Shown one piece after another: positions 1 through 64,000 of a stretch of DNA of 64,000 nt. The translations under genes and the position numbers were made by a program. Each line of letters starts with the position of its first letter. Positions within the stretch are counted from its first letter, which is position 1. Source of the stretch: Prochlorococcus marinus XMU1408 (GTDB lineage: Bacteria > Cyanobacteriota > Cyanobacteriia > PCC-6307 > Cyanobiaceae); the NCBI RefSeq assembly GCF_003208055.1, contig NZ_QJUE01000002.1:372001-436000 (forward strand), in the 5' to 3' direction. Below the pieces are notes generated by a model. The model made no database searches. It saw nothing but the letters and a program-made list of their open reading frames with translations, and was not told where the DNA came from.

Positions 1-445
<445 letters not shown>

Positions 446-467
446 ATTCATAAGGAGGTATATAGAC

Positions 468-1361
468 ATGGCTTTAATACTTCCTCGTAGTTATCATAAA
501 ATATCTTCAATTGAGAAAAATCATATTTCATGGATTGAGCCTGAGTTAGCAGAAAGACAGGATATTAGGCCTCTTAGAATTGGGATATTAAATATTATGC
601 CCCTTGGAAAACAATATGAATTTAATTTATTGCATCCATTGGGTCTTTCCCCACTACAAATAGAACCTATATGGATAAGATTAAAATCCCACTCTTATAG
701 AACTTGGGACCTTGAGCATTTAAAAAATTTATATGTTTATTGGGAGGAGGCAATGTCCCCAACGCCATTAGATGGTTTGATTATTACTGGGGCTCCTGTC
801 GAGCATCTTCCTTTTGAAGAAGTTAATTATTGGAAAGAATTAGTAAGTCTAATTGAAGAATCAACTATTAAATGCGCAAGTACCCTTGGTTTATGTTGGG
901 CTGGTTTCGCTATGGCATATATTGCTGGAGTAGAGAAAAAGAATTTCAATAAAAAACTCTTTGGTGTATATCCAATGAGGAGTCTTGTGCCAGGTCATTC
1001 TTTAATGGGGACACAAGATGATGAGTTCCTATGCCCACAAAGTAGGCATGCTGGCTTGCCAGACTTTGAAATGGAACAAGCAGAAAAAAAAGGTAAATTA
1101 AGATTATTAGCTCATGGAGAAAAAGTTGGATACACGATTTTTGAAACTCCTGACCAAAGGCAGTTAATGCATTTAGGGCATCCAGAATATAATGTTGATC
1201 GATTGAGATCTGAAATGGAAAGAGATAAAAAAAGAGGGGATGTTCCACCTCCAGAAAATTTTGATTTGGCTAAATCAAAAACCTCATGGCGATCACATAG
1301 GAACTTGCTATTTCAACAATGGCTATGGTTCTGTTATCAACATGTAAGCCTAAGTGTTTAA
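468..1361 (+). CDS. metA: Homoserine O-acyltransferase, probably acetyl-CoA type
   Basis: This 297-residue MetA-family enzyme activates homoserine by acylating its hydroxyl, the first committed step to methionine. The nucleophile is Cys143 in STLGLCWAGF. His238 and Glu240 in LGHPEYNVDR match the catalytic His and Glu. Glu112 in GAPVEHLPFEE aligns with position 111 of characterised MetA enzymes, where Glu goes with acetyl-CoA and Gly with succinyl-CoA. The ATG is preceded by a strong AAGGAGGT ribosome site at 452-459, which fixes the start. It lies 22 bases after metY. Many databases would call it a succinyltransferase by homology; the residue and the neighbour argue for acetyl. Confidence 0.93.
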   Translation: MALILPRSYHKISSIEKNHISWIEPELAERQDIRPLRIGILNIMPLGKQYEFNLLHPLGLSPLQIEPIWIRLKSHSYRTWDLEHLKNLYVYWEEAMSPTPLDGLIITGAPVEHLPFEEVNYWKELVSLIEESTIKCASTLGLCWAGFAMAYIAGVEKKNFNKKLFGVYPMRSLVPGHSLMGTQDDEFLCPQSRHAGLPDFEMEQAEKKGKLRLLAHGEKVGYTIFETPDQRQLMHLGHPEYNVDRLRSEMERDKKRGDVPPPENFDLAKSKTSWRSHRNLLFQQWLWFCYQHVSLSV

Positions 1362-1393
1362 AAAATTTTTTTTCAGAGTTTAGATTTAATTAA

Positions 1394-2662
1394 CTAATTT
1401 AAAGGTGGCATTATATTGTTTGGATCATAAAAGGATTTAATTTCTTTTAATTTTGGAAGCCAATTTTTGAATGCTGATGATAATTCTCTTTTATGCCAAG
1501 TCAAATGGGGATGTATTTGAGCTAGATGAATACCTGGGCATATGAATTCTAGATTGCTCCAACATTCCTCCATCCATTTAAGGGTCATATTTCTCTTTGA
1601 TGGATCATTGGCTTCCCAAGACCCATTAATCCAAGGTTTCCATATTGAATCTCGATGAAGAAAAGATGTATCTATATCCCTTAAATGTGTTAAACCTCCT
1701 AGTTGTTGGGAAGCTATATAACAACTTTTATTAGGTCTTCTATCTATTAAATCGTTAATAATTTTTAAAACCTTTATATTATTGTCTTGCCAAGCAGGAC
1801 CCAATAATCCAAGCACCTCAGAATGATTGGTGTTATTCCTTTGATTGTTGCCTAAGTTTAGGGCTGGCAACTTATTCAAATTTTTAACTTTAGTTATGAT
1901 TCTATTAGATGTGAAGGGTAATTTTTCTAATAAATTAGTGAGGATGAATTCATGATCAGAATTTATAACTTCACCAATTGCATGTGCAAAAATATTCTCT
2001 CCCCAAATCCATTGTAAACTTAGTGAGCTAGGCCAGTTTTCAGCTTGATTAATACATTCTGATAGCTGAGAAAATGAAAGATTTGCTGTCCAACTCAATA
2101 TTGGTTTTAAAGGTTGCGTTTTTAACTTAACTTTGGTGATTATCCCAAGAAAAATTGCTGCTCCACATAGGGCTTTCCATTCAAGCGTTAATTCTTTTGG
2201 TGTATTCGGTCGAAATAAATGAAACTCTTTCCCATTGCCCCAATAACCTCTAATCTCAAGTATCTGATCAATTGCTAACCCTCTATTTCTGCTAAGAGGA
2301 CTTATTCCACCAGTCAGGATATATCCCATGCCTGTTTTTCCAGATAAACCTATTGGAAAACTTCTTTCATGCTGTTCTAAGAAATCGGATAAATCTCCCA
2401 TCCTCACCCCAGCTTCAATTTCTACATGCTTTTTATCTAAATCAAAAGAAATATTTTGGTAGTTTTTTCTTAAGTCAACAATCCAATGATTATCTGCAGC
2501 TGCTCTACTTGTTGTGCCTCCACTAGATACCAAAAATGGGATAGAAGTTTTTTGAGATGAATTCAGAGATTGGAAAAATCCTGAGTTAACTTCTTCGAAA
2601 ACTCCAAGGACATTACTATCATTGGAGTTACGATTTTGGAGTGGTAGTAAATTTTTAATAAT
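1394..2662 (-). CDS. FAD-binding oxidoreductase (FAD_binding_4 / glycolate-lactate oxidase-like), probable non-standard start
   Basis: This is a flavoprotein of the PCMH-type FAD-binding family. The FAD loop SSGGTTSRAAADNHWIVDLR is followed by VEIEAGVRMGDLSDFLEQ and GKTGMGYILTGGISPLSRNRG. The first usual start codon is a TTG at 2533, right at the FAD loop, which would remove the first FAD-binding strand. The frame stays open upstream to a stop at 2677-2675, and the extra residues (LGVFEEVNSGFF...SIPFLV) fit the family. There is no ATG, GTG or TTG in that extension. An AAGGAG site just before two adjacent ATT codons (2662 and 2659) suggests ATT initiation. The substrate is unknown. It is divergent from cbiX. 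Confidence 0.78.
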   Translation of the reverse strand: MIKNLLPLQNRNSNDSNVLGVFEEVNSGFFQSLNSSQKTSIPFLVSSGGTTSRAAADNHWIVDLRKNYQNISFDLDKKHVEIEAGVRMGDLSDFLEQHERSFPIGLSGKTGMGYILTGGISPLSRNRGLAIDQILEIRGYWGNGKEFHLFRPNTPKELTLEWKALCGAAIFLGIITKVKLKTQPLKPILSWTANLSFSQLSECINQAENWPSSLSLQWIWGENIFAHAIGEVINSDHEFILTNLLEKLPFTSNRIITKVKNLNKLPALNLGNNQRNNTNHSEVLGLLGPAWQDNNIKVLKIINDLIDRRPNKSCYIASQQLGGLTHLRDIDTSFLHRDSIWKPWINGSWEANDPSKRNMTLKWMEECWSNLEFICPGIHLAQIHPHLTWHKRELSSAFKNWLPKLKEIKSFYDPNNIMPPLN

Positions 2663-2748
2663 TCTCTCCTTTTTCTATAATGAGTTTCTTAAGTTGATAT
2701 TTTATAAAACTATATTCAATTAAAGTAAATTATTGTCTAAAAAGCGTT

Positions 2749-3804
2749 TTGATTAATTCGGCTTCAATCACTTATAAATATCCATCTAATATCGGCATTG
2801 TTTTATGTGGTCATGGTAGTAGGGATCCTCAAGCTGAAAAGGAGTTTATAAATGTAGTAGAAAAAATAAAGTCTAGAATACCTAATATTCCTGTCTTGTA
2901 TGGATTCTTAGAATTTAATCGGCCAATAATTAGTTCTGCCTTAGATCAACTTAGAAATATGGGAGTTGAGAGAGTAATTGCTTTACCTGCAATGTTATTT
3001 GCAGCTGGACATGCTAAAAATGATATTCCCGCAGTTTTGAATAAATACTCAGCTGAAACTGGACTGCCCATTCAATATGGCAGGGAGCTTGGCTTGAATT
3101 CTTTGATGATCGGAGCAGCTGGAGCAAGAATTAAAGAAATAATTGATATTAATCCAGTTTTTCCTCTTTCAGAAACATTACTTGTTGTAGCTGGGAGGGG
3201 ATCGTCAGATCCAGATGCAAACTCAAATGTTTGTAAAATCACAAGGATGCTTGTTGAAGGATTTGGTTTTGGATGGGGCGAAACCGTTTTCTCAGGAGTT
3301 ACATTCCCTTTAGTTGAGCCTGGACTCAGACATGCTCTTAAATTAGGTTTCAAAAGAGTAGTTCTTTTACCTTATTTTCTTTTTTCTGGCGTTTTGGTAA
3401 GTCGTGTTAGAGACCATTCTATGAAAGTCTCAAATGACAATCCAGATGTTCAGTTTTTAAATGCTAGTTACTTATCAGACCAAGATTTTGTTATCGATAC
3501 TTTTATGGAGAGATTTCAAGAAGTTTTAAAAGGAGAGAATTTTATGAATTGTGCTTTATGTAAATATCGGTCTAATTTATTAGGTTTTGAAAGTGAAGTT
3601 GGATATGAGCAGATCAGTCACCATCATCATTTTGAAGGCATTCTAGAAAATTGCCCTGATTGTGGATCTAACGAATGTGACTGTAAAAATAAGAAGAAAA
3701 ATTCTTCAGAGAATAAAGAACAAGAACATTCACATCAACATTTTCCATATCCTCATGCTGAGCATCCTTTAGGACCTGTCACGCTTCGCTCTTTAAATAA
3801 CTAG
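2749..3804 (+). CDS. cbiX: Sirohydrochlorin cobaltochelatase, two-domain CbiX with metal-rich tail
   Basis: This 351-residue protein has two CbiX halves. The first begins IGIVLCGHGSRDPQAEKEF, with LPAMLFAAGHAKNDIP, and the second has LLVVAGRGSSDPDANS, with LPYFLFSGVLVSRVRDH. It inserts cobalt into sirohydrochlorin, the entry to cobalamin synthesis. The tail after about residue 265 is rich in Cys and His (CALCKYR, HHHHFEG, CPDCGSNECDC, HSHQHFPYPHAEHP), which suggests metal storage or delivery. A TTG at 2749 is the only usable start in the open frame. It supplies the pathway needed by the B12-dependent NrdJ at 13-15 kb. Confidence 0.9.
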   Translation: MINSASITYKYPSNIGIVLCGHGSRDPQAEKEFINVVEKIKSRIPNIPVLYGFLEFNRPIISSALDQLRNMGVERVIALPAMLFAAGHAKNDIPAVLNKYSAETGLPIQYGRELGLNSLMIGAAGARIKEIIDINPVFPLSETLLVVAGRGSSDPDANSNVCKITRMLVEGFGFGWGETVFSGVTFPLVEPGLRHALKLGFKRVVLLPYFLFSGVLVSRVRDHSMKVSNDNPDVQFLNASYLSDQDFVIDTFMERFQEVLKGENFMNCALCKYRSNLLGFESEVGYEQISHHHHFEGILENCPDCGSNECDCKNKKKNSSENKEQEHSHQHFPYPHAEHPLGPVTLRSLNN

Positions 3805-3852
3805 CAAATCTAAAAATAATAGGTTTAAATTAAAGACTCATTTGTCTCTTTC

Positions 3853-4047
3853 TTGACTGCGACACAATGGACTCGTTATTTATACATTTTTTTAATGTTT
3901 AGTTTCAGCTCTTTTCCCCAAGTGATTTCCACAGCTAAAGATGAGTTTTCCACTAGAAAAAATCAAAACACTAGTTTTCGTGAAGAGCTTGTGGGATTCA
4001 ATAGAAATTTTAATAGTAATTTACACTTAGATGTTTTCAACGAATGA
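3853..4047 (+). CDS. Possible short secreted or membrane protein, doubtful
   Basis: A 64-codon frame with a TTG start encodes a hydrophobic N-terminal stretch (RYLYIFLMFSFSSFPQVI) and then a polar tail, like a signal peptide plus short mature part. I recognise no family. There is no clear ribosome site. It fills most of the gap between cbiX and the DUF2811 gene. It may be real or chance. Confidence 0.3.
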   Translation: MTATQWTRYLYIFLMFSFSSFPQVISTAKDEFSTRKNQNTSFREELVGFNRNFNSNLHLDVFNE

Positions 4048-4199
4048 ACTTGATTATTTTTCGAAGCTTCTTTTAAAAGTATTTGTATGACATGAGTCTA
4101 TGGTTGTCTCAGATTTTTGGTACAGCTTTTCTTTATCTTTGACGTTTTATTGAAAATTTAAGATCCTTATTACATAGATTTTTGAACTTAAAAAAGGAA

Positions 4200-4469
4200 A
4201 TGGAGTTTAATCAAATTGAAACTCGTATTGAAGAGATAAAAAACGATCGGATAAAATGCGTTGAAAATGACTTGGATCTAATGTCTATAAGTCTTGAAGC
4301 CGAGGTTCCTGAGGCTCTTTACGTTGGGATGAAAGATTTTATTAGCAGTAACGAGAAGTGGAATCAATCCAAGCTAATTAGTTCAGCTATTGCAAACTTT
4401 CTTTTTCAAAATGGATCTGATGATAGGGCAGTTGCTGAGAAATATTTAAATGATATCTTTAACCTTTAA
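4200..4469 (+). CDS. DUF2811 family protein
   Basis: This small cyanobacterial protein has the DUF2811 pattern SISLEAEVPEALYVGMKDFI, followed by NQSKLISSAIANFLFQNG. The function is unknown. The conserved part starts near the internal ATG at 4281. An ATG at 4200 and a TTG at 4182 are both possible earlier starts; the AAGGA just before 4200 is too close to be a normal ribosome site, so the true start is open. Its 3' end overlaps the convergent GMC oxidoreductase by 11 bases. Confidence 0.72.
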   Translation: MEFNQIETRIEEIKNDRIKCVENDLDLMSISLEAEVPEALYVGMKDFISSNEKWNQSKLISSAIANFLFQNGSDDRAVAEKYLNDIFNL

Positions 4470-6102
4470 AGTTGATAATTGCCTTTTCGCAAGCTCTTTT
4501 GGTTATGGCCATCATTGTTAGTGTTGGGCTCTGCCAAGAGGAAGTCGGCCAGCAAGCTCCATCTACTACTAATACATTTCCGCATTCCCATAAACGATTC
4601 CAATTGTCCACTACGCTTTTTTCTTTATTATTTCCCATTGGTGCGCCACCTACTTCATGAATGTAGTATCCAGGCGGAGGAGCATCATTTTTAATTGCAA
4701 CAGATTTGTCTAGTATTCGTTTAACGAACGGAATGTTTAGGATTTCATCAATAGGAAGAGTAGTTCCATTACCACTATTGATAATAAGTTCAATAACTCT
4801 GTTCATTTCTATGACCATATTTTTTTCATTTTCACGCCAAGCAACTGATATGTGAGGGATAGAAACACCATTTCTGTCTGTTTCTGTTGACAAGGTCACT
4901 TTGTTTTTCTTATTAGGTAAGACTTCTCCATGACCGATAAGGAATCCCATCTTTGTATTTTTAGACCTTTTTAAAAACTCTGGTGGCTCAAATCGATCGA
5001 TCCCTCCCCAGATTCCATATCCGCCTACAAAATTATTTTTAATTGATCGATTTCTACCGATAGGGATAAAGAAACTTCCAGCACCTGATAAACGTTGATG
5101 ATCCTTTTTATCTGATAATTTCTTCGAATTTCGCTCGACTGGGACAGTGAAAAATCTACAGGTTGAGATATGGTCCATTAAGTTCATTCCCAAAGATTGA
5201 GAGGGATCAATAAGTCCATTAGAACTATTTTTTTCTTCGGAACTTAGTAAAAATCTAAGTGTTTGGATTGTCGATGAACACAGTATAATTAATTTGCTAT
5301 CTAGTTCACTTCTTTCTCCTGTTGTCTGATTAATAACAATAACACTTTTTGCTGATTTTCTATCTTTATTGAGTACTAATTTATCTGCAACATGATTAGA
5401 CAATATTTCTACTTTTCCTAAGCTAATGGCTTCTTTTAATGTACTGCCTAGGCTACTAAATTTGGGCCATTTCGTTTTGTCTTCATTAGGCCCAAAACCT
5501 CTTGAATGTATGAAAGGAAGATTTAATTTCTCTTTTATATTGGAGGCAAATTGTTTTTCACTTTCTGTAAAAGGAATACTACCAATATATTCACCACAAG
5601 GTAGTTGCTCTAACTCATCTCTATTACCATAAACTTTTAGGAATCTCTCGATTTCCGTATAATGAGACTCAAGATCTTTATAATTAATAGGCCATTTTAG
5701 GCTATATTCTTTTTCCTTTGATACTTCAAAATCTTCATTACATAATCTTAAAGTTATTCCACCCCAGGTCAGACTTCTTCCCCCTACTTGATTGCCTTGG
5801 GTCCACATAAATGGACTCTTTTGAGGATATGTATAGGGATTGGACTTTTTGTCTGCATACAATAATGGGTTTGATTTCCAAAAGCCTGGATGCTGAGTTT
5901 GACTTTGATACTTTCCATTCGCAATGCCTGTAAGTCTTCGAATCATATTGCAAGCTGCTGTTCCGTTTGCCTGCTTAATTTCAAGTTCAGGCCCTCTCTC
6001 TACTACCAATACTCTTACACCAGCCTTAGCCATCGTTAGAGCAGCCATACCTCCGGTTGCTCCAGAACCAATAATTATGACTTCATATGGCTTGTCGATC
6101 AT
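4459..6102 (-). CDS. GMC family oxidoreductase
   Basis: This 547-residue FAD enzyme of the glucose-methanol-choline family opens with the dinucleotide-binding motif IIGSGATGGMAALTMAKAG and VLVVERGPE. It has GNQVGGRSLTWGG in the middle and ends with EVGGAPMGN and VVDGACWPTSSWQSPTLTMMA, where family members carry catalytic His/Asn residues. It should oxidise an alcohol or sugar-like substrate, which the sequence does not identify. It is monocistronic, convergent with the DUF2811 gene, and starts at an ATG. Confidence 0.9.
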   Translation of the reverse strand: MIDKPYEVIIIGSGATGGMAALTMAKAGVRVLVVERGPELEIKQANGTAACNMIRRLTGIANGKYQSQTQHPGFWKSNPLLYADKKSNPYTYPQKSPFMWTQGNQVGGRSLTWGGITLRLCNEDFEVSKEKEYSLKWPINYKDLESHYTEIERFLKVYGNRDELEQLPCGEYIGSIPFTESEKQFASNIKEKLNLPFIHSRGFGPNEDKTKWPKFSSLGSTLKEAISLGKVEILSNHVADKLVLNKDRKSAKSVIVINQTTGERSELDSKLIILCSSTIQTLRFLLSSEEKNSSNGLIDPSQSLGMNLMDHISTCRFFTVPVERNSKKLSDKKDHQRLSGAGSFFIPIGRNRSIKNNFVGGYGIWGGIDRFEPPEFLKRSKNTKMGFLIGHGEVLPNKKNKVTLSTETDRNGVSIPHISVAWRENEKNMVIEMNRVIELIINSGNGTTLPIDEILNIPFVKRILDKSVAIKNDAPPPGYYIHEVGGAPMGNNKEKSVVDNWNRLWECGNVLVVDGACWPTSSWQSPTLTMMAITKRACEKAIINFKG

Positions 6103-6493
6103 TTTAGAGGATTTAGATCTTTTGAATTTAGTAGACTTAGTGAATTATTTTTGTTGAAATTAAATATATATTAAACCATAAGCTTTATTTGCTTCTAGTT
6201 AGGGAATTTGAAATTCTATTTCGTAATTAGCTAGCTTTTTAATTATTTGCTATGATCAATTTTTGTGAAATATTTCTAAAAGTGTTTAGATAAAATATCA
6301 TCATTTAGGCTGATTTATCTTTTTTGATTATTTGCGATTTAATATAAAAATTTATATTTATTCTGGATGAATATAAAATGATTTTTTTTTGTTTGTATGA
6401 GTAGATTTCTACATCTAATATATATTAAATTCAATATTTAACTTTTTAACCTTTTTGAATTAAAATATAATCATTATTAGCTACTAGAAAGTT
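6103..6493. other. AT-rich intergenic region
   Basis: This stretch of 391 bases lies between two divergent genes. It is very AT-rich, with runs such as ATATATTAAA. I see no ORF or RNA of note. It presumably carries the promoters of the GMC oxidoreductase and the pentapeptide-repeat gene. Confidence 0.6.
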
Positions 6494-6964
6494 ATGATTA
6501 AAAGCTTTATTCTTTTTTTAAGCTCAACTCTATTCTTCTTTTATTCTCTCCCAGCTTTTGCTGCTTTAGATTATGGAAAGCAAAGCTTGATAGGTGCTGA
6601 CTTCTCTAATACTGATTTACAAGGGGCGACCTTTTATTTAAGTGATCTTCAAGATGCTGATTTTTCTGGCAGTGATTTGCAAGGAGCTAGCTTTTTTGAT
6701 GCAAAACTTGAAAACGCAAATTTAAGTAATACAAATATGAAAGATGTAACAATGGATGCGGCAATCCTAAATGGATCAAATCTTTCAAATAGCGTATTGG
6801 AAGGTGCTTTTGCTTATAATGCTAAATTTGAAAATGTTATTATTGACGGTGCTGATTTTACTGATGTATTGATTGCAAATGATGTTAAAAAAAAGCTATG
6901 TAGTATTGCTGATGGTATCAATAGTGTTACTAATAAAAAAACAAGCGAAACATTAGATTGTTAG
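6494..6964 (+). CDS. Exported pentapeptide-repeat protein
   Basis: This 156-residue protein starts with a signal peptide (MIKSFILFLSSTLFFFYSLPAFA, cleavage likely after AFA). It then has tandem A(D/N)Lxx pentapeptides, for example GADFSNTDLQGATF, DADFSGSDLQGASF and NANLSNTNMKDVTM, which build a quadrilateral beta-helix. The mature protein would be periplasmic or in the thylakoid lumen, where cyanobacteria have several such proteins of unknown role. The C-terminus has two cysteines (CSI, LDC). The membrane glycosyltransferase begins 8 bases later, so they may be cotranscribed. Confidence 0.85.
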   Translation: MIKSFILFLSSTLFFFYSLPAFAALDYGKQSLIGADFSNTDLQGATFYLSDLQDADFSGSDLQGASFFDAKLENANLSNTNMKDVTMDAAILNGSNLSNSVLEGAFAYNAKFENVIIDGADFTDVLIANDVKKKLCSIADGINSVTNKKTSETLDC

Positions 6965-6972
6965 TTTAAAAT

Positions 6973-9066
6973 ATGCGTCTTAAGAAAAGTAATAATCAAT
7001 CTAAATATATTTTTTGGATTTTAGTTATATTAATATGGATTATATCTACTTTAGTTGATCGAATTTGGTGGAATTTTTATAGTAATACTCCTTCCTGGGA
7101 TCAAGCTGATTATCTTAATAGCGCACTTGATCATGCACGCGCACTTTCTTTTATCGGCGAAGCTGGATCTCTTGACTTTAGATCTGTTCTAGATAAGTCT
7201 CCAAAGATTCCTCCTTTAGCCTCAATTTTTAATGGAGCAGTTATTGCTTTTGCAGGTGATGCTCCTCATGAGGCTGCATGGTCTTTAAGTTTTTGGAATG
7301 GTTTTTTTATTTTCAATATTGCTTCATGGGGACTTTATCTAAGAGGACAAAAGTTCGCATTTTTCGCTGTTCTTATTAGTGTTTGCTCTCCTTTCTTATT
7401 TCATCTAAGAACTGATTATGTATTGGAGTTGCCTCTGATTTCTGCTGTTACTTTTTATTTGTTTCACTTAGGTAGATGGAGCGATAATCATAGGGGAGCT
7501 AAATGGACGCAATTGATAGTTGCTTCAATAGCATGTGCTTCGTCTTTACTAATAAAGCAGAGTGCATTATTAGTTATTATTCCTTCTTTTTTATTTATTT
7601 TTATTCTTTCTTTCAAAAGAGATAGAACATTTAGATTTCAAATTTTATGCTTATTGTTTATTAATTTCTTAGCTATTTTACCTTGGTTTTATCATAATTG
7701 GATAATGATATTAAGTGGGACCTATAGAGCTGTTTTTGAATCAGCAGCTATTGAAGGTGACCCTTCCATCTTTGAGTTAAAAAGTATTTTTTGGTACTTC
7801 CCATATTTGAAAAATCAGTTTGGTAGTATTATTTTCTTTTTTGGCTTATCTGGATTAGTATTTATTCTTTTAACTTATATAAGATCTTTTAAAACTCCAA
7901 TAAAATTCGAAGATTTATTAAATAATAATTATTATTATAAATGGACTTGGATCCTATTTAATTTATTTACTAGCTGGACTTTTACAACTTTTATACCTAA
8001 CAAGGATGAGAGGTATATAGCTTCTGTGATTCCATTAATTATATTATTACTAGCTCTCGGTTTTTGTAAGTGGAGTGATTGGCTAGATTCTTACTTTAGA
8101 TTTAATGGCTTATTATTAATTGCACCTTTAAGCTTCATTTTTTCCGATGCTTTCACTAAGTTTAACTCATTAGAAGGGCAGAAAAATAAATACTATCCTG
8201 TTAAACAAATTGTTTCCATTGTTAAATCAGGTCAAGATAAATATAAAAAAGAAACTATTATTGTTGTTCCAAGCACACCTGATGTTAATCAGCATAATGT
8301 AAGTTATATAGGTAGAATGAAAGGGGGAAATATTTTAGGTAGACAACTTGGACAATCTCTTTTGCATATAGACCCAGTATTAAAATATTCTAACTGGATT
8401 ATTTTGGCTGAAGGAGATCAAGGCTCTGTTTCTAGTAATTCTCTGGCTCTCGATAAATCGATTAGAGATAGTTATCTTTTTAAAAAAGTTCGACAATTTG
8501 ATAGAAAAGAAGGAGGGAGCTTTTCTTTATGGAAAAGAAGTGAAAGATCAAATAATCCCATTGAATTCCATAATAGATTTATTAAACTTGCCAATGTAAT
8601 GGATCAAGGTCCATTAGGCATTAAATTGATTTTTGATGAAATAGCTATAGAACATATGCTTGATGGCCACTTTAAATATCAAAATATAGTTAGAGATAAA
8701 GCCTTGTCAGAATTGAGTTTTAATCCTAAAAATATTGAATCTTTATGGACATTATCTCTTTTGGAGATATTATCAAATAGGCCTTATGAAGCTGATATTT
8801 ATTTAAAGGATTTGGAAATATTGTTACCAAATAATCCATGGCCAAGTGCATACAGAAGTGTTGTTAATTTAGTGTCATGGAATCCTTGGAAGGCATCATT
8901 TATTGCTGAAAAAGCTAACATTAAACATCAGAATTACATTCTAAAGGCCCTCAGTGATATTAGTGCAATTTGTAGTGGATCCTTTTGGCGATTGACTTCT
9001 ACTTTTGAAAGTGTTAACTCAGCCGCAAAAAATATAGAACGAGTTTTAAAACCCACTCCAAAATAG
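6973..9066 (+). CDS. Polytopic membrane glycosyltransferase, GT39/PMT_2-like
   Basis: This 697-residue protein has about ten membrane segments in its first ~400 residues and a soluble C-terminal part. The first outside loop reads NTPSWDQADYLNSALDHAR, an acidic site placed as in lipid-linked sugar transferases of the PMT/ArnT type. Later, FIPNKDERYIASVIPL resembles their second conserved loop. The likely job is moving a sugar from a polyprenyl carrier to lipid, protein or cell-surface polymer. The soluble tail has helical repeats that recall TPR folds. It follows the exported pentapeptide-repeat gene by 8 bases. Confidence 0.75.
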   Translation: MRLKKSNNQSKYIFWILVILIWIISTLVDRIWWNFYSNTPSWDQADYLNSALDHARALSFIGEAGSLDFRSVLDKSPKIPPLASIFNGAVIAFAGDAPHEAAWSLSFWNGFFIFNIASWGLYLRGQKFAFFAVLISVCSPFLFHLRTDYVLELPLISAVTFYLFHLGRWSDNHRGAKWTQLIVASIACASSLLIKQSALLVIIPSFLFIFILSFKRDRTFRFQILCLLFINFLAILPWFYHNWIMILSGTYRAVFESAAIEGDPSIFELKSIFWYFPYLKNQFGSIIFFFGLSGLVFILLTYIRSFKTPIKFEDLLNNNYYYKWTWILFNLFTSWTFTTFIPNKDERYIASVIPLIILLLALGFCKWSDWLDSYFRFNGLLLIAPLSFIFSDAFTKFNSLEGQKNKYYPVKQIVSIVKSGQDKYKKETIIVVPSTPDVNQHNVSYIGRMKGGNILGRQLGQSLLHIDPVLKYSNWIILAEGDQGSVSSNSLALDKSIRDSYLFKKVRQFDRKEGGSFSLWKRSERSNNPIEFHNRFIKLANVMDQGPLGIKLIFDEIAIEHMLDGHFKYQNIVRDKALSELSFNPKNIESLWTLSLLEILSNRPYEADIYLKDLEILLPNNPWPSAYRSVVNLVSWNPWKASFIAEKANIKHQNYILKALSDISAICSGSFWRLTSTFESVNSAAKNIERVLKPTPK

Positions 9067-9103
9067 GTCTTATCTTGAACAATATGAATGTTAACTAATT
9101 CAA

Positions 9104-9274
9104 TTAGAGTTGGTCTCTTTCAAATGTTTTAGTGATTTCTTTTAGAAACTCCACTATTTGTATATTTGTGTAGCCAAGCTCAGTTCTAAGCCCTTTGCAA
9201 GATGAGGTAATCTCTTTCCAAATATCTGCCCTCACAATAGCTTCTCTGTCTTTTAAGTAACGCTCTTCTTTCAT
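9104..9274 (-). CDS. Small hypothetical protein, 56 aa
   Basis: An ATG frame of 56 codons starts MKEERYLKDREAIVRADIW and ends FLKEITKTFERDQL. It is charged, helical and coding-like in composition. No strong ribosome site is visible and I recognise no family. It is convergent with the glycosyltransferase gene. Confidence 0.5.
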   Translation of the reverse strand: MKEERYLKDREAIVRADIWKEITSSCKGLRTELGYTNIQIVEFLKEITKTFERDQL

Positions 9275-9629
9275 TTTGATTTGATTAAGGATTTAGGGTG
9301 GGGTTGAATTTTGTTAAGAAAACAATCAAATAAATCTTTAGCATTACAAGGTTTATCAGATTGTTATTAGATAGTTCTTAAAAATCAAAAACCTATTTTA
9401 AAAAACACCATAACGAAAAAATAAAAAAATCATGAGCATTATATAATTCTTGTTGGCATTAAATATTTGATTTTCTTATGTAAAAAGGTATTAAAAATAA
9501 ATCTTATTAAGACTTTATGGTTAATTGACCATTCGTTTGAATATTTAAAGCTAACTCTAGAAATTAAATTTTTCTTTATTTTATCTATATTCTAATTTTT
9601 AAGGAGAACCATGATTCTCCATGAAGAGA
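9275..9629. other. Gene-free AT-rich stretch
   Basis: I find no ORF or RNA in this interval. A short perfect hairpin (GGAGAA, loop, TTCTCC) lies at 9603-9618, just before the decayed tRNA-Ser half. Confidence 0.5.
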
Positions 9630-9686
9630 GGAGAGTAGGGTGATTAAAGCCCCCCTATAGAATCCCCTATGCTAGTTTTCAAGAAT
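9630..9686 (-). pseudogene. Decayed 3' half of a tRNA-Ser
   Basis: On the + strand this matches the intact tRNA-Ser gene at 9901-9987 from its 3' end (GGAGAGT, then the T-arm region) to the anticodon loop. The best block is an exact 16-base match, ATGCTAGTTTTCAAGA, at 9669-9684. Similarity stops just past the anticodon loop. Several substitutions and a short gap break the T-arm and variable arm, so it cannot be a working tRNA. It has the same orientation as the intact gene and lies about 215 bases downstream of its 3' end. Confidence 0.8.
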
Positions 9687-9900
9687 AGCGATATTTATCT
9701 CATGCCAATGGCTTTCAGCTGTGCTTTGAACAAAGAAGACCTACTTTGCCCGGAATATATTTGTAATCTTTTGTAGAGAAGATTTGTTCTTAATGAAAGA
9801 AAATATTATGTTGTCAAATTTTAGTCAACTTTTGTATTACGGATAACAAATAAAGAGATTAACAATATAATTAAATAATTCTAGCATCCCCGTAATAGAA

Positions 9901-9987
9901 CGGAGAGTGGGGGATTCGAACCCCCGATGGAGTTGCCCCCATGCTAGTTTTCAAGACTAGAGCCATAAACCACTCGACCAACTCTCC
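9901..9987 (-). tRNA. trnS: tRNA-Ser (anticodon UGA)
   Basis: Read on the minus strand, an 87-base class II tRNA runs from GGAGAGTTGGTCGAGTGG to CACTCTCCG. The acceptor stem GGAGAGT pairs with ACTCTCC. The anticodon stem CTAGT/ACTAG encloses the loop CTTGAAA, giving anticodon TGA. It has the long variable arm typical of serine tRNAs and a T-arm with GGTTCGAATCC. CCA is not encoded. Broken copies of its two halves lie on either side. Confidence 0.97.
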
Positions 9988-10081
9988 ACTTCTAATTTTA
10001 CATCATTGGCTTTGGATTTTTTTTAATAAATTTTGAAAAAAGCAAAAATCTATAAGGAGAAAATCTAGTTAATGCAATTGT

Positions 10082-10264
10082 TTAGTCTTGTTCCTCTTCT
10101 TGGTGGTTAAGTTTGAACCAACCTTCTTCTTTCATTCCTCTTCTAATAGCAGTAAAAAATGCTCCAAGGAAAAAAGAGCCTACCCCAGCAAAAATTGCCA
10201 GAGTTAATAAAGGCTTAACTCCTGTTACAGCTGTACTTTGAAGGGCAGGATCTAACGGATCCAT
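10082..10264 (-). CDS. Small single-pass membrane protein, 60 aa
   Basis: The frame starts MDPLDPALQSTAVTG, has one membrane segment at about residues 18-40 (LLTLAIFAGVGSFFLGAFF) and a basic then acidic tail (RRGMKEEGWFKLNHQEEEQD). The size and single helix resemble small photosynthetic-membrane subunits, but I cannot assign it to one. It is followed 15 bases upstream by another small minus-strand gene, possibly one transcript. Confidence 0.7.
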   Translation of the reverse strand: MDPLDPALQSTAVTGVKPLLTLAIFAGVGSFFLGAFFTAIRRGMKEEGWFKLNHQEEEQD

Positions 10265-10279
10265 TAAAGCTTTGTTTTA

Positions 10280-10441
10280 TTAGTCTTCATAAACTTTGCA
10301 TGTTAAAGAAGTTGGGTGGATTTCACATTCTGCTTTCCAAAAATCTTCTCTTGTCTCAGCAGGAACTTTATAATTGAAATCATGCATTATTCGAATATCA
10401 CTCAACGCATTTTTGATAAAAAATGGAGTTCTTAGCTTCAT
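10280..10441 (-). CDS. Small hypothetical protein, 53 aa
   Basis: The ATG is preceded by a near-perfect AGGAGG three bases upstream. The protein begins MKLRTPFFIKNALSDIRIMH and ends CEIHPTSLTCKVYED, with two cysteines (39 and 48). No family is recognised. The strong ribosome site makes translation likely. Confidence 0.65.
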   Translation of the reverse strand: MKLRTPFFIKNALSDIRIMHDFNYKVPAETREDFWKAECEIHPTSLTCKVYED

Positions 10442-10531
10442 AAACCTCCTATTCGGATGATTATGTTCTACTTGATTCCTTGTGATTTAAACACCCCGGC
10501 TTTTACTCAAGTACTACTTACTAGTTATTCG

Positions 10532-10583
10532 ATATCTAATTTAAAAAGGGCTGACCTTAGTCAGCCCTTTTTAAATTAGATAT
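10532..10583. terminator. Very long bidirectional hairpin terminator
   Basis: This is a perfect 24-bp inverted repeat with a 4-base loop. The GC core GGGCTGAC/GTCAGCCC is flanked by A and T runs and then by further paired bases (ATATCTAATTT). It lies just past the stop of the 10610-10774 minus-strand gene and can work in both directions. Its core is repeated in the terminator at 11878. Confidence 0.85.
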
Positions 10584-10609
10584 AAATCAGCAGCCAATTC
10601 AATTCTGAA

Positions 10610-10774
10610 TTAAGAATCCATTGCTGCAACCTCTTCTTGAGCTTGCTTTTGTCTCCCTAGAAAAACTGAAGTTTTGTAAGAAGTAAATACTCCTTTCTTA
10701 AATGTTGCAAGTTGAGCTTTGTGTAGTCTTTTTGCTTTTAAGACTCTTTTTTTAGTTAGTACTAGGTTGTTCAT
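10610..10774 (-). CDS. Small basic hypothetical protein, 54 aa
   Basis: The frame begins MNNLVLTKKRVLKAKRLHKA and ends QEEVAAMDS. The N-terminal two thirds is rich in Lys/Arg and the tail is acidic. AAAGG precedes the ATG. No family is recognised; the charge pattern would suit RNA or ribosome contact, which is only a guess. The long hairpin terminator follows. Confidence 0.6.
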   Translation of the reverse strand: MNNLVLTKKRVLKAKRLHKAQLATFKKGVFTSYKTSVFLGRQKQAQEEVAAMDS

Positions 10775-10995
10775 GACCTTTTTAATTACTGGAAATCCCG
10801 TTCCCTACTTCCATGTAATGCACTCCAAATAGATGGAGCGAACGTACATTTAATTTAGCAAGCCAACCAGAACAACCGAAATGAAATTCAAGTACGGTTT
10901 CTTAGAAAGTCATCAATAAAACTGTCCTTAAGCACCCGAACTGGTTAGCCCTATCTAAACCGAACTTCATTAAATTAAATCTTCTTATGTTTTTT

Positions 10996-11337
10996 TCATT
11001 GGTGACCGGAATGTTCAAACTCTGTTTCATCGAAAAGCTTACTTCCTCTATATAAAATAACTTCCATTAATAATTCCTCAGCAGCTAAGTTTCTAGCTCT
11101 TTTCTGCATACCTGCGCTAATTTTGCATCAGGTCCATTTGATGCAGCTAAATCAGTAATTGAATCCAATTAAGTAATCAACGAGGGAACAATTTTTGCAA
11201 GCTTGGCCATACCTTCAATATTGTTCATTGGCTTTTCAACAATCCTTGTAAATAAACTTCGCCAGTGAATGTAATGACTATCTCCACTTCAGCTAAATCA
11301 AATAAGAAATCATGGTTCTGACCTGGTGAGATTATTG
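10996..11337 (-). pseudogene. Decayed protein gene with two frameshifts and a nonsense codon
   Basis: Three coding-like segments line up in different frames. The first is ISPGQNHDFLFDLAEVEIV to QGLLKS. The second is PMNNIEGMAKLAKIVPSLIT, then a TAA at 11169-11171, then LDSITDLAASNGPDAKLAQV. The third is RARNLAAEELLMEVILYRG to DETEFEHSGHQ and a stop. One missing base near 11228 and one near 11101 would rejoin them. There is no start codon at the 5' end. I do not recognise the parent family. It lies between the intact tRNA-Ser and the 5' tRNA half. Confidence 0.65.
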
Positions 11338-11480
11338 GTTAGACTTTGTTTGATCTATATGCTCTTTACTAAGCCATATGCCCAACGTGCAAGTATTTTC
11401 AGCAGTGCATGATTCGATAGTCTTTTAATACTTAAAAGTTTCTCATAATATGTAATGCTTTAGGTTCTTGTATATTATTG

Positions 11481-11828
11481 ATGACCTCTAATTTTTATAT
11501 CGTTCATCACGAATTTAGAGCTGGTACTTCATCTAAGTGGTGGGAAACTGCTTATGCAGCTATGGCACCTGGCGGTGGATGGGATGAGGCTGTAGCAGCA
11601 AATAAAGAAAAAGGTTTTTACAACCACTCTGCTAATGCTGTGACTTCTGAAGGCCCTGTTTACTGTATTTGGGAAACTAAGGAGAATATTACGGTAGAAG
11701 AATTTCAGGAATTCATTGATGGTCCGACAGGTCCTGGATTTGGTCTGAACGCATTAATGAATATCTGCAAACCAATAGATACATCATTAATGAACGGACA
11801 AACTCCATACCCAAGAGTTTTCTCTTGA
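11481..11828 (+). CDS. Hypothetical protein, 115 aa
   Basis: The protein begins MTSNFYIVHHEFRAGTSSKW and contains APGGGWDEAVAANKEKGFYN and VYCIWETKENITVEEFQEFI. The layout, a short alpha/beta sequence with aromatic and Trp residues, resembles dimeric alpha/beta-barrel (ABM/EthD-like) proteins, but this is only a shape argument. ATG at 11481 is preferred over the TTG one codon earlier. A terminator follows. Confidence 0.75.
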   Translation: MTSNFYIVHHEFRAGTSSKWWETAYAAMAPGGGWDEAVAANKEKGFYNHSANAVTSEGPVYCIWETKENITVEEFQEFIDGPTGPGFGLNALMNICKPIDTSLMNGQTPYPRVFS

Positions 11829-11877
11829 AACAGTTAAATTAGAGTTGGTTGACAGCCGATTGTTATCGGAAAGAAAA

Positions 11878-11902
11878 GGGCTGACTTTGTTCAGCCTTTT
11901 TT
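11878..11902 (+). terminator. Rho-independent terminator
   Basis: GGCTGA and TCAGCC form a stem around a CTTTGT loop, followed by six T. It ends the 11481-11828 gene. The core is nearly the same as that of the 10532 terminator. Confidence 0.85.
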
Positions 11903-12061
11903 ACGTTGCTAGTCTTCATGACCGATATTGACCACTTTTTTGAAAGTTGCTCATTTTATTATAAAAAACTTTTGAGTATTAAGAATTAAATTATGGTGCT
12001 ATAGAAAATAAATAAAGCTAGTTATATCAATAAAATTACTATAATTATTATTGTAATTAAG

Positions 12062-12107
12062 GCTTATTTTCAAGACTAGAGCAATAAACCACTTGACCAA
12101 CTATCCA
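12062..12107 (-). pseudogene. Decayed 5' half of a tRNA-Ser
   Basis: This matches 9943-9988 of the intact tRNA-Ser region at 41 of 46 bases by eye, covering the anticodon loop, anticodon stem, D-arm and 5' acceptor strand. Similarity stops at the anticodon stem, the same place where the 9630 half ends. It has the same orientation as the intact gene. The 3' half is absent here, so it is not functional. Confidence 0.82.
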
Positions 12108-12304
12108 TTTGAAAAATAGTTTTATTGGCTACTAAAATCTTAAATATATTCTTCAAAAAAAAAATTACTCCACTTTGAGCTGTTAATTCACTTTTAAAGG
12201 AGATCCCCACTCTATAAAAATTTCAGAACCTATAGATTCTCTTCTTGCATAAATATTAATGATATTATTTATGCCATAATTTATGACATTGGTAAATCAC
12301 TTTC

Positions 12305-12499
12305 ATGGCAAGCAACAAGAGCCCACAATCTCGTTTCCTTGGAGACCTTCCAATGGAGGGTGGTATTAGTCAAAAGGAAAAATACCGTTACGTTGCTCAC
12401 TTGATGTTTTTTATAGGATGCGCTCTATTTTCTTTTGGGATTTGGGCTCTATCAGGTTTTACTGCTTCAAGCGGTTCAACTGGACCATTCCCTTTCTAA
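12305..12499 (+). CDS. Small membrane protein, 64 aa
   Basis: A polar N-terminus (MASNKSPQSRFLGDLPMEGG) is followed by one or two membrane segments (YVAHLMFFIGCALFSFGIWA) and a Ser/Gly-rich tail ending in PFPF. I recognise no named family. The general plan, basic soluble head and GxW-type helix, is shared with the 46745 gene. Confidence 0.72.
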   Translation: MASNKSPQSRFLGDLPMEGGISQKEKYRYVAHLMFFIGCALFSFGIWALSGFTASSGSTGPFPF

Positions 12500-12537
12500 A
12501 ATAAAGGTATTTAAAATTATTAGATTCCAAGAGAAGA

Positions 12538-12801
12538 TTATTGAATAGACAGTTTTCTAATATTATTATCTCTATCTTCAATAAGAGTTAACAGCCATTT
12601 TGAGGCCAGTCCCCTTGAGATACTTCTATTTTTTAAAAGTTCGCAAATTCTTTTATACAGTTTGTCAGATTCAATATTTGAATTGAACCATTTTTCAAAC
12701 TGAAGAATTTCTTCGGGATTTTTACATGCCCTTAGCTGATCAATAAGTGCATCATTAGTACTTGTGCTATTTATTTTTATTTGTTTGTTAGTTGTAGTCA
12801 T
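12538..12801 (-). CDS. Hypothetical protein, 87 aa
   Basis: This acidic-basic helical protein starts MTTTNKQIKINSTSTNDALI and contains LRACKNPEEILQFEKWF and LASKWLLTLIEDRDNNI. It has an ATG start and no membrane segment. No family is recognised. It sits downstream of nrdJ on the same strand after a 151-base gap. Confidence 0.7.
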   Translation of the reverse strand: MTTTNKQIKINSTSTNDALIDQLRACKNPEEILQFEKWFNSNIESDKLYKRICELLKNRSISRGLASKWLLTLIEDRDNNIRKLSIQ

Positions 12802-12952
12802 TCAATTTTTAAAGAACACAAGACCTATTAAACATCTAGCTACTTTTTTTTATTTGGACAATTATTTTTAAAACTTCTTCTAAAAATTAAGCAAATATAT
12901 TTTTGTAACTTTTACTTGAAGATAGTTAAAAATTCTAGACGAGTAAATGTCC

Positions 12953-15289
12953 TTAAGATGGTTTAGCAAGTGGTAGTAGGCACTTATCCGAATCACAACC
13001 TGCTGGTCCAGCTTCGGTAAGCTCTCCTTGGTCATATCGGCTAAGAGCATCAAAGAAATCACAATCTTCTCTTCTTTTTATTACCTCTGCTTGCAGTTTT
13101 GTGTATATTTCTTCGTCAATAGGTTCAAAAGGAAGTCTAGGGAATGTTGCATTTGCATCAAATCTTGCGAGCAAAGCAGCTGAAATATAACCTTTGTTTT
13201 CATTTATTGAGTTATGCAATGCTTTTGCTAAACCCTCTATTTCATTTTCTCTGAATTCGATCGTCGCTGAAGTGTTGTGGTCAGTGTAGTTTGTTTGAAC
13301 TTGCATATAAAAATCAAATTGGGCAAGAGCTGAGAAATTATTAATATCAATTTGATCCGCACCAGGTATATTTGCCCAACTTACCTCAGTTGGTATTTCA
13401 ACTAGCCACTCAGTACATTTCGGATCAAAAGGATTATCTAGTAGTTTCCCATTCTCATCTTTATCTGATTGTGAAGGAACTATCGTGTATCCATAGTCCA
13501 TACAAGCTAATGCAACTGGATCGTTCTTACGAAAAGTAATTCTTCTAATAAAACGCTGAGCTTTTGGAGGGTGCCAACCTGGAGAAGCCCCGGTTAGAAG
13601 ACTTTTTGTTCCTGCAGGTTGAACTGTTGTACAACGACTTGGGCGACGGATGTTATGTCTATCGCAATATTCAAAAACTGTGTCGTTAACGATTTTTTTC
13701 CATCGACTTAAAAAAGTAGCTTCTTGATTTTTAAAATCTTTCCCTTCTTTCGTATCTGGTCTTCCAGCTTCCCACCACTTAAGCCAAGATGTCCCAAAGG
13801 CATGGACAAAAAAGTCAAAAAGGCCTGTGAAGCTGACCCCAACGATTGGATCCCATTCTCGACTCTTTCTGTATCTTTTTACTTCAAATCTATGATTGAG
13901 TAGACATGCAACGGACAAGGCTGCCGCTTTGAAGGCATCTTCTTGTTGGCTTATGTCTAATGGATCGATTTGATTTAGATGGATTTCTGCAAGATTACAG
14001 TGGAAATCAGAGCCAAGGATTTCACCACATGGGTTAAGACCGTATCTACTTAGTCTATGGAAAAGTTCTTTTTCATCAAATGGACCGTAATTTGATTGAA
14101 TCCATTTGGAAGCTTCTTTTTTACCTTGTTCGCAATAGATCTCAATAAATTCATTTCTTAATTCTACTGTTGTAAGTATGTCTGCATTTGAACGAGCAAT
14201 TGCTTCTGGTGCAAATTGAATTGCTCCTTCTCCTGAATGAAATTGCTTAGTCACTGCTTCCACAAGCACTTTCAGCTCAGGTTTAGTGTGGTAAACGCGT
14301 GTATGGTTAGCCATTCGTAAAGCATCCTTCTCTGGGTCGATGCTCCAATTCCCATCAGAGTCTTGTTTCCATAAATTTTCTTTAGCACCAGCCGCTCCTA
14401 AATCTTCTGAAGAGAATTGACGCATACCTGCACTCCTTCTTATATTTCCAGCAACAATTGTCACTGCTGCTTCATCTATAAGTAGGCAACATTCTATTGA
14501 AGTTAGTTTTCTTCCTTTTGCTTTGTTTAAAAGATTCGTAACGCGAGGATATAAATCTTTGAGTTTGACGGGATTTGCCATTCCTCCGAACCCTTTAAGT
14601 GATTCGCCAGCTGGTCTTACATCTTTTAAATCTATAGATATGTTAATTACTCTAGAATTGAAACTTTCGTCACTGCTTAACTCAAGTATTTTTTGATAGC
14701 TATCAACCCATCCACGTCTACTATCACCAACACTTATTAGTACATTATTACCTTGAATAGAGAAAGTAGTTTTTTCATTTCTTTTTTCAGCGGGCGTAAC
14801 TCCTATATCTGAAACATTTTGAATGTTAATTGTATTGATAATCTCTGGTAGTTGATCAATTAAATGAGGCTCAATTATTGCTCCAGTTCCGCAACCCATC
14901 ATTGCTAGATCCATCATTAGTCCAAAGGCCTGCCAATCTATAAGGTTTGTTGAGGTGCAATTGTAGGCTCCAGAAAAATTCTTTTCTTTCTCAATCCAGT
15001 CTGTTCCTCCGATCCAAAGCCATCGACCTGAAGGAAGAGCTTTTTTCTCTTGTTGCATTTTTTGCATTAAATTTATTTCAGCTTCGTTTAACCCTCCAAG
15101 TTTTTTTAAGCCTTCAAGGTTTCTTGTGTTCACTTGTTCCCAACTTTCGCGACCCGCAGGAAGCTTCCTACTATAAGTTCTGTAAAAGACAGGATTTGCG
15201 GCAGGTGCAGTTATTGGAAAATCAGTTTTTGCATTTTTTCTACCCGAGGCTGAATTATTGGTTTCGGGCTGGCTTGGTGCGATTGTCAA
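12953..15289 (-). CDS. nrdJ: Adenosylcobalamin-dependent (class II) ribonucleotide reductase
   Basis: This 778-residue enzyme reduces ribonucleotides to deoxyribonucleotides using a B12 radical. The finger-loop motif LNPCGEILGSDFHCNLAEI lies near residue 417 and CTTVQPAGTKSLLTGASPGW near residue 555. The N-terminal part has YNCTSTNLIDWQAFG and GCGTGAIIEP. The C-terminus ends with a Cys (CDSDKC), likely the redox shuttle. It starts at TTG 15289; the next residues TIAPSQPETN are polar and probably disordered. Class II enzymes need no oxygen or iron, which suits ocean cyanobacteria. A perfect inverted repeat lies 29-52 bases upstream of the start. Confidence 0.96.
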   Translation of the reverse strand: MTIAPSQPETNNSASGRKNAKTDFPITAPAANPVFYRTYSRKLPAGRESWEQVNTRNLEGLKKLGGLNEAEINLMQKMQQEKKALPSGRWLWIGGTDWIEKEKNFSGAYNCTSTNLIDWQAFGLMMDLAMMGCGTGAIIEPHLIDQLPEIINTINIQNVSDIGVTPAEKRNEKTTFSIQGNNVLISVGDSRRGWVDSYQKILELSSDESFNSRVINISIDLKDVRPAGESLKGFGGMANPVKLKDLYPRVTNLLNKAKGRKLTSIECCLLIDEAAVTIVAGNIRRSAGMRQFSSEDLGAAGAKENLWKQDSDGNWSIDPEKDALRMANHTRVYHTKPELKVLVEAVTKQFHSGEGAIQFAPEAIARSNADILTTVELRNEFIEIYCEQGKKEASKWIQSNYGPFDEKELFHRLSRYGLNPCGEILGSDFHCNLAEIHLNQIDPLDISQQEDAFKAAALSVACLLNHRFEVKRYRKSREWDPIVGVSFTGLFDFFVHAFGTSWLKWWEAGRPDTKEGKDFKNQEATFLSRWKKIVNDTVFEYCDRHNIRRPSRCTTVQPAGTKSLLTGASPGWHPPKAQRFIRRITFRKNDPVALACMDYGYTIVPSQSDKDENGKLLDNPFDPKCTEWLVEIPTEVSWANIPGADQIDINNFSALAQFDFYMQVQTNYTDHNTSATIEFRENEIEGLAKALHNSINENKGYISAALLARFDANATFPRLPFEPIDEEIYTKLQAEVIKRREDCDFFDALSRYDQGELTEAGPAGCDSDKCLLPLAKPS

Positions 15290-15317
15290 GATCTTTTATC
15301 CCTTTAGTAACTACTAC

Positions 15318-15341
15318 GCTAACGCCATGTATAGCGTTAGC
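15318..15341. promoter_or_regulatory. Inverted repeat upstream of nrdJ
   Basis: GCTAACGC and GCGTTAGC form a perfect 8-bp stem with an 8-base spacer, followed on the + strand by a run of seven T. It looks like a + strand terminator, but no + strand gene ends here. A second reading is an operator or 5'-UTR hairpin for nrdJ. It does not resemble the NrdR box consensus. Confidence 0.5.
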
Positions 15342-15401
15342 AAGTTTTTTTAACACCATCTACAGGGGTTTAAGGAAAAAACAAAATTATTTCTTTCATT
15401 A

Positions 15402-16085
15402 ATGAATAGAACACCTGAACCTGAACTTATGAAAATCCCTTCGCAGGTAAGGGCTTATGCAGATGCGGATTTTTCAAGAAGCGATTCTATGGTTGTTAAA
15501 GGACTTGAAAAATATTTAAAAAAAATAGGAAAAACTCTTAATAAAAATGATTTGATTTTGGATGTTGGATGTGGACCTGGAAATATTTGCGAGAGAATTG
15601 CTAAAAATTGGCCGTTTGTAAAAGTTGTTGGAATTGACGGATCAAAGGAAATGTTGAATGAAGCAGAAAAAAAACTTTGCAAAAGTTTTAGCAATAATCT
15701 TACTTATGAGTTGATTGAGATCAACTCAATAGCCACTGGTGAAAAAAAATTCGAGCTCAAAGCTGATGTATTGGTAAGTAATAGTGCTTTGCATCATTTT
15801 CATGATCCTTGCAGATTTTGGAATGCCTTAAAGAAAATTGGTAAAGAAAACTGTATTCATATTCATCGTGATTTAATAAGGCCCTCTTCATTAGAGAAAG
15901 CATTTGAACTAAAAGAAAAATATCTTTCAAATTCACCAGAAATTTTAAAAAAAGATTTTTATGCATCTCTCAAGGCATCATTTACAGTTGAAGAAGTAAA
16001 CCAACAACTTGTTAATGCAGGCTTATCTCAATTAGAGGTTTTTCAAGTTGATGAGCTTTATTTTGAGATTATTGGGTGTATTTAA
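15402..16085 (+). CDS. Class I SAM-dependent methyltransferase
   Basis: This 227-residue protein has motif I DLILDVGCGPGNICERIA, then VVGIDGSKEMLNEAE and LVSNSALHHFHDP, the classic SAM-binding order. The substrate is unknown. An ATG starts it, divergent from nrdJ, and prfC follows after 35 bases. Confidence 0.87.
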   Translation: MNRTPEPELMKIPSQVRAYADADFSRSDSMVVKGLEKYLKKIGKTLNKNDLILDVGCGPGNICERIAKNWPFVKVVGIDGSKEMLNEAEKKLCKSFSNNLTYELIEINSIATGEKKFELKADVLVSNSALHHFHDPCRFWNALKKIGKENCIHIHRDLIRPSSLEKAFELKEKYLSNSPEILKKDFYASLKASFTVEEVNQQLVNAGLSQLEVFQVDELYFEIIGCI

Positions 16086-16120
16086 TCTTTTCCTGAACAA
16101 TTGAACCATCAAAAACAATA

Positions 16121-17788
16121 ATGAAATCAACCCCTCAAGACAAGAAAAATTTAAATCCTAATTTAGAAGAAGAATTGTCGATTTCTCTTAGTGAAGAGGT
16201 TGGGAAAAGAAGAAATTTTGCAATTATTTCCCACCCCGATGCGGGAAAAACAACCTTGACAGAAAAACTTTTACTTTATGGCGGAGCTATTCAACAGGCA
16301 GGAGCAGTAAAAGCAAGAGGTGAACAGAGAAAAGTTACTTCTGATTGGATGGAGCTTGAAAAACAAAGAGGCATATCAATTACATCAACTGTTTTACAAT
16401 TTGCTTATAAAGATAAGACGATTAATTTATTAGATACTCCTGGCCACCAAGACTTTTCGGAAGATACGTATAGGACGCTTGCCGCTGCTGATAATGCTGT
16501 AATGCTTGAGGATGCGGCGAAAGGTCTTGAGCCTCAAACAAGGAAGCTTTTTGAGGTTTGCAGAATGCGTCAAATACCAATTTTTACATTCATTAACAAG
16601 ATGGATAGGCCAGGTCAAGAACCGCTTGAATTATTAGATGAAATTGAGTCTGAACTAGGTTTATCAACCTTTGCAGTTAATTGGCCAATAGGAAGTGGTG
16701 AGCTTTTTAGAGGTGTTGTAGAGCGTGCAACAAAAGAAGTTGTTTTGTTTTCTAGAGCGGAACGAGGGAAGCAATCTAGTGAAATACGTTTGAAAATTAA
16801 TGATCCGGAACTTAAAAACCTAGTAGAAAAAGAACTATTAACAAAAGCACTTGAAGAGATAGAGATCCTTGATGAGGCAGGTTGTGACTTAAATCAAGAA
16901 TTAATCTTATCTGGCGAATTAACCCCTGTGTTTTTTGGATCTGCAATGACCAACTTCGGGGTTAGGCCTTTTCTAGACAATTTTCTTGAGTTATCTCAGG
17001 GACCAGTTGCTCGAAATAGCTTTGATGGACCAATTGTTCCGACAAGAGAATCATTTAGTGGATTTGTCTTTAAATTACAAGCAAATATGGATCCAAAACA
17101 TAGAGATAGAGTTGCTTTCGTGCGCGTATGTAGTGGGAGGTTTAAAAAAGATATGACAGTTCAACACGCTAGGACGGGCAAACAAATCAGACTTTCAAGG
17201 CCTCAAAAGATTTTTGGTCAAGATAGGGCCGTTGTTGATGATGCTTACCCTGGGGATGTTATCGGTTTGAATAACCCAGGGATGTTTTCGATTGGAGATA
17301 CATTATTTATTGGGCCGAGAGTTGAATTTGAGGGAATCCCATGTTTTAGCCCCGAGATATTTAGTTGGTTAAGAAATCCAAACCCCTCAGCTTTCAAAAA
17401 CTTTAGGAAAGGGGTCAATCAATTAAGAGAGGAGGGAGCAGTCCAAATTCTTTACGATAAAGATCAAAGCAAAAGAGATCCAATTTTGGCCGCAGTTGGT
17501 CAGCTTCAGCTTGAGGTGGTGCAACATCGACTCGCTAGTGAATATGGAGTGGAAACTAGGCTTGAACCAATGGGTTATCAAGTCGCAAGATGGGTAAAGG
17601 GGGGATGGCCTGCTTTAGATGAGGTTGGAAGAATTTTTAATTGCAAAACGGTTCAGGACCCTTGGCTTAGACCAGTACTGCTTTTTAAAAATGAATGGAA
17701 TCTAAATCAGTTAAAGGAAGATCATCCTGAAATGGAATTAAACTCAGTTGCTCCTGTTGTCAGTGGTGTTGATCCTGTTTCTCTCTAA
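16121..17788 (+). CDS. prfC: Peptide chain release factor 3
   Basis: This 555-residue translational GTPase frees RF1/RF2 from the ribosome after termination. The P-loop SHPDAGKT ends at residue 44, the G2 region has [17 protein letters not shown] starts at 106, and INKMDRPG near 160 sets guanine specificity. Domain II and the RF3 C-terminal domain follow ([22 protein letters not shown]). Its length is typical. Confidence 0.96.
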
Positions 17789-17844
17789 AGTAGATTAAAA
17801 TCTAATTATTAAAGAGAGTTTATAAATCCTTTTTTGGAAAATCT

Positions 17845-18534
17845 ATGGATTCTGGTACTAGTTCACAATCAAATTCAAACTCACAAGATCCATATTTGAT
17901 ACTTGGAATAAATGAGGGTGCAAGTTTTGATGCTATTCAAGAAGCAAGGGACAAAAAGTTAATTGAGGCTGGAGATGACCAAATCACTAAAGCAAAAATA
18001 GAAGCTGCTTATGATTCGTTGCTAATGGTAAGTCTTAAGTCGAGACAACTTGGTAACGCTAGCAACGAGGCGATAAATGCATCAAAGAAAGAAAATGAAG
18101 TAAAAAAAATTGGAGATATAGGACCTGGTTCGCTTCTCACTAGGTTGACAAATTTAAATCTGCCTAAATCCGAGGCATCACCATCTAATTTTTTACCAAG
18201 CTTAGAGTTGCCCTCTGGACAAGAATTAAATATAAGGCTTTCTTTGGGAATATTGGCTTTTTTACTTGTTTTAATTGTGCCTTCTGAAAGTGTTGAATTA
18301 ATACTTTCATTCTCAACAATAGCCTTATTCATCAGTCAGTCACGTAGAGGTAGGCCTTTCTTTTCCTCTATCCTCTGGTGCATTCTTCTTCTCAGCATTG
18401 GACTTATATCTGGTGCATTACTTTTGGGCGGTGCTCAATCATTTGTTGATAACGCTGGATCATTTTCTCCTGACAAGTTTGAGGCGATACCGGCAGTATT
18501 TTTGATTTGGTTGGGAGTGATTTTCCTTGATTAA
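17845..18534 (+). CDS. CPP1-like protein (J-like domain plus membrane segments)
   Basis: The N-terminal ~65 residues look like a degenerate J domain (DPYLILGINEGASFDAIQEAR, KAKIEAAYDSLLM) without the HPD motif. A linker follows, then three to four membrane segments after residue ~130. This is the architecture of CPP1, the DUF3353 chaperone-like protein of protochlorophyllide oxidoreductase in plants and cyanobacteria. It probably stabilises POR at the membrane and so supports chlorophyll synthesis. It lies 56 bases after prfC and is convergent with hslO. Confidence 0.8.
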   Translation: MDSGTSSQSNSNSQDPYLILGINEGASFDAIQEARDKKLIEAGDDQITKAKIEAAYDSLLMVSLKSRQLGNASNEAINASKKENEVKKIGDIGPGSLLTRLTNLNLPKSEASPSNFLPSLELPSGQELNIRLSLGILAFLLVLIVPSESVELILSFSTIALFISQSRRGRPFFSSILWCILLLSIGLISGALLLGGAQSFVDNAGSFSPDKFEAIPAVFLIWLGVIFLD

Positions 18535-18538
18535 TTCT

Positions 18539-19438
18539 TTAATCAATTAAAGATATCAATTCTTCCTCGTTAACAAGATAAACATTTTTGCAGAATTGAC
18601 ATGTAAGTTCTGCTTTCCCATCCTCCTTGATCATTTCCTCAAGTTCATGTTTCCCCAAGATCTTTAATGCTGATAGGCTTCTTTCCCTTGAGCATCTACA
18701 TTTAAAACGAACTTCTTGAGAAGAGCTAATAATATCTGAATGTGATTGATCAAGATCAGGAAAAACTTCTTCAATAAGAGAAATAAGGTTGTCCCCATTT
18801 TTATTTAATAACTCACTAAAAGAGTTAATTTCTTTACATCGATCTTCAAGTAAGGCTATCAATGAATAGTCTCGTTCTGCTTTAGGTAGTATTTGTGCTA
18901 ACAGTCCTCCGCTACAAACTATTCCATCCTGATTAATTCTTTCTCCAACAAACACAGCTGATGGTGTTTGTTCGGAATGTAATAAATAAGAAGCTATATC
19001 TTCACCTATCCCTCCGTTAATTAATTCAACTGTGCTGTTATGTGGCTCACCTTTCCCGTTATCTCTAATAACATGAAGATAGCCAATACCTGCAGCTTTT
19101 TTAAAATCAAATGTATAGTGATTATTTTTATTTTTAATTAGGTCTAATTCAAGACTTGGATCCCCTACGTATCCTCTCACACTTCCATCTCGACCTGCAT
19201 CAATAGTTAATCCTTTTAGTGGTCCATTTGAACTGAGCCTCAAAGTCACTCTTCCATGATTCACTTTCATTGAGCTTGCAAGCAAGAGACTTGCACTCAT
19301 CGCCCTACCTACAATTGCAGACGTTAGATATGAAAGAGAATGTCTTTCTTTTGCTTCTTTAGTTGATTCAGTTGTTGACACGGCGACTAGCCTGATCCCT
19401 CCTTTCGCAGCAGTAGCTCTAACTAGTAAATCTGTCAT
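18539..19438 (-). CDS. hslO: Hsp33 redox-regulated chaperone
   Basis: This 299-residue protein has the four zinc cysteines of Hsp33: C247-x-C249 (KCRCSRE) and C280-x2-C283 (TCQFCKN). Under oxidation they release zinc, form disulfides and turn on holdase activity. The N-terminal part has the family's [16 protein letters not shown] and [16 protein letters not shown]. It is followed 16 bases downstream in the transcript order by the ATPase gene's stop, i.e. the ABC gene lies just upstream on the same strand. Confidence 0.95.
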
Positions 19439-19454
19439 TGATTAGTTAAATTGT

Positions 19455-20081
19455 TTACTTAGGGATAAGTTGACCATTGTGCAACTCATAATTGTCGGTA
19501 TTCAAATTTTTAAAAAGTTCGGGTTCATGAGTAACTATTAGGATTGTTTGCTTGTCTTTAAGCTTTGCGAGTAATTCTATAATTCCGTTTCTTACTGACC
19601 AATCTAAACCTGCTGTTGGCTCGTCCAATAAAAGTACTTTTGGACTTCTTAATAGTTGAACAGCAATAGCTAGTCGTCGTTGTTGTCCTCCACTAAGAGA
19701 TTCTGGCGGCTTCTTTAAATCTAAGTTGATTAATCCCACTTTTGTGAGAGCTGAAATTTGTTCTTCAGTCGTTAACCTCTTATGTCCAAGACGTAATTCT
19801 TGAGCTACCGATAATCCAAGAAAATATCTTTCTGGAAATTGAAAAACTAATCCACATAACCACCTGCGCTGACGTGCATTTAGAGGTTTGTTGAACCATG
19901 TGATCTCTCCTTTTTGATATCCCGAAAGACCGCTAATGATTTCTACTAATGTAGTTTTTCCACTTCCACTTGGTCCTCTAACTATTGTGATTTTTCCAGA
20001 ATTTGATTTTAAACACAAATCTCTAAGGATTGGCTTCTCTGATGTTGAGGGATGGTAATAAATATTTTTTAAACTAAGCAT
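19455..20081 (-). CDS. ABC transporter ATPase, ECF/CbiO-like
   Basis: This 208-residue ATPase has Walker A GPSGSGKTTL, a Q-loop of the ECF type (VFQFPERYFLG), signature LSGGQQRRLAIA, Walker B VLLLDEPTAGLD and switch histidine VTHE. The Q-loop aromatic/PE pattern is characteristic of EcfA/CbiO ATPases that energise vitamin or metal-ion uptake. No S or T component lies nearby. hslO starts 16 bases downstream, so they may be cotranscribed. Confidence 0.88.
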   Translation of the reverse strand: MLSLKNIYYHPSTSEKPILRDLCLKSNSGKITIVRGPSGSGKTTLVEIISGLSGYQKGEITWFNKPLNARQRRWLCGLVFQFPERYFLGLSVAQELRLGHKRLTTEEQISALTKVGLINLDLKKPPESLSGGQQRRLAIAVQLLRSPKVLLLDEPTAGLDWSVRNGIIELLAKLKDKQTILIVTHEPELFKNLNTDNYELHNGQLIPK

Positions 20082-20196
20082 TCTTTTTTATTGAGGCTTT
20101 GATCAATTAAATAAAGATTTTTTAATTTCCTTTAATCAATTTACATTAGATTATGTTTGATATCTTTTAGAGTTTCTTTTTTAAGATCTATTGTTT

Positions 20197-20646
20197 ATGG
20201 AAGTTCGATTTCGTGAAGTTGATCCTTTTAATTGTTGGATATGGCTTAGATATTCAGATGTCCCAAGTAAGGGAGAAAAAGAATACGTCGATGGTATTTT
20301 TGATTCTTGGTATGTGCTAGGCAGACTTGGGGGATTTAATTCTGAAAATTTGCAAACGCACGAAATGGGTTCTGATGTCAGTTGGATGAGCTATGAGAAT
20401 GATGATAACTCCTCTAGTCTTCCATCATTAATGCATAATCTTGGAGAATTTGAATTTAATGAGTGTTGGGCTAGATGTTGGGTCGATCTAGGTACTTCTG
20501 ACCTCATTGCAATTGATGTTTTGATAAATGTACTAAAACAAATGGATGTTGATGTTGTAAAAATAGAGGAACTAATTATCGGAGGAGAAAATCAAGATTG
20601 GCCAGTAGAAGAACATCCTGATGCAATTTTTTCTTCAACAGATTAA
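20197..20646 (+). CDS. DUF3531 family protein
   Basis: This 149-residue protein is found in cyanobacteria and plastids. Recognisable stretches are MEVRFREVDPFNCWIWLR, DGIFDSWYVLGRLGGFNSEN and WARCWVDLGTSDLIAID. The function is unknown. ATG 20197 is chosen over a TTG two codons earlier. rsmE follows after six bases, so it may be linked to rRNA modification. Confidence 0.87.
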   Translation: MEVRFREVDPFNCWIWLRYSDVPSKGEKEYVDGIFDSWYVLGRLGGFNSENLQTHEMGSDVSWMSYENDDNSSSLPSLMHNLGEFEFNECWARCWVDLGTSDLIAIDVLINVLKQMDVDVVKIEELIIGGENQDWPVEEHPDAIFSSTD

Positions 20647-20652
20647 TTTTCT

Positions 20653-21417
20653 ATGGCTGAGAAAAGAAGATTATTTGTAAATCCAAATCGATTAAATGAT
20701 GAAATCGATTCAAATGGAGAGTTGATTTTGACCTCTAATGAATCACATTATTTATCTAGGGTTATGAGGATGAGATCGGAAGATCTTTTAGAGGTTATTG
20801 ATGGAAAAGGTCATCTTTGGAATGCAAAAGTTGTTGGGAGAAAAACTATAAAACTTACCAATGGTTTATATAAACCTCTTCAAGTCGTTTCAAGAGAGAG
20901 ACCATTAATAGGCATTGCTGTAGTTATTCCTAAACAGGGGTTTGAAAACTTTTTGCAAATGAGTTCTGAAATAGGAGTTGACATTATTCAACCATTGATT
21001 TCAAAACGATCAGTAGTTAAAGAATGCAATAACGAAAAAATTATTAGATATCAAAAAATTATTCATGAAGCCGTTGAGCAATCTGAGAGACTCTGGAGTC
21101 CAGAACTAATGCAGGCATTGACATTTCCTAATTGGATAAATGATTTACCTTCCGAATCTCAAATAGGATTTGCCACAACTCGTATTGAAGAATTGCAGGA
21201 TTGTGTGAATTGGTTAAAAGAAAGATCACACAAAGTCAATCAAGTTTGGTTAGTAGTTGGTCCAGAGGGAGGCTGGAATAAAGATGAAGAGGCATTAGCT
21301 TTTGACTCTGGCTTATCTGGGGTGTCTATGGGAGAAAATATTTTGAGGACATCAACAGCTGCCGTAAGCGCATGTCAGCTAATGATTTCATGGAGAAGAC
21401 TTAAATCATCCCTTTAA
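20653..21417 (+). CDS. rsmE: 16S rRNA (uracil-1498-N3)-methyltransferase
   Basis: This 254-residue SPOUT enzyme has an N-terminal PUA-like part (HYLSRVMRMRSEDLLEVIDG) and the knotted C-terminal domain with WLVVGPEGGWNKDEEA and MGENILRTSTAAVSA, both diagnostic for RsmE. It methylates U1498 in the decoding region. Confidence 0.95.
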   Translation: MAEKRRLFVNPNRLNDEIDSNGELILTSNESHYLSRVMRMRSEDLLEVIDGKGHLWNAKVVGRKTIKLTNGLYKPLQVVSRERPLIGIAVVIPKQGFENFLQMSSEIGVDIIQPLISKRSVVKECNNEKIIRYQKIIHEAVEQSERLWSPELMQALTFPNWINDLPSESQIGFATTRIEELQDCVNWLKERSHKVNQVWLVVGPEGGWNKDEEALAFDSGLSGVSMGENILRTSTAAVSACQLMISWRRLKSSL

Positions 21418-21480
21418 GATTGAATATTTTTGATCATGAAACCGTCTATTGTTTAGAAATAGGCATGCTGATTAGCAACG

Positions 21481-22224
21481 ATGGCTAACTTCTCTTTCTT
21501 TAACAGTATTTGGATTAATGCTTTTTTGATTAATTTCTTGTTGATATTTTTGGGACATAGGCTTCCATTTTTAACTAAGAAAGGTTGGATTCATGCTGGA
21601 ATACTTGGAACACTTTTATTAGGATCTATTGGTTGGAATGGTTGGATATCAGTCTGTGTATATCTCTTGTTGGGAACTTTAGTTACAAAAATTGGATACA
21701 AAAATAAAGCTTCCCGAGGGATTGCTGAAGCCAGAGGTGGTCAACGTGGCCCTGAAAATGTATGGGGGTCTGCAGCAACAGGTTGCTCACTCGCTTTATT
21801 AAGTTGTCTTTGGCCGAATTTTTTAAATTTATTTATGGTAGGTTTTGCTTCTAGTTTCAGTGCAAAACTTTCCGATACTTTTTCAAGTGAAATTGGCAAA
21901 AGATTTGGTAAAAGAACTTTTCTAATTACGACTTTAAAGCCAGTATCACCAGGAACAGAGGGGGCAATAAGCATAGAAGGTTCGATGGCTGGTTTGTTAG
22001 GAAGTTTTATAATGACTGGCTTTATGCTTAATCTATCAATTATTTCTGGACTATCTGTTGCTTTTATAGTCTTCTTATCTGGCTATTTAGCCACTTTTTT
22101 GGAAAGTTATATTGGGGCAGTGGTGCAAAATAAGATTGATTGGATGACTAATGAATTAGTTAACTCTATCCAGACATCTATAGCCGCTATTATTTCTATC
22201 TTTTTATATTTGAATTTAATTTAA
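21481..22224 (+). CDS. DUF92/TIGR00297 membrane protein (VTE6-like)
   Basis: This 247-residue protein has six or so membrane segments and the family motifs SRGIAEARGGQRGPENVWGS, FSAKLSDTFSSEIGKRFG and KPVSPGTEGAISIEG. The plant relative VTE6 is a phytyl-phosphate kinase that recycles phytol from chlorophyll into tocopherol or phylloquinone. The same role is plausible here but not shown. It is convergent with the SGNH hydrolase, four bases apart. Confidence 0.88.
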   Translation: MANFSFFNSIWINAFLINFLLIFLGHRLPFLTKKGWIHAGILGTLLLGSIGWNGWISVCVYLLLGTLVTKIGYKNKASRGIAEARGGQRGPENVWGSAATGCSLALLSCLWPNFLNLFMVGFASSFSAKLSDTFSSEIGKRFGKRTFLITTLKPVSPGTEGAISIEGSMAGLLGSFIMTGFMLNLSIISGLSVAFIVFLSGYLATFLESYIGAVVQNKIDWMTNELVNSIQTSIAAIISIFLYLNLI

Positions 22225-22228
22225 ATAT

Positions 22229-22876
22229 TTATTTTAAATCAGCCCAATTCTTTAATGCTGTCCATTCATTAATTTGTTCATAAATCCATTTATGACCCTT
22301 AGTATTCAGATGTATTCCATCTGATGAGAGTAATTCTTTAAATGATAATAAGTTGATCATTTTTTCATGGATAGATAAAAATGGGACATTTAATTCTAAG
22401 CAAGTTTCTTCAATTTTATTTTCATACTTAGAACAAGCTTTATTTGAATACCAAAGACATTCTGCAAAAGGCATTGAGTCTTCATTAACAGGTGTTAACC
22501 CAAGAACCATTATATGCACTTCATTCTTGATTTCGTTTACTAATTGTTTTAAGCCAAATTTAAAAGCATCTTCGGAAAGTTGTGGTCTGCCATCTTTTCT
22601 TCCAATTCTAGCTGTATCATTTAATCCAATTGATAGCAAAATACCTTCAGGAACTTTTCTCCTTAACTCTCCCCTTGTTGCCCACTCATTCTTTAATCTT
22701 ATAGCAACTTTCTCTAATCCATCTCCTCTTACTCCAAGAGAATAAATGATAGGGGCACCGTCTAAATTTAACCAGTTTTGTCTTAATCTCTCAGACCATC
22801 CACCTCCCTCTCGATCTCCCCATCCGTAAACCCCACTATCTCCAATTATGATTAATTTTTTCTGATATTTATTCAT
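22229..22876 (-). CDS. SGNH/GDSL-family esterase
   Basis: This 215-residue hydrolase has block I LIIIGDSGVYGWGDREGGGW with the catalytic Ser, block III IGLNDTAR (Gly/Asn) and block V LLSSDGIHLNTKGH with the Asp/His pair. It should cleave an ester or O-acetyl group; the substrate is unknown. There is no signal peptide. Confidence 0.88.
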   Translation of the reverse strand: MNKYQKKLIIIGDSGVYGWGDREGGGWSERLRQNWLNLDGAPIIYSLGVRGDGLEKVAIRLKNEWATRGELRRKVPEGILLSIGLNDTARIGRKDGRPQLSEDAFKFGLKQLVNEIKNEVHIMVLGLTPVNEDSMPFAECLWYSNKACSKYENKIEETCLELNVPFLSIHEKMINLLSFKELLSSDGIHLNTKGHKWIYEQINEWTALKNWADLK

Positions 22877-22900
22877 AAGTCGATATGTTGAATAAAATAA

Positions 22901-24451
22901 CTAACTAATGAAATTGTTGGTTGAATTCTTTAACCAATAATTTTGAGAAGTGTTAAATAAAAATTCTCCTGACATTGTTAATAAAGAGAAAGTAGTAGTT
23001 ATTATAATGACTTGTGCCCAATCGAATGAGCTTAGTGATTCCTGTAATTGCCACCCTAATCCTACTCCTCCAACCGCACCTATAATTGCTGTTTCCTTTA
23101 GGATTACGTCACTTCTATATGCTCCATAAGCTAAGTAACTATTACTTTGGGGAGCTAATATTCCATAAAGTGTTGCTGATTTCTTGCTAGAACCATTGTT
23201 TTTAATTGCTCGATAAATACTTTTTTCTTGATTTAGTATGTTATCTGTAAGTAATCTTCCCATGACACCCATATGTGTAATTCCTAGTGATAATGCTGCT
23301 ACAGATATATTAGGATTAGTAAAAAGAAGAATAAGTATAGTGGTCAATGGAGGAGGTATCAATCTAAAGAAGATCCAAATAAGATTTTGCACTTCTAGAG
23401 GGAATTTACCTGGGAATAATACTAATAAAAGTGGAGGTGTCCCTATTGCAATCCCAGATGCGAGAAAAGTTATTAAAATTGTTGTGATGATTAGTTTAAA
23501 CAGAGGTAAGGTGTTAAATCCATTTCTTATCTCTACGAATGAAGGTAAATTTAAATACGAAAAGCTTAATGGAGTAAATATCTCAAAATTTAGCTTATAA
23601 AGCCAACTAATACCTAACGATAGAGATAGTGAAAATATTGAGATTGAAATTAAGAAAGACTTTTTCAAACTAATATTTTCAGATAAATAACTTCTTAAAA
23701 ATCTTATAAATTTCTCTAATAAAATCATTACTAACCAAAGCATCCACAAACAAGTCCACATTTCATTGAATTCAAAGGATTTTAAAGTTAAATATAGTTC
23801 TGTTCCTATACCTCCTAATCCAAATATTCCAAGTAATGTTACACCTCTAATTGCACATTCAAATCTGTAACTTCCATATGTAGATACGATAGGTATTAAC
23901 TTTGGTAGTAGAATAGTTATAAATGAGATCATAAAATTAGATCCAGTTTGCTTAATTGCTTTTAGAGGTTGTATGTCAAAACTATCTAGTTGCTCAGAAA
24001 TTACTCTTGCTGTTAAGGCTGAATAGGGAATGACTATAGATATAATTGCCACCCAAATATTCAAACCTAAAATTTGTATAAATAGCAAGCCCCAGACTAC
24101 TTCATGTATTGATCTTGGAATTGCTAATGAGTATTTTATTAATTTACCTAAATAAGAAAATTTAGGAATACTTTTCCAAAATAAATCTGTAGATAGTACA
24201 CCTAAAAGAATTCCAATAAGCATACTTATAACCCAGCTAGTTAAAGCAGTAGCAATTGTTATTTGAAGTCCTTCCCATGCGCTTTTAACTACTTCTTGAT
24301 TGAACGATGGTTTTATTGCTGAGCTTATGAATTGAAATATGATATTTAGACCCCCAATATGAAATCCTTTTATGATTTCTATTAGAATGGGAATGTAGGC
24401 TATTGATGGGATTAATGTTAATAAAGTTGATACTGGTTTTATTAATTTCAT
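22901..24451 (-). CDS. phnE: Phosphonate/phosphite-type ABC permease, two PhnE domains fused
   Basis: This 516-residue membrane protein holds two PhnE-like permease units. The first ends in GIFGLGGIGTELYLTLKSFE, the second in GAVGGVGLGWQLQESLSSFD. EAA-type loops lie before each. Fusion of two units in one chain is known for Prochlorococcus phnE. It is the last gene of phnD-phnC-phnE and starts 6 bases after phnC. Confidence 0.88.
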   Translation of the reverse strand: MKLIKPVSTLLTLIPSIAYIPILIEIIKGFHIGGLNIIFQFISSAIKPSFNQEVVKSAWEGLQITIATALTSWVISMLIGILLGVLSTDLFWKSIPKFSYLGKLIKYSLAIPRSIHEVVWGLLFIQILGLNIWVAIISIVIPYSALTARVISEQLDSFDIQPLKAIKQTGSNFMISFITILLPKLIPIVSTYGSYRFECAIRGVTLLGIFGLGGIGTELYLTLKSFEFNEMWTCLWMLWLVMILLEKFIRFLRSYLSENISLKKSFLISISIFSLSLSLGISWLYKLNFEIFTPLSFSYLNLPSFVEIRNGFNTLPLFKLIITTILITFLASGIAIGTPPLLLVLFPGKFPLEVQNLIWIFFRLIPPPLTTILILLFTNPNISVAALSLGITHMGVMGRLLTDNILNQEKSIYRAIKNNGSSKKSATLYGILAPQSNSYLAYGAYRSDVILKETAIIGAVGGVGLGWQLQESLSSFDWAQVIIITTTFSLLTMSGEFLFNTSQNYWLKNSTNNFIS

Positions 24452-24457
24452 TATGAA

Positions 24458-25192
24458 TTAAAATAGCCAATCAAACTCTGATTGATTAATATTATGAATT
24501 TCTCTATCTATTGCAATCTCTCCATCTTTTAACCCAATAACTCTATTGAAATTATTTATTAAATATATTTGGTGGAGACTTATAAGTATGGTCTCAGGGA
24601 TTTTAATTCTATGATAATTTTTTTGATTAACAAATAAATTTAAGATATTTGTTGATAATAGAGGGTCTAAATTTGAGAAAGGTTCGTCTCCAAGAAGAAT
24701 CTCTGGCTCTTGTCTTAAAAGACGTGCAATTGCTATTCTTTTTTTTTGCCCACCAGAAAGTTTATTTATATTGGAATAAATAGTTTTTTTAGGCAGAGAG
24801 ACTGCTGCCAGGCATTCTTGGCATAAACCTTTTTCTAAAACTCCTAGGAGATTTTTTAAAGCCCATATAAAATTGTGTTTACCTAGTGCACCGCAGTTTA
24901 TATTCTGAGCGACATTTAGCTCTTCTATTAAAGATAAATCCTGCCATATAGTTCCTATTTTTGTCGACTCAATATTTGAGATATTGTTAATGTTAGAACC
25001 TTTCCATATTACATCCCCTTCGTTTGGGATTAGTGATCCATTCGCGATCGAGATTAATGTACTTTTGCCAGAGCCACTCTTGCCAATAAGCGCTATCTTC
25101 TCACCTTGATGTATTGTTAAATTAATATCTTTTACTCTAATACTTTCTTTACTACTATGGTTTATATTCTTTAATTCTAGTAACTTATTCAC
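24458..25192 (-). CDS. phnC: Phosphonate/phosphite-type ABC ATPase
   Basis: This 244-residue ATPase has Walker A ALIGKSGSGKSTL, Q-loop IGTIWQDLSLIEELNV, signature LSGGQKKRIAIARLL, Walker B ILLGDEPFSNLD and a switch region SLHQ. It energises PhnE. A GTG start overlaps the phnD stop by four bases (GTGA), showing translational coupling. Confidence 0.9.
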   Translation of the reverse strand: MNKLLELKNINHSSKESIRVKDINLTIHQGEKIALIGKSGSGKSTLISIANGSLIPNEGDVIWKGSNINNISNIESTKIGTIWQDLSLIEELNVAQNINCGALGKHNFIWALKNLLGVLEKGLCQECLAAVSLPKKTIYSNINKLSGGQKKRIAIARLLRQEPEILLGDEPFSNLDPLLSTNILNLFVNQKNYHRIKIPETILISLHQIYLINNFNRVIGLKDGEIAIDREIHNINQSEFDWLF

Positions 25193-26100
25193 TTAATCTT
25201 TCCAATTTCTCTAGCTACCTTTTCTATTTTATTATAATTCTCATTTTTTGATATTATAAATTTCTTTGCGCTAAATAATTCGAGAATTTGTTTTTGTTTT
25301 TTTGACTTTTCATTGAAACGTAAAAATACTTTTGTAAGCTCTTTCGTAAAACCTTTTTTGAACTTTTTATCTAGGTTTCCTTGAGCAAGCCAATGATAAT
25401 TATGATAAGAAGGAGTCTTCCAAATCACAAAGACTTTTGAGGGGTCCACGCGTCCTCTCTCAAGATTTCTCTTCCATACTTCTTCGCTAAGAGCACCTGC
25501 CTCATATGAACCACTTTGCACAAGCATTAATGTTGCATCGTGGCTACCACTAAAGCCTGGGCTTGCACCTTTGAAATCTTTAAGTTGAACACCTGCTTTG
25601 TTTAAAAAATATTGTGGCATCAATCTTCCTGATGTTGAACTTTCAGAGCCAAAAGTAAAACGCTTGCCTTTTAGTGTTTTTAAGTCATTTATGTTATTTA
25701 TTTTTTGGATTGAACTTTTCTTGTTTGCAATAAAAATACTATGGAATTTTTCATCAATATCTCTTTGTGCTATTACCTTGGATCCTTTGGTTTGAAGTCT
25801 TGCTTGTAAACCCGTTAAAGCACCGAACCATACCAAATCTAAATTCCCGGTCCTAAAAGCTGTTACAGCTGCAGCATAATTAGTAACTGGTTTATAACGG
25901 ACTTGAATATTGAGCTGCTCGCTTAATTCTGAGGATAATACTTTATATAGACGATTCAGGTGCTCTGGGTTTTGATCTGGTATCGCCCCAATGCGAAGTA
26001 TTTCCTCTGCTTTTAATGAACCAATATTAGATAAATTAAATATTGATAAGAGAGCAATAGTTATTTTCATGAATTTGATTGCTCTTGGTGCTTGATGCAT
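25189..26100 (-). CDS. phnD: Phosphonate/phosphite-type periplasmic binding protein
   Basis: This 303-residue binding protein has an N-terminal export signal (KITIALLSIFNLSNIGSLKA) followed by LRIGAIPDQNPEHLNRLYK. The ligand pocket shows the PhnD pattern TAFRTGNLDLVWFG, FTFGSESSTSGRLMPQYFL and GSYEAGALSEEVWKR. Some Prochlorococcus PhnD proteins bind phosphite better than phosphonates. No C-P lyase or phosphite dehydrogenase is in the window, so the ligand is open. The start is either ATG 26100 or the ATG ten codons later. Confidence 0.9.
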   Translation of the reverse strand: MHQAPRAIKFMKITIALLSIFNLSNIGSLKAEEILRIGAIPDQNPEHLNRLYKVLSSELSEQLNIQVRYKPVTNYAAAVTAFRTGNLDLVWFGALTGLQARLQTKGSKVIAQRDIDEKFHSIFIANKKSSIQKINNINDLKTLKGKRFTFGSESSTSGRLMPQYFLNKAGVQLKDFKGASPGFSGSHDATLMLVQSGSYEAGALSEEVWKRNLERGRVDPSKVFVIWKTPSYHNYHWLAQGNLDKKFKKGFTKELTKVFLRFNEKSKKQKQILELFSAKKFIISKNENYNKIEKVAREIGKIK

Positions 26101-26120
26101 TTTTTTTTAATTTAAAAAAT

Positions 26121-27299
26121 CTAAAAATCATTTAAAAATGTTTCTAACCTATCAACCCCATCGTTGATCATTTGATTTGAGGATGCATATGAAATTCTTA
26201 TACATTTGTCATCTCCGAAAGCAATCCCTGGAACTATTGCTAGGCCAACCTTTTCTAGTGCCAATTTACAGAAAGTTATTGAATCGATATCCTCTAGATT
26301 AATTTCTGGGAAAACATAGAAAGCTCCAGTAGGAGGGACAAAAGAAATATTTTTTATTTTTTTTAGTCTTTCTGTTATCAATAACCTCCTTTTGTTATAA
26401 ATTGCTGCCATTTCATGAACGCAATCTTTTGAACCCTGAAGTGCGGCAATAGCTCCTTTTTGAGCAAAACTACATACATTGCTTGTACTTTGACTTTGTA
26501 AAGCAATGGCTTTCTTTATTACCTCTGTATTTCCTGTTAGGTATCCAATCCTCCAGCCAGTCATTGCCCAAGCCTTGGCAAAACCGTTGACTGTGAAAAT
26601 TCTATTTTTTAAATCTGGTGCTATTTTTGCGAAACTGTGATGAACTTGATTTGGAGAAATAAGAAATTCATAAATTTCATCACTCATTAAAAAAATTCTT
26701 GGGTGTCTTCTTAAAAACTCAGAAATAGTATTCATTTCTTGCTCGGTTAAAATGCAGCCTGTTGGATTACTTGGAGAGTTAATAATTAATAACCTTGTTT
26801 TTTCAGTTACGTTTTCTTCTAGAGAATTGATATCTATTTTGAAATTATCTTTAGTTGAGGATTTAATTTTAATTGGCTTGGCACCAGCTAAAAGAGTTAT
26901 CTCTGGATAACTAAGCCAATATGGCGCGGGTATGAGGACTTCATCTCCAGGATTCAAAACTACTTGAAATAAATTGTATATTGCTTGTTTTCCTCCATTA
27001 GTTACTAAAACATTATCTATTTTTGTTGGGACTTTATTTATATCTGATTGTTTTTGCGCAATGGCTTCTCTTAATTCAGGATCTCCAGCGGCAGGCCCAT
27101 AACGAGTTTTCCCGTCTTTTAATGCTTTTAGAGTTGCATCGATAATAAATTCAGGGGTATCGAAGTCAGGTTCCCCTGCGCTTAAACTACAAATATTTTT
27201 ACCCTCTGCTTTCAAAGCTTTAGCTTTTGCGCTGATCTCAAGAGTTAGAGAAGGTTTTATGGAGAGAGCTCTTATAGATATCTGTGATTTGTCAGTCAT
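26121..27299 (-). CDS. aspC: Class I/II PLP aminotransferase (aspartate aminotransferase)
   Basis: This 392-residue fold-type I enzyme has the PLP lysine in NGFAKAWAMTGWRIGYL, the cofactor Asp/Tyr in LMSDEIYE, NSPSNPTGC and the substrate Arg in DDKCIRISYASS. It moves amino groups between aspartate or a related acid and 2-oxoglutarate; prephenate may also be a substrate in this subgroup. It lies 21 bases upstream of phnD. Confidence 0.9.
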   Translation of the reverse strand: MTDKSQISIRALSIKPSLTLEISAKAKALKAEGKNICSLSAGEPDFDTPEFIIDATLKALKDGKTRYGPAAGDPELREAIAQKQSDINKVPTKIDNVLVTNGGKQAIYNLFQVVLNPGDEVLIPAPYWLSYPEITLLAGAKPIKIKSSTKDNFKIDINSLEENVTEKTRLLIINSPSNPTGCILTEQEMNTISEFLRRHPRIFLMSDEIYEFLISPNQVHHSFAKIAPDLKNRIFTVNGFAKAWAMTGWRIGYLTGNTEVIKKAIALQSQSTSNVCSFAQKGAIAALQGSKDCVHEMAAIYNKRRLLITERLKKIKNISFVPPTGAFYVFPEINLEDIDSITFCKLALEKVGLAIVPGIAFGDDKCIRISYASSNQMINDGVDRLETFLNDF

Positions 27300-27333
27300 C
27301 TTCGAAGCATAACTTCAAAATGTTTTTCTTAGA

Positions 27334-27350
27334 TTCACTTTTAAAGTGAA
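27334..27350. promoter_or_regulatory. Palindrome between divergent genes
   Basis: TTCACTTT and AAAGTGAA are exact inverted copies around one base, midway between aspC (minus) and the VOC gene (plus). The place and symmetry suit an operator, but no factor can be named. Confidence 0.35.
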
Positions 27351-27390
27351 GTGACCTAATTACAAATTTACTACTTAATCTGATACTTGC

Positions 27391-27804
27391 ATGCCTTTGA
27401 TGAACATAAATTTTGTAATTGATTCAGAAAACCCTAAAGATTTGTCTTGTTTTTATGCCAAAATCAATTCTGACAAGGCAAAAAAAGGTTTTAACTCAAA
27501 TCATTATTTTATTTCATTAAGCAGTCGATCTAAAATACATTTTTATCGTTCTAATAAAAATCGTGATTACCAAAGGGAAGGAAACATAACTTCGTTATGT
27601 TTTCAAGGTGAACCTTCTAAAGATCCAGGTCAAATTATTGAAAGGTGGACGTCTGAGATATTAAAAATAGGAGGAAGAGTGATGGGAAAATCTAAATTAG
27701 CAAAGTTTGGATCTGAGCAATGGATGCTTGATCCAGAAGGTAATCAATTCTTGATTTTGGTACCTTATCTTTCGAATGGTTCTGATATGGATGCTCTGAT
27801 GTGA
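27391..27804 (+). CDS. VOC/glyoxalase-like domain protein
   Basis: This 137-residue protein has the beta-alpha-beta-beta-beta pattern of the vicinal oxygen chelate fold: NINFVIDSENPKDLSCFY, SKIHFYRSNKNRDY, and the closing FGSEQWMLDPEGNQFLILVPYL. Metal ligands are not obvious, so enzymatic activity is uncertain. Its stop overlaps the next gene's GTG start (ATGTGA), so the two are translationally coupled. Confidence 0.78.
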   Translation: MPLMNINFVIDSENPKDLSCFYAKINSDKAKKGFNSNHYFISLSSRSKIHFYRSNKNRDYQREGNITSLCFQGEPSKDPGQIIERWTSEILKIGGRVMGKSKLAKFGSEQWMLDPEGNQFLILVPYLSNGSDMDALM

Positions 27805-28364
27805 CAAAAAAAATAAGTCCAGCAAAAGAATTTGAAGAAGGTTTTGTTTTCTTTAATTCTACAAAAAAAATTGTTGTAGCAAGGGGAAACCCCCAAGCCC
27901 AGTTAATGATTATTGGAGAAGCCCCAGGAGCAAAGGAAGATGAAATAGGAAAACCTTTTGTCGGAAGGTCTGGAAAATTACTTGATAAATTGCTTCAAAA
28001 TGTCGGGATTGATATCAACCAAGATGTTTATTTTTGCAACGTGGTCAAATGTAGACCTCCTAAAAATAGACGTCCAACTAAAACTGAAATCAAAGAAAAT
28101 CTTCCCTGGTTGTACCAACAAATAAAACTTGTAAATCCATTAGTTATAGTTCTTGTTGGAGCAACAGCATTAGAAGCGATTTTAAAAATTAAGTCTCCAA
28201 TAAGCATTCTTAGGGGGAAATGGATTAATTGGGAGGAAAGACTCGTTATGCCTGTTTTTCATCCATCTTATTTACTTAGGAATCCATCAAAAGAGGAAGG
28301 TACTCCGATGAGTTTAACTAAATTGGATTTTTTGAAAATTAAGGAAAAAATTGATTTTTTATAA
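27801..28364 (+). CDS. Family 4/5-type uracil-DNA glycosylase lacking most Fe-S cysteines
   Basis: This 187-residue enzyme has motif A IIGEAPGAKEDEIGKPFVGR, the VVKCRPPKNRRPT segment and motif B VMPVFHPSYLLRNPS. It removes uracil from DNA. Family members normally hold a 4Fe-4S cluster through four cysteines: two near the N-terminus, one in KCRPP and one in the next helix. Here the N-terminal pair (FEEGFVFFNSTKK) and the last one (EIKENLPWLYQQI) are gone, so only one remains. A GTG start overlaps the VOC gene. Confidence 0.88.
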   Translation: MTKKISPAKEFEEGFVFFNSTKKIVVARGNPQAQLMIIGEAPGAKEDEIGKPFVGRSGKLLDKLLQNVGIDINQDVYFCNVVKCRPPKNRRPTKTEIKENLPWLYQQIKLVNPLVIVLVGATALEAILKIKSPISILRGKWINWEERLVMPVFHPSYLLRNPSKEEGTPMSLTKLDFLKIKEKIDFL

Positions 28365-28416
28365 TAGCCCTTAAATATGTCATTCTTATTTATTAAAGAG
28401 GCTCAATTGTTAACTC

Positions 28417-29640
28417 ATGATTGCGACCCTGAAAAAGAATATGGAAGAAAATTATCTTTCTCAGCGATATAGCACCAGGATTATCCGTAGAGATACTAGA
28501 CCAGTAATGGTTGGAGATATTGGAATCGGTGGGGATAATCCAGTTCGTGTTCAGTCAATGATTAATGAAGACACGATGGATGTTGAGGCTTCTACAGCTG
28601 CAATAAGGCGATTACATGAAGTTGGATGCGAAATTGTCAGATTAACTGTTCCAACTCTCGCAAGTGCAAAAGCGGTTGGGGAAATCAAGAAACTTCTCGC
28701 AAGCACTTATAAGCCTGTTCCGCTAGTAGCTGATGTTCATCACAATGGCATGAAAATTGCTTTAGAAGTTGCAAAGCATGTAGACAAAGTTCGTATTAAT
28801 CCAGGATTATTTGTTTTTGAAAGACCTGATCCTAATAGAACTGAGTTTAGTAAAGAGGAAATAGATGCAATTAAAGAGAAGATTATTCTAAAATTCGAAC
28901 CAATAGTTAATACTTTAAAAGAGCAAAATAAGGCACTTAGAATAGGAGTTAATCATGGATCATTAGCAGAAAGAATGTTATTTGCATATGGAGATACACC
29001 TTTTGGGATGGTTGAATCAGCTATGGAATTCATTCGAATTTGTGATTCATTAGACTTTCATAATATTATAGTTTCAATGAAAGCTTCCAGGCCCCCTGTA
29101 ATGCTTGCTGCTTATAGAATGATGGCAGATAAAATGGATAAGGAGGGATTTAATTATCCTCTACATCTTGGCGTTACTGAAGCTGGTGATGGCGATTATG
29201 GAAGAATTAAAAGTACTGCTGGCATTGGAACATTATTATCAGAAGGGATTGGAGATACAATAAGAGTCTCTCTTACAGAGGCCCCTGAGAAGGAAATACC
29301 GGTTGCTTATTCAATTTTGCAAGCAGTTGGATTGAGAAAAACTATGGTTGAATATATTAGTTGTCCTAGCTGTGGCAGAACATTATTTAACTTAGAAGAA
29401 GTTGTGGCGAAAGTTAGAGACGCTACTATTCATTTAACCGGACTTGATATTGCAGTCATGGGTTGTATTGTTAATGGACCTGGAGAGATGGCTGATGCAG
29501 ATTACGGTTATGTAGGGAAAGGTGTAGGAACCATTGCTCTTTATAGAAATAGAGATGAGATCAAAAGAGTACCTGAGGAAGAAGGAGTTCAAGCATTGGT
29601 TGATTTAATTAAAGAGGATGGTAAATGGGTGGACCCATAA
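28417..29640 (+). CDS. ispG: 4-hydroxy-3-methylbut-2-enyl diphosphate synthase
   Basis: This 407-residue Fe-S enzyme makes HMBPP in the MEP isoprenoid pathway, which feeds carotenoid and phytol synthesis. The TIM barrel opens with [17 protein letters not shown]. The C-terminal cluster ligands are in [10 protein letters not shown] and [18 protein letters not shown]. In cyanobacteria the electrons come from ferredoxin. The start is ATG 28417, with another ATG eight codons later. Confidence 0.97.
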
Positions 29641-29696
29641 ACTATAGAAAATAAATTTTAGTTGCTTTGTTATTTGAAAAAACTTATTTAATAATC

Positions 29697-31004
29697 ATGT
29701 TGAAGGGATTCTTTAAAGTATGCTTATCAATTGCTGCTTTTTCTTCACCATCTTTTTCTTTTCCAGCTAATTCTTCTACTTTAGTAACTGATAATCCAAA
29801 GGAGATTATTGATCAAGTATGGCAGATAATATATCGTGATTTTTTGGATTACTCAGGAAAATATAAGAAAGAGGATTGGATTAAATTAAGGAAGCAAATA
29901 TTGTCAACTAAATATTTTGAAAATAGTGAAGCATACGAAGCCATAAAAGATATGTTAGCAAAACTAGATGATCCTTATACAAGATTTTTAGATCCTAAAG
30001 AATTCAATGAAATGCGAATAGATACAACTGGCGAATTAATGGGAGTAGGTATTCAAATTTCTCTAGATGAAGTTACAAATGAAATTGTTGTTGTATCTCC
30101 TATAGAAGGAACACCAGCCTTTTTTGCAGGTATTAAACCTAACGATACAATTGTATCTATTGATGGTAAACCAACAGAAAATTTTAGTATAGACCAGACA
30201 GTGAAACTTATTCGCGGTGAGAAGGGAACGAAGGTTGAACTAGGTATAATTAGAGATAATAAGTTTTTAAAAATATCATTAATAAGAGATAGAATCGAAA
30301 TCAATGTAGTTGATAGTCGAATAAATAATACAAGTTTAGGAGCCAAAATTGCTTATCTAAGGTTAAAACAATTTAATGCAAAGTCTCCAAAAGAAATGAG
30401 TTTGTCGATTAATAAATTAGAAAAACAAAACCCTTTTGGTTATGTATTAGACCTTAGAAGTAATCCTGGAGGGTTGTTGGAGGCAAGTATAGAGATAGCT
30501 AGGCAATGGATTAATACAGGAACAATTGTTAGTACTCAAACAAAAGATGGAATTACTGATATAAGAAAAGCAAAGAGTAGGGCGTTGACTACTCGACCCG
30601 TTGTTGTCTTAATAGATGAGGGATCTGCTAGTGCTAGTGAAATCCTTTCAGGAGCAATTAAAGATAATAAAAGAGGCTTATTGGTTGGGAAAAAGACTTT
30701 TGGAAAAGGGCTTGTTCAGTCTGTAAGATCTCTTTCTGATGGATCAGGGTTGACAGTTACTGTCGCAAAATATTTAACACCTAATGGAAAAGATATTAAT
30801 AAAAATGGGATAGAACCTGATATCAAAGTAGATCTTTTATTAGATGATAAAGTAAAATTAACTAATTCAGACCTTGGAACTTTAAAGGATAGTCAATATG
30901 TAGAAGCTGAAAATATTTTGCTTAGAAAATATAAATCCGATAGAAATAATAATAATTCTTATAATCCTAACAAAGCTAACATAAATTATGCATTGAAAAG
31001 ATAG
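29697..31004 (+). CDS. ctpA: C-terminal processing protease (S41, PDZ)
   Basis: From ATG 29697 the protein has a signal peptide (MLKGFFKVCLSIAAFSSPSF), an N-terminal helical part, a PDZ domain (MGVGIQISLDEVTNEIVVVS) and the S41 core with LRSNPGGLLEAS, IDEGSASASEILSGAIK and GKKTFGKGLVQS, which hold the Ser/Lys dyad. Such enzymes trim the D1 precursor of photosystem II in the lumen. A TTG ten codons upstream would extend it before the signal peptide and is less likely. Its stop abuts the convergent DUF1543 gene. Confidence 0.93.
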   Translation: MLKGFFKVCLSIAAFSSPSFSFPANSSTLVTDNPKEIIDQVWQIIYRDFLDYSGKYKKEDWIKLRKQILSTKYFENSEAYEAIKDMLAKLDDPYTRFLDPKEFNEMRIDTTGELMGVGIQISLDEVTNEIVVVSPIEGTPAFFAGIKPNDTIVSIDGKPTENFSIDQTVKLIRGEKGTKVELGIIRDNKFLKISLIRDRIEINVVDSRINNTSLGAKIAYLRLKQFNAKSPKEMSLSINKLEKQNPFGYVLDLRSNPGGLLEASIEIARQWINTGTIVSTQTKDGITDIRKAKSRALTTRPVVVLIDEGSASASEILSGAIKDNKRGLLVGKKTFGKGLVQSVRSLSDGSGLTVTVAKYLTPNGKDINKNGIEPDIKVDLLLDDKVKLTNSDLGTLKDSQYVEAENILLRKYKSDRNNNNSYNPNKANINYALKR

Positions 31005-31562
31005 CTAATACTTATCAATTCTCATATATCCATACCAGTCTGGTATAAGTTCTTCACTTCTTTTCTCAGGGTCATTAATTAGCTCTATTTCCCAATTGTT
31101 TATTCTTTTAATAGAATGTATATCATCAACCTTCTCGAAATTATTAATTCCTGAGCAATCGTCATTATGCTTAAGTTTAAGATCTGATTCCCAATATTTT
31201 TTTGCTTTCTTTTTTGCATCTATAGCTTTTTTTGCTACTACTAAGATGAATTTATGCTCTTCATACATCTTTTTTGGACAATAGCCACCTAAATTGATAA
31301 ACCAAAGAAGTTCATTCTCTTTTTTGTTATTAATTGACATATCTTTATTAGATTTAGATACGCTTATTTTGTATCCATCAACGTATTGTATTCGCTTGTA
31401 ACTATCTATATGCAGTCCTTTTCTTCTCCCGAACCATTGTTCCCTAAGCTCAGGGAAAGTATCTTCTATTGATTCACCTAAAACCCATCTCACATCGTGC
31501 AACTCTATATTACTTTTTAAACTTCTTCCCCCTAATACAACAATAAAGAGGGATAAATTCAT
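31005..31562 (-). CDS. DUF1543 domain protein
   Basis: This 185-residue protein carries two DUF1543-like stretches. The first is SLFIVVLGGRSLKSNIELHD with EDTFPELREQWFGRRKGLHI. The second has WFINLGGYCPKKMYEEHKF. The function is unknown. It sits 9 bases downstream of nadA on the same strand, so it may be cotranscribed. Confidence 0.8.
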   Translation of the reverse strand: MNLSLFIVVLGGRSLKSNIELHDVRWVLGESIEDTFPELREQWFGRRKGLHIDSYKRIQYVDGYKISVSKSNKDMSINNKKENELLWFINLGGYCPKKMYEEHKFILVVAKKAIDAKKKAKKYWESDLKLKHNDDCSGINNFEKVDDIHSIKRINNWEIELINDPEKRSEELIPDWYGYMRIDKY

Positions 31563-31571
31563 CTTATAAAA

Positions 31572-32465
31572 TTAATTGCTCATATCCAGCATTTTTTTCA
31601 TTGGCTTATATGCCATTGATCTGATTTCTTCATCCATTTTTAACTCTGGAGTCATATCTTTTAGACATTTATATACTTTCTCTAAGGTATTCATTCTCAT
31701 ATAAGGACATTCATTGCAACTACAACCATCAATTCCAGGTACTTCTAAATATGTCTTTAATGGATCTTTTAATCTCATTTGGTGTATTATTCCTGGCTCA
31801 GTAAGCACGATAAATTTATCGTTTGGACTATCTTGTGTGTAATTTAGTAATTTGCTTGTTGAGCCTATGAAATTAGCTAAATCTAAAAGGTTTTCTTGAC
31901 ATTCAGGATGAGCAATTACTTCAGCAGTTGGATTCTTGATTTTTAGTTTTATTAGAGATTCTTCATTAAAAGTTTCATGAACAAGACATCTTCCAGGCCA
32001 TAAAGTTAATTTTCTTCCACTTTGACGTTCAACCCACCTACCTAGATTCCTATCTGGTGAAAATAATATTGGTAGATCTTTGGGTAATTTCTTTACAAGA
32101 TCAACTGCATTACTGCTTGTACAAATTAGGTCACTTTTTGCTTTGACTGCGGCACTGCAATTTATATAGCTGATAGCAAAATGATCGGGATGTTTATCTA
32201 GGAATTTTTGGAAGTCATCAGCTTGGCAATCGTCGGCGAGTGTGCATCCAGCATCAAAATCAGGGAGAAGGACAGTTTTCTTTGGGCATAAGATCTTTGC
32301 TGTCTCAGCCATAAAATGAACTCCGCAAAAAACAATCACATCAGCATTTGTTTCCGAAGCTTTTCTGGATAACTCAAGAGAATCCCCAATAAAATCTGCA
32401 ATATCTTGAATTGCTGGTTCTTGGTAGTAATGAGCAAGAATTATTGCATTTCTTTTTTCTCGCAA
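31572..32465 (-). CDS. nadA: Quinolinate synthase
   Basis: This 4Fe-4S enzyme condenses iminoaspartate with dihydroxyacetone phosphate for NAD synthesis. It shows ILAHYYQEPAIQDIADFIGD, VFCGVHFMAETAKIL, CTSSNAVDLV, HPECQENLLDLA and GCSCNECPYMRMN; the cluster cysteines are in the first, third and last of the Cys-bearing stretches. The only standard start, TTG 32465, leaves 8 residues before ILAHYYQ. The open frame upstream encodes family-like residues (NKRKNLTDEINF), so the true start may be further up and non-standard. Two hairpins lie in that upstream part. Confidence 0.93.
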   Translation of the reverse strand: MREKRNAIILAHYYQEPAIQDIADFIGDSLELSRKASETNADVIVFCGVHFMAETAKILCPKKTVLLPDFDAGCTLADDCQADDFQKFLDKHPDHFAISYINCSAAVKAKSDLICTSSNAVDLVKKLPKDLPILFSPDRNLGRWVERQSGRKLTLWPGRCLVHETFNEESLIKLKIKNPTAEVIAHPECQENLLDLANFIGSTSKLLNYTQDSPNDKFIVLTEPGIIHQMRLKDPLKTYLEVPGIDGCSCNECPYMRMNTLEKVYKCLKDMTPELKMDEEIRSMAYKPMKKMLDMSN

Positions 32466-32502
32466 AAAATTGATCTCATCAGTGAGATTTTTGCGTTTAT
32501 TT

Positions 32503-32522
32503 GAGACTGATGTATCAGTCTC
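32503..32522. promoter_or_regulatory. 9-bp palindrome between nadA and metallophosphoesterase
   Basis: GAGACTGAT and ATCAGTCTC are exact inverted copies around GT. They lie between the divergent genes. A second hairpin at 32461-32495 (CGCAAAA...ATCTCA / TGAGAT...TTTTGCG) covers the nadA TTG. Operator or leader structure for nadA is plausible; no known regulator motif is recognised. Confidence 0.5.
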
Positions 32523-32596
32523 GTAATAGGAAACAGTGGTAATTAGTTTCCAAGTGAACGTGTTGGGGCAGTATAGAGGTTAATTTCCAAAAAAAT

Positions 32597-33442
32597 CTGT
32601 CAGTTATCCGAATTGCTATTGCTGGGGATCTACATGGCTCATGGAGTCAGGAAGATTTAGATTTGCTTTCGGAACTAAATCCTGATGGAATTTTATTTGT
32701 TGGGGACTTGTCAGATGGTGATTTGAGAATTGCTAGAGCAATAAGTAAAATCTCTATTCCCACGTCAGTAATACTTGGGAATCATGATAGAGGACAAGAC
32801 AGATCTGGCGATATTTTAAGAGCTCAATTGGATTTGCTAGGAGAAAAGAATTGTTCATGGAATTTATCAAAATGGAATTTGAATGAACTGTCTGTTGTTG
32901 GCGCCAGACCTTGCAGTGCTGGTGGAGGATTCTTTTTGGCACCCGAGGTTAAGGAGGTGTTTGGTGAGGTGAGTCTTAATGAATCTGTTCTCCGGATTGT
33001 TTCTGCCGCCAAGTCAGCCCCATTAGATTTCCCTTTATTAATCCTTGCTCATTCAGGCCCAGTTGGTCTTGGCTCAGAGTCTTCTAGCCCTTGTGGCAGA
33101 GATTGGAAATTGCCGTCTATGGATTGGGGAGACAAAGATCTTGGAATTGCAATTGATCAAATTCGTAAATTTAGGATTCCAGAGTTAGTTGTTTTTGGTC
33201 ATACTCATCATCAGTTGCGAATTGGTGGGAATAGAACAAGAAAAACTTTTGCTCAAGATCTATGGGGAACTTCGTATTTAAATGCAGCTTGTGTTCCTAG
33301 AAGAGGTATTGATTCTGCAGGTGAGAATTTGTGTCATTTCTCCTGGATTGAGTTTTCAAATGGCAAGCTTATTCATGCATCTCACAGATGGTTCAGGAAT
33401 GATGCTTCAATCGCTTATAAAGAAATTTTATTAAATAAGTAA
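32597..33442 (+). CDS. Metallophosphoesterase (TIGR04168-like), non-standard start likely
   Basis: This calcineurin-like phosphoesterase has its metal ligands in order: GDLHGSW, GDLSDGD, GNHDRG, LAHSGP and FGHTHHQ. The first standard start, TTG 32663, lies after the GDLHG motif and would delete it. The open frame runs upstream as SVIRIAIAGDLHGSWSQEDL to a CTG at 32597, with no ATG, GTG or TTG. I therefore place the start at CTG 32597 provisionally. The substrate is unknown. Confidence 0.8.
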   Translation: MSVIRIAIAGDLHGSWSQEDLDLLSELNPDGILFVGDLSDGDLRIARAISKISIPTSVILGNHDRGQDRSGDILRAQLDLLGEKNCSWNLSKWNLNELSVVGARPCSAGGGFFLAPEVKEVFGEVSLNESVLRIVSAAKSAPLDFPLLILAHSGPVGLGSESSSPCGRDWKLPSMDWGDKDLGIAIDQIRKFRIPELVVFGHTHHQLRIGGNRTRKTFAQDLWGTSYLNAACVPRRGIDSAGENLCHFSWIEFSNGKLIHASHRWFRNDASIAYKEILLNK

Positions 33443-33484
33443 TTTACTTAATAAAATTTATAAGATCTTAAAGTTAAATGGAAA

Positions 33485-34288
33485 TTACTTTTGTTCATTT
33501 AAACCAGGATCCTTAAATTTTCTTTCTGCGATTAAATAAGCACCTATAGCAGAGCCGATAAATCCCAAAATATTTCTCATTAAGGGAAGTAATTCATTAG
33601 TTCTTGTTACAACAGGAGCAATGCCAAAAATTCCAAATAACATTATCCAAAGAGGGGAAAGGAGCAATAGCCAACCTATTGAAAACGATTCATTACCTTT
33701 TCTTGGTGATGCAGCAAAACCAGCAATAATTCCTCCTAATAAAGATGTTAATAATGTCCATTGCCATTGTTCCTGAGGTAAACCTGGGACAACTTCACAC
33801 CCTCCTCGATCTAAACAAGTTTCTACAGCGTTTATTGAAGCTAAGATTGAACCATCTTCTCCATTATCCCTTACATAAAATTGGTTACCAAATCGTGTTT
33901 GTAATTCTACCCAAAAGATTCTGGGCATTAATGCAAAATATGCATCACCAACATTAAAACTAAGTAAGTTTCCTCCCCTAGGATCTGCAACTATAAGCAA
34001 ACTTGTTTCATCAAGATCCCAATAGTCTTTGACTGCTAAACCAGGAGTTTTTTCATATTGCGATAGTACCCTTATTTTCCAACCTGTTTGCTTTTCGTAG
34101 GAATTTAGAGAGCTTTCCAAATCTAATCGTTGCTTCTCACTTAGAGTTTTTGCAAGATCGATTATTGGTGTTTGTTCTTTAGGTAATAGATCGGGATTAT
34201 CGTAAGCAAATGTCTTCCCCTCCATGGAAAGTATTATTAAAAGTCCTAGAGAAAAAATTATGGCTTTCTTAATTAATTGTTTGAGCAT
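33485..34288 (-). CDS. TPM-domain (Psb32-like) membrane protein
   Basis: From ATG 34288 the protein has an N-terminal signal or anchor (KKAIIFSLGLLIILSM), a TPM domain (IIDLAKTLSEKQRLDLESSL, GWKIRVLSQYEKTPGL, LLIVADPRGGNLLSFNVGD) and two or three membrane segments near the C-terminus. Relatives include Psb32, linked to photosystem II repair, and TLP18.3-type lumenal phosphatases. Two cysteines (CLDRGGCE) could form a disulfide. A longer start at 34387 would overlap the divergent gene and is rejected. Confidence 0.85.
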   Translation of the reverse strand: MLKQLIKKAIIFSLGLLIILSMEGKTFAYDNPDLLPKEQTPIIDLAKTLSEKQRLDLESSLNSYEKQTGWKIRVLSQYEKTPGLAVKDYWDLDETSLLIVADPRGGNLLSFNVGDAYFALMPRIFWVELQTRFGNQFYVRDNGEDGSILASINAVETCLDRGGCEVVPGLPQEQWQWTLLTSLLGGIIAGFAASPRKGNESFSIGWLLLLSPLWIMLFGIFGIAPVVTRTNELLPLMRNILGFIGSAIGAYLIAERKFKDPGLNEQK

Positions 34289-34317
34289 GAACTTTTTGGA
34301 CTCTATGGTTATTCTCC

Positions 34318-35523
34318 ATGATGATTGACCCGACTGCGAGATGTCCAAAATGGTTAATTGGTCACATGATCGAACGTGGAGGTTCAATTAGCTTTTATGA
34401 ATATATGGATTTAGTTTTAAATGATCCTGGCAATGGATTTTATTCAACTGGACGCTTGAAGATTGGAAAGGACGGGGATTTTTGTACTTCTCCATCTTTG
34501 AGTAATGATTTTGCACGTTTATTGGCTGTTCAAGTTGCTGAATGGTTTCTTAATTTAGAAAAAGGAAGAATTGATACCGATTTGTTTTCTCTTGTTGAGA
34601 TTGGGCCCGGGGAAGGGTCTTTGTCAAGAGATTTAATTGATGCTATTTATGAAATTGCACCTGCTTTAATCAGTAAAATTGAGCTTGTTTTAGTTGAATT
34701 AAATGTTGGGATGCGAGAACGACAAGAAAAAGTAGTTGAAAATATAAAAGGGGTTAATTGTCGCTGGAGTAATCTTGATGAGCTCAGTTTAAAGCCAGTA
34801 ACAGGTGTAATTATTGCTAATGAGGTTTTGGACGCTTTCCCTGTAGAGAGATTGGTTTTTAGAGATAAAAAAGTTTTTAGACAGGGAGTTTCTTTAAGAA
34901 AAATAGATGATAAATATTTTCTGAGCTTTGTTGACCTAAAGATAACTACTGCGATCAGTCAGTTTTTAAATGATTCTAAAAGTCTTTTAAAGGTTGAGTT
35001 CCCACCAAAGGATATTTGTAATGAATGGGTTACAGAATGGCATTGTGATGTACCGATTTGGTTTAGAAAATTATCTAAGGTTTTAATCAATGGCTCATTA
35101 TTAGTTGTCGACTATGCTTTGGAATCTAAGCGCTATTACAACGCAATGAGGAAATCAGGTACTCTTATTTCCTATAAGAATCAAGAAGCTAATACTAATC
35201 TTTTAAAAGATGCTGGGTTTTGTGATTTGACAGCACATTTATGTATTGAATCAACTGTTTATTACGCCATAACTAATGGATGGAAGTTTATGGGTGAGGC
35301 AAGGCAGGGACAAGCTTTATTAGCATTAGGCCTTTCAAAATTTCTTTATTCTCTTCAAAATATGAACAATAATGATCTATCTACTGTTTTAGATAGAAGA
35401 GAGTCATTGTTGCGACTTGTTGATCCGATGGGACTGGGAGAATTTAGGTGGTTGGCTTTTCAGAAAGGTAATAGTAAAGACCTGATTTTAAGAAATCGTT
35501 TTCTTGAGGAGCCCATTAGCTAA
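34318..35523 (+). CDS. MidA/NDUFAF7-type SAM methyltransferase (DUF185)
   Basis: This 401-residue protein has the family's opening ISFYEYMDLVLNDPGNGFY and the SAM site LVEIGPGEGSLSRDLIDAI, followed by IIANEVLDAFPVERLVF. Mitochondrial relatives methylate an arginine of complex I; in cyanobacteria the target could be NDH-1, which is only inference. Its 3' end overlaps convergent aroB by 8 bases. Confidence 0.88.
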   Translation: MMIDPTARCPKWLIGHMIERGGSISFYEYMDLVLNDPGNGFYSTGRLKIGKDGDFCTSPSLSNDFARLLAVQVAEWFLNLEKGRIDTDLFSLVEIGPGEGSLSRDLIDAIYEIAPALISKIELVLVELNVGMRERQEKVVENIKGVNCRWSNLDELSLKPVTGVIIANEVLDAFPVERLVFRDKKVFRQGVSLRKIDDKYFLSFVDLKITTAISQFLNDSKSLLKVEFPPKDICNEWVTEWHCDVPIWFRKLSKVLINGSLLVVDYALESKRYYNAMRKSGTLISYKNQEANTNLLKDAGFCDLTAHLCIESTVYYAITNGWKFMGEARQGQALLALGLSKFLYSLQNMNNNDLSTVLDRRESLLRLVDPMGLGEFRWLAFQKGNSKDLILRNRFLEEPIS

Positions 35524-36628
35524 GTTTAAGTTTTTGCAGGCATTCATCTATTTCTTGATTAGAGATATTATTAAAGATTTTCACGTCGCCAATTTTTACG
35601 GGCAAAACGAAACTTACTTTGCCGTTTTTGACTTTCTTGTCTCCTTGAAGAGAGCTTAGAACACTCTCAAGTTTAAGGCCTGGCCAATCAGTGGGTAAAC
35701 CAGCTTTCTCTATTAATCTCTTCTGCCTTTTTGCATCAATCTCTTTCCATAATCCTCTTTGAACTGCCAACTGGCCGACTGCGACCATACCCATTGCAAC
35801 AGCCTCACCATGAAGCCATTTCCCATATCCACAAAGATTTTCTATTACATGCCCAAATGTGTGCCCATAATTTAAAAATGCTCTTACTCCACTTTCTTTC
35901 TCATCTTTAATAACAATATCTGCTTTAGATTTTGCTGAACGCTTAATTATTTCTATTAACAATTTCTCTTTTATTTTTGATAGCTCAGAAATGAGATCTT
36001 GATTTTCTAGAAGTTCGAATAGCTCAAGATCTGATATTACCCCATACTTTATGATTTCAGCCATACCTGCTTTGAACTCTCTTCCTGGAAGAGTAACTAA
36101 GGTTTTAGGGTCTATTAAGACTAATTTAGGTTGATGAAATGCGCCTATTAGATTTTTACCTTTTGAATGATTTATTCCTGTTTTACCTCCAATAGATGCA
36201 TCAACCATGGCAAGTAGGGTTGTTGGAATTTGGACAACATGAATTCCACGTAACCAAGTAGCCGCAGCAAAACCAGTCATATCACCAATCACCCCACCTC
36301 CAAGCGCAATCATTAGGGATCCTCTCTCTAGCCTTGCTTCATATGCGGCATCGTGAATTAAGCCTATAGAAGATTGGTTTTTTTGTTCTTCTCCAGCTCT
36401 TAATATGAATAGTTTTGGATTATAGTTACTTTTAATTAGACTATTAATTACTATATCTCCATAATGATCTGAGACTTCTTTATTTGATACGACTAAAACT
36501 TTTAATCCTTTCTTAAAACCAATTTTACTTAGCTCATCTCCTATACATTCAAGACTATTTTTTCCAATAATTATATTGTATGGGTTGTTAGTTAATGAGA
36601 CCTTAATGTTGAGGTAGTCTTTATTCAC
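35516..36628 (-). CDS. aroB: 3-dehydroquinate synthase
   Basis: This 370-residue NAD- and metal-dependent enzyme makes the first ring of the shikimate path. Motifs are LIALGGGVIGDMTGFAAATW, TTLLAMVDASIGGKTGIN and the metal ligands in LNYGHTFGHVIE and WLHGEAVAMGM. A GTG start at 36628 is used. The divergent purK promoter region lies upstream. Confidence 0.96.
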   Translation of the reverse strand: MNKDYLNIKVSLTNNPYNIIIGKNSLECIGDELSKIGFKKGLKVLVVSNKEVSDHYGDIVINSLIKSNYNPKLFILRAGEEQKNQSSIGLIHDAAYEARLERGSLMIALGGGVIGDMTGFAAATWLRGIHVVQIPTTLLAMVDASIGGKTGINHSKGKNLIGAFHQPKLVLIDPKTLVTLPGREFKAGMAEIIKYGVISDLELFELLENQDLISELSKIKEKLLIEIIKRSAKSKADIVIKDEKESGVRAFLNYGHTFGHVIENLCGYGKWLHGEAVAMGMVAVGQLAVQRGLWKEIDAKRQKRLIEKAGLPTDWPGLKLESVLSSLQGDKKVKNGKVSFVLPVKIGDVKIFNNISNQEIDECLQKLKLS

Positions 36629-36914
36629 TGTTGAGAGAGTATGAGATTTTTGATAATTTATTAGTTTAAATTACCAAAACATGTAAGCAATTATATGGTT
36701 GGCTATCACATGTTATAAACCAATGAAATATGTTCTTATACTTTCATCCTTTATCCCAGGATCAAAATAATTATAAAGTGGAATATTCTTTTGGTTGTGT
36801 AGGAAGGATGTTTTTATTAAAATCACCTTTCATACATTATTTGTAATTGTTTGTACGATTTTTTTGTTGTTTGCCATCTAGCGAGCAAAGCTCTAAAAAT
36901 GAGGTCTTGAACTA

Positions 36915-38060
36915 ATGATTGGGGTTGTAGGGGGAGGTCAGCTTGCCATGCTGCTAGTTGAGGCTGGTAAAAAAAGAGATGTTGATGTCGTTGTTCAGAC
37001 CGGTGTCATTACTGACCCTGCTGCCAAAAAGACTAATCAAGTCATTTTGCATGATCCCACTAATGCAAATGGGACAAAACTTCTTGCTGAAAAGTCTCGC
37101 TTTATAACTTTTGAAAATGAGTGGGTTGATATACCAAGCTTAATTTCTCTTCAAAATAATGGAGTTTCATTTGTTCCTAGACTTCAGTCTATACGTCCTT
37201 TACTTAATAAAATATCTCAAAGAGAGTTGTTAAACAGTCTTGATATCCCATGTCCTGATTGGTTTCCTATACCTTTAAAAAACACATCAGGAATTGAGCT
37301 TCCTGCTGATTGGAGATTCCCTTTAATGGCCAAAGCTTCCAAAGGTGGATATGACGGTAAAGGGACAAAGATTATTAAAAATTTAAAACAACTCAGAGAA
37401 TTGCTTGAATTTGAGACAGAGGAACAGTGGATGTTAGAGAAATGGGTCTCTTTCGAAAAAGAATTATCTATAGTTTCTAGTAGGGATTCGAAAGGTATAG
37501 TTCGCAGTTTGCCAATTGTAGAAACTTTCCAATCTAAACAAGTCTGTGACTGGGTCCTCGCCCCAGCAGATATAAATCATGATGTTGATCTTATGGTGAA
37601 AAATATCGTATCCTCTTTGTTAACTGAGTTGGACTATGTCGGAGTTATTGCTATCGAATTTTTTTACGGATCTGAAGGATTACTTGTGAATGAAATAGCA
37701 CCAAGAACTCATAATTCAGGTCATTTTTCTATAGATGCATGTAGTAGCAGTCAATTTGATCAACAAATATGTATAACTTCAGGAATTAATGTACCTATGC
37801 CCGAAATGTTTGTTGATGGTGCTCTGATGGCAAACTTGCTTGGTTTGCAAAATGACTATCCAATATCAATCACTCAGAGGTTGAATGATTTACGAGGAAT
37901 TCCTGGATTGAATGTACACTGGTATGAAAAAGAAGAAGAAAAAAAAGGTAGGAAGCTTGGTCACGTTACTTATCTTTTGAATGAAAAAGATCCTTTGTCT
38001 AGAAAAAAAGAAGCATTAGATGTTTTAAAAGCCATAAGATCAATTTGGCCTACCTCATGA
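36915..38060 (+). CDS. purK: 5-(carboxyamino)imidazole ribonucleotide synthase
   Basis: This 381-residue ATP-grasp enzyme carboxylates AIR with bicarbonate in purine synthesis. It begins MIGVVGGGQLAMLLVEAGKK, has the ATP site FPLMAKASKGGYDGKGTKII and the metal ligands in VIAIEFFYGSEGLLVNEIAPRTHNSGH. The 6S RNA gene follows directly, an order known in cyanobacteria. Confidence 0.96.
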   Translation: MIGVVGGGQLAMLLVEAGKKRDVDVVVQTGVITDPAAKKTNQVILHDPTNANGTKLLAEKSRFITFENEWVDIPSLISLQNNGVSFVPRLQSIRPLLNKISQRELLNSLDIPCPDWFPIPLKNTSGIELPADWRFPLMAKASKGGYDGKGTKIIKNLKQLRELLEFETEEQWMLEKWVSFEKELSIVSSRDSKGIVRSLPIVETFQSKQVCDWVLAPADINHDVDLMVKNIVSSLLTELDYVGVIAIEFFYGSEGLLVNEIAPRTHNSGHFSIDACSSSQFDQQICITSGINVPMPEMFVDGALMANLLGLQNDYPISITQRLNDLRGIPGLNVHWYEKEEEKKGRKLGHVTYLLNEKDPLSRKKEALDVLKAIRSIWPTS

Positions 38061-38084
38061 TGCTTTTTGTTAGATTGTTTTAGT

Positions 38085-38265
38085 ACTGCTTTGTTGGTAA
38101 GGCCTTTTCAAGTGCTCTGATCTGACTCTCTTTCGATTTGGGGAAGCTGTCGTGAAAGTAACGTATACCGGCTTGTTCTGGAAACGAAGCTTCACTTTGA
38201 ATCCCCCTCTGGTTCTTCCAGGTCGATGCTTCTTGGGTTTTACGGCTAAGTGGTACTAACTTTTA
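38085..38265 (+). ncRNA. ssrS: 6S RNA
   Basis: The stretch after purK is GC-richer than the flanks and holds several pairing blocks (for example GGGGAAGC with a later GAAGCTTC...CCCC set, and AAAGT with ACTTT). In cyanobacteria, including Prochlorococcus, 6S RNA is encoded just downstream of purK; it binds RNA polymerase by mimicking an open promoter. Ends are estimated from the loss of structure into AT-rich DNA. No ORF explains the region. Confidence 0.68.
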
Positions 38266-38346
38266 GCTGAATTCACTGAAATATATATAAGTTTTAAATA
38301 GTTAAATCTTGAAAATTTTCATTCCATATTAAAAAGTTAAAGATCA

Positions 38347-38682
38347 TCAAACTTTGCGGGCCTTTCGCAATAGTTCATGATCTTCTCTTGCCTTCTTATC
38401 AAGAATGGCTAAATCTTTTCTTGCTTTTTTGTCGATTTTTTGGATGTCCTCCCTAGCTCTTTGGTCTAGAAGTGCAACATCTTTTCTTGCCCTTTGATCA
38501 ATGTTCTCAAGGTCGGCTCTAGCGCGTTGATCAACATTTTCTAAATCCATTTTTGCTCTCTCTACCATGCTCGTCATTGAGTCGACCATCATTGATAAAG
38601 CTGCGGGCACTGGCTTCCCTGAGGCAGAAAGGGGAACCTGCTCATTAAGGCTAATACTAGAGTTTGCTCGATTCGAAGCCAT
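38347..38682 (-). CDS. Coiled-coil protein with six 11-residue repeats
   Basis: This 111-residue protein has a Ser-rich head of ~40 residues and then six gapless 11-mers at residues 42-107, consensus RARxDLxxIDQ (RARADLENIDQ, RARKDVALLDQ, RAREDIQKIDK, KARKDLAILDK). An 11-residue period gives a continuous hydrophobic strip, as in right-handed hendecad coiled coils and LEA-like helices. I know no named family. It lies across from 6S RNA with no operon partner. Confidence 0.82.
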   Translation of the reverse strand: MASNRANSSISLNEQVPLSASGKPVPAALSMMVDSMTSMVERAKMDLENVDQRARADLENIDQRARKDVALLDQRAREDIQKIDKKARKDLAILDKKAREDHELLRKARKV

Positions 38683-38906
38683 AGGTTTGATTAAAATAGG
38701 CTTTCACTATTAGAAGCCTTTTCTTTATGCATCTATTATCTCTTTTTATTTGCCCAATTAATGAAAACCTTCTGAAGAAAAACGAGATGTAATAGTAAGT
38801 TTCAGATTTGGCATGCAGATCTTATTTCCTTTATTGGATTTCTTGTAGGACTAGATTAATTTAAGATTTTCAAGAAAATGAAGATACAATTAATTTAATG
38901 AAGATT

Positions 38907-39125
38907 CTAATTCTCTTTTGGATAAAGCCTAGCTATTTTTTTCTTCTGCTCTTCTTTTTCGAGGTTTTTTCTTTTTCTATCTTTATATGAAACGTCATCT
39001 TCATTAAGCTTGAAAAAGACAAAATAAAACATAATACCTGTAAATATAAATCCTATAAAAAGGACCCAAAACCCAATAAAACCTGTAGGAGATAAGTATT
39101 CCACTCTATAGAACCCATTTCCCAT
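38907..39125 (-). CDS. Small single-pass membrane protein, 72 aa
   Basis: One long hydrophobic segment at about residues 14-38 (FIGFWVLFIGFIFTGIMFYF) is followed by a highly charged Lys/Glu tail (YKDRKRKNLEKEEQKKKIAR). It starts at ATG. No family is recognised. Confidence 0.72.
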   Translation of the reverse strand: MGNGFYRVEYLSPTGFIGFWVLFIGFIFTGIMFYFVFFKLNEDDVSYKDRKRKNLEKEEQKKKIARLYPKEN

Positions 39126-39310
39126 CTTTATTAAAGATAAATTTTATTCACACATATTATCCAATAAAAATAAAAAATGTATGAGTAATTGGCTTTTTTA
39201 AAATGGATTTTCCCCCTTGCCTCTGAAACTTTATTTTACGTAAATAAGAATTTTTACGCATTAACATTTAATCCAACTTAATTAAAATTTAAAAATATAT
39301 ACTTTTTTAG

Positions 39311-39445
39311 ATGGAAGAAACACATAACTATGCTATGAATCTTGTAGTTCCATTAATGGGAATAGCACCTTTGTTAATGCTTTTTATATTGAAAGGTGAT
39401 AAAAAAACAAAGCGGACTAAAATTTGGACAAGGTCTACTAATTAG
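39311..39445 (+). CDS. Possible small membrane protein, 44 aa
   Basis: An ATG frame encodes MEETHNYAMNLVVPLMGIAP, then a hydrophobic run LLMLFILKG and a basic tail. It has the look of a single-helix membrane subunit. There is no strong ribosome site and no known family. Confidence 0.5.
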   Translation: MEETHNYAMNLVVPLMGIAPLLMLFILKGDKKTKRTKIWTRSTN

Positions 39446-39676
39446 TAATTTATAAAGTATATTAGATGGGTTATCTTTTTCATTTTAAACTAATATAAAG
39501 ACTAAATAAGTTAGGGTAAGAATTATTGTAATCTCAAATTTATTAAGAATAATATAATGTGATAAATAATTTTTTGTATAATAATTAAATATTTAAAAAT
39601 AATAATAATTGATTTTTACAATACACAATTTTCTTTTTATGTATTTTTCTTTTCTTTTTATTTATTAATAGGGATG

Positions 39677-39711
39677 ATTTAGTTTTTATTTCATTGAAAT
39701 AAAAACTAAAT
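39677..39711. repeat. Perfect 17-bp palindrome
   Basis: ATTTAGTTTTTATTTCA and its exact reverse complement are separated by one base. The AT-only stem could act as a weak terminator, a cruciform or a protein site. It lies in the middle of the AT-rich stretch. Confidence 0.6.
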
Positions 39712-39838
39712 TAATCCAAGAATACCCTGTGTTCGGTTTTCACTCACACTATACTTTTCTTTTGGCTATAGTGATGATCATCAAAATAAATAATCTCTGA
39801 GATTCAATTCTCATTATTACTAATTTCCTTTATTCCCA

Positions 39839-39958
39839 ATGCAAAAACAAAAAACTCAGCAATTTGCAAAATTTTTTCTTAAAGATATTAAAAGCAATTC
39901 TGATAAAATAAATAATGATGAATCAACATATAAAGAGATTAATTTATCTCTTACCTAA
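39839..39958 (+). CDS. Doubtful 39-aa ORF
   Basis: An ATG frame MQKQKTQQFAKFFLKDIKSN ending EINLSLT is polar and helical. No ribosome site is visible. It may be chance in AT-rich DNA. Confidence 0.28.
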   Translation: MQKQKTQQFAKFFLKDIKSNSDKINNDESTYKEINLSLT

Positions 39959-40274
39959 AATATTTTCTACAAAATCTTTTAAAAATATGATGTATTAAAT
40001 AGTTTATTTATAAAGATATTATTCAAATCTTACATTAAAAAAAATATCTAAACAATTTTAGAATTTTAAACCAATTCCATTTAAGATTTTAAAATTTTCT
40101 ATATGTTTAAAATACCTTATAAATTAGAATAGGTAAAAACACCTCCTTATTGCTGAATATATTTTAATATGTTATTTATACCTACAATTTTCCTTTAATA
40201 ATAAAATTAATCTAAAAAAAAAGAATTAAATTATTAAAGCCGTGCTAGGTATTCCATAGTTTTATTGGAGGGAC

Positions 40275-40454
40275 ATGAACAAACCCATTCAAAGAAAAAC
40301 TACTTTAAAATGGAGTTCTGATGGAGAGCTCTCTTCTATTGACATGGCTGGGATTTTAGAGCTTCTAGCAGATAAGGAATTAACACAGTGTGTATTAGCT
40401 TGTGATGCAAATAAAAAATCCTCAGAGATACTATTTCATTTAAAAGATCGATAA
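40275..40454 (+). CDS. Small hypothetical protein, 59 aa
   Basis: The ATG follows a strong GGAGGGAC ribosome site. The protein reads MNKPIQRKTTLKWSSDGELS, then SIDMAGILELLADKELTQCV. It has two cysteines and no membrane segment. No family is recognised, but translation is likely. Confidence 0.62.
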   Translation: MNKPIQRKTTLKWSSDGELSSIDMAGILELLADKELTQCVLACDANKKSSEILFHLKDR

Positions 40455-40543
40455 TAAGTGCATTTACCTAAAAAAGTTTTGTAAATTTATCAAGAAATAT
40501 AATCGTTAAACAGTATGTTTAGATACTACTAATTTTAAAAAAT

Positions 40544-40690
40544 ATGAAAACAGCACAAGATAGATATTTTGAATGCTTAGAAGTATGTATTGAAGATGAG
40601 CAAGGAATGTCTTGTCGGCAAGTTTGTGCACCTATATTGAATGACGATCCTTCAGACCATCCTACGGTTCCGTTAATTAATAATATGTAA
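40544..40690 (+). CDS. Twin CX3C mini-protein, 48 aa
   Basis: The ATG frame has Cys11, Cys15, Cys24 and Cys28: CLEVC then CRQVC eight residues later. Two CX3C pairs on helical segments could form two disulfides or hold a metal. The rest is acidic (IEDEQGM) with a Pro/Asp tail. I recognise no named family. Confidence 0.58.
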   Translation: MKTAQDRYFECLEVCIEDEQGMSCRQVCAPILNDDPSDHPTVPLINNM

Positions 40691-40840
40691 AAATTATATA
40701 AATAAATAATTTGATTATTTTAAACTCATAGTAATTTTTATGTTTTATTTTGAAATAGTTAAATAGTCATTTATGGGTCACTTTGTTGACTGGAAGCTTA
40801 ATTAATTATTTATTTAAGCTATGATTTAATTTTATCGCTT

Positions 40841-40984
40841 ATGGATACTCCTATCACACACGTCAATTTGTTTAATGCTTTGTTAGCTCTATACGTTATT
40901 GGTTTTCAACTTACAATATGCTTAGATTGGAACTGGATTCCTATGAATGATGAGGATTATCAACTTCCATATCAAGACAAATAG
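40841..40984 (+). CDS. Small membrane protein, 47 aa
   Basis: An ATG frame gives MDTPITHVNLFNALLALYVI, one hydrophobic helix through LTICL, then WNWIPMNDEDYQLPYQDK. The acidic, aromatic tail is unusual. No family is recognised. Confidence 0.5.
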   Translation: MDTPITHVNLFNALLALYVIGFQLTICLDWNWIPMNDEDYQLPYQDK

Positions 40985-41172
40985 AGTCAAATTAGTTAAA
41001 GTCTAATTTTTACTATTGGATATATATTTTTTATAAATTAATTAATTATTTAAAAACAATTTTTATCAAAAAAAATTAGATATTTTAAGCAATTTATTTT
41101 TTTTTAGAAAAACAGTAGTTATATAATATTATTCGATACTTGTTTTGAATTAGACTGTTTGCTGTACATAAA

Positions 41173-41349
41173 TCAAATGTTTTGCACTACATGAAATAGA
41201 CCGAATGAATATCCACCTATGAGTATCCAACCTAGAATTGCTGAGATTATTGTAGACCTTCTATTATGCCTTCTAATTGCGTTTTCGATCATTTCGTTGA
41301 CCACATCTTTATCTATTAAATCTTTTGATTTTGGGTTGGTGGAAGTCAT
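41173..41349 (-). CDS. Small membrane protein, 58 aa
   Basis: From ATG 41349 the protein reads MTSTNPKSKDLIDKDVVNEM, then ENAIRRHNRRS and a C-terminal membrane helix (IISAILGWILIGGYSFGLF). The frame is open upstream to a TTG at 41460, but the added part lacks support. No family is recognised. Confidence 0.62.
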   Translation of the reverse strand: MTSTNPKSKDLIDKDVVNEMIENAIRRHNRRSTIISAILGWILIGGYSFGLFHVVQNI

Positions 41350-41759
41350 TTGTTTTGTGTGAATTTGTTCAAGTAAGTAGTGGTTGCCTAGCCTCTTGGC
41401 GATCGAGGGCATAACCTTATAGAAGAAGACAGCAAAACAATCAGGAATCTTTGTAAACAATTGTTAAGACTATAATAGATTATTTTGAAAATTGTGTAGG
41501 TAAAATCACTTTATTCTCTTTTTTTAGAGCTATGTTCTTTTTCATCATTAAAGGAGGTTCTAAATATTTCATCTTTTTGGACATAAAGGAATTATTTTTA
41601 TTGTTTTTTTAAGAAATTGTGGAATATCAAATTTATTAATTCACACTTTTATTTTCAGGTTCATTCCTTAGGCATTAATTAATATAAATTTCAGGCGTAT
41701 ATTTTATTTCATCTGCATCCACACTTTGTTGTTTTGACTGTAATAATAAGAAAAAAACT

Positions 41760-41915
41760 ATGTCTAATCATTCGATTATTGAGCGTGATTATCAGCTTGA
41801 AAAGTTAGAGTTTGCATTGGCTATCTCTCAAAGTAATGGAGACAAGATCAGATCAGACATTATTAAAGATCAAATAGAAAAGATTGGTTTTATTTTTCAA
41901 GAGCCAGGTACATAG
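41760..41915 (+). CDS. Small hypothetical protein, 51 aa
   Basis: The frame MSNHSIIERDYQLEKLEFAL to KIGFIFQEPGT is amphipathic and helical. It starts at ATG. No family is recognised. Confidence 0.52.
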   Translation: MSNHSIIERDYQLEKLEFALAISQSNGDKIRSDIIKDQIEKIGFIFQEPGT

Positions 41916-41993
41916 AAAATGTAAACTAATAGATTTACTTTTATCAAAATTTATATTTTTGTATTCTATACATTTTATATACGATAAATCAAT

Positions 41994-42455
41994 TCAGAAG
42001 TTATTTTCATTGCTATCACTATCTGACTCATTCTTTTCAAGAAGTTTTCTAGTTAAAAAAGAATACGAAGCTTGATGTTTTTCCTTCCACTCTTTGTGTT
42101 CTTTAATCTGCTGTTTTAATTTTTTAAGACTTTCTTTTTCTTCTGGGTAAACTCTTTCTAAGTATTCAGGACTTAGATTTATATTACCTTCAAATTCATA
42201 TACCATCTCCTCAAATGACTCGCATATACCAAGGATGTCTGCCATGAAATCCTCAAACTCATCAATATTTATTTCTTGAAGAACTTTTCTTAATTTGCTT
42301 TGACTTGATTCTTCTGGCTCCCATTCTTTTTTTAGTACATGAAGTAGATTTAGTTGACCAATTCTATCAAGAAGGTCCCATTTAGATGCATCATCAGCCG
42401 AGTAAAAATAGGAACCATCGCCTGATTGATAAAATTTGTCTCTTTCTTTATCCAT
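41994..42455 (-). CDS. Hypothetical acidic helical protein, 153 aa
   Basis: The protein begins MDKERDKFYQSGDGSYFYSA and contains INIDEFEDFMADILGICESF, with a charged coiled-coil-like region (EKESLKKLKQQIKEHKEWKE) and a Ser/Asp/Asn tail. It has no membrane segment. No family is recognised. Confidence 0.75.
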   Translation of the reverse strand: MDKERDKFYQSGDGSYFYSADDASKWDLLDRIGQLNLLHVLKKEWEPEESSQSKLRKVLQEINIDEFEDFMADILGICESFEEMVYEFEGNINLSPEYLERVYPEEKESLKKLKQQIKEHKEWKEKHQASYSFLTRKLLEKNESDSDSNENNF

Positions 42456-42680
42456 TTAAATTAGAAAGTGAATGTATTATTTTTTATAATTTGGTGTAAA
42501 ATGGTAAAAAATTTGATTCTTTTACTAAACACTAAATTGTTGTTTAGTCTTTTATAAGACATCTATTTTATTTTATCAATAAAAGGATAGCATTTCATCC
42601 TTTATCTTAGCATTTTTTCTATTATGCTTTGATTTTGAAATTATTGATTGGATAATTAAACTTATATTATGAGACATTAA

Positions 42681-43091
42681 TTATAATTTTTTATTAAAGA
42701 AATCTAATGGAAATGGACCAATTGTTTTTGAAGTTAATGAATCATCATTATTATGACAAGTAATTAATATACCTTCTCCTAAACCATATTCTATCCTTGC
42801 ATGCATTTCACCAGTCTTTTGATTCGCTTTTAGGAAAACAGGACCATTTGACTCAGGGAGATTAATAGGTTTAGCCATATTGTAATTAAAAGCCTCTTCT
42901 ATTTTTCTTACGGCATTTACTCCTTTTTCTAATGAAGGTGACATAATTCCTATTGTTAACCAATCTGAATTTAGAATAATTTGTTTAACTTCTTTGAATA
43001 ATAATTCTTCTTGCTTTTTATTTAGATTAGGAGCAGATCTTAATTTATCAAGATCTTTCAATTCAACGATATCAGAATCTTTTTTCGACAT
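42681..43091 (-). CDS. DUF1824 family protein
   Basis: This 136-residue protein fits the cyanobacterial DUF1824 family: LLFKEVKQIILNSDWLTIGI, SLEKGVNAVRKIEEAF, VFLKANQKTGEMHARIEYGL and ITCHNNDDS. The function is unknown. It has an ATG start. Confidence 0.82.
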   Translation of the reverse strand: MSKKDSDIVELKDLDKLRSAPNLNKKQEELLFKEVKQIILNSDWLTIGIMSPSLEKGVNAVRKIEEAFNYNMAKPINLPESNGPVFLKANQKTGEMHARIEYGLGEGILITCHNNDDSLTSKTIGPFPLDFFNKKL

Positions 43092-43294
43092 CTAGATTTA
43101 TTTTCTTATTTAACACACTAGCAGATTTTTTGTATGTTATCCATAAATAATATTTTAATAACATGAAAAAGTTAGATGAAATTCAGAAGTTATTTCCATG
43201 CGAATTTATATATATTTATGATTGTTTAAAAGCAATTAGAAAACATATTATCATTCTTGTGTAGTTCTAATACTCAATTAATTTAGATAATTAC

Positions 43295-43486
43295 TCAATT
43301 AATATCGTTTGATTCTTTTATTCTTCTGGATTCATGCAACTGTTCTAATTCGTTATAAACGTCACGTAGTTTTTTCTGGATATGATCCAGATCTCCAATT
43401 GAACTAAGAGATTTCATCGCTTTTATGAGGCTTTCTTTCGCTTCTATTAATCCACGACATTCTGTGCTACCAGCTTCATAGGACAT
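43295..43486 (-). CDS. Small helical hypothetical protein, 63 aa
   Basis: The frame MSYEAGSTECRGLIEAKESL to YNELEQLHESRRIKESNDIN is helical. Its second half (IQKKLRDVYNELEQLHES) recalls the paired small proteins at 48.8 and 52.0 kb, but weakly. It starts at ATG. Confidence 0.65.
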   Translation of the reverse strand: MSYEAGSTECRGLIEAKESLIKAMKSLSSIGDLDHIQKKLRDVYNELEQLHESRRIKESNDIN

Positions 43487-43942
43487 CTTAAGCTCTCTGA
43501 TGGTATGAAAATATTATATCGACTCTGCTAAGCCAGTAAATCTCGTTTCACCTATTTAAATAATTATTCTTGCCCATTTAAAAACGTTAATCCATTTCTT
43601 CATTTATAAAATTTTAATTGTATTGAAATTGACATATTCTTTAATTATAGAAGGAAAGAAAGAAAGAGAAAACGATTTAGCTGGTTTTTTATTTTCTCTT
43701 CTAATTTATCTAGTTCTCTAGAATTTTTATTCAATAAAGGAAAATTCTGTTTAATTTAAATTTAATTTCTTGATTTGCTATCTATCTCTCTGCCTTGCTT
43801 TTCGCTCCTTCAAACAAAAAAGGTCATTCGCAATATCCATTTTTATTTTACTAACTATCATTTCTTTAACTTCGCTTTAGATTCTTAGACTTGACGAAGG
43901 GTGTTTTTTTAATTAAAAACAAAATTAAGACTTTGTTTTTTG
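43487..43942. other. Gene-free stretch
   Basis: I see no ORF worth calling in these 456 bases. An 8-bp inverted repeat (AGAGAAAA / TTTTCTCT) with a loop of about 20 bases lies near 43667-43702. Confidence 0.45.
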
Positions 43943-44212
43943 ATGGCAAAAGTAGAAAACTTAGATGCCCCTATTGGTTGGCTTATAGATCCCCACAATA
44001 AATGGGCTATTCATTTTGACTATAAAAAGGTTACCAATGATCAAATTGGTAATGATTTTACAATTGATATGTGGGGGGTTGTCCCAAATGGTAAACCTAT
44101 GATATTTAAAAGTAGAAGAAAAGCGACAAGACAGGATTCAATGAAGACATGGAAGCAATTAATTTCATCAAACTGGGTTGAATTAGATATAGAAAAGACT
44201 AAGTCAGCCTGA
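43943..44212 (+). CDS. DUF1651 family protein
   Basis: From ATG 43943 this 89-residue protein shows the DUF1651 pattern: GWLIDPHNKWAIHFDY, then KPMIFKSRRKATRQDSMKTW and LISSNWVELD. The family is small, marine-picocyanobacterial and of unknown function. Confidence 0.8.
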   Translation: MAKVENLDAPIGWLIDPHNKWAIHFDYKKVTNDQIGNDFTIDMWGVVPNGKPMIFKSRRKATRQDSMKTWKQLISSNWVELDIEKTKSA

Positions 44213-44279
44213 AAATTAATTTCATTTAAAAAGTGAATTTAATTAGGTTAATGCTTTTCCTTATCTATGATTCTATAAA

Positions 44280-44519
44280 TTGTTAAAAACTTTTCATAAA
44301 TTATCAAATTTGATTCTTACCTTTTCAGCTGTGATTAGTTCATGGACATTAATTATTTTATTATCTAATACCACATATAATTTAGAGATTAAAGAAGTTT
44401 TGAATAAAATGTATTTTAATCAAAAATATTTTATTCTTAATGTAAAGGATTTATCAATACTACTGTTGAAAGATGCTAACGAGCGTTTCTCTGTTAATAA
44501 CTCAGGTATTACGAAATAG
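44280..44519 (+). CDS. Small membrane-anchored protein, 79 aa
   Basis: A TTG frame gives an N-terminal membrane helix (LILTFSAVISSWTLIILLS) and then NLEIKEVLNKMYFNQKYFIL and VKDLSILLLKDANERF. The tail looks helical and conserved in style. No named family is known to me. The TTG start has no ATG alternative before the helix. Confidence 0.55.
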   Translation: MLKTFHKLSNLILTFSAVISSWTLIILLSNTTYNLEIKEVLNKMYFNQKYFILNVKDLSILLLKDANERFSVNNSGITK

Positions 44520-44629
44520 AAAAAAAACTATAATAATTTAAAAGCTGCTCCTAAAAAAATTATTTTTATCAATTTTAATCTCTAATAAGATTGAGATTGA
44601 TTTTTTTGATTAATCTCGTTAAAAAAACC

Positions 44630-45094
44630 ATGGTAAATAAAAAACTTTATTTAGCATCTCCTTATGGGTTCTCCGATCATTGGAGATCAAAACTTTTACC
44701 TGAATTTATTACCAAACTTGAGTCGATGGGAGTGAAAGTTTTGGAACCTTTTGATCGCAATAGTGATATTGATCTTTCTGTACCTGGCTGGGCTAATAAG
44801 GTAGCTCGTTCAAACTTAAGAGATTTGAGGTCATCTGATGGCCTATTCGCAATAGTTAATGGCTCTCCGCCTGATGATGGTGTCATGGTTGAGCTTGGTG
44901 TTGCTATTGCCTTAGGAAAACCTACTTTTTTATTTAGAGACGATTTTCGCAAATGTACTGATTCTGATGAATACCCTCTTAATTTAATGATCTTTTTGGG
45001 CATTCCTTATGAATCTTGGAAAGATTATTACTATTCTTCAATTGATGAGATTGAAAGTAAAAATAAGGCAATTTATAAATGGTTACGAAATTAA
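44630..45094 (+). CDS. Nucleoside 2-deoxyribosyltransferase-like protein
   Basis: From ATG 44630 this 154-residue protein has the family pattern KLYLASPYGFSDHWR, then NLRDLRSSDGLFAIVNGSPP and DDGVMVELGVAIALGKPTFL with the catalytic Glu in MVELG. Such enzymes swap bases between deoxynucleosides or cleave the glycosidic bond in salvage. A TTG 13 codons upstream is less likely. Confidence 0.83.
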   Translation: MVNKKLYLASPYGFSDHWRSKLLPEFITKLESMGVKVLEPFDRNSDIDLSVPGWANKVARSNLRDLRSSDGLFAIVNGSPPDDGVMVELGVAIALGKPTFLFRDDFRKCTDSDEYPLNLMIFLGIPYESWKDYYYSSIDEIESKNKAIYKWLRN

Positions 45095-45244
45095 TTTTTT
45101 CCTTAATATTAACAATAATATGGATAAATTATAAAATATAAGAATCTCTAATCTTCTTGATCAATATAGCCTCATAAAAATTGATTATATGATAAAATAC
45201 ATATTTAACTAATTTACTTTATTGTATTCCAAGAGAAGGGTATT

Positions 45245-46078
45245 ATGTATAACTTAAATAATATACGGACTGAAATATCTTTCAAATCATTTGATGAACT
45301 TAGATCTACGCTATCTTTTTATAAGAAAAATGATCTTTGTAAAATAAATATTCCGTGTAAAAATAATTTAAAAAAAGATTTTTTATTAGATTCAATTAAA
45401 ATAGCAACAGAAGAGTTTCCTAATATAGATTTTATACCTCATTTTAGTATTATGCATGAGTTTAAAAGAAATAGCCTAAATACTCAGCAATCATTTATTG
45501 AATTTGTAAAGACAATAAATAATTTAGGTTGTCATGAATTACTACTGGTTTCAGGTTCTCAGAAACGATCAACATTAGATTCTGTTTCTGCTTTGGAATA
45601 TGTCAAAGATAATACTTTATTCTCTAAGATTGATTTTTCTATTGGCGTAGCATTTAATCCATATCTACCTACTTATCTGTTTAATGATGAGATTTTAAGA
45701 TTGGAAAAAAAACTTAAATCAGGTCTAGTAACTTCTATTTGGATTCAATTTGGCACTGATTATACACTTCTTGAAAGTAGAATGATAAAATTAAAAAATA
45801 TCATTCATACGACTATAAAAAATCCCTTAAAAATATCAAATATAAATATATTCGCTAGTATCTTAATTCCTTCTAAGCAATTTCTATCTAGATTTAAATA
45901 TAGGCCTTGGAAAGGAGTATATTGTTCTAATGAATTTTTAGAATCAGTAGAATTAGCTAACTATACGATCTCGAAATTGTTATGTACTTATAAGAAATAT
46001 GAAATCTTCCCATTAATCGAAACACCTATTGCAAGTGAGTATCATCTAGAAAATTTAATGAAGATTCTTAAGATATAG
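45245..46078 (+). CDS. Divergent methylenetetrahydrofolate reductase-like TIM barrel
   Basis: This 277-residue protein follows the MetF layout: an early RTEISFKS (cf. the FEFFPP strand), NIDFIPHFSIMHEFKRNSL, LGCHELLLVSGSQKR, FSIGVAFNPYLP, LEKKLKSGLVTSIWIQFG and FASILIPSKQFLSRF. In MetF the fifth element reads KVDAGA...TQ and binds flavin/folate; here it is altered (IQFGTD). So the fold call is fair but the reaction is uncertain. It stands alone with AT-rich gaps on both sides. Confidence 0.62.
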   Translation: MYNLNNIRTEISFKSFDELRSTLSFYKKNDLCKINIPCKNNLKKDFLLDSIKIATEEFPNIDFIPHFSIMHEFKRNSLNTQQSFIEFVKTINNLGCHELLLVSGSQKRSTLDSVSALEYVKDNTLFSKIDFSIGVAFNPYLPTYLFNDEILRLEKKLKSGLVTSIWIQFGTDYTLLESRMIKLKNIIHTTIKNPLKISNINIFASILIPSKQFLSRFKYRPWKGVYCSNEFLESVELANYTISKLLCTYKKYEIFPLIETPIASEYHLENLMKILKI

Positions 46079-46744
46079 ATATAATTTATAAAACTAATAC
46101 AAAAGTTTAGTACTTTAATATCTCAGAACATTGATTATATTAAAATCAATCTGATTAACTAGGTATTAGATGTATCAATTATGTAGTTGCTTTAAGCGAA
46201 GAAAACTTTAAAAAAGCTTTGCTAAGATATAATTTGACTTTAATTTTATTTTCGTAAAAAGTGTCAAAAGATTGAACTATTGGCTTGAAAGGATTCATTT
46301 CCATTTTGTTGAATATTAGAAAAAGATAATGTTGAATTTTCTGAGAGGGACGACGTATTATCTGAGGGTTAAATAGAAAATTCACTGTTTACCCAATCAA
46401 TAAAAATCCAGTCCAAGAAAATATACTTGTAAAGTATTGTAACGCTAGTATGAACTTTTGTAAATCTTCTTTTGCGCTCTAGGGCTTCTAAGAGTTTCGT
46501 TTTTTGTTTTTAATATTGTTATTCTTCTTTGATATCCTTTTATAGCAGTCGTTTTCTGATTTCTATAATCATGTTCTTAAGCGAAGTCCATTCTGTTTTT
46601 TTGGATGAATCGAATAAGGCTTTTCGCCATTTTAGTGTCACACCTTAAAGTGCTTTTTTCGTTTTTGTGGATCCTTGAATTTGCTTGATTATTCACGGTC
46701 GATGAGAATTTCGTTTAATTTAAAAAGATAAAGATGTTTAAAAA
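46079..46744. other. Long intergenic region with one doubtful ORF
   Basis: A minus-strand GTG frame at 46179-46385 (68 codons, MNFLFNPQIIRRPSQKIQHY) is the only candidate and lacks support. The part from 46386 to 46744 is less AT-rich in places and may be a long leader for the 46745 gene or hold a small RNA; I cannot show either. Confidence 0.4.
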
Positions 46745-46948
46745 ATGTTTTCTTCAAGAAAAAAGGCAACTCTAAAGACAATTCCTCAGTCATCTTCTTT
46801 TGCTGAAGAAACTTTTTTGCTTAGAAGATTTCCTGAGCCTACTAGGTATAAATTAGCTGTTCTTTTGATGTTCGTTGCTGGTTTTGGTCTACTTACTTTA
46901 GGAACATGGGTTCTCAATGATTTCAATTTTCTAACTTTTACAAATTGA
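46745..46948 (+). CDS. Small membrane protein, 67 aa
   Basis: The polar head MFSSRKKATLKTIPQSSSF leads to RFPEPTRYKLAVLLMFVAG and one membrane helix (GLLTLGTWVL). It starts at ATG. The layout resembles the 12305 protein. The function is unknown. Confidence 0.7.
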   Translation: MFSSRKKATLKTIPQSSSFAEETFLLRRFPEPTRYKLAVLLMFVAGFGLLTLGTWVLNDFNFLTFTN

Positions 46949-47077
46949 TAAATAGGTTGATTATATTAATTTAATTTTATAAATATCTAATGGTTTTTTA
47001 AAATTCGAATTCTTTGATAACAATTTTTTATTTATGAATGTTATTCTATAAGTCGATAGCGGGTTTAATTATTTAAT

Positions 47078-47413
47078 ATGGCAAATTCATGGGATAATTA
47101 CTTCTCTCATTATTCAGACTGGGATGATGCACATTGTTTTAATGTCAGGTTGGAACTTAAATTTGAGGAAAATATAAAGAGTTTAGGATACGTTGAAAAT
47201 GTTAGTTCCGATGATTTGTTTATAATTGATAATAGTTTTTCAAATCAAGCTCTTCCTCAAAGTCAAACTTATATTAAAAGTAAAAACGAAATTTCTTTAT
47301 CTTTTGATGTTCCCTATGATTGGTCGATAGATACTGATTGGGAGGACAAAGCTCTTGTTCTCCTTGGACTAAATGATGAATGGGTTATTGATTCCTCCGT
47401 GGAGGATAAATAA
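47078..47413 (+). CDS. Hypothetical acidic protein, 111 aa
   Basis: The protein begins MANSWDNYFSHYSDWDDAHC and has NVRLELKFEENIKSLGYVEN and FDVPYDWSIDTDWEDKALVL. It is strongly acidic and beta-rich in look. No family is recognised. Confidence 0.68.
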   Translation: MANSWDNYFSHYSDWDDAHCFNVRLELKFEENIKSLGYVENVSSDDLFIIDNSFSNQALPQSQTYIKSKNEISLSFDVPYDWSIDTDWEDKALVLLGLNDEWVIDSSVEDK

Positions 47414-47445
47414 AATATATAGTTGTCTCCTTTTTGTATCTCAAT

Positions 47446-47712
47446 TCATGAGTAAAAAATAAGAGCCAAACCTTTTTTAGTTAAATAAAATTCTTTTTCT
47501 TCTCTACTTAAATCCATTGATAATTGCTCACCTTCTTTGATTGCTTGATCATATGGAGGTTTTGAAGGCGAAATTCCTTTATATATTGCTGCAATACCTA
47601 GTGGAGTAGCGTTCCATGCGAAATTAGCTGTTTCTCCAATAGGTGGCTGATTTAATGCTTCTTCTAGCAGACTAGATGAGTTCGATTTTGGACGAATTGT
47701 TGTTGATGTCAT
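47446..47712 (-). CDS. Hypothetical protein, 88 aa
   Basis: The protein reads MTSTTIRPKSNSSSLLEEAL, then PPIGETANFAWNATPLGIAA and LSREEKEFYLTKKGLALIF. It starts at ATG, has no membrane segment and no recognised family. Confidence 0.7.
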   Translation of the reverse strand: MTSTTIRPKSNSSSLLEEALNQPPIGETANFAWNATPLGIAAIYKGISPSKPPYDQAIKEGEQLSMDLSREEKEFYLTKKGLALIFYS

Positions 47713-47899
47713 ATTTATATTTTAGTTTTCTTAAAAAAACTTTTAGTTTGCTGTAGAAGAATTAATACATCTACTTTCTAACGCATTAGTTTGTTATGTG
47801 CGTGATTTTTGTTGATCTCTGCATTCTTTCCTTTGGTTGAATTTTTGTTTTTATTTATATCGTTCATAGCTTTAAAGGATCTATTTAGAAGTTATATTT

Positions 47900-48295
47900 T
47901 CATTTTTCTTGTATCTTCTTTTTTAATAGAATAAACTGTTTGAATTGATCAAATAACTCTTCATTTAACTCATCGCTATTTTTGATAAAAATATCATCTA
48001 AATTGCGCCTGTATCTTTTCGTATTATAAGTAATGCCTTTGTCTGAGATCAATTCATCAAGTTCATGATATTTAATTGATGTATTAGTTATGCTTTTTTC
48101 TTTTTCATATCTATTTTCTCTATTTAAATCGTTTGTATTTTGTAAATCAAACTCTCCTCTTGCTAACAATGCCTCTTCAACTAATATTCCTACTACTTTT
48201 GATTGGCTTAGCTTTTCTTTACTTGCTATTTTGGAGATGATTTTTTGAATATTTACTGAAGGCAGGTAGCCAATCCTTTTTCTTATGGAGGGCAT
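47900..48295 (-). CDS. Ribbon-helix-helix-like protein
   Basis: The first 45 residues (RKRIGYLPSVNIQKIISKIA, then EKLSQSKVVGILVEEALLAR) have the strand-helix-helix spacing of CopG/Arc-type DNA-binding proteins. The rest is polar and helical. It could be a small regulator or an antitoxin-like protein, but no toxin partner is next to it. Confidence 0.6.
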   Translation of the reverse strand: MPSIRKRIGYLPSVNIQKIISKIASKEKLSQSKVVGILVEEALLARGEFDLQNTNDLNRENRYEKEKSITNTSIKYHELDELISDKGITYNTKRYRRNLDDIFIKNSDELNEELFDQFKQFILLKKKIQEK

Positions 48296-48374
48296 ACCTC
48301 TTTGAGTAAAAATTTAACTTACTTTACCTTTTGCTTGAATTCAAAATATTTTACTTATTTCTTGACGTTTGGGT

Positions 48375-48551
48375 TTAAAAAATCCAATCTTCTAGCATTA
48401 TTTTAGCTTTCTTAAATTCATTTTTAGCTTTGTGCTCATTTATTTTCTTTATTGCTGAATATGCCATTTCTCCTTTTTCCCAAAAAAGAATTTGATTTAT
48501 GGGACTTAGAAGATTAGATTCTTCATCAGAAATTGAAAGCTTTTTAGTCAT
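48375..48551 (-). CDS. Small hypothetical protein, 58 aa
   Basis: The ATG frame MTKKLSISDEESNLLSPINQ continues ILFWEKGEMAYSAIKKINEH and ends KIMLEDWIF. It is helical and charged. No family is recognised; the RHH-like gene lies just downstream. Confidence 0.52.
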   Translation of the reverse strand: MTKKLSISDEESNLLSPINQILFWEKGEMAYSAIKKINEHKAKNEFKKAKIMLEDWIF

Positions 48552-48698
48552 TAGTTCATCAGCTGAAGTATTTTTAAATTTGAATTATTAGTAGTTATTG
48601 ATTACAGAATAGACTATTGAGCACCTCTTCAGAAAATTGAGTTAGAATCCCTTTTGTTTTTTATTTGTGTTATTGATTATCTAGTTGCAAAGATGCTG

Positions 48699-48914
48699 TC
48701 AATATTTCTTGTCTTCAGGGAATTCTGGTTTATCTTTCTTTTTTCTCCTGCCATCAGAAAGCTCTAGTAAAGTTGAAAGTTGTTCATATACAGACCTTAG
48801 TGAGGATAACTCAGGTAATAAACCGTCGTTTCTGAGATCTTCATCCATATATCTAAGCTCTTGCCTTACGTAGGAGAGAATAGATTTGGCTTCATCTCTT
48901 TTTGGTCCAGCCAT
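48699..48914 (-). CDS. Small helical protein, paralog of the 51946 gene
   Basis: This 71-residue protein contains LSYVRQELRYMDEDLRNDGL, LPELSSLRSVYEQLSTLLEL and a basic tail KKKDKPEF. About half of these positions are the same in the 51946 protein. Two helices and a basic C-terminus suggest a small coiled-coil or nucleic-acid-associated protein; the function is unknown. Confidence 0.75.
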   Translation of the reverse strand: MAGPKRDEAKSILSYVRQELRYMDEDLRNDGLLPELSSLRSVYEQLSTLLELSDGRRKKKDKPEFPEDKKY

Positions 48915-49132
48915 ATTTTTTTTTTATATGTGGAGAAGATACAACAAAAAAGAAGTAAAATATGATTTTGAACTGCGTATCAAGACAATGTGTTTGTAGA
49001 TTAAATCTTGTTTCTTTAGTTAGAATTAAATATTATTCTCTTACAATCAAAATTTATCTTTGAAATAATTAATAAATAAAATATTTATTAATTATTTTAT
49101 TAAAATTTAATTTAATAGAAGTTTATTATTTG

Positions 49133-50344
49133 ATGATTTCAGATCTCGTTATTATTGGTGGGGGCGCCTCTGGATTTATGGGTGCCATTACAGCAGTAAG
49201 AAATGGAATAGGATCGGTAGTAATACTAGAAAGTACATCAAAAGTTCTTGAAAAAGTAAGAATTAGTGGCGGTGGTAGATGTAACTTAACTAACTCATGT
49301 TGGGATATATCAAATTTAGTCAACAATTATCCAAGAGGAGAAAAGCAACTTATAGGACTTTTTAATCGATTTTCTACAAGCGATGCTTTTGAGTGGTTTC
49401 AAGAAATGGGACTTAGTTTAAAAGTAGAAAATGATGGACGTATCTTTCCTTGTTCTGATTCTTCAGAGGATGTAATAAAATGTTTGAAGAATGTAGCAAG
49501 AAGATATGGTGTAAAGGTATTTATTAATTCACATGTGAAGCAAATAAGAGTAACGAGTGAGGGCTTTAATTTATTAGCTAAAGGAAATAATTACTTTAAA
49601 GCAAAAAATATTTTAATTTGTACAGGTGGTCATCCTAGTGGACGAAGATTGGCGAAGAGCCTTGGTCATACAATTATTCATCCTGTTCCATCTCTCTTTT
49701 CCTTTTCTACTTCTGACAACACATTAAAATCTTGTTCAGGTATAACTTTAAATGTTCAAATTAAACTTATTGTTAATAATAAGAAATTTACTGAAAGTGG
49801 GACAATTTTAATAACTCATAGAGGCTTTAGTGGCCCTGTGATTTTGCGTATGTCTGCATTTAGTGCAAGATATTTGTATGATAATAAATATTTTGGGGAA
49901 TTAAGAATAAATTGGCTCTGTTTGAGTGAGGATGAGACTAGGTCAAAAATTGATTTATTCAAATTGGAAAATGGCAAGAAACTTGTTTTAAAGAATAAAC
50001 CTTTTAATCATTTACCCAGAAGCTTATGGAAAGCTCTCGTTTTAAGTGTAAATATTGATAAACAATTAAAATGGGCTGATTTATCTAAATATGAAAAGGA
50101 TACTTTAGTTAAATGTTTAACTATGAAAAATTATTTAATAAATAGTCGCGGACCTTTTGGTGAGGAATTTGTAACTGCGGGTGGAGTATCACTTAATGAA
50201 ATTAATTTCAAGACAATGGAAAGTAAGATTTGTAAGGGTTTATATTTTGCAGGGGAGGTTTTAGATATTGACGGGATTACAGGTGGCTTTAATTTTCAAC
50301 ATTGCTGGACTAGTGGTTGGATAGCAGGTAATGCGATTATATAA
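49133..50344 (+). CDS. HI0933-type flavoprotein (BaiN-like)
   Basis: This 403-residue FAD protein starts MISDLVIIGGGASGFMGAIT, has KVRISGGGRCNLTNS, GRIFPCSDSSEDV and the closing GGVSLNEINFKTMESK with GLYFAGEVLDIDGITGGFN. Family members bind FAD and are linked to reductase or hydrolase roles that remain unclear. ATG 49133 is used; an in-frame TTG precedes it. Confidence 0.88.
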   Translation: MISDLVIIGGGASGFMGAITAVRNGIGSVVILESTSKVLEKVRISGGGRCNLTNSCWDISNLVNNYPRGEKQLIGLFNRFSTSDAFEWFQEMGLSLKVENDGRIFPCSDSSEDVIKCLKNVARRYGVKVFINSHVKQIRVTSEGFNLLAKGNNYFKAKNILICTGGHPSGRRLAKSLGHTIIHPVPSLFSFSTSDNTLKSCSGITLNVQIKLIVNNKKFTESGTILITHRGFSGPVILRMSAFSARYLYDNKYFGELRINWLCLSEDETRSKIDLFKLENGKKLVLKNKPFNHLPRSLWKALVLSVNIDKQLKWADLSKYEKDTLVKCLTMKNYLINSRGPFGEEFVTAGGVSLNEINFKTMESKICKGLYFAGEVLDIDGITGGFNFQHCWTSGWIAGNAII

Positions 50345-50804
50345 ATAATTATAAGTATTAATAATTATATATTAATTTTTTATATATATTAAAGACAAAT
50401 GAAGGTTAACTTAGATGTTTAACCAAGAGATGCAATCAAAGCTGGAATTGCAACCGCTATTAGTCCCACAGCTGCTGTTGCAGTAAGTAGTGAAGTGCTC
50501 ACTTTACATTTATGTACTTTAAATATTTTACACAACAGATTTGAATCTTTTTGTGAGTAATAATACTATTTGTAGTAACTTTTCTGGGTTTTCAGAGTTT
50601 GAAAACATAAAGTGCAAAAAATATATTTATATACTTTGCGAAAGGCTGTTATGACCTATCGATTTATTTAATTATTTTTATCACTAGCACTGCTAAATAT
50701 CCTAGCGAGTAAGTACTAATACTCATTCGCTAGACTCTCTGATTTTTGTTTCCACGCTTTATGTCCTGGTACAACTAAAGTTCATTCAATTGTTATAGGT
50801 CAAA
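50345..50804. other. Intergenic region with one tiny hydrophobic ORF
   Basis: Apart from the 27-codon frame at 50419-50502, I see a 12-base imperfect hairpin (TAGCGAGTAAGT / ACTCATTCGCTA) at about 50702-50731, followed by a short T run. It may be a terminator or part of a small RNA. Confidence 0.4.
50419..50502 (-). CDS. Possible 27-aa single-helix membrane peptide
   Basis: A GTG frame encodes STSLLTATAAVGLIAVAIPA followed by LIASLG. It is hydrophobic throughout, like the very small photosystem subunits, but it does not match any I know. No ribosome site is visible. Confidence 0.35.
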   Translation of the reverse strand: MSTSLLTATAAVGLIAVAIPALIASLG

Positions 50805-51359
50805 TTGCTTAATTCAATTTTTTACGAATCAATATTGAAGGATTTTGCGTTTCTAGTTTTAAGGGTGTTTACAGGAGCTCTGCTAATCCATCATGGTTTT
50901 GAAAAATTAAATGACATAAACAATTTTGCTGATGCATTTGTCCGCCCTCTTCACTTGCCCTTTCCTGTGACTCTTTCTTACGTTGCAGCCGCCTCGGAAA
51001 TTGGTGGCAGTTGGTTGTTGATTCTTGGCCTTGGTACCAGATTAGGTGCGACTGCAATATTAGGAACTATGAGCGTTGCTATTTACCATGCAGTCGTTAC
51101 CTCAGGTTTTAACATATATTTGCTAGAGCTTCTAGCTCTCTATTTTGCTTCTGCTTTTTCAATAATTTTGTTAGGTCCTGGAATGTTTTCTGCTGATTAT
51201 CTGATAAAAGAAATCTTTAAAAATAAATTTGATTTTACTGGTTACATTTTTAGTCAGAGATTATCTAATAGTAACTTACCAATTAATGAAAATAGATCAG
51301 TTTCTATAAAAAGGAAGAGATCATTTTCTTTTCCTTTAAGTAATTTCTTGTCCTCTTAG
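50805..51359 (+). CDS. DoxX family membrane protein
   Basis: This 184-residue protein has four membrane segments and the DoxX pattern LRVFTGALLIHHGFEKLND, EIGGSWLLILGLGTRLGAT and AIYHAVVTSGFNIYLLELLA. The family is tied to redox and membrane functions that vary. It has a TTG start with AGGT just upstream. The last ~40 residues are polar and basic. Confidence 0.82.
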   Translation: MLNSIFYESILKDFAFLVLRVFTGALLIHHGFEKLNDINNFADAFVRPLHLPFPVTLSYVAAASEIGGSWLLILGLGTRLGATAILGTMSVAIYHAVVTSGFNIYLLELLALYFASAFSIILLGPGMFSADYLIKEIFKNKFDFTGYIFSQRLSNSNLPINENRSVSIKRKRSFSFPLSNFLSS

Positions 51360-51371
51360 CGAAGTAATACA

Positions 51372-51686
51372 TTATTTATCTCTAAATTCTTTTTTTTTCA
51401 TTGACAAGTAAAACCACATCCAAGTTGGTAAAGTAATAAAAAAGCCTATTAAAATAATATAACTTTTGGTTGTATCCCATGCTGCTTCATCACAAGCTTC
51501 TTTTATTTTATAGGAAGGGTTTACTTTGCTGCCAAGGCTTCTACATATATTTAGCCCATGAATACTAAGTGTCCCATATGTTATAGCTGTAGGGACAGTA
51601 GCAAGAAATATTGCAAGTATTAAATTGCCTAGCCTCAGATTGAGGTCTTTCCTTTTTTGTTGATCCATATATACATTTTTATCCAT
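51372..51686 (-). CDS. Two-helix membrane protein, 104 aa
   Basis: From ATG 51686 the protein reads MDKNVYMDQQKRKDLNLRLG, a helix NLILAIFLATVPTAITYG, a loop with two cysteines (NICRSL, KEACDEAAWD) and a second helix SYIILIGFFITLPTWMWFYL. The frame is open further upstream but that part is poor. No family is recognised. Confidence 0.65.
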   Translation of the reverse strand: MDKNVYMDQQKRKDLNLRLGNLILAIFLATVPTAITYGTLSIHGLNICRSLGSKVNPSYKIKEACDEAAWDTTKSYIILIGFFITLPTWMWFYLSMKKKEFRDK

Positions 51687-51945
51687 ATCTATGATAAGGC
51701 GCAGTATATTTCTTATTTTTTTACAAAACACTTGCCATTCTTTCGGTTTTTCTTTAATTCCTTCTCCTGTACTTTTTAAATTTAAATTTTTTTTTGTAAT
51801 TATTAGCTTTATAACTTTTAAGTTGTTAACTAGCTAAAAAGTTTTGGTATAAGTTGTGCTTTTATAAACTTTGTTAATTTCCAGATGCTTAATATACTTA
51901 TCTTAGGTTAAAGTTAAAGTCTAGTAGCGATTAATCTATTTTATA

Positions 51946-52149
51946 ATGTCTACCAGCAAGAGAGAGGAAGTTAGTTCTCATTTGCGTTATATCAGGCAAG
52001 AACTTAGAGATTTGGATCAAATGCTTGGCCAACATGGTTTGCTGCCTGAGTTGTCAGAGCTGAAGGAGGTCTACAATTCTTTGGATGCTTTACATCAACT
52101 ACTTTCAGGTAAAGTTAAAAAGAAACCTAAGCCTGAGTTTGATGATTGA
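51946..52149 (+). CDS. Small helical protein, paralog of the 48699 gene
   Basis: This 67-residue protein contains LRYIRQELRDLDQMLGQHGL, LPELSELKEVYNSLDALHQL and a basic tail KKKPKPEF. It matches the 48699 protein over almost its whole length. It starts at ATG. The two are 3 kb apart on opposite strands. Confidence 0.75.
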   Translation: MSTSKREEVSSHLRYIRQELRDLDQMLGQHGLLPELSELKEVYNSLDALHQLLSGKVKKKPKPEFDD

Positions 52150-52291
52150 TATCATCAATAAATATTCGAATATGAATTGAAATTTTTGTGTTTATTTGAC
52201 TTAATCTTTAAAATTTTGTTGAAGATTATTTTTTTAGACTTGCATAAAAAAAAACTAGTAACAATATATATAAAGGAAATCACTTGATTTA

Positions 52292-52498
52292 ATGAGTGAA
52301 GAAACTTGGAAAACTCAGTATAAGCAATGGAAAAAATTAAAACCATATCAAATTAAACTGATTGATGATGGTCCTAAAAGTCAATCTCAGGCTTGGCTTC
52401 TAAATTCTATGTGGTGTGAATGGATGGATTTGAAAAGAATAAATGTCTCTGAAACCTTTAACAAAGGAGCTTCTTCCTGGACTGATCCTTGGGAATAA
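52292..52498 (+). CDS. Small hypothetical protein, 68 aa
   Basis: The protein reads MSEETWKTQYKQWKKLKPYQ, then AWLLNSMWCEWMDLKRINVS and ends SWTDPWE. It is rich in Trp. It starts at ATG and has no recognised family. Confidence 0.6.
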   Translation: MSEETWKTQYKQWKKLKPYQIKLIDDGPKSQSQAWLLNSMWCEWMDLKRINVSETFNKGASSWTDPWE

Positions 52499-52522
52499 TA
52501 AGTGGTGTTGCTTTCTTGTTTT

Positions 52523-53599
52523 TTAGGATTTATTTGTAAAATAATTTCTTTCTAATATGTCATGTATTATTACCTCTCTAAAGAATACTTGAATTACTAC
52601 AGCCATTGGAATTGCTAATAATAAACCAAGTGGTCCCAAAATAATAGTGAATAAAAATTGTGCAGTGATTGTCAAGCCTGGAAGTAATTTGACTTGTTTT
52701 TGCATTATAGAAGGAGTAATTATATAGCTTTCTATATTTTGAATTACTATATATAAACCTAGAACAGCGAGCGATTTCCATGGGGTATCAAGCAAAGCAA
52801 CCGACATGGGAAAAATAGTACTTATCGTTGGTCCAACATTTGGGATAACATTTAGAACCCCTGCTATTAAAGCATTAGCAATTACTAATTTTATCCCTAA
52901 TAAATATAGTCCTATAGAAGAAAGTATTGCTACAAATATTGAACTTAATAAAACACCTGCCATCCAACTACTTAAGGAATTACCACACTTATATAATATA
53001 TTCCTTGCACGTCTTCTGTAAAAAGATGGGACTAATAATATAGCTACCTCTCTATAGGAATTTGGCTGTAAAGTTATCATTAAGCCAACTGAAATTATAA
53101 AGAATAATTGAATTATACCTATGCCTACGTTGCTAGCTAAGCTGATAATCTTTGTAATACTTTCAGTTACTCCATTGGCCAGACTTGCACTATCAGGAAT
53201 AATACTAAGCTTATTTGTTAATAATGACCTATCCGCTAATTCGGGTATATTATCTTTATATATGATTTCAGTGATATCGAAAAATGTATTTATTGAAAGT
53301 TCCCATAACTTGCTAACAGCTGATGGTATTTGATTTATAAGCTCCTCAAATTCACTAGAAAACTGTGGTATTATTATTACTATTGAAATACTTAATATTA
53401 GTATTATAGATATTAACGTTATGCCAAACGCGGCCCACCTGGGAATAGAGAATATACTTCGAATTTTTCCTATAACTGTACAAAGAGCCATAGATAAAAT
53501 TATTGCTGCAAAAAATAGTATTAGTATTTCTTTTAAACTTAATAAAATCAATATTGAAGTAATTAATGCTGCAATTGATAGCCAGTTAGTTGATTTCAA
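52523..53599 (-). CDS. AI-2E family transporter (PerM/TqsA-like)
   Basis: This 358-residue protein has about eight membrane segments, a central soluble part and the family's C-terminal block ANALIAGVLNVIPNVGPTIS plus ILGPLGLLLAIPMAVVIQVF. Family members export small signals or act as Na+/H+ antiporters; the substrate here is unknown. It begins at a TTG one base after the psb28 stop, so it is cotranscribed with psb28. Confidence 0.86.
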   Translation of the reverse strand: MKSTNWLSIAALITSILILLSLKEILILFFAAIILSMALCTVIGKIRSIFSIPRWAAFGITLISIILILSISIVIIIPQFSSEFEELINQIPSAVSKLWELSINTFFDITEIIYKDNIPELADRSLLTNKLSIIPDSASLANGVTESITKIISLASNVGIGIIQLFFIISVGLMITLQPNSYREVAILLVPSFYRRRARNILYKCGNSLSSWMAGVLLSSIFVAILSSIGLYLLGIKLVIANALIAGVLNVIPNVGPTISTIFPMSVALLDTPWKSLAVLGLYIVIQNIESYIITPSIMQKQVKLLPGLTITAQFLFTIILGPLGLLLAIPMAVVIQVFFREVIIHDILERNYFTNKS

Positions 53600-53600
53600 A

Positions 53601-53951
53601 TTATTTATTTTTTAAATGAGTAAGTGAATTAGAATACCTTTCTGAAAAACGCATAAACCTTTCAAATTCTTTTTCTGACTTCCAATTATACGTAGATTTA
53701 ACTTCTCTTATATGCGTTTCTGATATGGAAAGATCTATTTTCCTTGTAGATAGCTCACCTTCTTCATCAATTAGGTACATTTTCTGTATCGAGTTGAAAT
53801 TTTCAAAAGTTATGCTTGAAGGTTTATAGAATTTATATATTGCTTGACCTTTCTTTCCATCAAGATTTCTAAATAAGCGTATTTCAGGTTGATCTTCTTC
53901 ATCTTTCCCCTTTATAAATTGAATTGCTACTTTTTTATTGATGTTAGTCAT
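53601..53951 (-). CDS. psb28: Photosystem II assembly protein Psb28
   Basis: This 116-residue protein has the Psb28 signature: VAIQFIKGKDEEDQPEIRLF, RNLDGKKGQAIYKFYKP, IQKMYLIDEEGEL and the C-terminal EKEFERFMRFSERYSNSL. It binds PSII intermediates containing CP47 and is also linked to chlorophyll protein synthesis. It starts at ATG. Confidence 0.93.
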   Translation of the reverse strand: MTNINKKVAIQFIKGKDEEDQPEIRLFRNLDGKKGQAIYKFYKPSSITFENFNSIQKMYLIDEEGELSTRKIDLSISETHIREVKSTYNWKSEKEFERFMRFSERYSNSLTHLKNK

Positions 53952-53992
53952 ATTTTTTAGATTAAATTAATAGATATCTTCTTGTTAAAGAA

Positions 53993-55045
53993 CTATAAGG
54001 GATTGAGCCTCTCATTAAAAATTTTAATTAATGATGATTTCAAGCTTAAACCACTAAGATCAATTGAATTTATATTAGTTGTTTTTTTAAGTTCATATTC
54101 ATAGCATCTATCGTAATAATCAAGCATGGCTTCACAGGCTTTTGACCAATCTTTGTTTTCAATTGCCATTAGTGCATCATTTGTTCTTTGTGGTCCTAAT
54201 CTTTTCCTTATTCTATTTACAGCATCTTTTAATTCGCTTTGAGAGTTTTTACTGTAAACATTTACCAGGTTATCTATGCGCTCACTCGTAGTTCTGATTA
54301 TCTCAAGGATGGGTGCCTTTTTCATTTTTATATATAAACTATTTGGTATTCGACATTTCCCTAGATTACAACTTTCAGCCTCAATCCATATTTCAGTAGC
54401 ATTGCTTTTATAAAAGTTTTCCAGACATTCAGCGAGGAGATTTTCAAATTGTTGACTTGAGGGTTGCTTCTCCATCCCTAAAGAACCAAAACTACTTCCT
54501 CTATGATTTGCAATTCCTTCTAAATCAATCACATATATATATTCAATATTGATGTGTTTGAGCAGATCTGTTTTTCTAGTACCTGTTTTACCTCCTAAAA
54601 GCCTTATAGGTAAATCAGCCTCAAATTGATTTAATACCCATTTTCGATAGCTTTTGTATCCACCTTTTAACAAATAAGTCTGAATTCCAACTGTTCTTGC
54701 AAGCCAGGCAAAAGAACTAGATCTCATTCCTCCTCTCCAACAATATATTCTTAATGATTTTTTTTCTCCGTTTTCTTTATTAGTTATCTCTAGGATTTTA
54801 TGCAACAGATTTTTTATGTTTGGAATGATCAGTTTTAAACCATTAAATATTGCCTTTAAGCGACTCTCTTTTTTGTAGCTTTTTCCTATTGACTCTCTTT
54901 CGCTGTCAGAAAACAACGGAATGTTGATGGCACCTGGCCAATGACCTTGGGAGTATTCAAGTGGACTTCTTACATCAACAATTGGACTATTTAAATTCCG
55001 AAAATCCGTTACTGGATAATATAAATTGGTAGGTTTCTCTGACAT
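53993..55045 (-). CDS. mnmH: tRNA 2-selenouridine synthase
   Basis: This ~350-residue protein has an N-terminal rhodanese domain (SPIVDVRSPLEYSQGHWPGA, then the active Cys in IYCWRGGMRSSSFAWL) and a C-terminal P-loop ATPase-like domain. The P-loop reads GGKTGTRKT, with Arg (AGA) where the family has Gly. The enzyme replaces sulfur with selenium at the tRNA wobble uridine. ATG 55045 is preferred; ATG 55078 would abut the divergent gun4 gene. Confidence 0.86.
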   Translation of the reverse strand: MSEKPTNLYYPVTDFRNLNSPIVDVRSPLEYSQGHWPGAINIPLFSDSERESIGKSYKKESRLKAIFNGLKLIIPNIKNLLHKILEITNKENGEKKSLRIYCWRGGMRSSSFAWLARTVGIQTYLLKGGYKSYRKWVLNQFEADLPIRLLGGKTGTRKTDLLKHINIEYIYVIDLEGIANHRGSSFGSLGMEKQPSSQQFENLLAECLENFYKSNATEIWIEAESCNLGKCRIPNSLYIKMKKAPILEIIRTTSERIDNLVNVYSKNSQSELKDAVNRIRKRLGPQRTNDALMAIENKDWSKACEAMLDYYDRCYEYELKKTTNINSIDLSGLSLKSSLIKIFNERLNPL

Positions 55046-55084
55046 AGTGTTACTTCTCAGGTCATTGTAGGCCGACATTTGATC

Positions 55085-55801
55085 ATGACTGACGAAAAAC
55101 TACATCCAAATAAAGAAAGCATAAACGAGTTCATGGAGTCATTTAAATTGGCTTCAGAAAGGAAGCGACTAGGTTTATTAACTGTTTTGGAAACACGAGT
55201 TGAGGAGCTTCTGGCCCTTGGCCCATCAGTAATGGCTGGATTTGATTCTGATGTATGTGATTGGACCCCTGGCTTTATTCTGCAACTCATCCATAAGACT
55301 GATGAGAATTTCATAAAAAATAATCTTGACTGCAATGACCTTGCTTGGTTTACTGCTCCATCTGAGGTCGGATATGATTATTCACCTCTACAAAGATATT
55401 TATTAAATGAAAGTTTTGAGGAGGCTGACCGCTTTACAAGTTCAAAACTTAGAGAGCTTGCAGGTGAAAAGGCAGTAAAAAGAGGATATGTTTATTTCTC
55501 TGAGGTTGATTCTATCTCTGGAATTGATTTGTCAACTTTAAATAAACTATGGATTGTTTATTCTCGGGGAAAATTTGGTTTCACAGTACAAGCAAAAATA
55601 TTAGATTCAGTAGGAGGAAGATATGACAAATTGTGGCCTCGTATTGGTTGGAAAAAAGATGGTATATGGACTAGATATCCCAAAGCTTTTAATTGGTCGA
55701 TTGAAGCCCCGAATGGTCATATGCCATTGGTAAACCAACTCAGAGGTGTTCGATTGATGGATTCTTTGTTGAATCATCAGGCTTTAGTAGCTAAAAGCTA
55801 A
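55085..55801 (+). CDS. gun4: GUN4 domain protein
   Basis: This 238-residue protein has an N-terminal helical part and the GUN4 domain from YLLNESFEEADRFTSSKLRE through LWIVYSRGKFGFTVQAKI, GWKKDGIWTRYPKAFNW and GHMPLVNQLRGVRLMDSLL. GUN4 binds protoporphyrin IX and activates Mg-chelatase in chlorophyll synthesis. ATG 55085 is preferred over the TTG two codons earlier. It is divergent from mnmH with 39 bases between. Confidence 0.93.
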   Translation: MTDEKLHPNKESINEFMESFKLASERKRLGLLTVLETRVEELLALGPSVMAGFDSDVCDWTPGFILQLIHKTDENFIKNNLDCNDLAWFTAPSEVGYDYSPLQRYLLNESFEEADRFTSSKLRELAGEKAVKRGYVYFSEVDSISGIDLSTLNKLWIVYSRGKFGFTVQAKILDSVGGRYDKLWPRIGWKKDGIWTRYPKAFNWSIEAPNGHMPLVNQLRGVRLMDSLLNHQALVAKS

Positions 55802-55927
55802 CGAAATTAATTATTAATGTTATTTTTTTCCATAGAATACTATTTTGACTTAAGTTAAAAATATATATTTTATGATTAGACCAGTTTTTTAGTTAAAGAT
55901 TAATTTACAAAAGATGTCTAAGTAATT

Positions 55928-56320
55928 GTGGAGTCTTCAAAAAATTGGGTTGTATTTATTCAGCCCTCTACTTTAAAACTAGCACCCTTTATTGAGACTC
56001 TTTTAGAGCCTGTAATTTGTAAAGAAACGGCAAAAAGAATTGAATTGGGACTGCATGAAGCTCTTGTGAACGCAGTGGTACATGGAAACTTATCAAATCC
56101 TAAAAAAAATATTCGAGTTAGAAGAATACTTACGCCGAACTGGTTTGTTTGGCAAATTCAAGATGAAGGAATAGGGATAGTTGAAAAAAAAAGAATTAGT
56201 TCTTTACCTCTTGAAATTGATGCTAATAGTGGAAGAGGGATATATTTAATTCATAAATGTTTTGATGATGTTCGATGGAGTAGGAAAGGAAACAGACTGC
56301 AGTTATCACTTAGGAAATAA
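55928..56320 (+). CDS. Anti-sigma factor-like ATP-binding protein (HATPase, RsbW type)
   Basis: This 130-residue protein has the N box GLHEALVNAVVHGN and the G boxes QIQDEGIGI and SGRGIYLIHKCFDDV of the GHKL ATPase fold. RsbW-like kinases phosphorylate an anti-anti-sigma partner; no STAS gene is next to it. A GTG start is used. Confidence 0.85.
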   Translation: MESSKNWVVFIQPSTLKLAPFIETLLEPVICKETAKRIELGLHEALVNAVVHGNLSNPKKNIRVRRILTPNWFVWQIQDEGIGIVEKKRISSLPLEIDANSGRGIYLIHKCFDDVRWSRKGNRLQLSLRK

Positions 56321-56324
56321 ATAT

Positions 56325-56582
56325 TCAATGACTTTTGCATCCTGTATCTTTTATATCTTCTTTTATCCACAATATTGCTTGCTGAAGTAAATTTTCGACC
56401 TCTTCTTCATCTCCTTCGTTAATTAATTGTGATATTGCTGAAATAATTAATTCAGCGCTTCTTCTATATTTATTTCCCCTGAATTTATGCCAATTGTAAT
56501 TATCAAGACTGATTTCATTATGAAGCTCTTTCGCAAGGATCTTTGCTTTCTCTGACCAAATTGATTGATTTTTTTTCATCAT
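56325..56582 (-). CDS. Small cyanobacterial conserved protein (DUF6439-like)
   Basis: This 85-residue protein has KAKILAKELHNEISLDNYNW, KYRRSAELIISAISQLINEG and the tail LQQAILWIKEDIKDTGCKSH, which I associate with a small cyanobacterial family of unknown function. The family name is from memory. Two adjacent ATG codons could each be the start. Confidence 0.72.
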   Translation of the reverse strand: MMKKNQSIWSEKAKILAKELHNEISLDNYNWHKFRGNKYRRSAELIISAISQLINEGDEEEVENLLQQAILWIKEDIKDTGCKSH

Positions 56583-56620
56583 AATCTTTTATTTTATTTA
56601 CATCTTATGATTGCTTATAT

Positions 56621-57682
56621 TTAAGCAGGCTTGTTTGCTTTCCATACTTTAGTCATAAAGTGAGATTCAGAAGATATTGATGTGAATCCACTTTCCTCAA
56701 GTCTTAAATCGATATTATCTATTATGTAGTCCCTGTAATAAGGCTCATGAAATATTTTGTGGAAGTTTTCCATTATGTCAGTGAATTTTGGCGAATCCTC
56801 TATTTGGATTGAATCAGCAAGTATTAGAGTCCCTCCTGGCTCTAATAATCTAAAGCATTCTTTTAAAACATTCTTTCGTGCATTCCGAGGAAGTTCGTGA
56901 AATAGAAAAACACAGGTTAATGCTTGAAAACTACTTGATTCGTAGGGCATGTTTTCTGCATTACCTCTAGTCAACTGAACTAGATCGCCGCTTCTAGAAC
57001 TTAAATATTTACTTGCTTGTTTTAAATATGATCCTGATAAATCAATTCCATAAAGTTCTACTTCAGGCAATGCACTTTGTATTTGTTGTAATGTTCTTCC
57101 AGTTCCAGTGGCGATGTCTAAAACTTTTATTTTCTTAGATTTTTCAGATAAATATTTTTTTACCCCTCTTTTTAATGGGGCTAAGACTCTTCTTCGCATA
57201 GAATCAGCAGTTCCATTAAAAAGAATTTCAACTTGTAAATCATAAATTTCTGCGGAATGCTCACTTAAGTAACCATCTGTTTGGTGATGAAAATTTTGTA
57301 AATAATAATTAGGGTAATCATCTTCGTTCACGCTTCTAGGAATTTCTCTTGTCTGATTCTTCTTACGCCTATTCCAAGTTTGAGGCATATCTAGCCAAAC
57401 TAATGGATATTTCTTCGCCCATTCCAACCAAGGGGCTTCGAACAGTAGAGATTTTGGGTAAACCCCTGCTTCTGCTTCTTGCCAATCGATTCTTTCTAAA
57501 TTTTCCATTGAGCGTCTAACTTCTTTAATTAAATCTTTATCAACTGGAAATTTTTCAGGTGCTGCTTCAGGTGCAAAAACTTCCATTAGTTTGGTACTTA
57601 ACTCTTTATGAGCTAATCCAGCAAGTGTTTTACCCTGTTGAAGTGTGTGATACGCAATTTTTTTAAGGCTTGGCGCTGCCAT
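56621..57682 (-). CDS. Class I SAM methyltransferase, 353 aa
   Basis: The SAM site is IKVLDIATGTGRTLQQIQSA, followed by LYGIDLSGSYLKQASKY and the post-motif ALTCVFLFHELPRNARKNV. A ~180-residue N-terminal part (WQEAEAGVYPKSLLFEAPWL, YYLQNFHHQTDGYLSEHSAE) is typical of a cyanobacterial subgroup whose substrate is not known. ATG 57682. It lies downstream of glnA past its terminator. Confidence 0.86.
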   Translation of the reverse strand: MAAPSLKKIAYHTLQQGKTLAGLAHKELSTKLMEVFAPEAAPEKFPVDKDLIKEVRRSMENLERIDWQEAEAGVYPKSLLFEAPWLEWAKKYPLVWLDMPQTWNRRKKNQTREIPRSVNEDDYPNYYLQNFHHQTDGYLSEHSAEIYDLQVEILFNGTADSMRRRVLAPLKRGVKKYLSEKSKKIKVLDIATGTGRTLQQIQSALPEVELYGIDLSGSYLKQASKYLSSRSGDLVQLTRGNAENMPYESSSFQALTCVFLFHELPRNARKNVLKECFRLLEPGGTLILADSIQIEDSPKFTDIMENFHKIFHEPYYRDYIIDNIDLRLEESGFTSISSESHFMTKVWKANKPA

Positions 57683-57742
57683 GACCCTTTGAATAATTTC
57701 CTTATTATCTAACAGATTTGATTGCCTAGTGACGAATTAACT

Positions 57743-57788
57743 AAAAAAATTTTAAGGTCCATGTAAATTGTGTTGTTACTATGGACCT
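57743..57788 (-). terminator. Terminator of glnA
   Basis: On the minus strand AGGTCCAT and ATGGACCT pair, with an inner GTAA/TTAC extension across a one-base bulge, followed by TTAAAATTTTTTT. It lies 34-79 bases after the glnA stop. Confidence 0.78.
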
Positions 57789-57821
57789 GAAAATTCGTAC
57801 TTAAAAAATAATCAACAAAAA

Positions 57822-59243
57822 TTATGCGTCGTAGTACATTGTGAATTCATGTGGATGAGGTCTTTGTCTTAGTTGTTGAACTTCCTCGTATTTGAGATCT
57901 ATCCAGTTATCAATGAAATCATCAGTAAATACTCCTCCTTCAGTTAAATATTTGTTATCACTTTTTAATGCCTCTAATGCATCATTCAAAGAAGATGGGA
58001 CAGTGTCTATTTTCGATAATTCATCGGAAGGAAGCTCAAAAAGATCAACGTCAACTCCATCTCCAGGATCAATTTGATTTTTGATTCCATCAATACCTGC
58101 CATCATCATTGCTGAAAAAGCAATATAAGGGTTTGCTAAAGCATCTCCTGATCGGAATTCGAGTCTCTTTGCTTTTGGACTGGGTCCAGTTAAAGGAATC
58201 CTTACCGCAGCAGATCTATTTCCTTGTGAATAAACTAAATTTACTGGAGCTTCGAAACCTGGAACTAATCGTTTGTAACTATTAGTGGTTGGATTAGTAA
58301 ATGCGAGGAATGAAGGAGCGTGCTTAAGTATTCCGCCTATATACCATTTCGCTGTTTGGGAAAGATTTGCATAAGTTCCTTCCCCGTAAAATAAAGGTTC
58401 TCCGCTTTTCCATAAACTTTGGTGAACATGCATCCCAGTTCCATTATCATTGAAGACTGGTTTGGGCATGAAGGTTGCAGTTTTTCCATATTTCTTCGCC
58501 ACATTCCTTACTATATATTTGTAAATCATCACATTGTCTGCAGCGTTAATTAGTGGAGCAAATTTCATCCCTAATTCATGTTGACCTGCTCCTGCTACTT
58601 CATGATGATGTTTCTCTATTGGTATTCCCAACTCACCCATCAATAGCAGCATCTCAGATCTCATGTCTTGAGCAGTATCGTTAGGTGAGACAGGAAAATA
58701 ACCTTCTTTTAGTTGGATTTTGTATCCGAGGTTTCCCCCTTCTTCTACTCTCCCTGTGTTCCAAGGTGCTTCTATGGTGTCAACGCTATAAAAACTGCCA
58801 CCTTCTCCTGAGTTATATCTAACATCATCAAAAATGAAGAATTCAGGCTCAGGGCCAAAAAATGCAGCATCGGCAACACTAGTACTTCCTAAATAATCCA
58901 AAGCTTTTTGAGCCAATGCTCTTGGACATCTGGCATAAGGTTGGCCGCTTCTGGGCTCTTGAATGGAACAAATTAAACTAAGTGTTTTGTGATTGTAAAA
59001 AGGATCTATCCAGCTGGTTGAAGGGTCAGGTACCATTGCCATATCAGATTCATTTATGGCTTTCCATCCACGAATAGAAGACCCATCAAATGCAAGTCCT
59101 TCTGTGAAAGAACTCTCCTCAATGAGATCGGAAGCAACAGTTAAATGTTGCCACTTGCCATGTAGGTCAGAGAATTTTAAATCTATTAGCTCAATGCCCT
59201 CGTCCTTAATTTGACGAAGAACATCTTGAGAGGTCTTGCTCAT
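57822..59243 (-). CDS. glnA: Glutamine synthetase type I
   Basis: This 473-residue enzyme makes glutamine from glutamate, ammonium and ATP, the entry of nitrogen into metabolism. It has [15 protein letters not shown], the beta-grasp [19 protein letters not shown], the metal/ATP site [24 protein letters not shown] and the glutamate-binding [10 protein letters not shown]. Its length is standard for GSI. An NtcA-type promoter and a terminator frame the gene. Confidence 0.97.
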
Positions 59244-59279
59244 GATGAATTTAATTTGCAGCAGAGATACTTAATTATG

Positions 59280-59285
59280 AACGTA
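59280..59285 (-). promoter_or_regulatory. -10 box of the glnA promoter
   Basis: On the minus strand TACGTT fits TAN3T and lies exactly 22 bases after the NtcA half-site TAC, the canonical NtcA class II spacing. Transcription would start about 30 bases before the glnA ATG. Confidence 0.72.
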
Positions 59286-59307
59286 ATTAGCAGTTGAATC
59301 TCTTTTT

Positions 59308-59321
59308 GTATCAACAAGTAC
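59308..59321 (-). promoter_or_regulatory. NtcA binding site upstream of glnA
   Basis: Minus-strand GTACTTGTTGATAC is a perfect GTA-N8-TAC match to the NtcA consensus. With the -10 at 59280-59285 it forms a full nitrogen-stress activated promoter. Confidence 0.85.
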
Positions 59322-59478
59322 TTTTTTTAGACTTTTAATAGAAAACTTCGATTGTTTTTCGACCTTTATAACCTAAAAAAAAAAATTCTAACTAATTCCT
59401 ATTGCAATCCCTAAAAAAAACACCCCGACATTGCCTATCGCCTTTTAGGCTCTGATACATATAAACATATCTGTTTTC

Positions 59479-60639
59479 TTGTCCACTCAAATTCTTCCTT
59501 CTGTTGATAATCAACATCGCAAAGATTTTGGTCCAACTGTTTCTCCTGAACGGTTATTGCTTGGGCCAGGCCCATCAAATGCAGATCCTGCAGTTTTAAA
59601 GGCCCTTTCTCAACCCCCTATCGGTCATCTGGATCCTTTTTATGTCGATTTGATGAGTGAAGTTCAAGAGTTACTTAGATATGCATGGCAGACAAGCAAT
59701 CGACTAACACTTCCAATGAGTGGGACTGGTAGTGCAGCAATGGAAGCTACATTAGCGAATGTTGTTGAGCCAGGAGATAAGGTTTTAGTTGCTATAAAAG
59801 GATATTTTGGGCATCGACTTGCTGATATGGCTGGGAGATATAAGGCAAATGTTGAAACCATTCATAAAGATTGGGGAAATGCATTTTCTCTTGAAGAGAT
59901 TGAAACTGCTCTCAAAAAGCATAACCCTGCAGTCTTAGCGATTGTTCATGCGGAGACTTCAACAGGAGTTTGTCAGCCTATGAATGGGATTGGCGATTTA
60001 TGCAGAAAATATAATTGTTTACTTTTAGTCGACACAGTAACATCTTTGGGAGGAGTGCCTCTCTACTTGGATAAGTGGAAAATTGATTTAGCTTATAGTT
60101 GTAGTCAAAAAGGATTAAGTTGCCCGCCTGGATTAGGTCCTTTTTCAATGAATGAAAGAGCTGAAGAAAAAATGAGTAATAGAAAAGATAAGGTTCCAAA
60201 TTGGTACTTGGATGTCTCTTTGTTAAATAAATATTGGGGAAGCGATCGAGTGTATCATCACACTGCTCCAGTTAATATGAATTTTGGTATTCGTGAAGCT
60301 CTCAGACTATTAGCTGAAGAAGGTTTAGATGTTTCATGGGATAGGCATAGTAAAAATGCTAAATCACTTTGGAGTTCATTAGAAAATATTGGTTTAGAAT
60401 TACATGTTAAAGAGGAATTGCGCTTACCTACATTAACTACTGTAAAAATCCCTAAGGGCGTTGATGGTAAAGCCTTTACAAAGCATTTACTAAATAATTT
60501 TGGTGTTGAAATAGGTGGAGGCCTAGGAGATTTGGCTGGAAAAGTATGGAGAATTGGTTTGATGGGATATAACTCAACTTCTATGAATGTGGATAAGATA
60601 ATAAATATTTTTGAAACGGAATTACCTAAATTTAGATGA
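59479..60639 (+). CDS. Class V aminotransferase, serine/alanine-glyoxylate type
   Basis: This 386-residue PLP enzyme begins RLLLGPGPSNADPAVLKALS and has SGTGSAAMEATLANVVEPGD, VDTVTSLGGVPL and the PLP lysine in YSCSQKGLSCPPGLG. It likely moves the amino group of serine or alanine to glyoxylate, which clears the photorespiratory product. A TTG start (59479) is used with no ATG alternative. Its 3' end overlaps tadA by 18 bases. Confidence 0.92.
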   Translation: MSTQILPSVDNQHRKDFGPTVSPERLLLGPGPSNADPAVLKALSQPPIGHLDPFYVDLMSEVQELLRYAWQTSNRLTLPMSGTGSAAMEATLANVVEPGDKVLVAIKGYFGHRLADMAGRYKANVETIHKDWGNAFSLEEIETALKKHNPAVLAIVHAETSTGVCQPMNGIGDLCRKYNCLLLVDTVTSLGGVPLYLDKWKIDLAYSCSQKGLSCPPGLGPFSMNERAEEKMSNRKDKVPNWYLDVSLLNKYWGSDRVYHHTAPVNMNFGIREALRLLAEEGLDVSWDRHSKNAKSLWSSLENIGLELHVKEELRLPTLTTVKIPKGVDGKAFTKHLLNNFGVEIGGGLGDLAGKVWRIGLMGYNSTSMNVDKIINIFETELPKFR

Positions 60640-61161
60640 AAGATTTTTTTTAGCCAAAATTCTTTTGCTTTGAAACCAATCCACGATTAGTTTTCTTGAT
60701 TCTTTTTCCATTACGCCTCTTTCAATCAACATTTTGTGGTGGGCACTTTTATGTTCGGCAAGATTAATAGTTCCGCCAAGTGCACCTCTTTTAGGGTCTT
60801 CAGATCCATAAATAATTCTCCCCATTCTTGCCTGTATTAAAGCTCCTGCACACATTGGACAAGGCTCCAGATTTACTATCAATGTACAGTCATTAAATCT
60901 CCAATCATTATTTATCCAAGAAGCTTGTCGGAGAGCAACTAACTCAGCATGACCTAAAGGATCTTTCATTGACTCCCTCCTGTTCCCTCCATATCCGATA
61001 CATCTCCCTTTATTGTCGAGAATTACTGCAGCAATTGGTACTTCTCCTCTCTGACCTACAAGTTTTGCTTTAGATAACAATCTTGTCATCCATTCTATTT
61101 TTTCTTGCTTACTAAGTGAGATTGGGTTTGACAATTTTTTAGATGTTTCGAGAATTATCAA
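60622..61161 (-). CDS. tadA: tRNA-specific adenosine deaminase
   Basis: This 179-residue zinc deaminase has His71-Ala-Glu73 and Pro-Cys101-x2-Cys104 (LEPCPMCAGALIQARM). It turns A34 to inosine in tRNA-Arg(ACG). A TTG start at 61161 is used; the ATG at residue 25 (MTRLLSKAK) is a shorter option but would trim the first helix. It is convergent with the aminotransferase gene. Confidence 0.93.
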   Translation of the reverse strand: MIILETSKKLSNPISLSKQEKIEWMTRLLSKAKLVGQRGEVPIAAVILDNKGRCIGYGGNRRESMKDPLGHAELVALRQASWINNDWRFNDCTLIVNLEPCPMCAGALIQARMGRIIYGSEDPKRGALGGTINLAEHKSAHHKMLIERGVMEKESRKLIVDWFQSKRILAKKNLSSKFR

Positions 61162-61244
61162 ATAAAATGGTTACTAAAAGATTAATCATTTTTTTTTTGG
61201 TTTGAACTGGATCATCCAATACTACAAATACAGACTTATTTTCT

Positions 61245-62615
61245 TTGGACCCTTTCGCTTCGCCTCACAATTTAGATAAACAATTACACTCTTTACTTGT
61301 AGAAGCCTCGAGTAATCTCTGTGATTGGCTTGCTGAGTCTGGAACTCAAGGTCCAATGCCGGATTCATTTGATTTACCTGAGATTCCTCCACAAAGAGAG
61401 GGAGTTTCTAATAAAGATTTATTGAAGGAGCTTCAATTATTGATGGATGGGGCATACAGACCATCTCATCCAGGAGCGCTTGCTCATTTAGACCCACCTC
61501 CTCTATCGGCATCAATTGTGGGAGAGCTTATTTGTGCAACTTTAAATAATAATCTTTTAGCCGAAGAATTATCTCCTAGCTTGTCATCTTTGGAAAGAAA
61601 TCTGTGTAAATGGTTTTGCGAGAAATTAGGTCTTGGAAAATCAGCAGGAGGTGTTGCGGCTAGCGGGGGAAGTTTAAGTAATTTGATGGCATTAGTAATG
61701 GCAAGAAATATAGCTGGTCTCGAGAGTGATTCAGGCGCAGTCTTTTTAGCTAGTGAAGATTGCCATGTCTCACTATTAAAAGCTGTTCGTATTATGGGTT
61801 TGCAGAAAGAAGCTTTAATAAAAGTCCCAACTGATGAAAAAGGTAAATTAAATATTTCTTGCTTATCTTCTATTTTAAAAAAAATAAAATCCAATGGTAA
61901 AAATTGTTTCGCCCTGGTTGCAACAGCAGGGACCACAGTAAGAGGAGCTATTGATCCATTAAGTGAAATAGCTCAATTTTGTCAAAAGAATAATATCTGG
62001 CTTCATGTTGATGGAGCTATTGGTGCAATTTATGGACTTTCATCAATCACTTCAGAACTTCTTCAAGGTATATCTTTCGCTGACTCCGTAACTGTCAATC
62101 CTCAGAAATTATTGGGTATTGCAAAAACTTCTTCTTTACTGTTAGTAGCTAATAAGAATCATCTTTCGTCTTCTTTTTCAACTGGATTACCTTATGTAGA
62201 ACCACTCATAGGAAATGATTTTCATGGAGGAGAACTTGGAATTCAGGGAACTCGGTCTGCAGAGGCTTTGAAATTATGGATTGGTCTAAGACAATTAGGA
62301 GAAGAAGGTATTGAACAAATACTTTTGGATTCAATTAAACGAAGAAATTTTTTAGAATCAATTATTGATTCTAAAAAATTTCAAATAATATCTGGTCCGC
62401 TTCATCTCTTAGCATTATCACCCATCAACTATAATTCTTATCAGGCCTCTGATTGGTCTATAAAAACAAGAAAATACTTATTATCTAAAAAGTTTATGCT
62501 TTCAAGACCATATTATGGAGATAGGCATTATTTAAAAGCTGTTATGGGAAACCCTAATACTAAATTTAACGATTTAAAACTTCTAGCCGAGCTTATTAAT
62601 CATTCAATTATTTGA
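61245..62615 (+). CDS. Group II PLP-dependent decarboxylase
   Basis: This 456-residue enzyme has YRPSHPGALAHLDPPP, GGVAASGGSLSNLMALVMAR, VATAGTTVRGAIDPL, the cofactor Asp in WLHVDGAIGA and the PLP lysine in VNPQKLLGI. Relatives decarboxylate glutamate, diaminobutyrate or aromatic amino acids; the Gln before the lysine (most have His) makes the substrate hard to name. TTG 61245 is the only start in the open frame. Confidence 0.87.
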   Translation: MDPFASPHNLDKQLHSLLVEASSNLCDWLAESGTQGPMPDSFDLPEIPPQREGVSNKDLLKELQLLMDGAYRPSHPGALAHLDPPPLSASIVGELICATLNNNLLAEELSPSLSSLERNLCKWFCEKLGLGKSAGGVAASGGSLSNLMALVMARNIAGLESDSGAVFLASEDCHVSLLKAVRIMGLQKEALIKVPTDEKGKLNISCLSSILKKIKSNGKNCFALVATAGTTVRGAIDPLSEIAQFCQKNNIWLHVDGAIGAIYGLSSITSELLQGISFADSVTVNPQKLLGIAKTSSLLLVANKNHLSSSFSTGLPYVEPLIGNDFHGGELGIQGTRSAEALKLWIGLRQLGEEGIEQILLDSIKRRNFLESIIDSKKFQIISGPLHLLALSPINYNSYQASDWSIKTRKYLLSKKFMLSRPYYGDRHYLKAVMGNPNTKFNDLKLLAELINHSII

Positions 62616-62621
62616 TATTAA

Positions 62622-62786
62622 ATGAATAAAGATTTCTTTAATAAAAAAAATTTATTAGCTTTAATAACAGCTTCTATATCGATTCTTATTGGATTAATTT
62701 ACTTGGCAATTGTTTTCTTTTTAGATTTTAGAGGACCGATGAGTCCCCCTCCCTCTGATGCCTTGATTTCGGTGGTAACTTTTTAA
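62622..62786 (+). CDS. Small membrane protein, 54 aa, overlapping the GTPase gene
   Basis: An ATG six bases after the decarboxylase stop starts MNKDFFNKKNLLALITASIS, a helix ILIGLIYLAIVFFL and a tail DFRGPMSPPPSDALISVVTF. The last 59 bases overlap the end of the convergent GTPase gene. The DxRGPMxPPP tail looks conserved in style in marine cyanobacteria. The function is unknown. Confidence 0.6.
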   Translation: MNKDFFNKKNLLALITASISILIGLIYLAIVFFLDFRGPMSPPPSDALISVVTF

Positions 62787-64000
62787 ATTTTTTTTCAACT
62801 ATCGGATCAATAACCCTTTCATAAGCTCTTCGAATAAAACTTTTAAAGTATTCATCTCTTTTATTTAAATTGTAATGATATTCAACAACTTCTTGTATAC
62901 CTCCATCACCCCAATTTTGGTTTTGTTGGAAATAAGTTATAAAACTTGCTCCAGCAACTCTAGTAAGCCAAGAAACACTTACACCTTGAATTACTTTGCT
63001 AACAATAAATGTTGGCAATGATAAACTTAACGTTGAGCTTATTAGAGAAACTCCACCTTTAACTAAACCCATAGTAGCAAGTATTTTACATACAGAAATT
63101 GCTAAAGCCTTCGCCTTTTCATTGGTGATTTCAACTCCATAAATTTTTGCTATTTCAATTACCATTTGTGCATTTACAGCCGCTGCAGCGATCATATCTA
63201 CAACCGGTAATGGTGTTAGTATTAAAGCTCCGCCACTGAGCCAACCATACTTATCAATACATTTTTTAGCTGATTGACTTCTTTGTTTGACTAATAACCT
63301 TTTTCCTTCTTTACCCAGATTACTGCACTGAAGTAAAATATTATCAGCGATTAACTCTTCACCTTCTTCATATAATATCTTTGCTAATCTTCTAATTAAA
63401 CTATTTATTTCTGGAGTTGGCTGATAGGGCCTTTTCCCAGGTATTGCGATTGTCTGAGGTGAGGCGGATGTACAGATAATATCTTCCGGATTAATAAAAT
63501 CATTACATCTTGCATTGAGAATATCAATTAATCTTTTTTCTTCATTCTCTCCTCTTAAATCAATTTTGTTAAGTACAAGTAAAAGCCTCTTTCCTACATT
63601 AGATAAATTCCTAATTGTTTTTGTTTCTTCAGATCGTAAATCACCTTCAATTACTACTAACATTAAATCAGCTTTACCTGCTTGTATTAAGGCACTTTTT
63701 TCCCTTTCTCTGCCATCTTTACCAGCTTCTAAAATACCAGGTGTATCAATTATCCTTATTCCCCTGTTAAGTCCTTTCAGTTTAAGTCTGAAGGATTTTT
63801 TTTCTTTTGTAGTGCCCATTTCGGGGCTAACTTCACCAACTATTTTATTTAGCAAAGCCCTTATTAGTGAAGTTTTACCACTCGAACCAATTCCAAAGAC
63901 TACTAAAATAATATCTCCTCTCTCTAACTCTAATGAAACTCTATTCTTTTCATCTGTTAGAGCTTTAACTTTAACTTTGTCATTGATTAATTTGATTATC
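62728..64000 (-). CDS. Era-like GTPase with DUF697 domain, N-terminus beyond window
   Basis: The G domain shows the P-loop FGIGSSGKTSL in the part that reaches the window edge, then RIIDTPGILEAGK and LLVLNKIDLRG. The C-terminal DUF697 part has KYGWLSGGALILTPLPVVDM, with hydrophobic stretches that could touch the membrane. A standard-start call at 63855 would cut off the P-loop, so the gene must begin beyond 64000. The function is unknown. Confidence 0.87.
   Translation of the reverse strand, partial: IIKLINDKVKVKALTDEKNRVSLELERGDIILVVFGIGSSGKTSLIRALLNKIVGEVSPEMGTTKEKKSFRLKLKGLNRGIRIIDTPGILEAGKDGREREKSALIQAGKADLMLVVIEGDLRSEETKTIRNLSNVGKRLLLVLNKIDLRGENEEKRLIDILNARCNDFINPEDIICTSASPQTIAIPGKRPYQPTPEINSLIRRLAKILYEEGEELIADNILLQCSNLGKEGKRLLVKQRSQSAKKCIDKYGWLSGGALILTPLPVVDMIAAAAVNAQMVIEIAKIYGVEITNEKAKALAISVCKILATMGLVKGGVSLISSTLSLSLPTFIVSKVIQGVSVSWLTRVAGASFITYFQQNQNWGDGGIQEVVEYHYNLNKRDEYFKSFIRRAYERVIDPIVEKKFKKLPPKSRHQREGDSSVL

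Follow-up and report, generated by a model that had tools for sequence, protein, structure and literature searches.

A split tRNA-Ser(UGA) gene in Prochlorococcus marinus encloses a probable decayed integrative element with its own intact tRNA copy

In the usual view, a transfer RNA gene that serves as a landing site is rebuilt on integration. Ordinary tRNA islands, as described for the Islander collection, have a tyrosine integrase, a crossover centred on the anticodon and a displaced tRNA fragment; their attP carries a tRNA fragment that rebuilds the target, so that one fragment is displaced (PMC4383910). In the Islander set of 3919, there are 3760 islands with a 3' fragment and 159 with a 5' fragment (PMC4383910). 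In Prochlorococcus, tycheposons are described as islands of 4–200 kb that carry cargo, lie at tRNA genes and have a tyrosine recombinase (PMC10872708). Picocyanobacteria are reported to have variable islands in which a tyrosine integrase family adjoins tRNA-Phe or tRNA-Cys (PMC10187409), an island of Synechococcus RS9917 is bounded by tRNA-Ser, and another genome has pseudo-tRNA-Met copies near a putative phage site (both PMC2784084). The passages on these islands in PMC10187409 and PMC2784084 describe no split tRNA with a carried intact copy. The precedent found in the literature for such a layout is a Pasteurellaceae ICE, and a similar arrangement is already known there: ICEMh1PM22 is described with one full-length and two disrupted tRNA-Leu copies (PMC6861422). 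The tRNA-Leu junctions of such ICEs are also described as ordinary reconstitution (PMC6861422, PMC4908127), and the precedent is not uniform.

The locus described here lies in a 64,000-nucleotide stretch of Prochlorococcus marinus XMU1408 (G000), and this whole stretch is called the window. ARAGORN and Rfam (54.2 bits) place a single intact tRNA-Ser(UGA) at the locus, at 9901..9987 on the minus strand, which we read as element-borne. It has the only UGA anticodon among the tRNA-Ser matches of this genome, the remaining matches that were checked having GGA, GCU and CGA anticodons. With this gene as a BLASTN query against 35 loci (the window end and those of 34 relatives), the two decayed halves of a resident tRNA-Ser(UGA) are recognised on either side of it. 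The 5' half (nucleotides 1–40) is found at 12067..12106 and forms the left junction (92.5% identity, E 6.6e-11), and the 3' half (nucleotides 28–86) is found at 9630..9688 and forms the right junction (78.7%, E 5.1e-6). Both halves and the intact gene are on the minus strand in one orientation, and the insert between the halves measures about 2.39 kb. The initial annotation had noted two tRNA-Ser halves flanking an intact tRNA-Ser, and both the E values and the ancestral position of the halves bear it out; the shared orientation holds as well (all minus strand), but the 5' half ends at 12067 and not at 12062. The break that it had placed at the anticodon stem-loop agrees with the BLASTN overlap between the two halves, which falls within the anticodon arm.

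Two conserved neighbours outside the element serve as anchors, hp56 on the tRNA 3' side (9104..9274, minus strand) and hp64 on the tRNA 5' side (12305..12499, plus strand). The 5' half of the window lies 199 bp from hp64, compared with 199–204 bp for the tRNA 5' end in 14 empty sites, and the 3' half lies 355 bp from hp56, compared with 321–337 bp for the tRNA 3' end in 14 empty sites. Comparing the locus across genomes and looking for an uninterrupted tRNA-Ser in relatives, both of which had been suggested with the initial annotation, give one answer: in 14 relatives a single gene stands at the equivalent site, which is where the halves of the window are. Since the halves occupy the site of an uninterrupted gene, the resident tRNA was split by the insert of about 2.39 kb with its own intact copy. 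The insert is very probably a decayed integrative element that was inserted at the anticodon arm by an integrase and brought its own intact tRNA-Ser(UGA). The window was assigned to the element by its halves, its ends and its relatives.

Across the genus, the 35 g1 loci comprise seven with a 5' half, four with a right-side scar only (G020, G021, G024 and G027), 14 empty sites and ten that are unclassified (G008, G014, G015, G016, G025, G026, G038, G039, G040, and G011, where the hp56 side is cut off). Six of the 41 genus genomes, with a completeness of 51–87%, have no full-length tRNA-Ser(UGA) match and fall outside the locus set (G010, G012, G017, G029, G034 and G035). The 5' half is at the ancestral position in the window and in six genus relatives, four of which also have a clear 3' half. 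The cargo of these relatives is partly common with that of the window (G003, G013, G022, G031) or different from it (G032, G037). G032 has the 5' half (left side) only, with neither 3' half nor spacer, and G013 has a spacer and no recognisable 3' half; under one-step insertion, these two and the scar-only genomes need later loss. Filled loci are scattered on a quick NrdJ+RF3 tree of 33 rows (with G011 labelled empty, and with G039 and the empty G009 left out), and a single clade is rejected (p-AU 3.5e-46).

The sister pair G036 (empty) and G037 (filled) shows what such an insertion looks like, in this case one of 4640 bp. Upstream of the 5' half the two genomes have 180/190 identical bases, and downstream of the 3' half 274/296; next to the intact copy the match extends to only 9/9 bases on the upstream side and 25/30 on the downstream side. 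Both halves evidently have native flanks, and the intact copy does not, except for some 30 bp just downstream. The sequence of the intact tRNA itself is identical in 33 of the 35 g1 loci, filled or empty, and the one variant base in filled G037 is also found in empty G036. Because filled and empty loci have near-identical copies, a foreign origin is not visible in g1, and one has to assume gene conversion or local transfer.

The ends of the element are conserved to different degrees. The right end is a 212-bp spacer between the intact tRNA and the 3' half (9689..9900, minus strand; alignment and DNA search), with homologous spacers in G003, G013, G022, G031 and G037; in the DNA search the spacer of the window matches that of G037 at 75%. 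The left end, which adjoins the 5' half and has an approximate inner limit (11910..12066, minus strand; alignments), can be aligned to its counterparts in G003, G022, G037, G032, G211, G171 and G186, but a DNA search with the G037 left end gave no match in G000, the left end of the window being too diverged. In fresher copies of the element a 15-bp motif, GGTCAACTTTCGGTC, is found in opposite orientations at the two ends, the left copy 182–185 bp after the start of the 5' half and the right copy 75 bp past the intact tRNA in g1 and 64 bp past it in g11; we reckon these positions to be about 153 bp and 141–152 bp from the two anticodons. In the 35 g1 and 9 g11 loci, copies with up to two mismatches are confined to element ends, and a scan of the G000 locus found no copy within three mismatches; the arm motif of the window has decayed. 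The opposed motifs resemble integrase arm sites and are putative sites of this kind. A tyrosine recombinase adjoins the left end (5' half) in G032 and G211, and integrase fragments are found in G171 and G186. G059 and G042 have a different layout: the same integrase family adjoins the intact tRNA, and of the two halves they have only the 5' one.

No integrase was found among the four scanned ORFs of the window insert, and the G032 integrase as a query has a single match in G000, outside the window (C2:247574-248722, 23%). The cargo includes an ORF of 60 aa (10082..10264, minus strand) and one of 53 aa (10280..10441, minus strand), both with homologs in the inserts of G003, G013 and G031. A glutamine-II riboswitch aptamer (10790..10847, minus strand; Rfam RF01704, 41.1 bits, above gathering) is followed downstream by an ORF of 54 aa (10610..10774, minus strand) with matches in 20 of the 41 genus genomes, in four of them at the tRNA-Ser(UGA) locus itself (G000, G003, G013, G031). 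An ORF of 116 aa (11478..11828, plus strand) has matches in 21 of the 41, five of them with matches at the locus (the same four and G022). The Pfam and NCBIfam scans covered these four ORFs of the insert and gave no match. The initial annotation had described the enclosed DNA as an old remnant that lacks an integrase, which fits the window; relatives that bear an integrase exist (G032, G211). Of the twin terminators that it reported, one is listed by the terminator tool (11879–11896), which adds another at 10182–10204; two found compares with 1.7 expected from shuffling. A hairpin at 10541–10579 was read by eye, directly from the sequence.

Outside g1, in G186, the carried tRNA can be told apart from the resident one. 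The two halves there belong to one tRNA type, and the only intact tRNA-Ser(UGA) found is of another: it is identical to the carried copy of G211 (87/87), compared with 70–73/87 for the GGAGGGG type. The 5' half scores 75 with the GGAGGGG type and 64 with the intact copy of G186 itself, and the 3' half 74–79 and 28, respectively. With halves of one type and an intact copy of another that equals that of G211, the tRNA has travelled with the element and taken over; the comparison shows the intact copy to be of evidently foreign origin in G186 and G211. The G186 insert is 90% identical to that of G171 over 2289 bp, and of its flanks the 1500 bp upstream of the 5' half have no match in seven loci and the downstream one matches only 290 bp of G171, at 71%. 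In G171, as in g1, a foreign origin is not visible, since its intact copy is of the type native to G050 and G222. When the right end of the G211 element was sought in 300 family genomes, at least six matched, a lower bound that rests on two scored candidates per genome among the matches shown and that recovered no g1 genome. The filled sites among them are G171, G186 and G211; G050, G105 and G222 match only its tRNA-derived end. The G211 element is 9.1 kb long and encodes an integrase, a primase (a Prim-Pol/PriCT_2/AAA_25 protein), an Arc-like protein and an HTH_17 protein, the last of which is ambiguous, being weakly Cox-like in Pfam and having a terminase small subunit as its best PHROG (7.3e-6).

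The types in G186 and the G036/G037 flanks support what the initial annotation took as the simplest reading, a tRNA-Ser split by DNA with its own intact copy. In the mechanism that we propose, a tyrosine integrase, absent in the window and present in relatives, would have joined a circular element to the resident tRNA-Ser(UGA) by recombination at the anticodon arm. The attachment site of the element would share little more than the anticodon arm with its target, so that halves are left on each side and the gene is not rebuilt. The complete tRNA-Ser(UGA), carried with its own upstream region about 212 bp inside the right end, would supply the function. Comparison of the genomes shows insertion into an intact tRNA, conserved ends and, in two relatives, a predicted integrase beside the left end. 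The integrase of the relatives was presumably the inserting enzyme, the carried tRNA is probably expressed and essential, and the decay of the halves in the window should make the carried copy permanent. We lean slightly towards a broader reading, in which the element holds an essential tRNA hostage by breaking the only tRNA-Ser(UGA) and providing one itself. Insertion would be reversible only while the halves are intact; after their decay, which the window shows, the carried tRNA would be the sole copy, the locus fixed and the gene exchanged between lineages, and through repeated rounds a core tRNA of marine picocyanobacteria would turn over horizontally at this locus.

Two nested integrations, in which one element displaced the 3' half, another displaced the 5' half and both eroded later, are an improbable explanation of the window and much less likely than one-step insertion, but may hold for some genomes. 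The spacer of right-scar genomes begins like native 3' flank, which speaks for nesting, but spacer length is nearly constant though cargo differs (202–216 bp in five g1 genomes, 212 bp in G211 and 211 bp in G171, with shorter spacers of 185–192 bp in right-scar genomes and 190 bp in G186). Integrases of the family lie downstream of tRNA-Ser (L084, L088, L089, L090), upstream of it (L083, L085, L093) or on both sides (L087), and G059 and G042 combine a 5' half and an integrase next to the intact tRNA; in G032 and G211, however, the integrase is at the 5' half and not at the intact tRNA. The GGTCAACTTTCGGTC pair is also roughly symmetric about the two junctions. Single scars do exist, right only in four genomes and left only in G032, and to that extent the two events offered as an alternative in the initial annotation have a basis, but the constant spacer and the tRNA with both ends as one 90%-identical unit in G186 and G171 speak against them. 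It is very improbable that the tRNA-Ser locus underwent local duplication or homologous recombination and that the outer copies happened to decay into halves. Transfer RNA genes can duplicate and the g1 copies are nearly identical, but in each filled genome such halves as can be recognised stop at or close to the anticodon arm, the intact copy has a mostly foreign flank, the cargo varies among genomes while the homologous ends share a motif, and the G186 halves of a different tRNA type contradict it. It is hardly credible that the halves match by chance or are stray sequence resembling a tRNA. The 3' half of the window is only 79% identical, but both E values and the ancestral position in relatives speak against chance, and G037, with near-perfect halves at these very positions, contradicts it. 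On this evidence we rejected nested integrations as the principal explanation, and with them local duplication and chance.

Under insertion of an element with its own tRNA-Ser(UGA), landing would break the gene and the element would bring a copy, so that an essential tRNA can pass horizontally and take the place of the resident gene, as in G186. The system is a natural setting in which to test why tRNA genes are carried by elements, and it would explain the tRNA fragments around the tRNA-Ser(UGA) locus. It also suggests that island finders expecting one displaced fragment could misread such loci.

In comparison with ordinary tRNA islands, both halves are displaced here, the target is not rebuilt and the flanks of the intact copy are mostly foreign; the tyrosine integrase is found in the relatives G032 and G211, but not in the window. 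A tycheposon-like nature of the insert is plausible. Tycheposons have a tRNA gene at the border, and the window has tRNA-Ser(UGA) halves at both borders; at about 2.39 kb and with no recombinase found, its insert is below the range of 4–200 kb given for them in PMC10872708, whereas the 9.1-kb G211 element is within this range and has a recombinase. The integrase, primase and regulator-type genes of G211 recall phage satellites (PICI, PLE, PICMI, VEIME), but no helper is known for this element and no satellite genes were recognised in the scanned ORFs of the window. Among phage records the G211 integrase has no match, and the primase has two weak partial ones, with S-EIVl and S-LBS1, both Synechococcus phages. 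Viral contigs were scanned with four patterns (G032 integrase, G211 integrase, G211 primase and a 53-base tRNA stretch), and no relative was found; two gave pattern matches (7 and 8 stretches) that encode none, and two gave no matches. In genome contigs, the G032 integrase scan found one locus, that of G032 itself. The ICEPmu1/ICEMh1-type ICEs are large conjugative elements of another phylum, whereas the inserts here are of about 2.4–9 kb, no conjugation gene was found in the scanned ORFs (ten of the G211 element, by Pfam, and four of the window insert), and the target is tRNA-Ser(UGA), of which one was found in G000. As described, these Pasteurellaceae elements in tRNA-Leu are like the window in having a split tRNA at both ends together with a carried intact copy.

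The split tRNA-Ser(UGA) of the window lies entirely on the minus strand and is read there in a fixed order. The 5' half (12106-12067) is followed by some 2.1 kb of cargo and by an intact tRNA-Ser(UGA) (9987-9901); beyond a spacer of 212 bp lies the 3' half (9688-9630). The two halves overlap in the anticodon arm only. A tRNA-Ser with a UGA anticodon is needed to read UCA codons, and the three further tRNA-Ser matches fetched from the genome (ARAGORN) have the anticodons GGA, GCU and CGA, so that the UGA gene was found once. Since the halves in the window have decayed, the carried copy should by now be indispensable.

The genus contains both occupied and unoccupied versions of this site. We compared 34 loci from the genus plus the window, all put in one orientation and anchored on the conserved neighbours hp64 (12305-12499, plus strand) and hp56 (9104-9274, minus strand). 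In 14 of the 35 the tRNA is uninterrupted, 199–204 bp from hp64 and 321–337 bp from hp56. Seven (the window's genome G000, G003, G013, G022, G031, G032 and G037) have a 5' half 199–213 bp from hp64, and in five of these (G000, G003, G022, G031 and G037) a clear 3' half is also found 202–216 bp past the intact gene. Four others (G020, G021, G024 and G027) have only a right-side scar, partly weak, and ten were left unclassified. The best pair is the empty G036 and its filled sister G037, where the insertion is 4640 bp long. Compared with G036, native bases flank the halves of G037 (180/190 and 274/296 identical), and its intact copy has non-native flanks, save for about 30 bp downstream (25/30). 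On a quick NrdJ+RF3 tree the filled genomes are scattered, and placing all seven in one group is rejected (p-AU 3.5e-46), which means that the insert was gained or lost more than once, or that DNA was exchanged here.

A complete element is found in another genus, in G211, where it spans 9.1 kb from 5' half to 3' half. It encodes an integrase 66% identical to that of G032, a second, small tyrosine recombinase, and Prim-Pol/PriCT_2/AAA_25, Arc-like and HTH_17 proteins; on its right side a spacer of 212 bp separates the intact tRNA from the 3' half. The halves score higher against the native tRNA of G050 and G222 than against the element's own intact copy (86 vs 77 and 110 vs 90), which is 82/87 identical to that native type. 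G171 says nothing on origin, as its intact copy and its halves share one type. Judged from sequence, G186 is the decisive case, showing that the tRNA moves with the element and can take the place of a differing resident gene. The intact tRNA of G186 is identical to the carried copy of G211 (87/87), whereas both halves are of the GGAGGGG type, as in G200, G104 and G131 (5' half 75 against this type vs 64 against the genome's own intact copy; 3' half 74–79 vs 28). Over 2289 bp, tRNA and ends included, the G186 insert shares 90% identity with the one in G171. The flanks differ: the 1500 bp upstream of the 5' half have no match among seven loci, and the sole downstream match is 290 bp of G171 at 71%.

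In the mechanism that we regard as most likely, an integrase would join a core on the circular element to its counterpart in the anticodon arm of the resident gene. The G186 junctions, as we read them, would narrow the crossover to about TCTTGAAA in the anticodon loop. Because the element would have the core without the remainder of the tRNA, both halves would be orphaned, and the carried tRNA would take over the function. Excision would bring back the resident gene as long as the halves are intact. Single scars may come from direct-repeat recombination, between 5' half and intact gene or between intact gene and 3' half.

The ends of the element are shared as well. The spacer is homologous across G000, G003, G013, G022, G031 and G037, its opening bases resembling the native tRNA 3' flank, and the left end adjoining the 5' half is likewise common to relatives (in G000 and G013 by alignment only). 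The motif GGTCAACTTTCGGTC is found at fresher ends, in opposite orientations. The left copy lies 182–185 bp past the 5'-half start (G003, G022, G032, G037, G211, G171 and G186), and the right copy 75 bp past the intact tRNA in G013, G022, G031 and G037, or 64 bp in G211 and G171. At up to two mismatches the motif occurs only at element ends in the loci of the two genera; at three, scattered matches appear in G003, G004, G021, G033 and G036, and a scan of the G000 locus gave none up to three. Outside these loci, copies with 1–2 mismatches are found at integrase starts, beside tRNA-Arg (L038/L068 and L086) and tRNA-Ser (L089). The copies look like arm-type integrase sites.

A candidate enzyme is the 405-aa tyrosine recombinase adjoining the left end in G032, with a Pfam Phage_integrase match below cut-off and an integrase assignment in PHROG. 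It is matched in 35 of 41 genus genomes (E <= 0.001), weakly, at about 25%, except in G032, G030 and G039; at E <= 1e-25, relatives turn up in 12 of 201 family genomes. This integrase family goes with tRNA-Ser(UGA) and tRNA-Arg, since the former is present at nine and the latter at three of the 12 fetched loci (in one, L092, some way off and with a partial integrase gene), and in G030 and G039 the integrase adjoins tRNA-Arg(CCT). Its layouts vary, being downstream, upstream or on both sides.

Several individual loci can be described here. In G092 (L087, 8292-10995) same-family integrases flank tRNA-Ser(UGA), one per side, both diverging from it. In G042 (L091) a perfect 5' half (nt 1-42) of tRNA-Arg(CCT) lies 9.1 kb upstream and the integrase adjoins the intact gene, which resembles an island replacing its target's 5' half. 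G059 (L083) has a tRNA-Ser(UGA) 5' half 8.8 kb upstream and an integrase adjoining the intact gene, a layout unlike the window's. G008 (L010) has inserted DNA to either side of tRNA-Ser(UGA), with spacings of 3.0 and 4.5 kb and a 45% relative of a 697-aa neighbour on the opposite side; clear tRNA halves were not found at this locus.

The cargo differs between inserts, with a TPR protein in G037 and a DUF2079 membrane protein in G032. Four small ORFs of the window's insert, scanned against Pfam and NCBIfam, have no match. A glutamine-II riboswitch (10790-10847, minus strand) lies upstream of the 54-aa accessory ORF, possibly forming a nitrogen-sensing cargo module. Relatives of this ORF occur in 20 of 41 genus genomes (at the tRNA-Ser(UGA) locus in four), and those of the 116-aa ORF in 21 (at the locus in five); both are thus accessory genes present at several sites. 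Two hairpins read from the insert (10541-10579 and 11879-11905) have near-identical stems (GGCTGAC/GTCAGCC) followed by T runs, and the terminator scan lists the second, not the first. The window also contains a 6S RNA (38080-38260, plus strand; Rfam RF00013, 90.7 bits).

In the definition of a tRNA island that the Islander paper sets out, the target must be rebuilt by the island (PMC4383910), whereas at the tRNA-Ser(UGA) locus it is not. The nearest mechanism, as far as it is described in the two reports concerned, is that of the ICEPmu1-type elements of Pasteurellaceae (PMC6028734, PMC6861422). The layout is thus a variation on this known mechanism, and it exemplifies horizontal tRNA-gene replacement clearly in nature.
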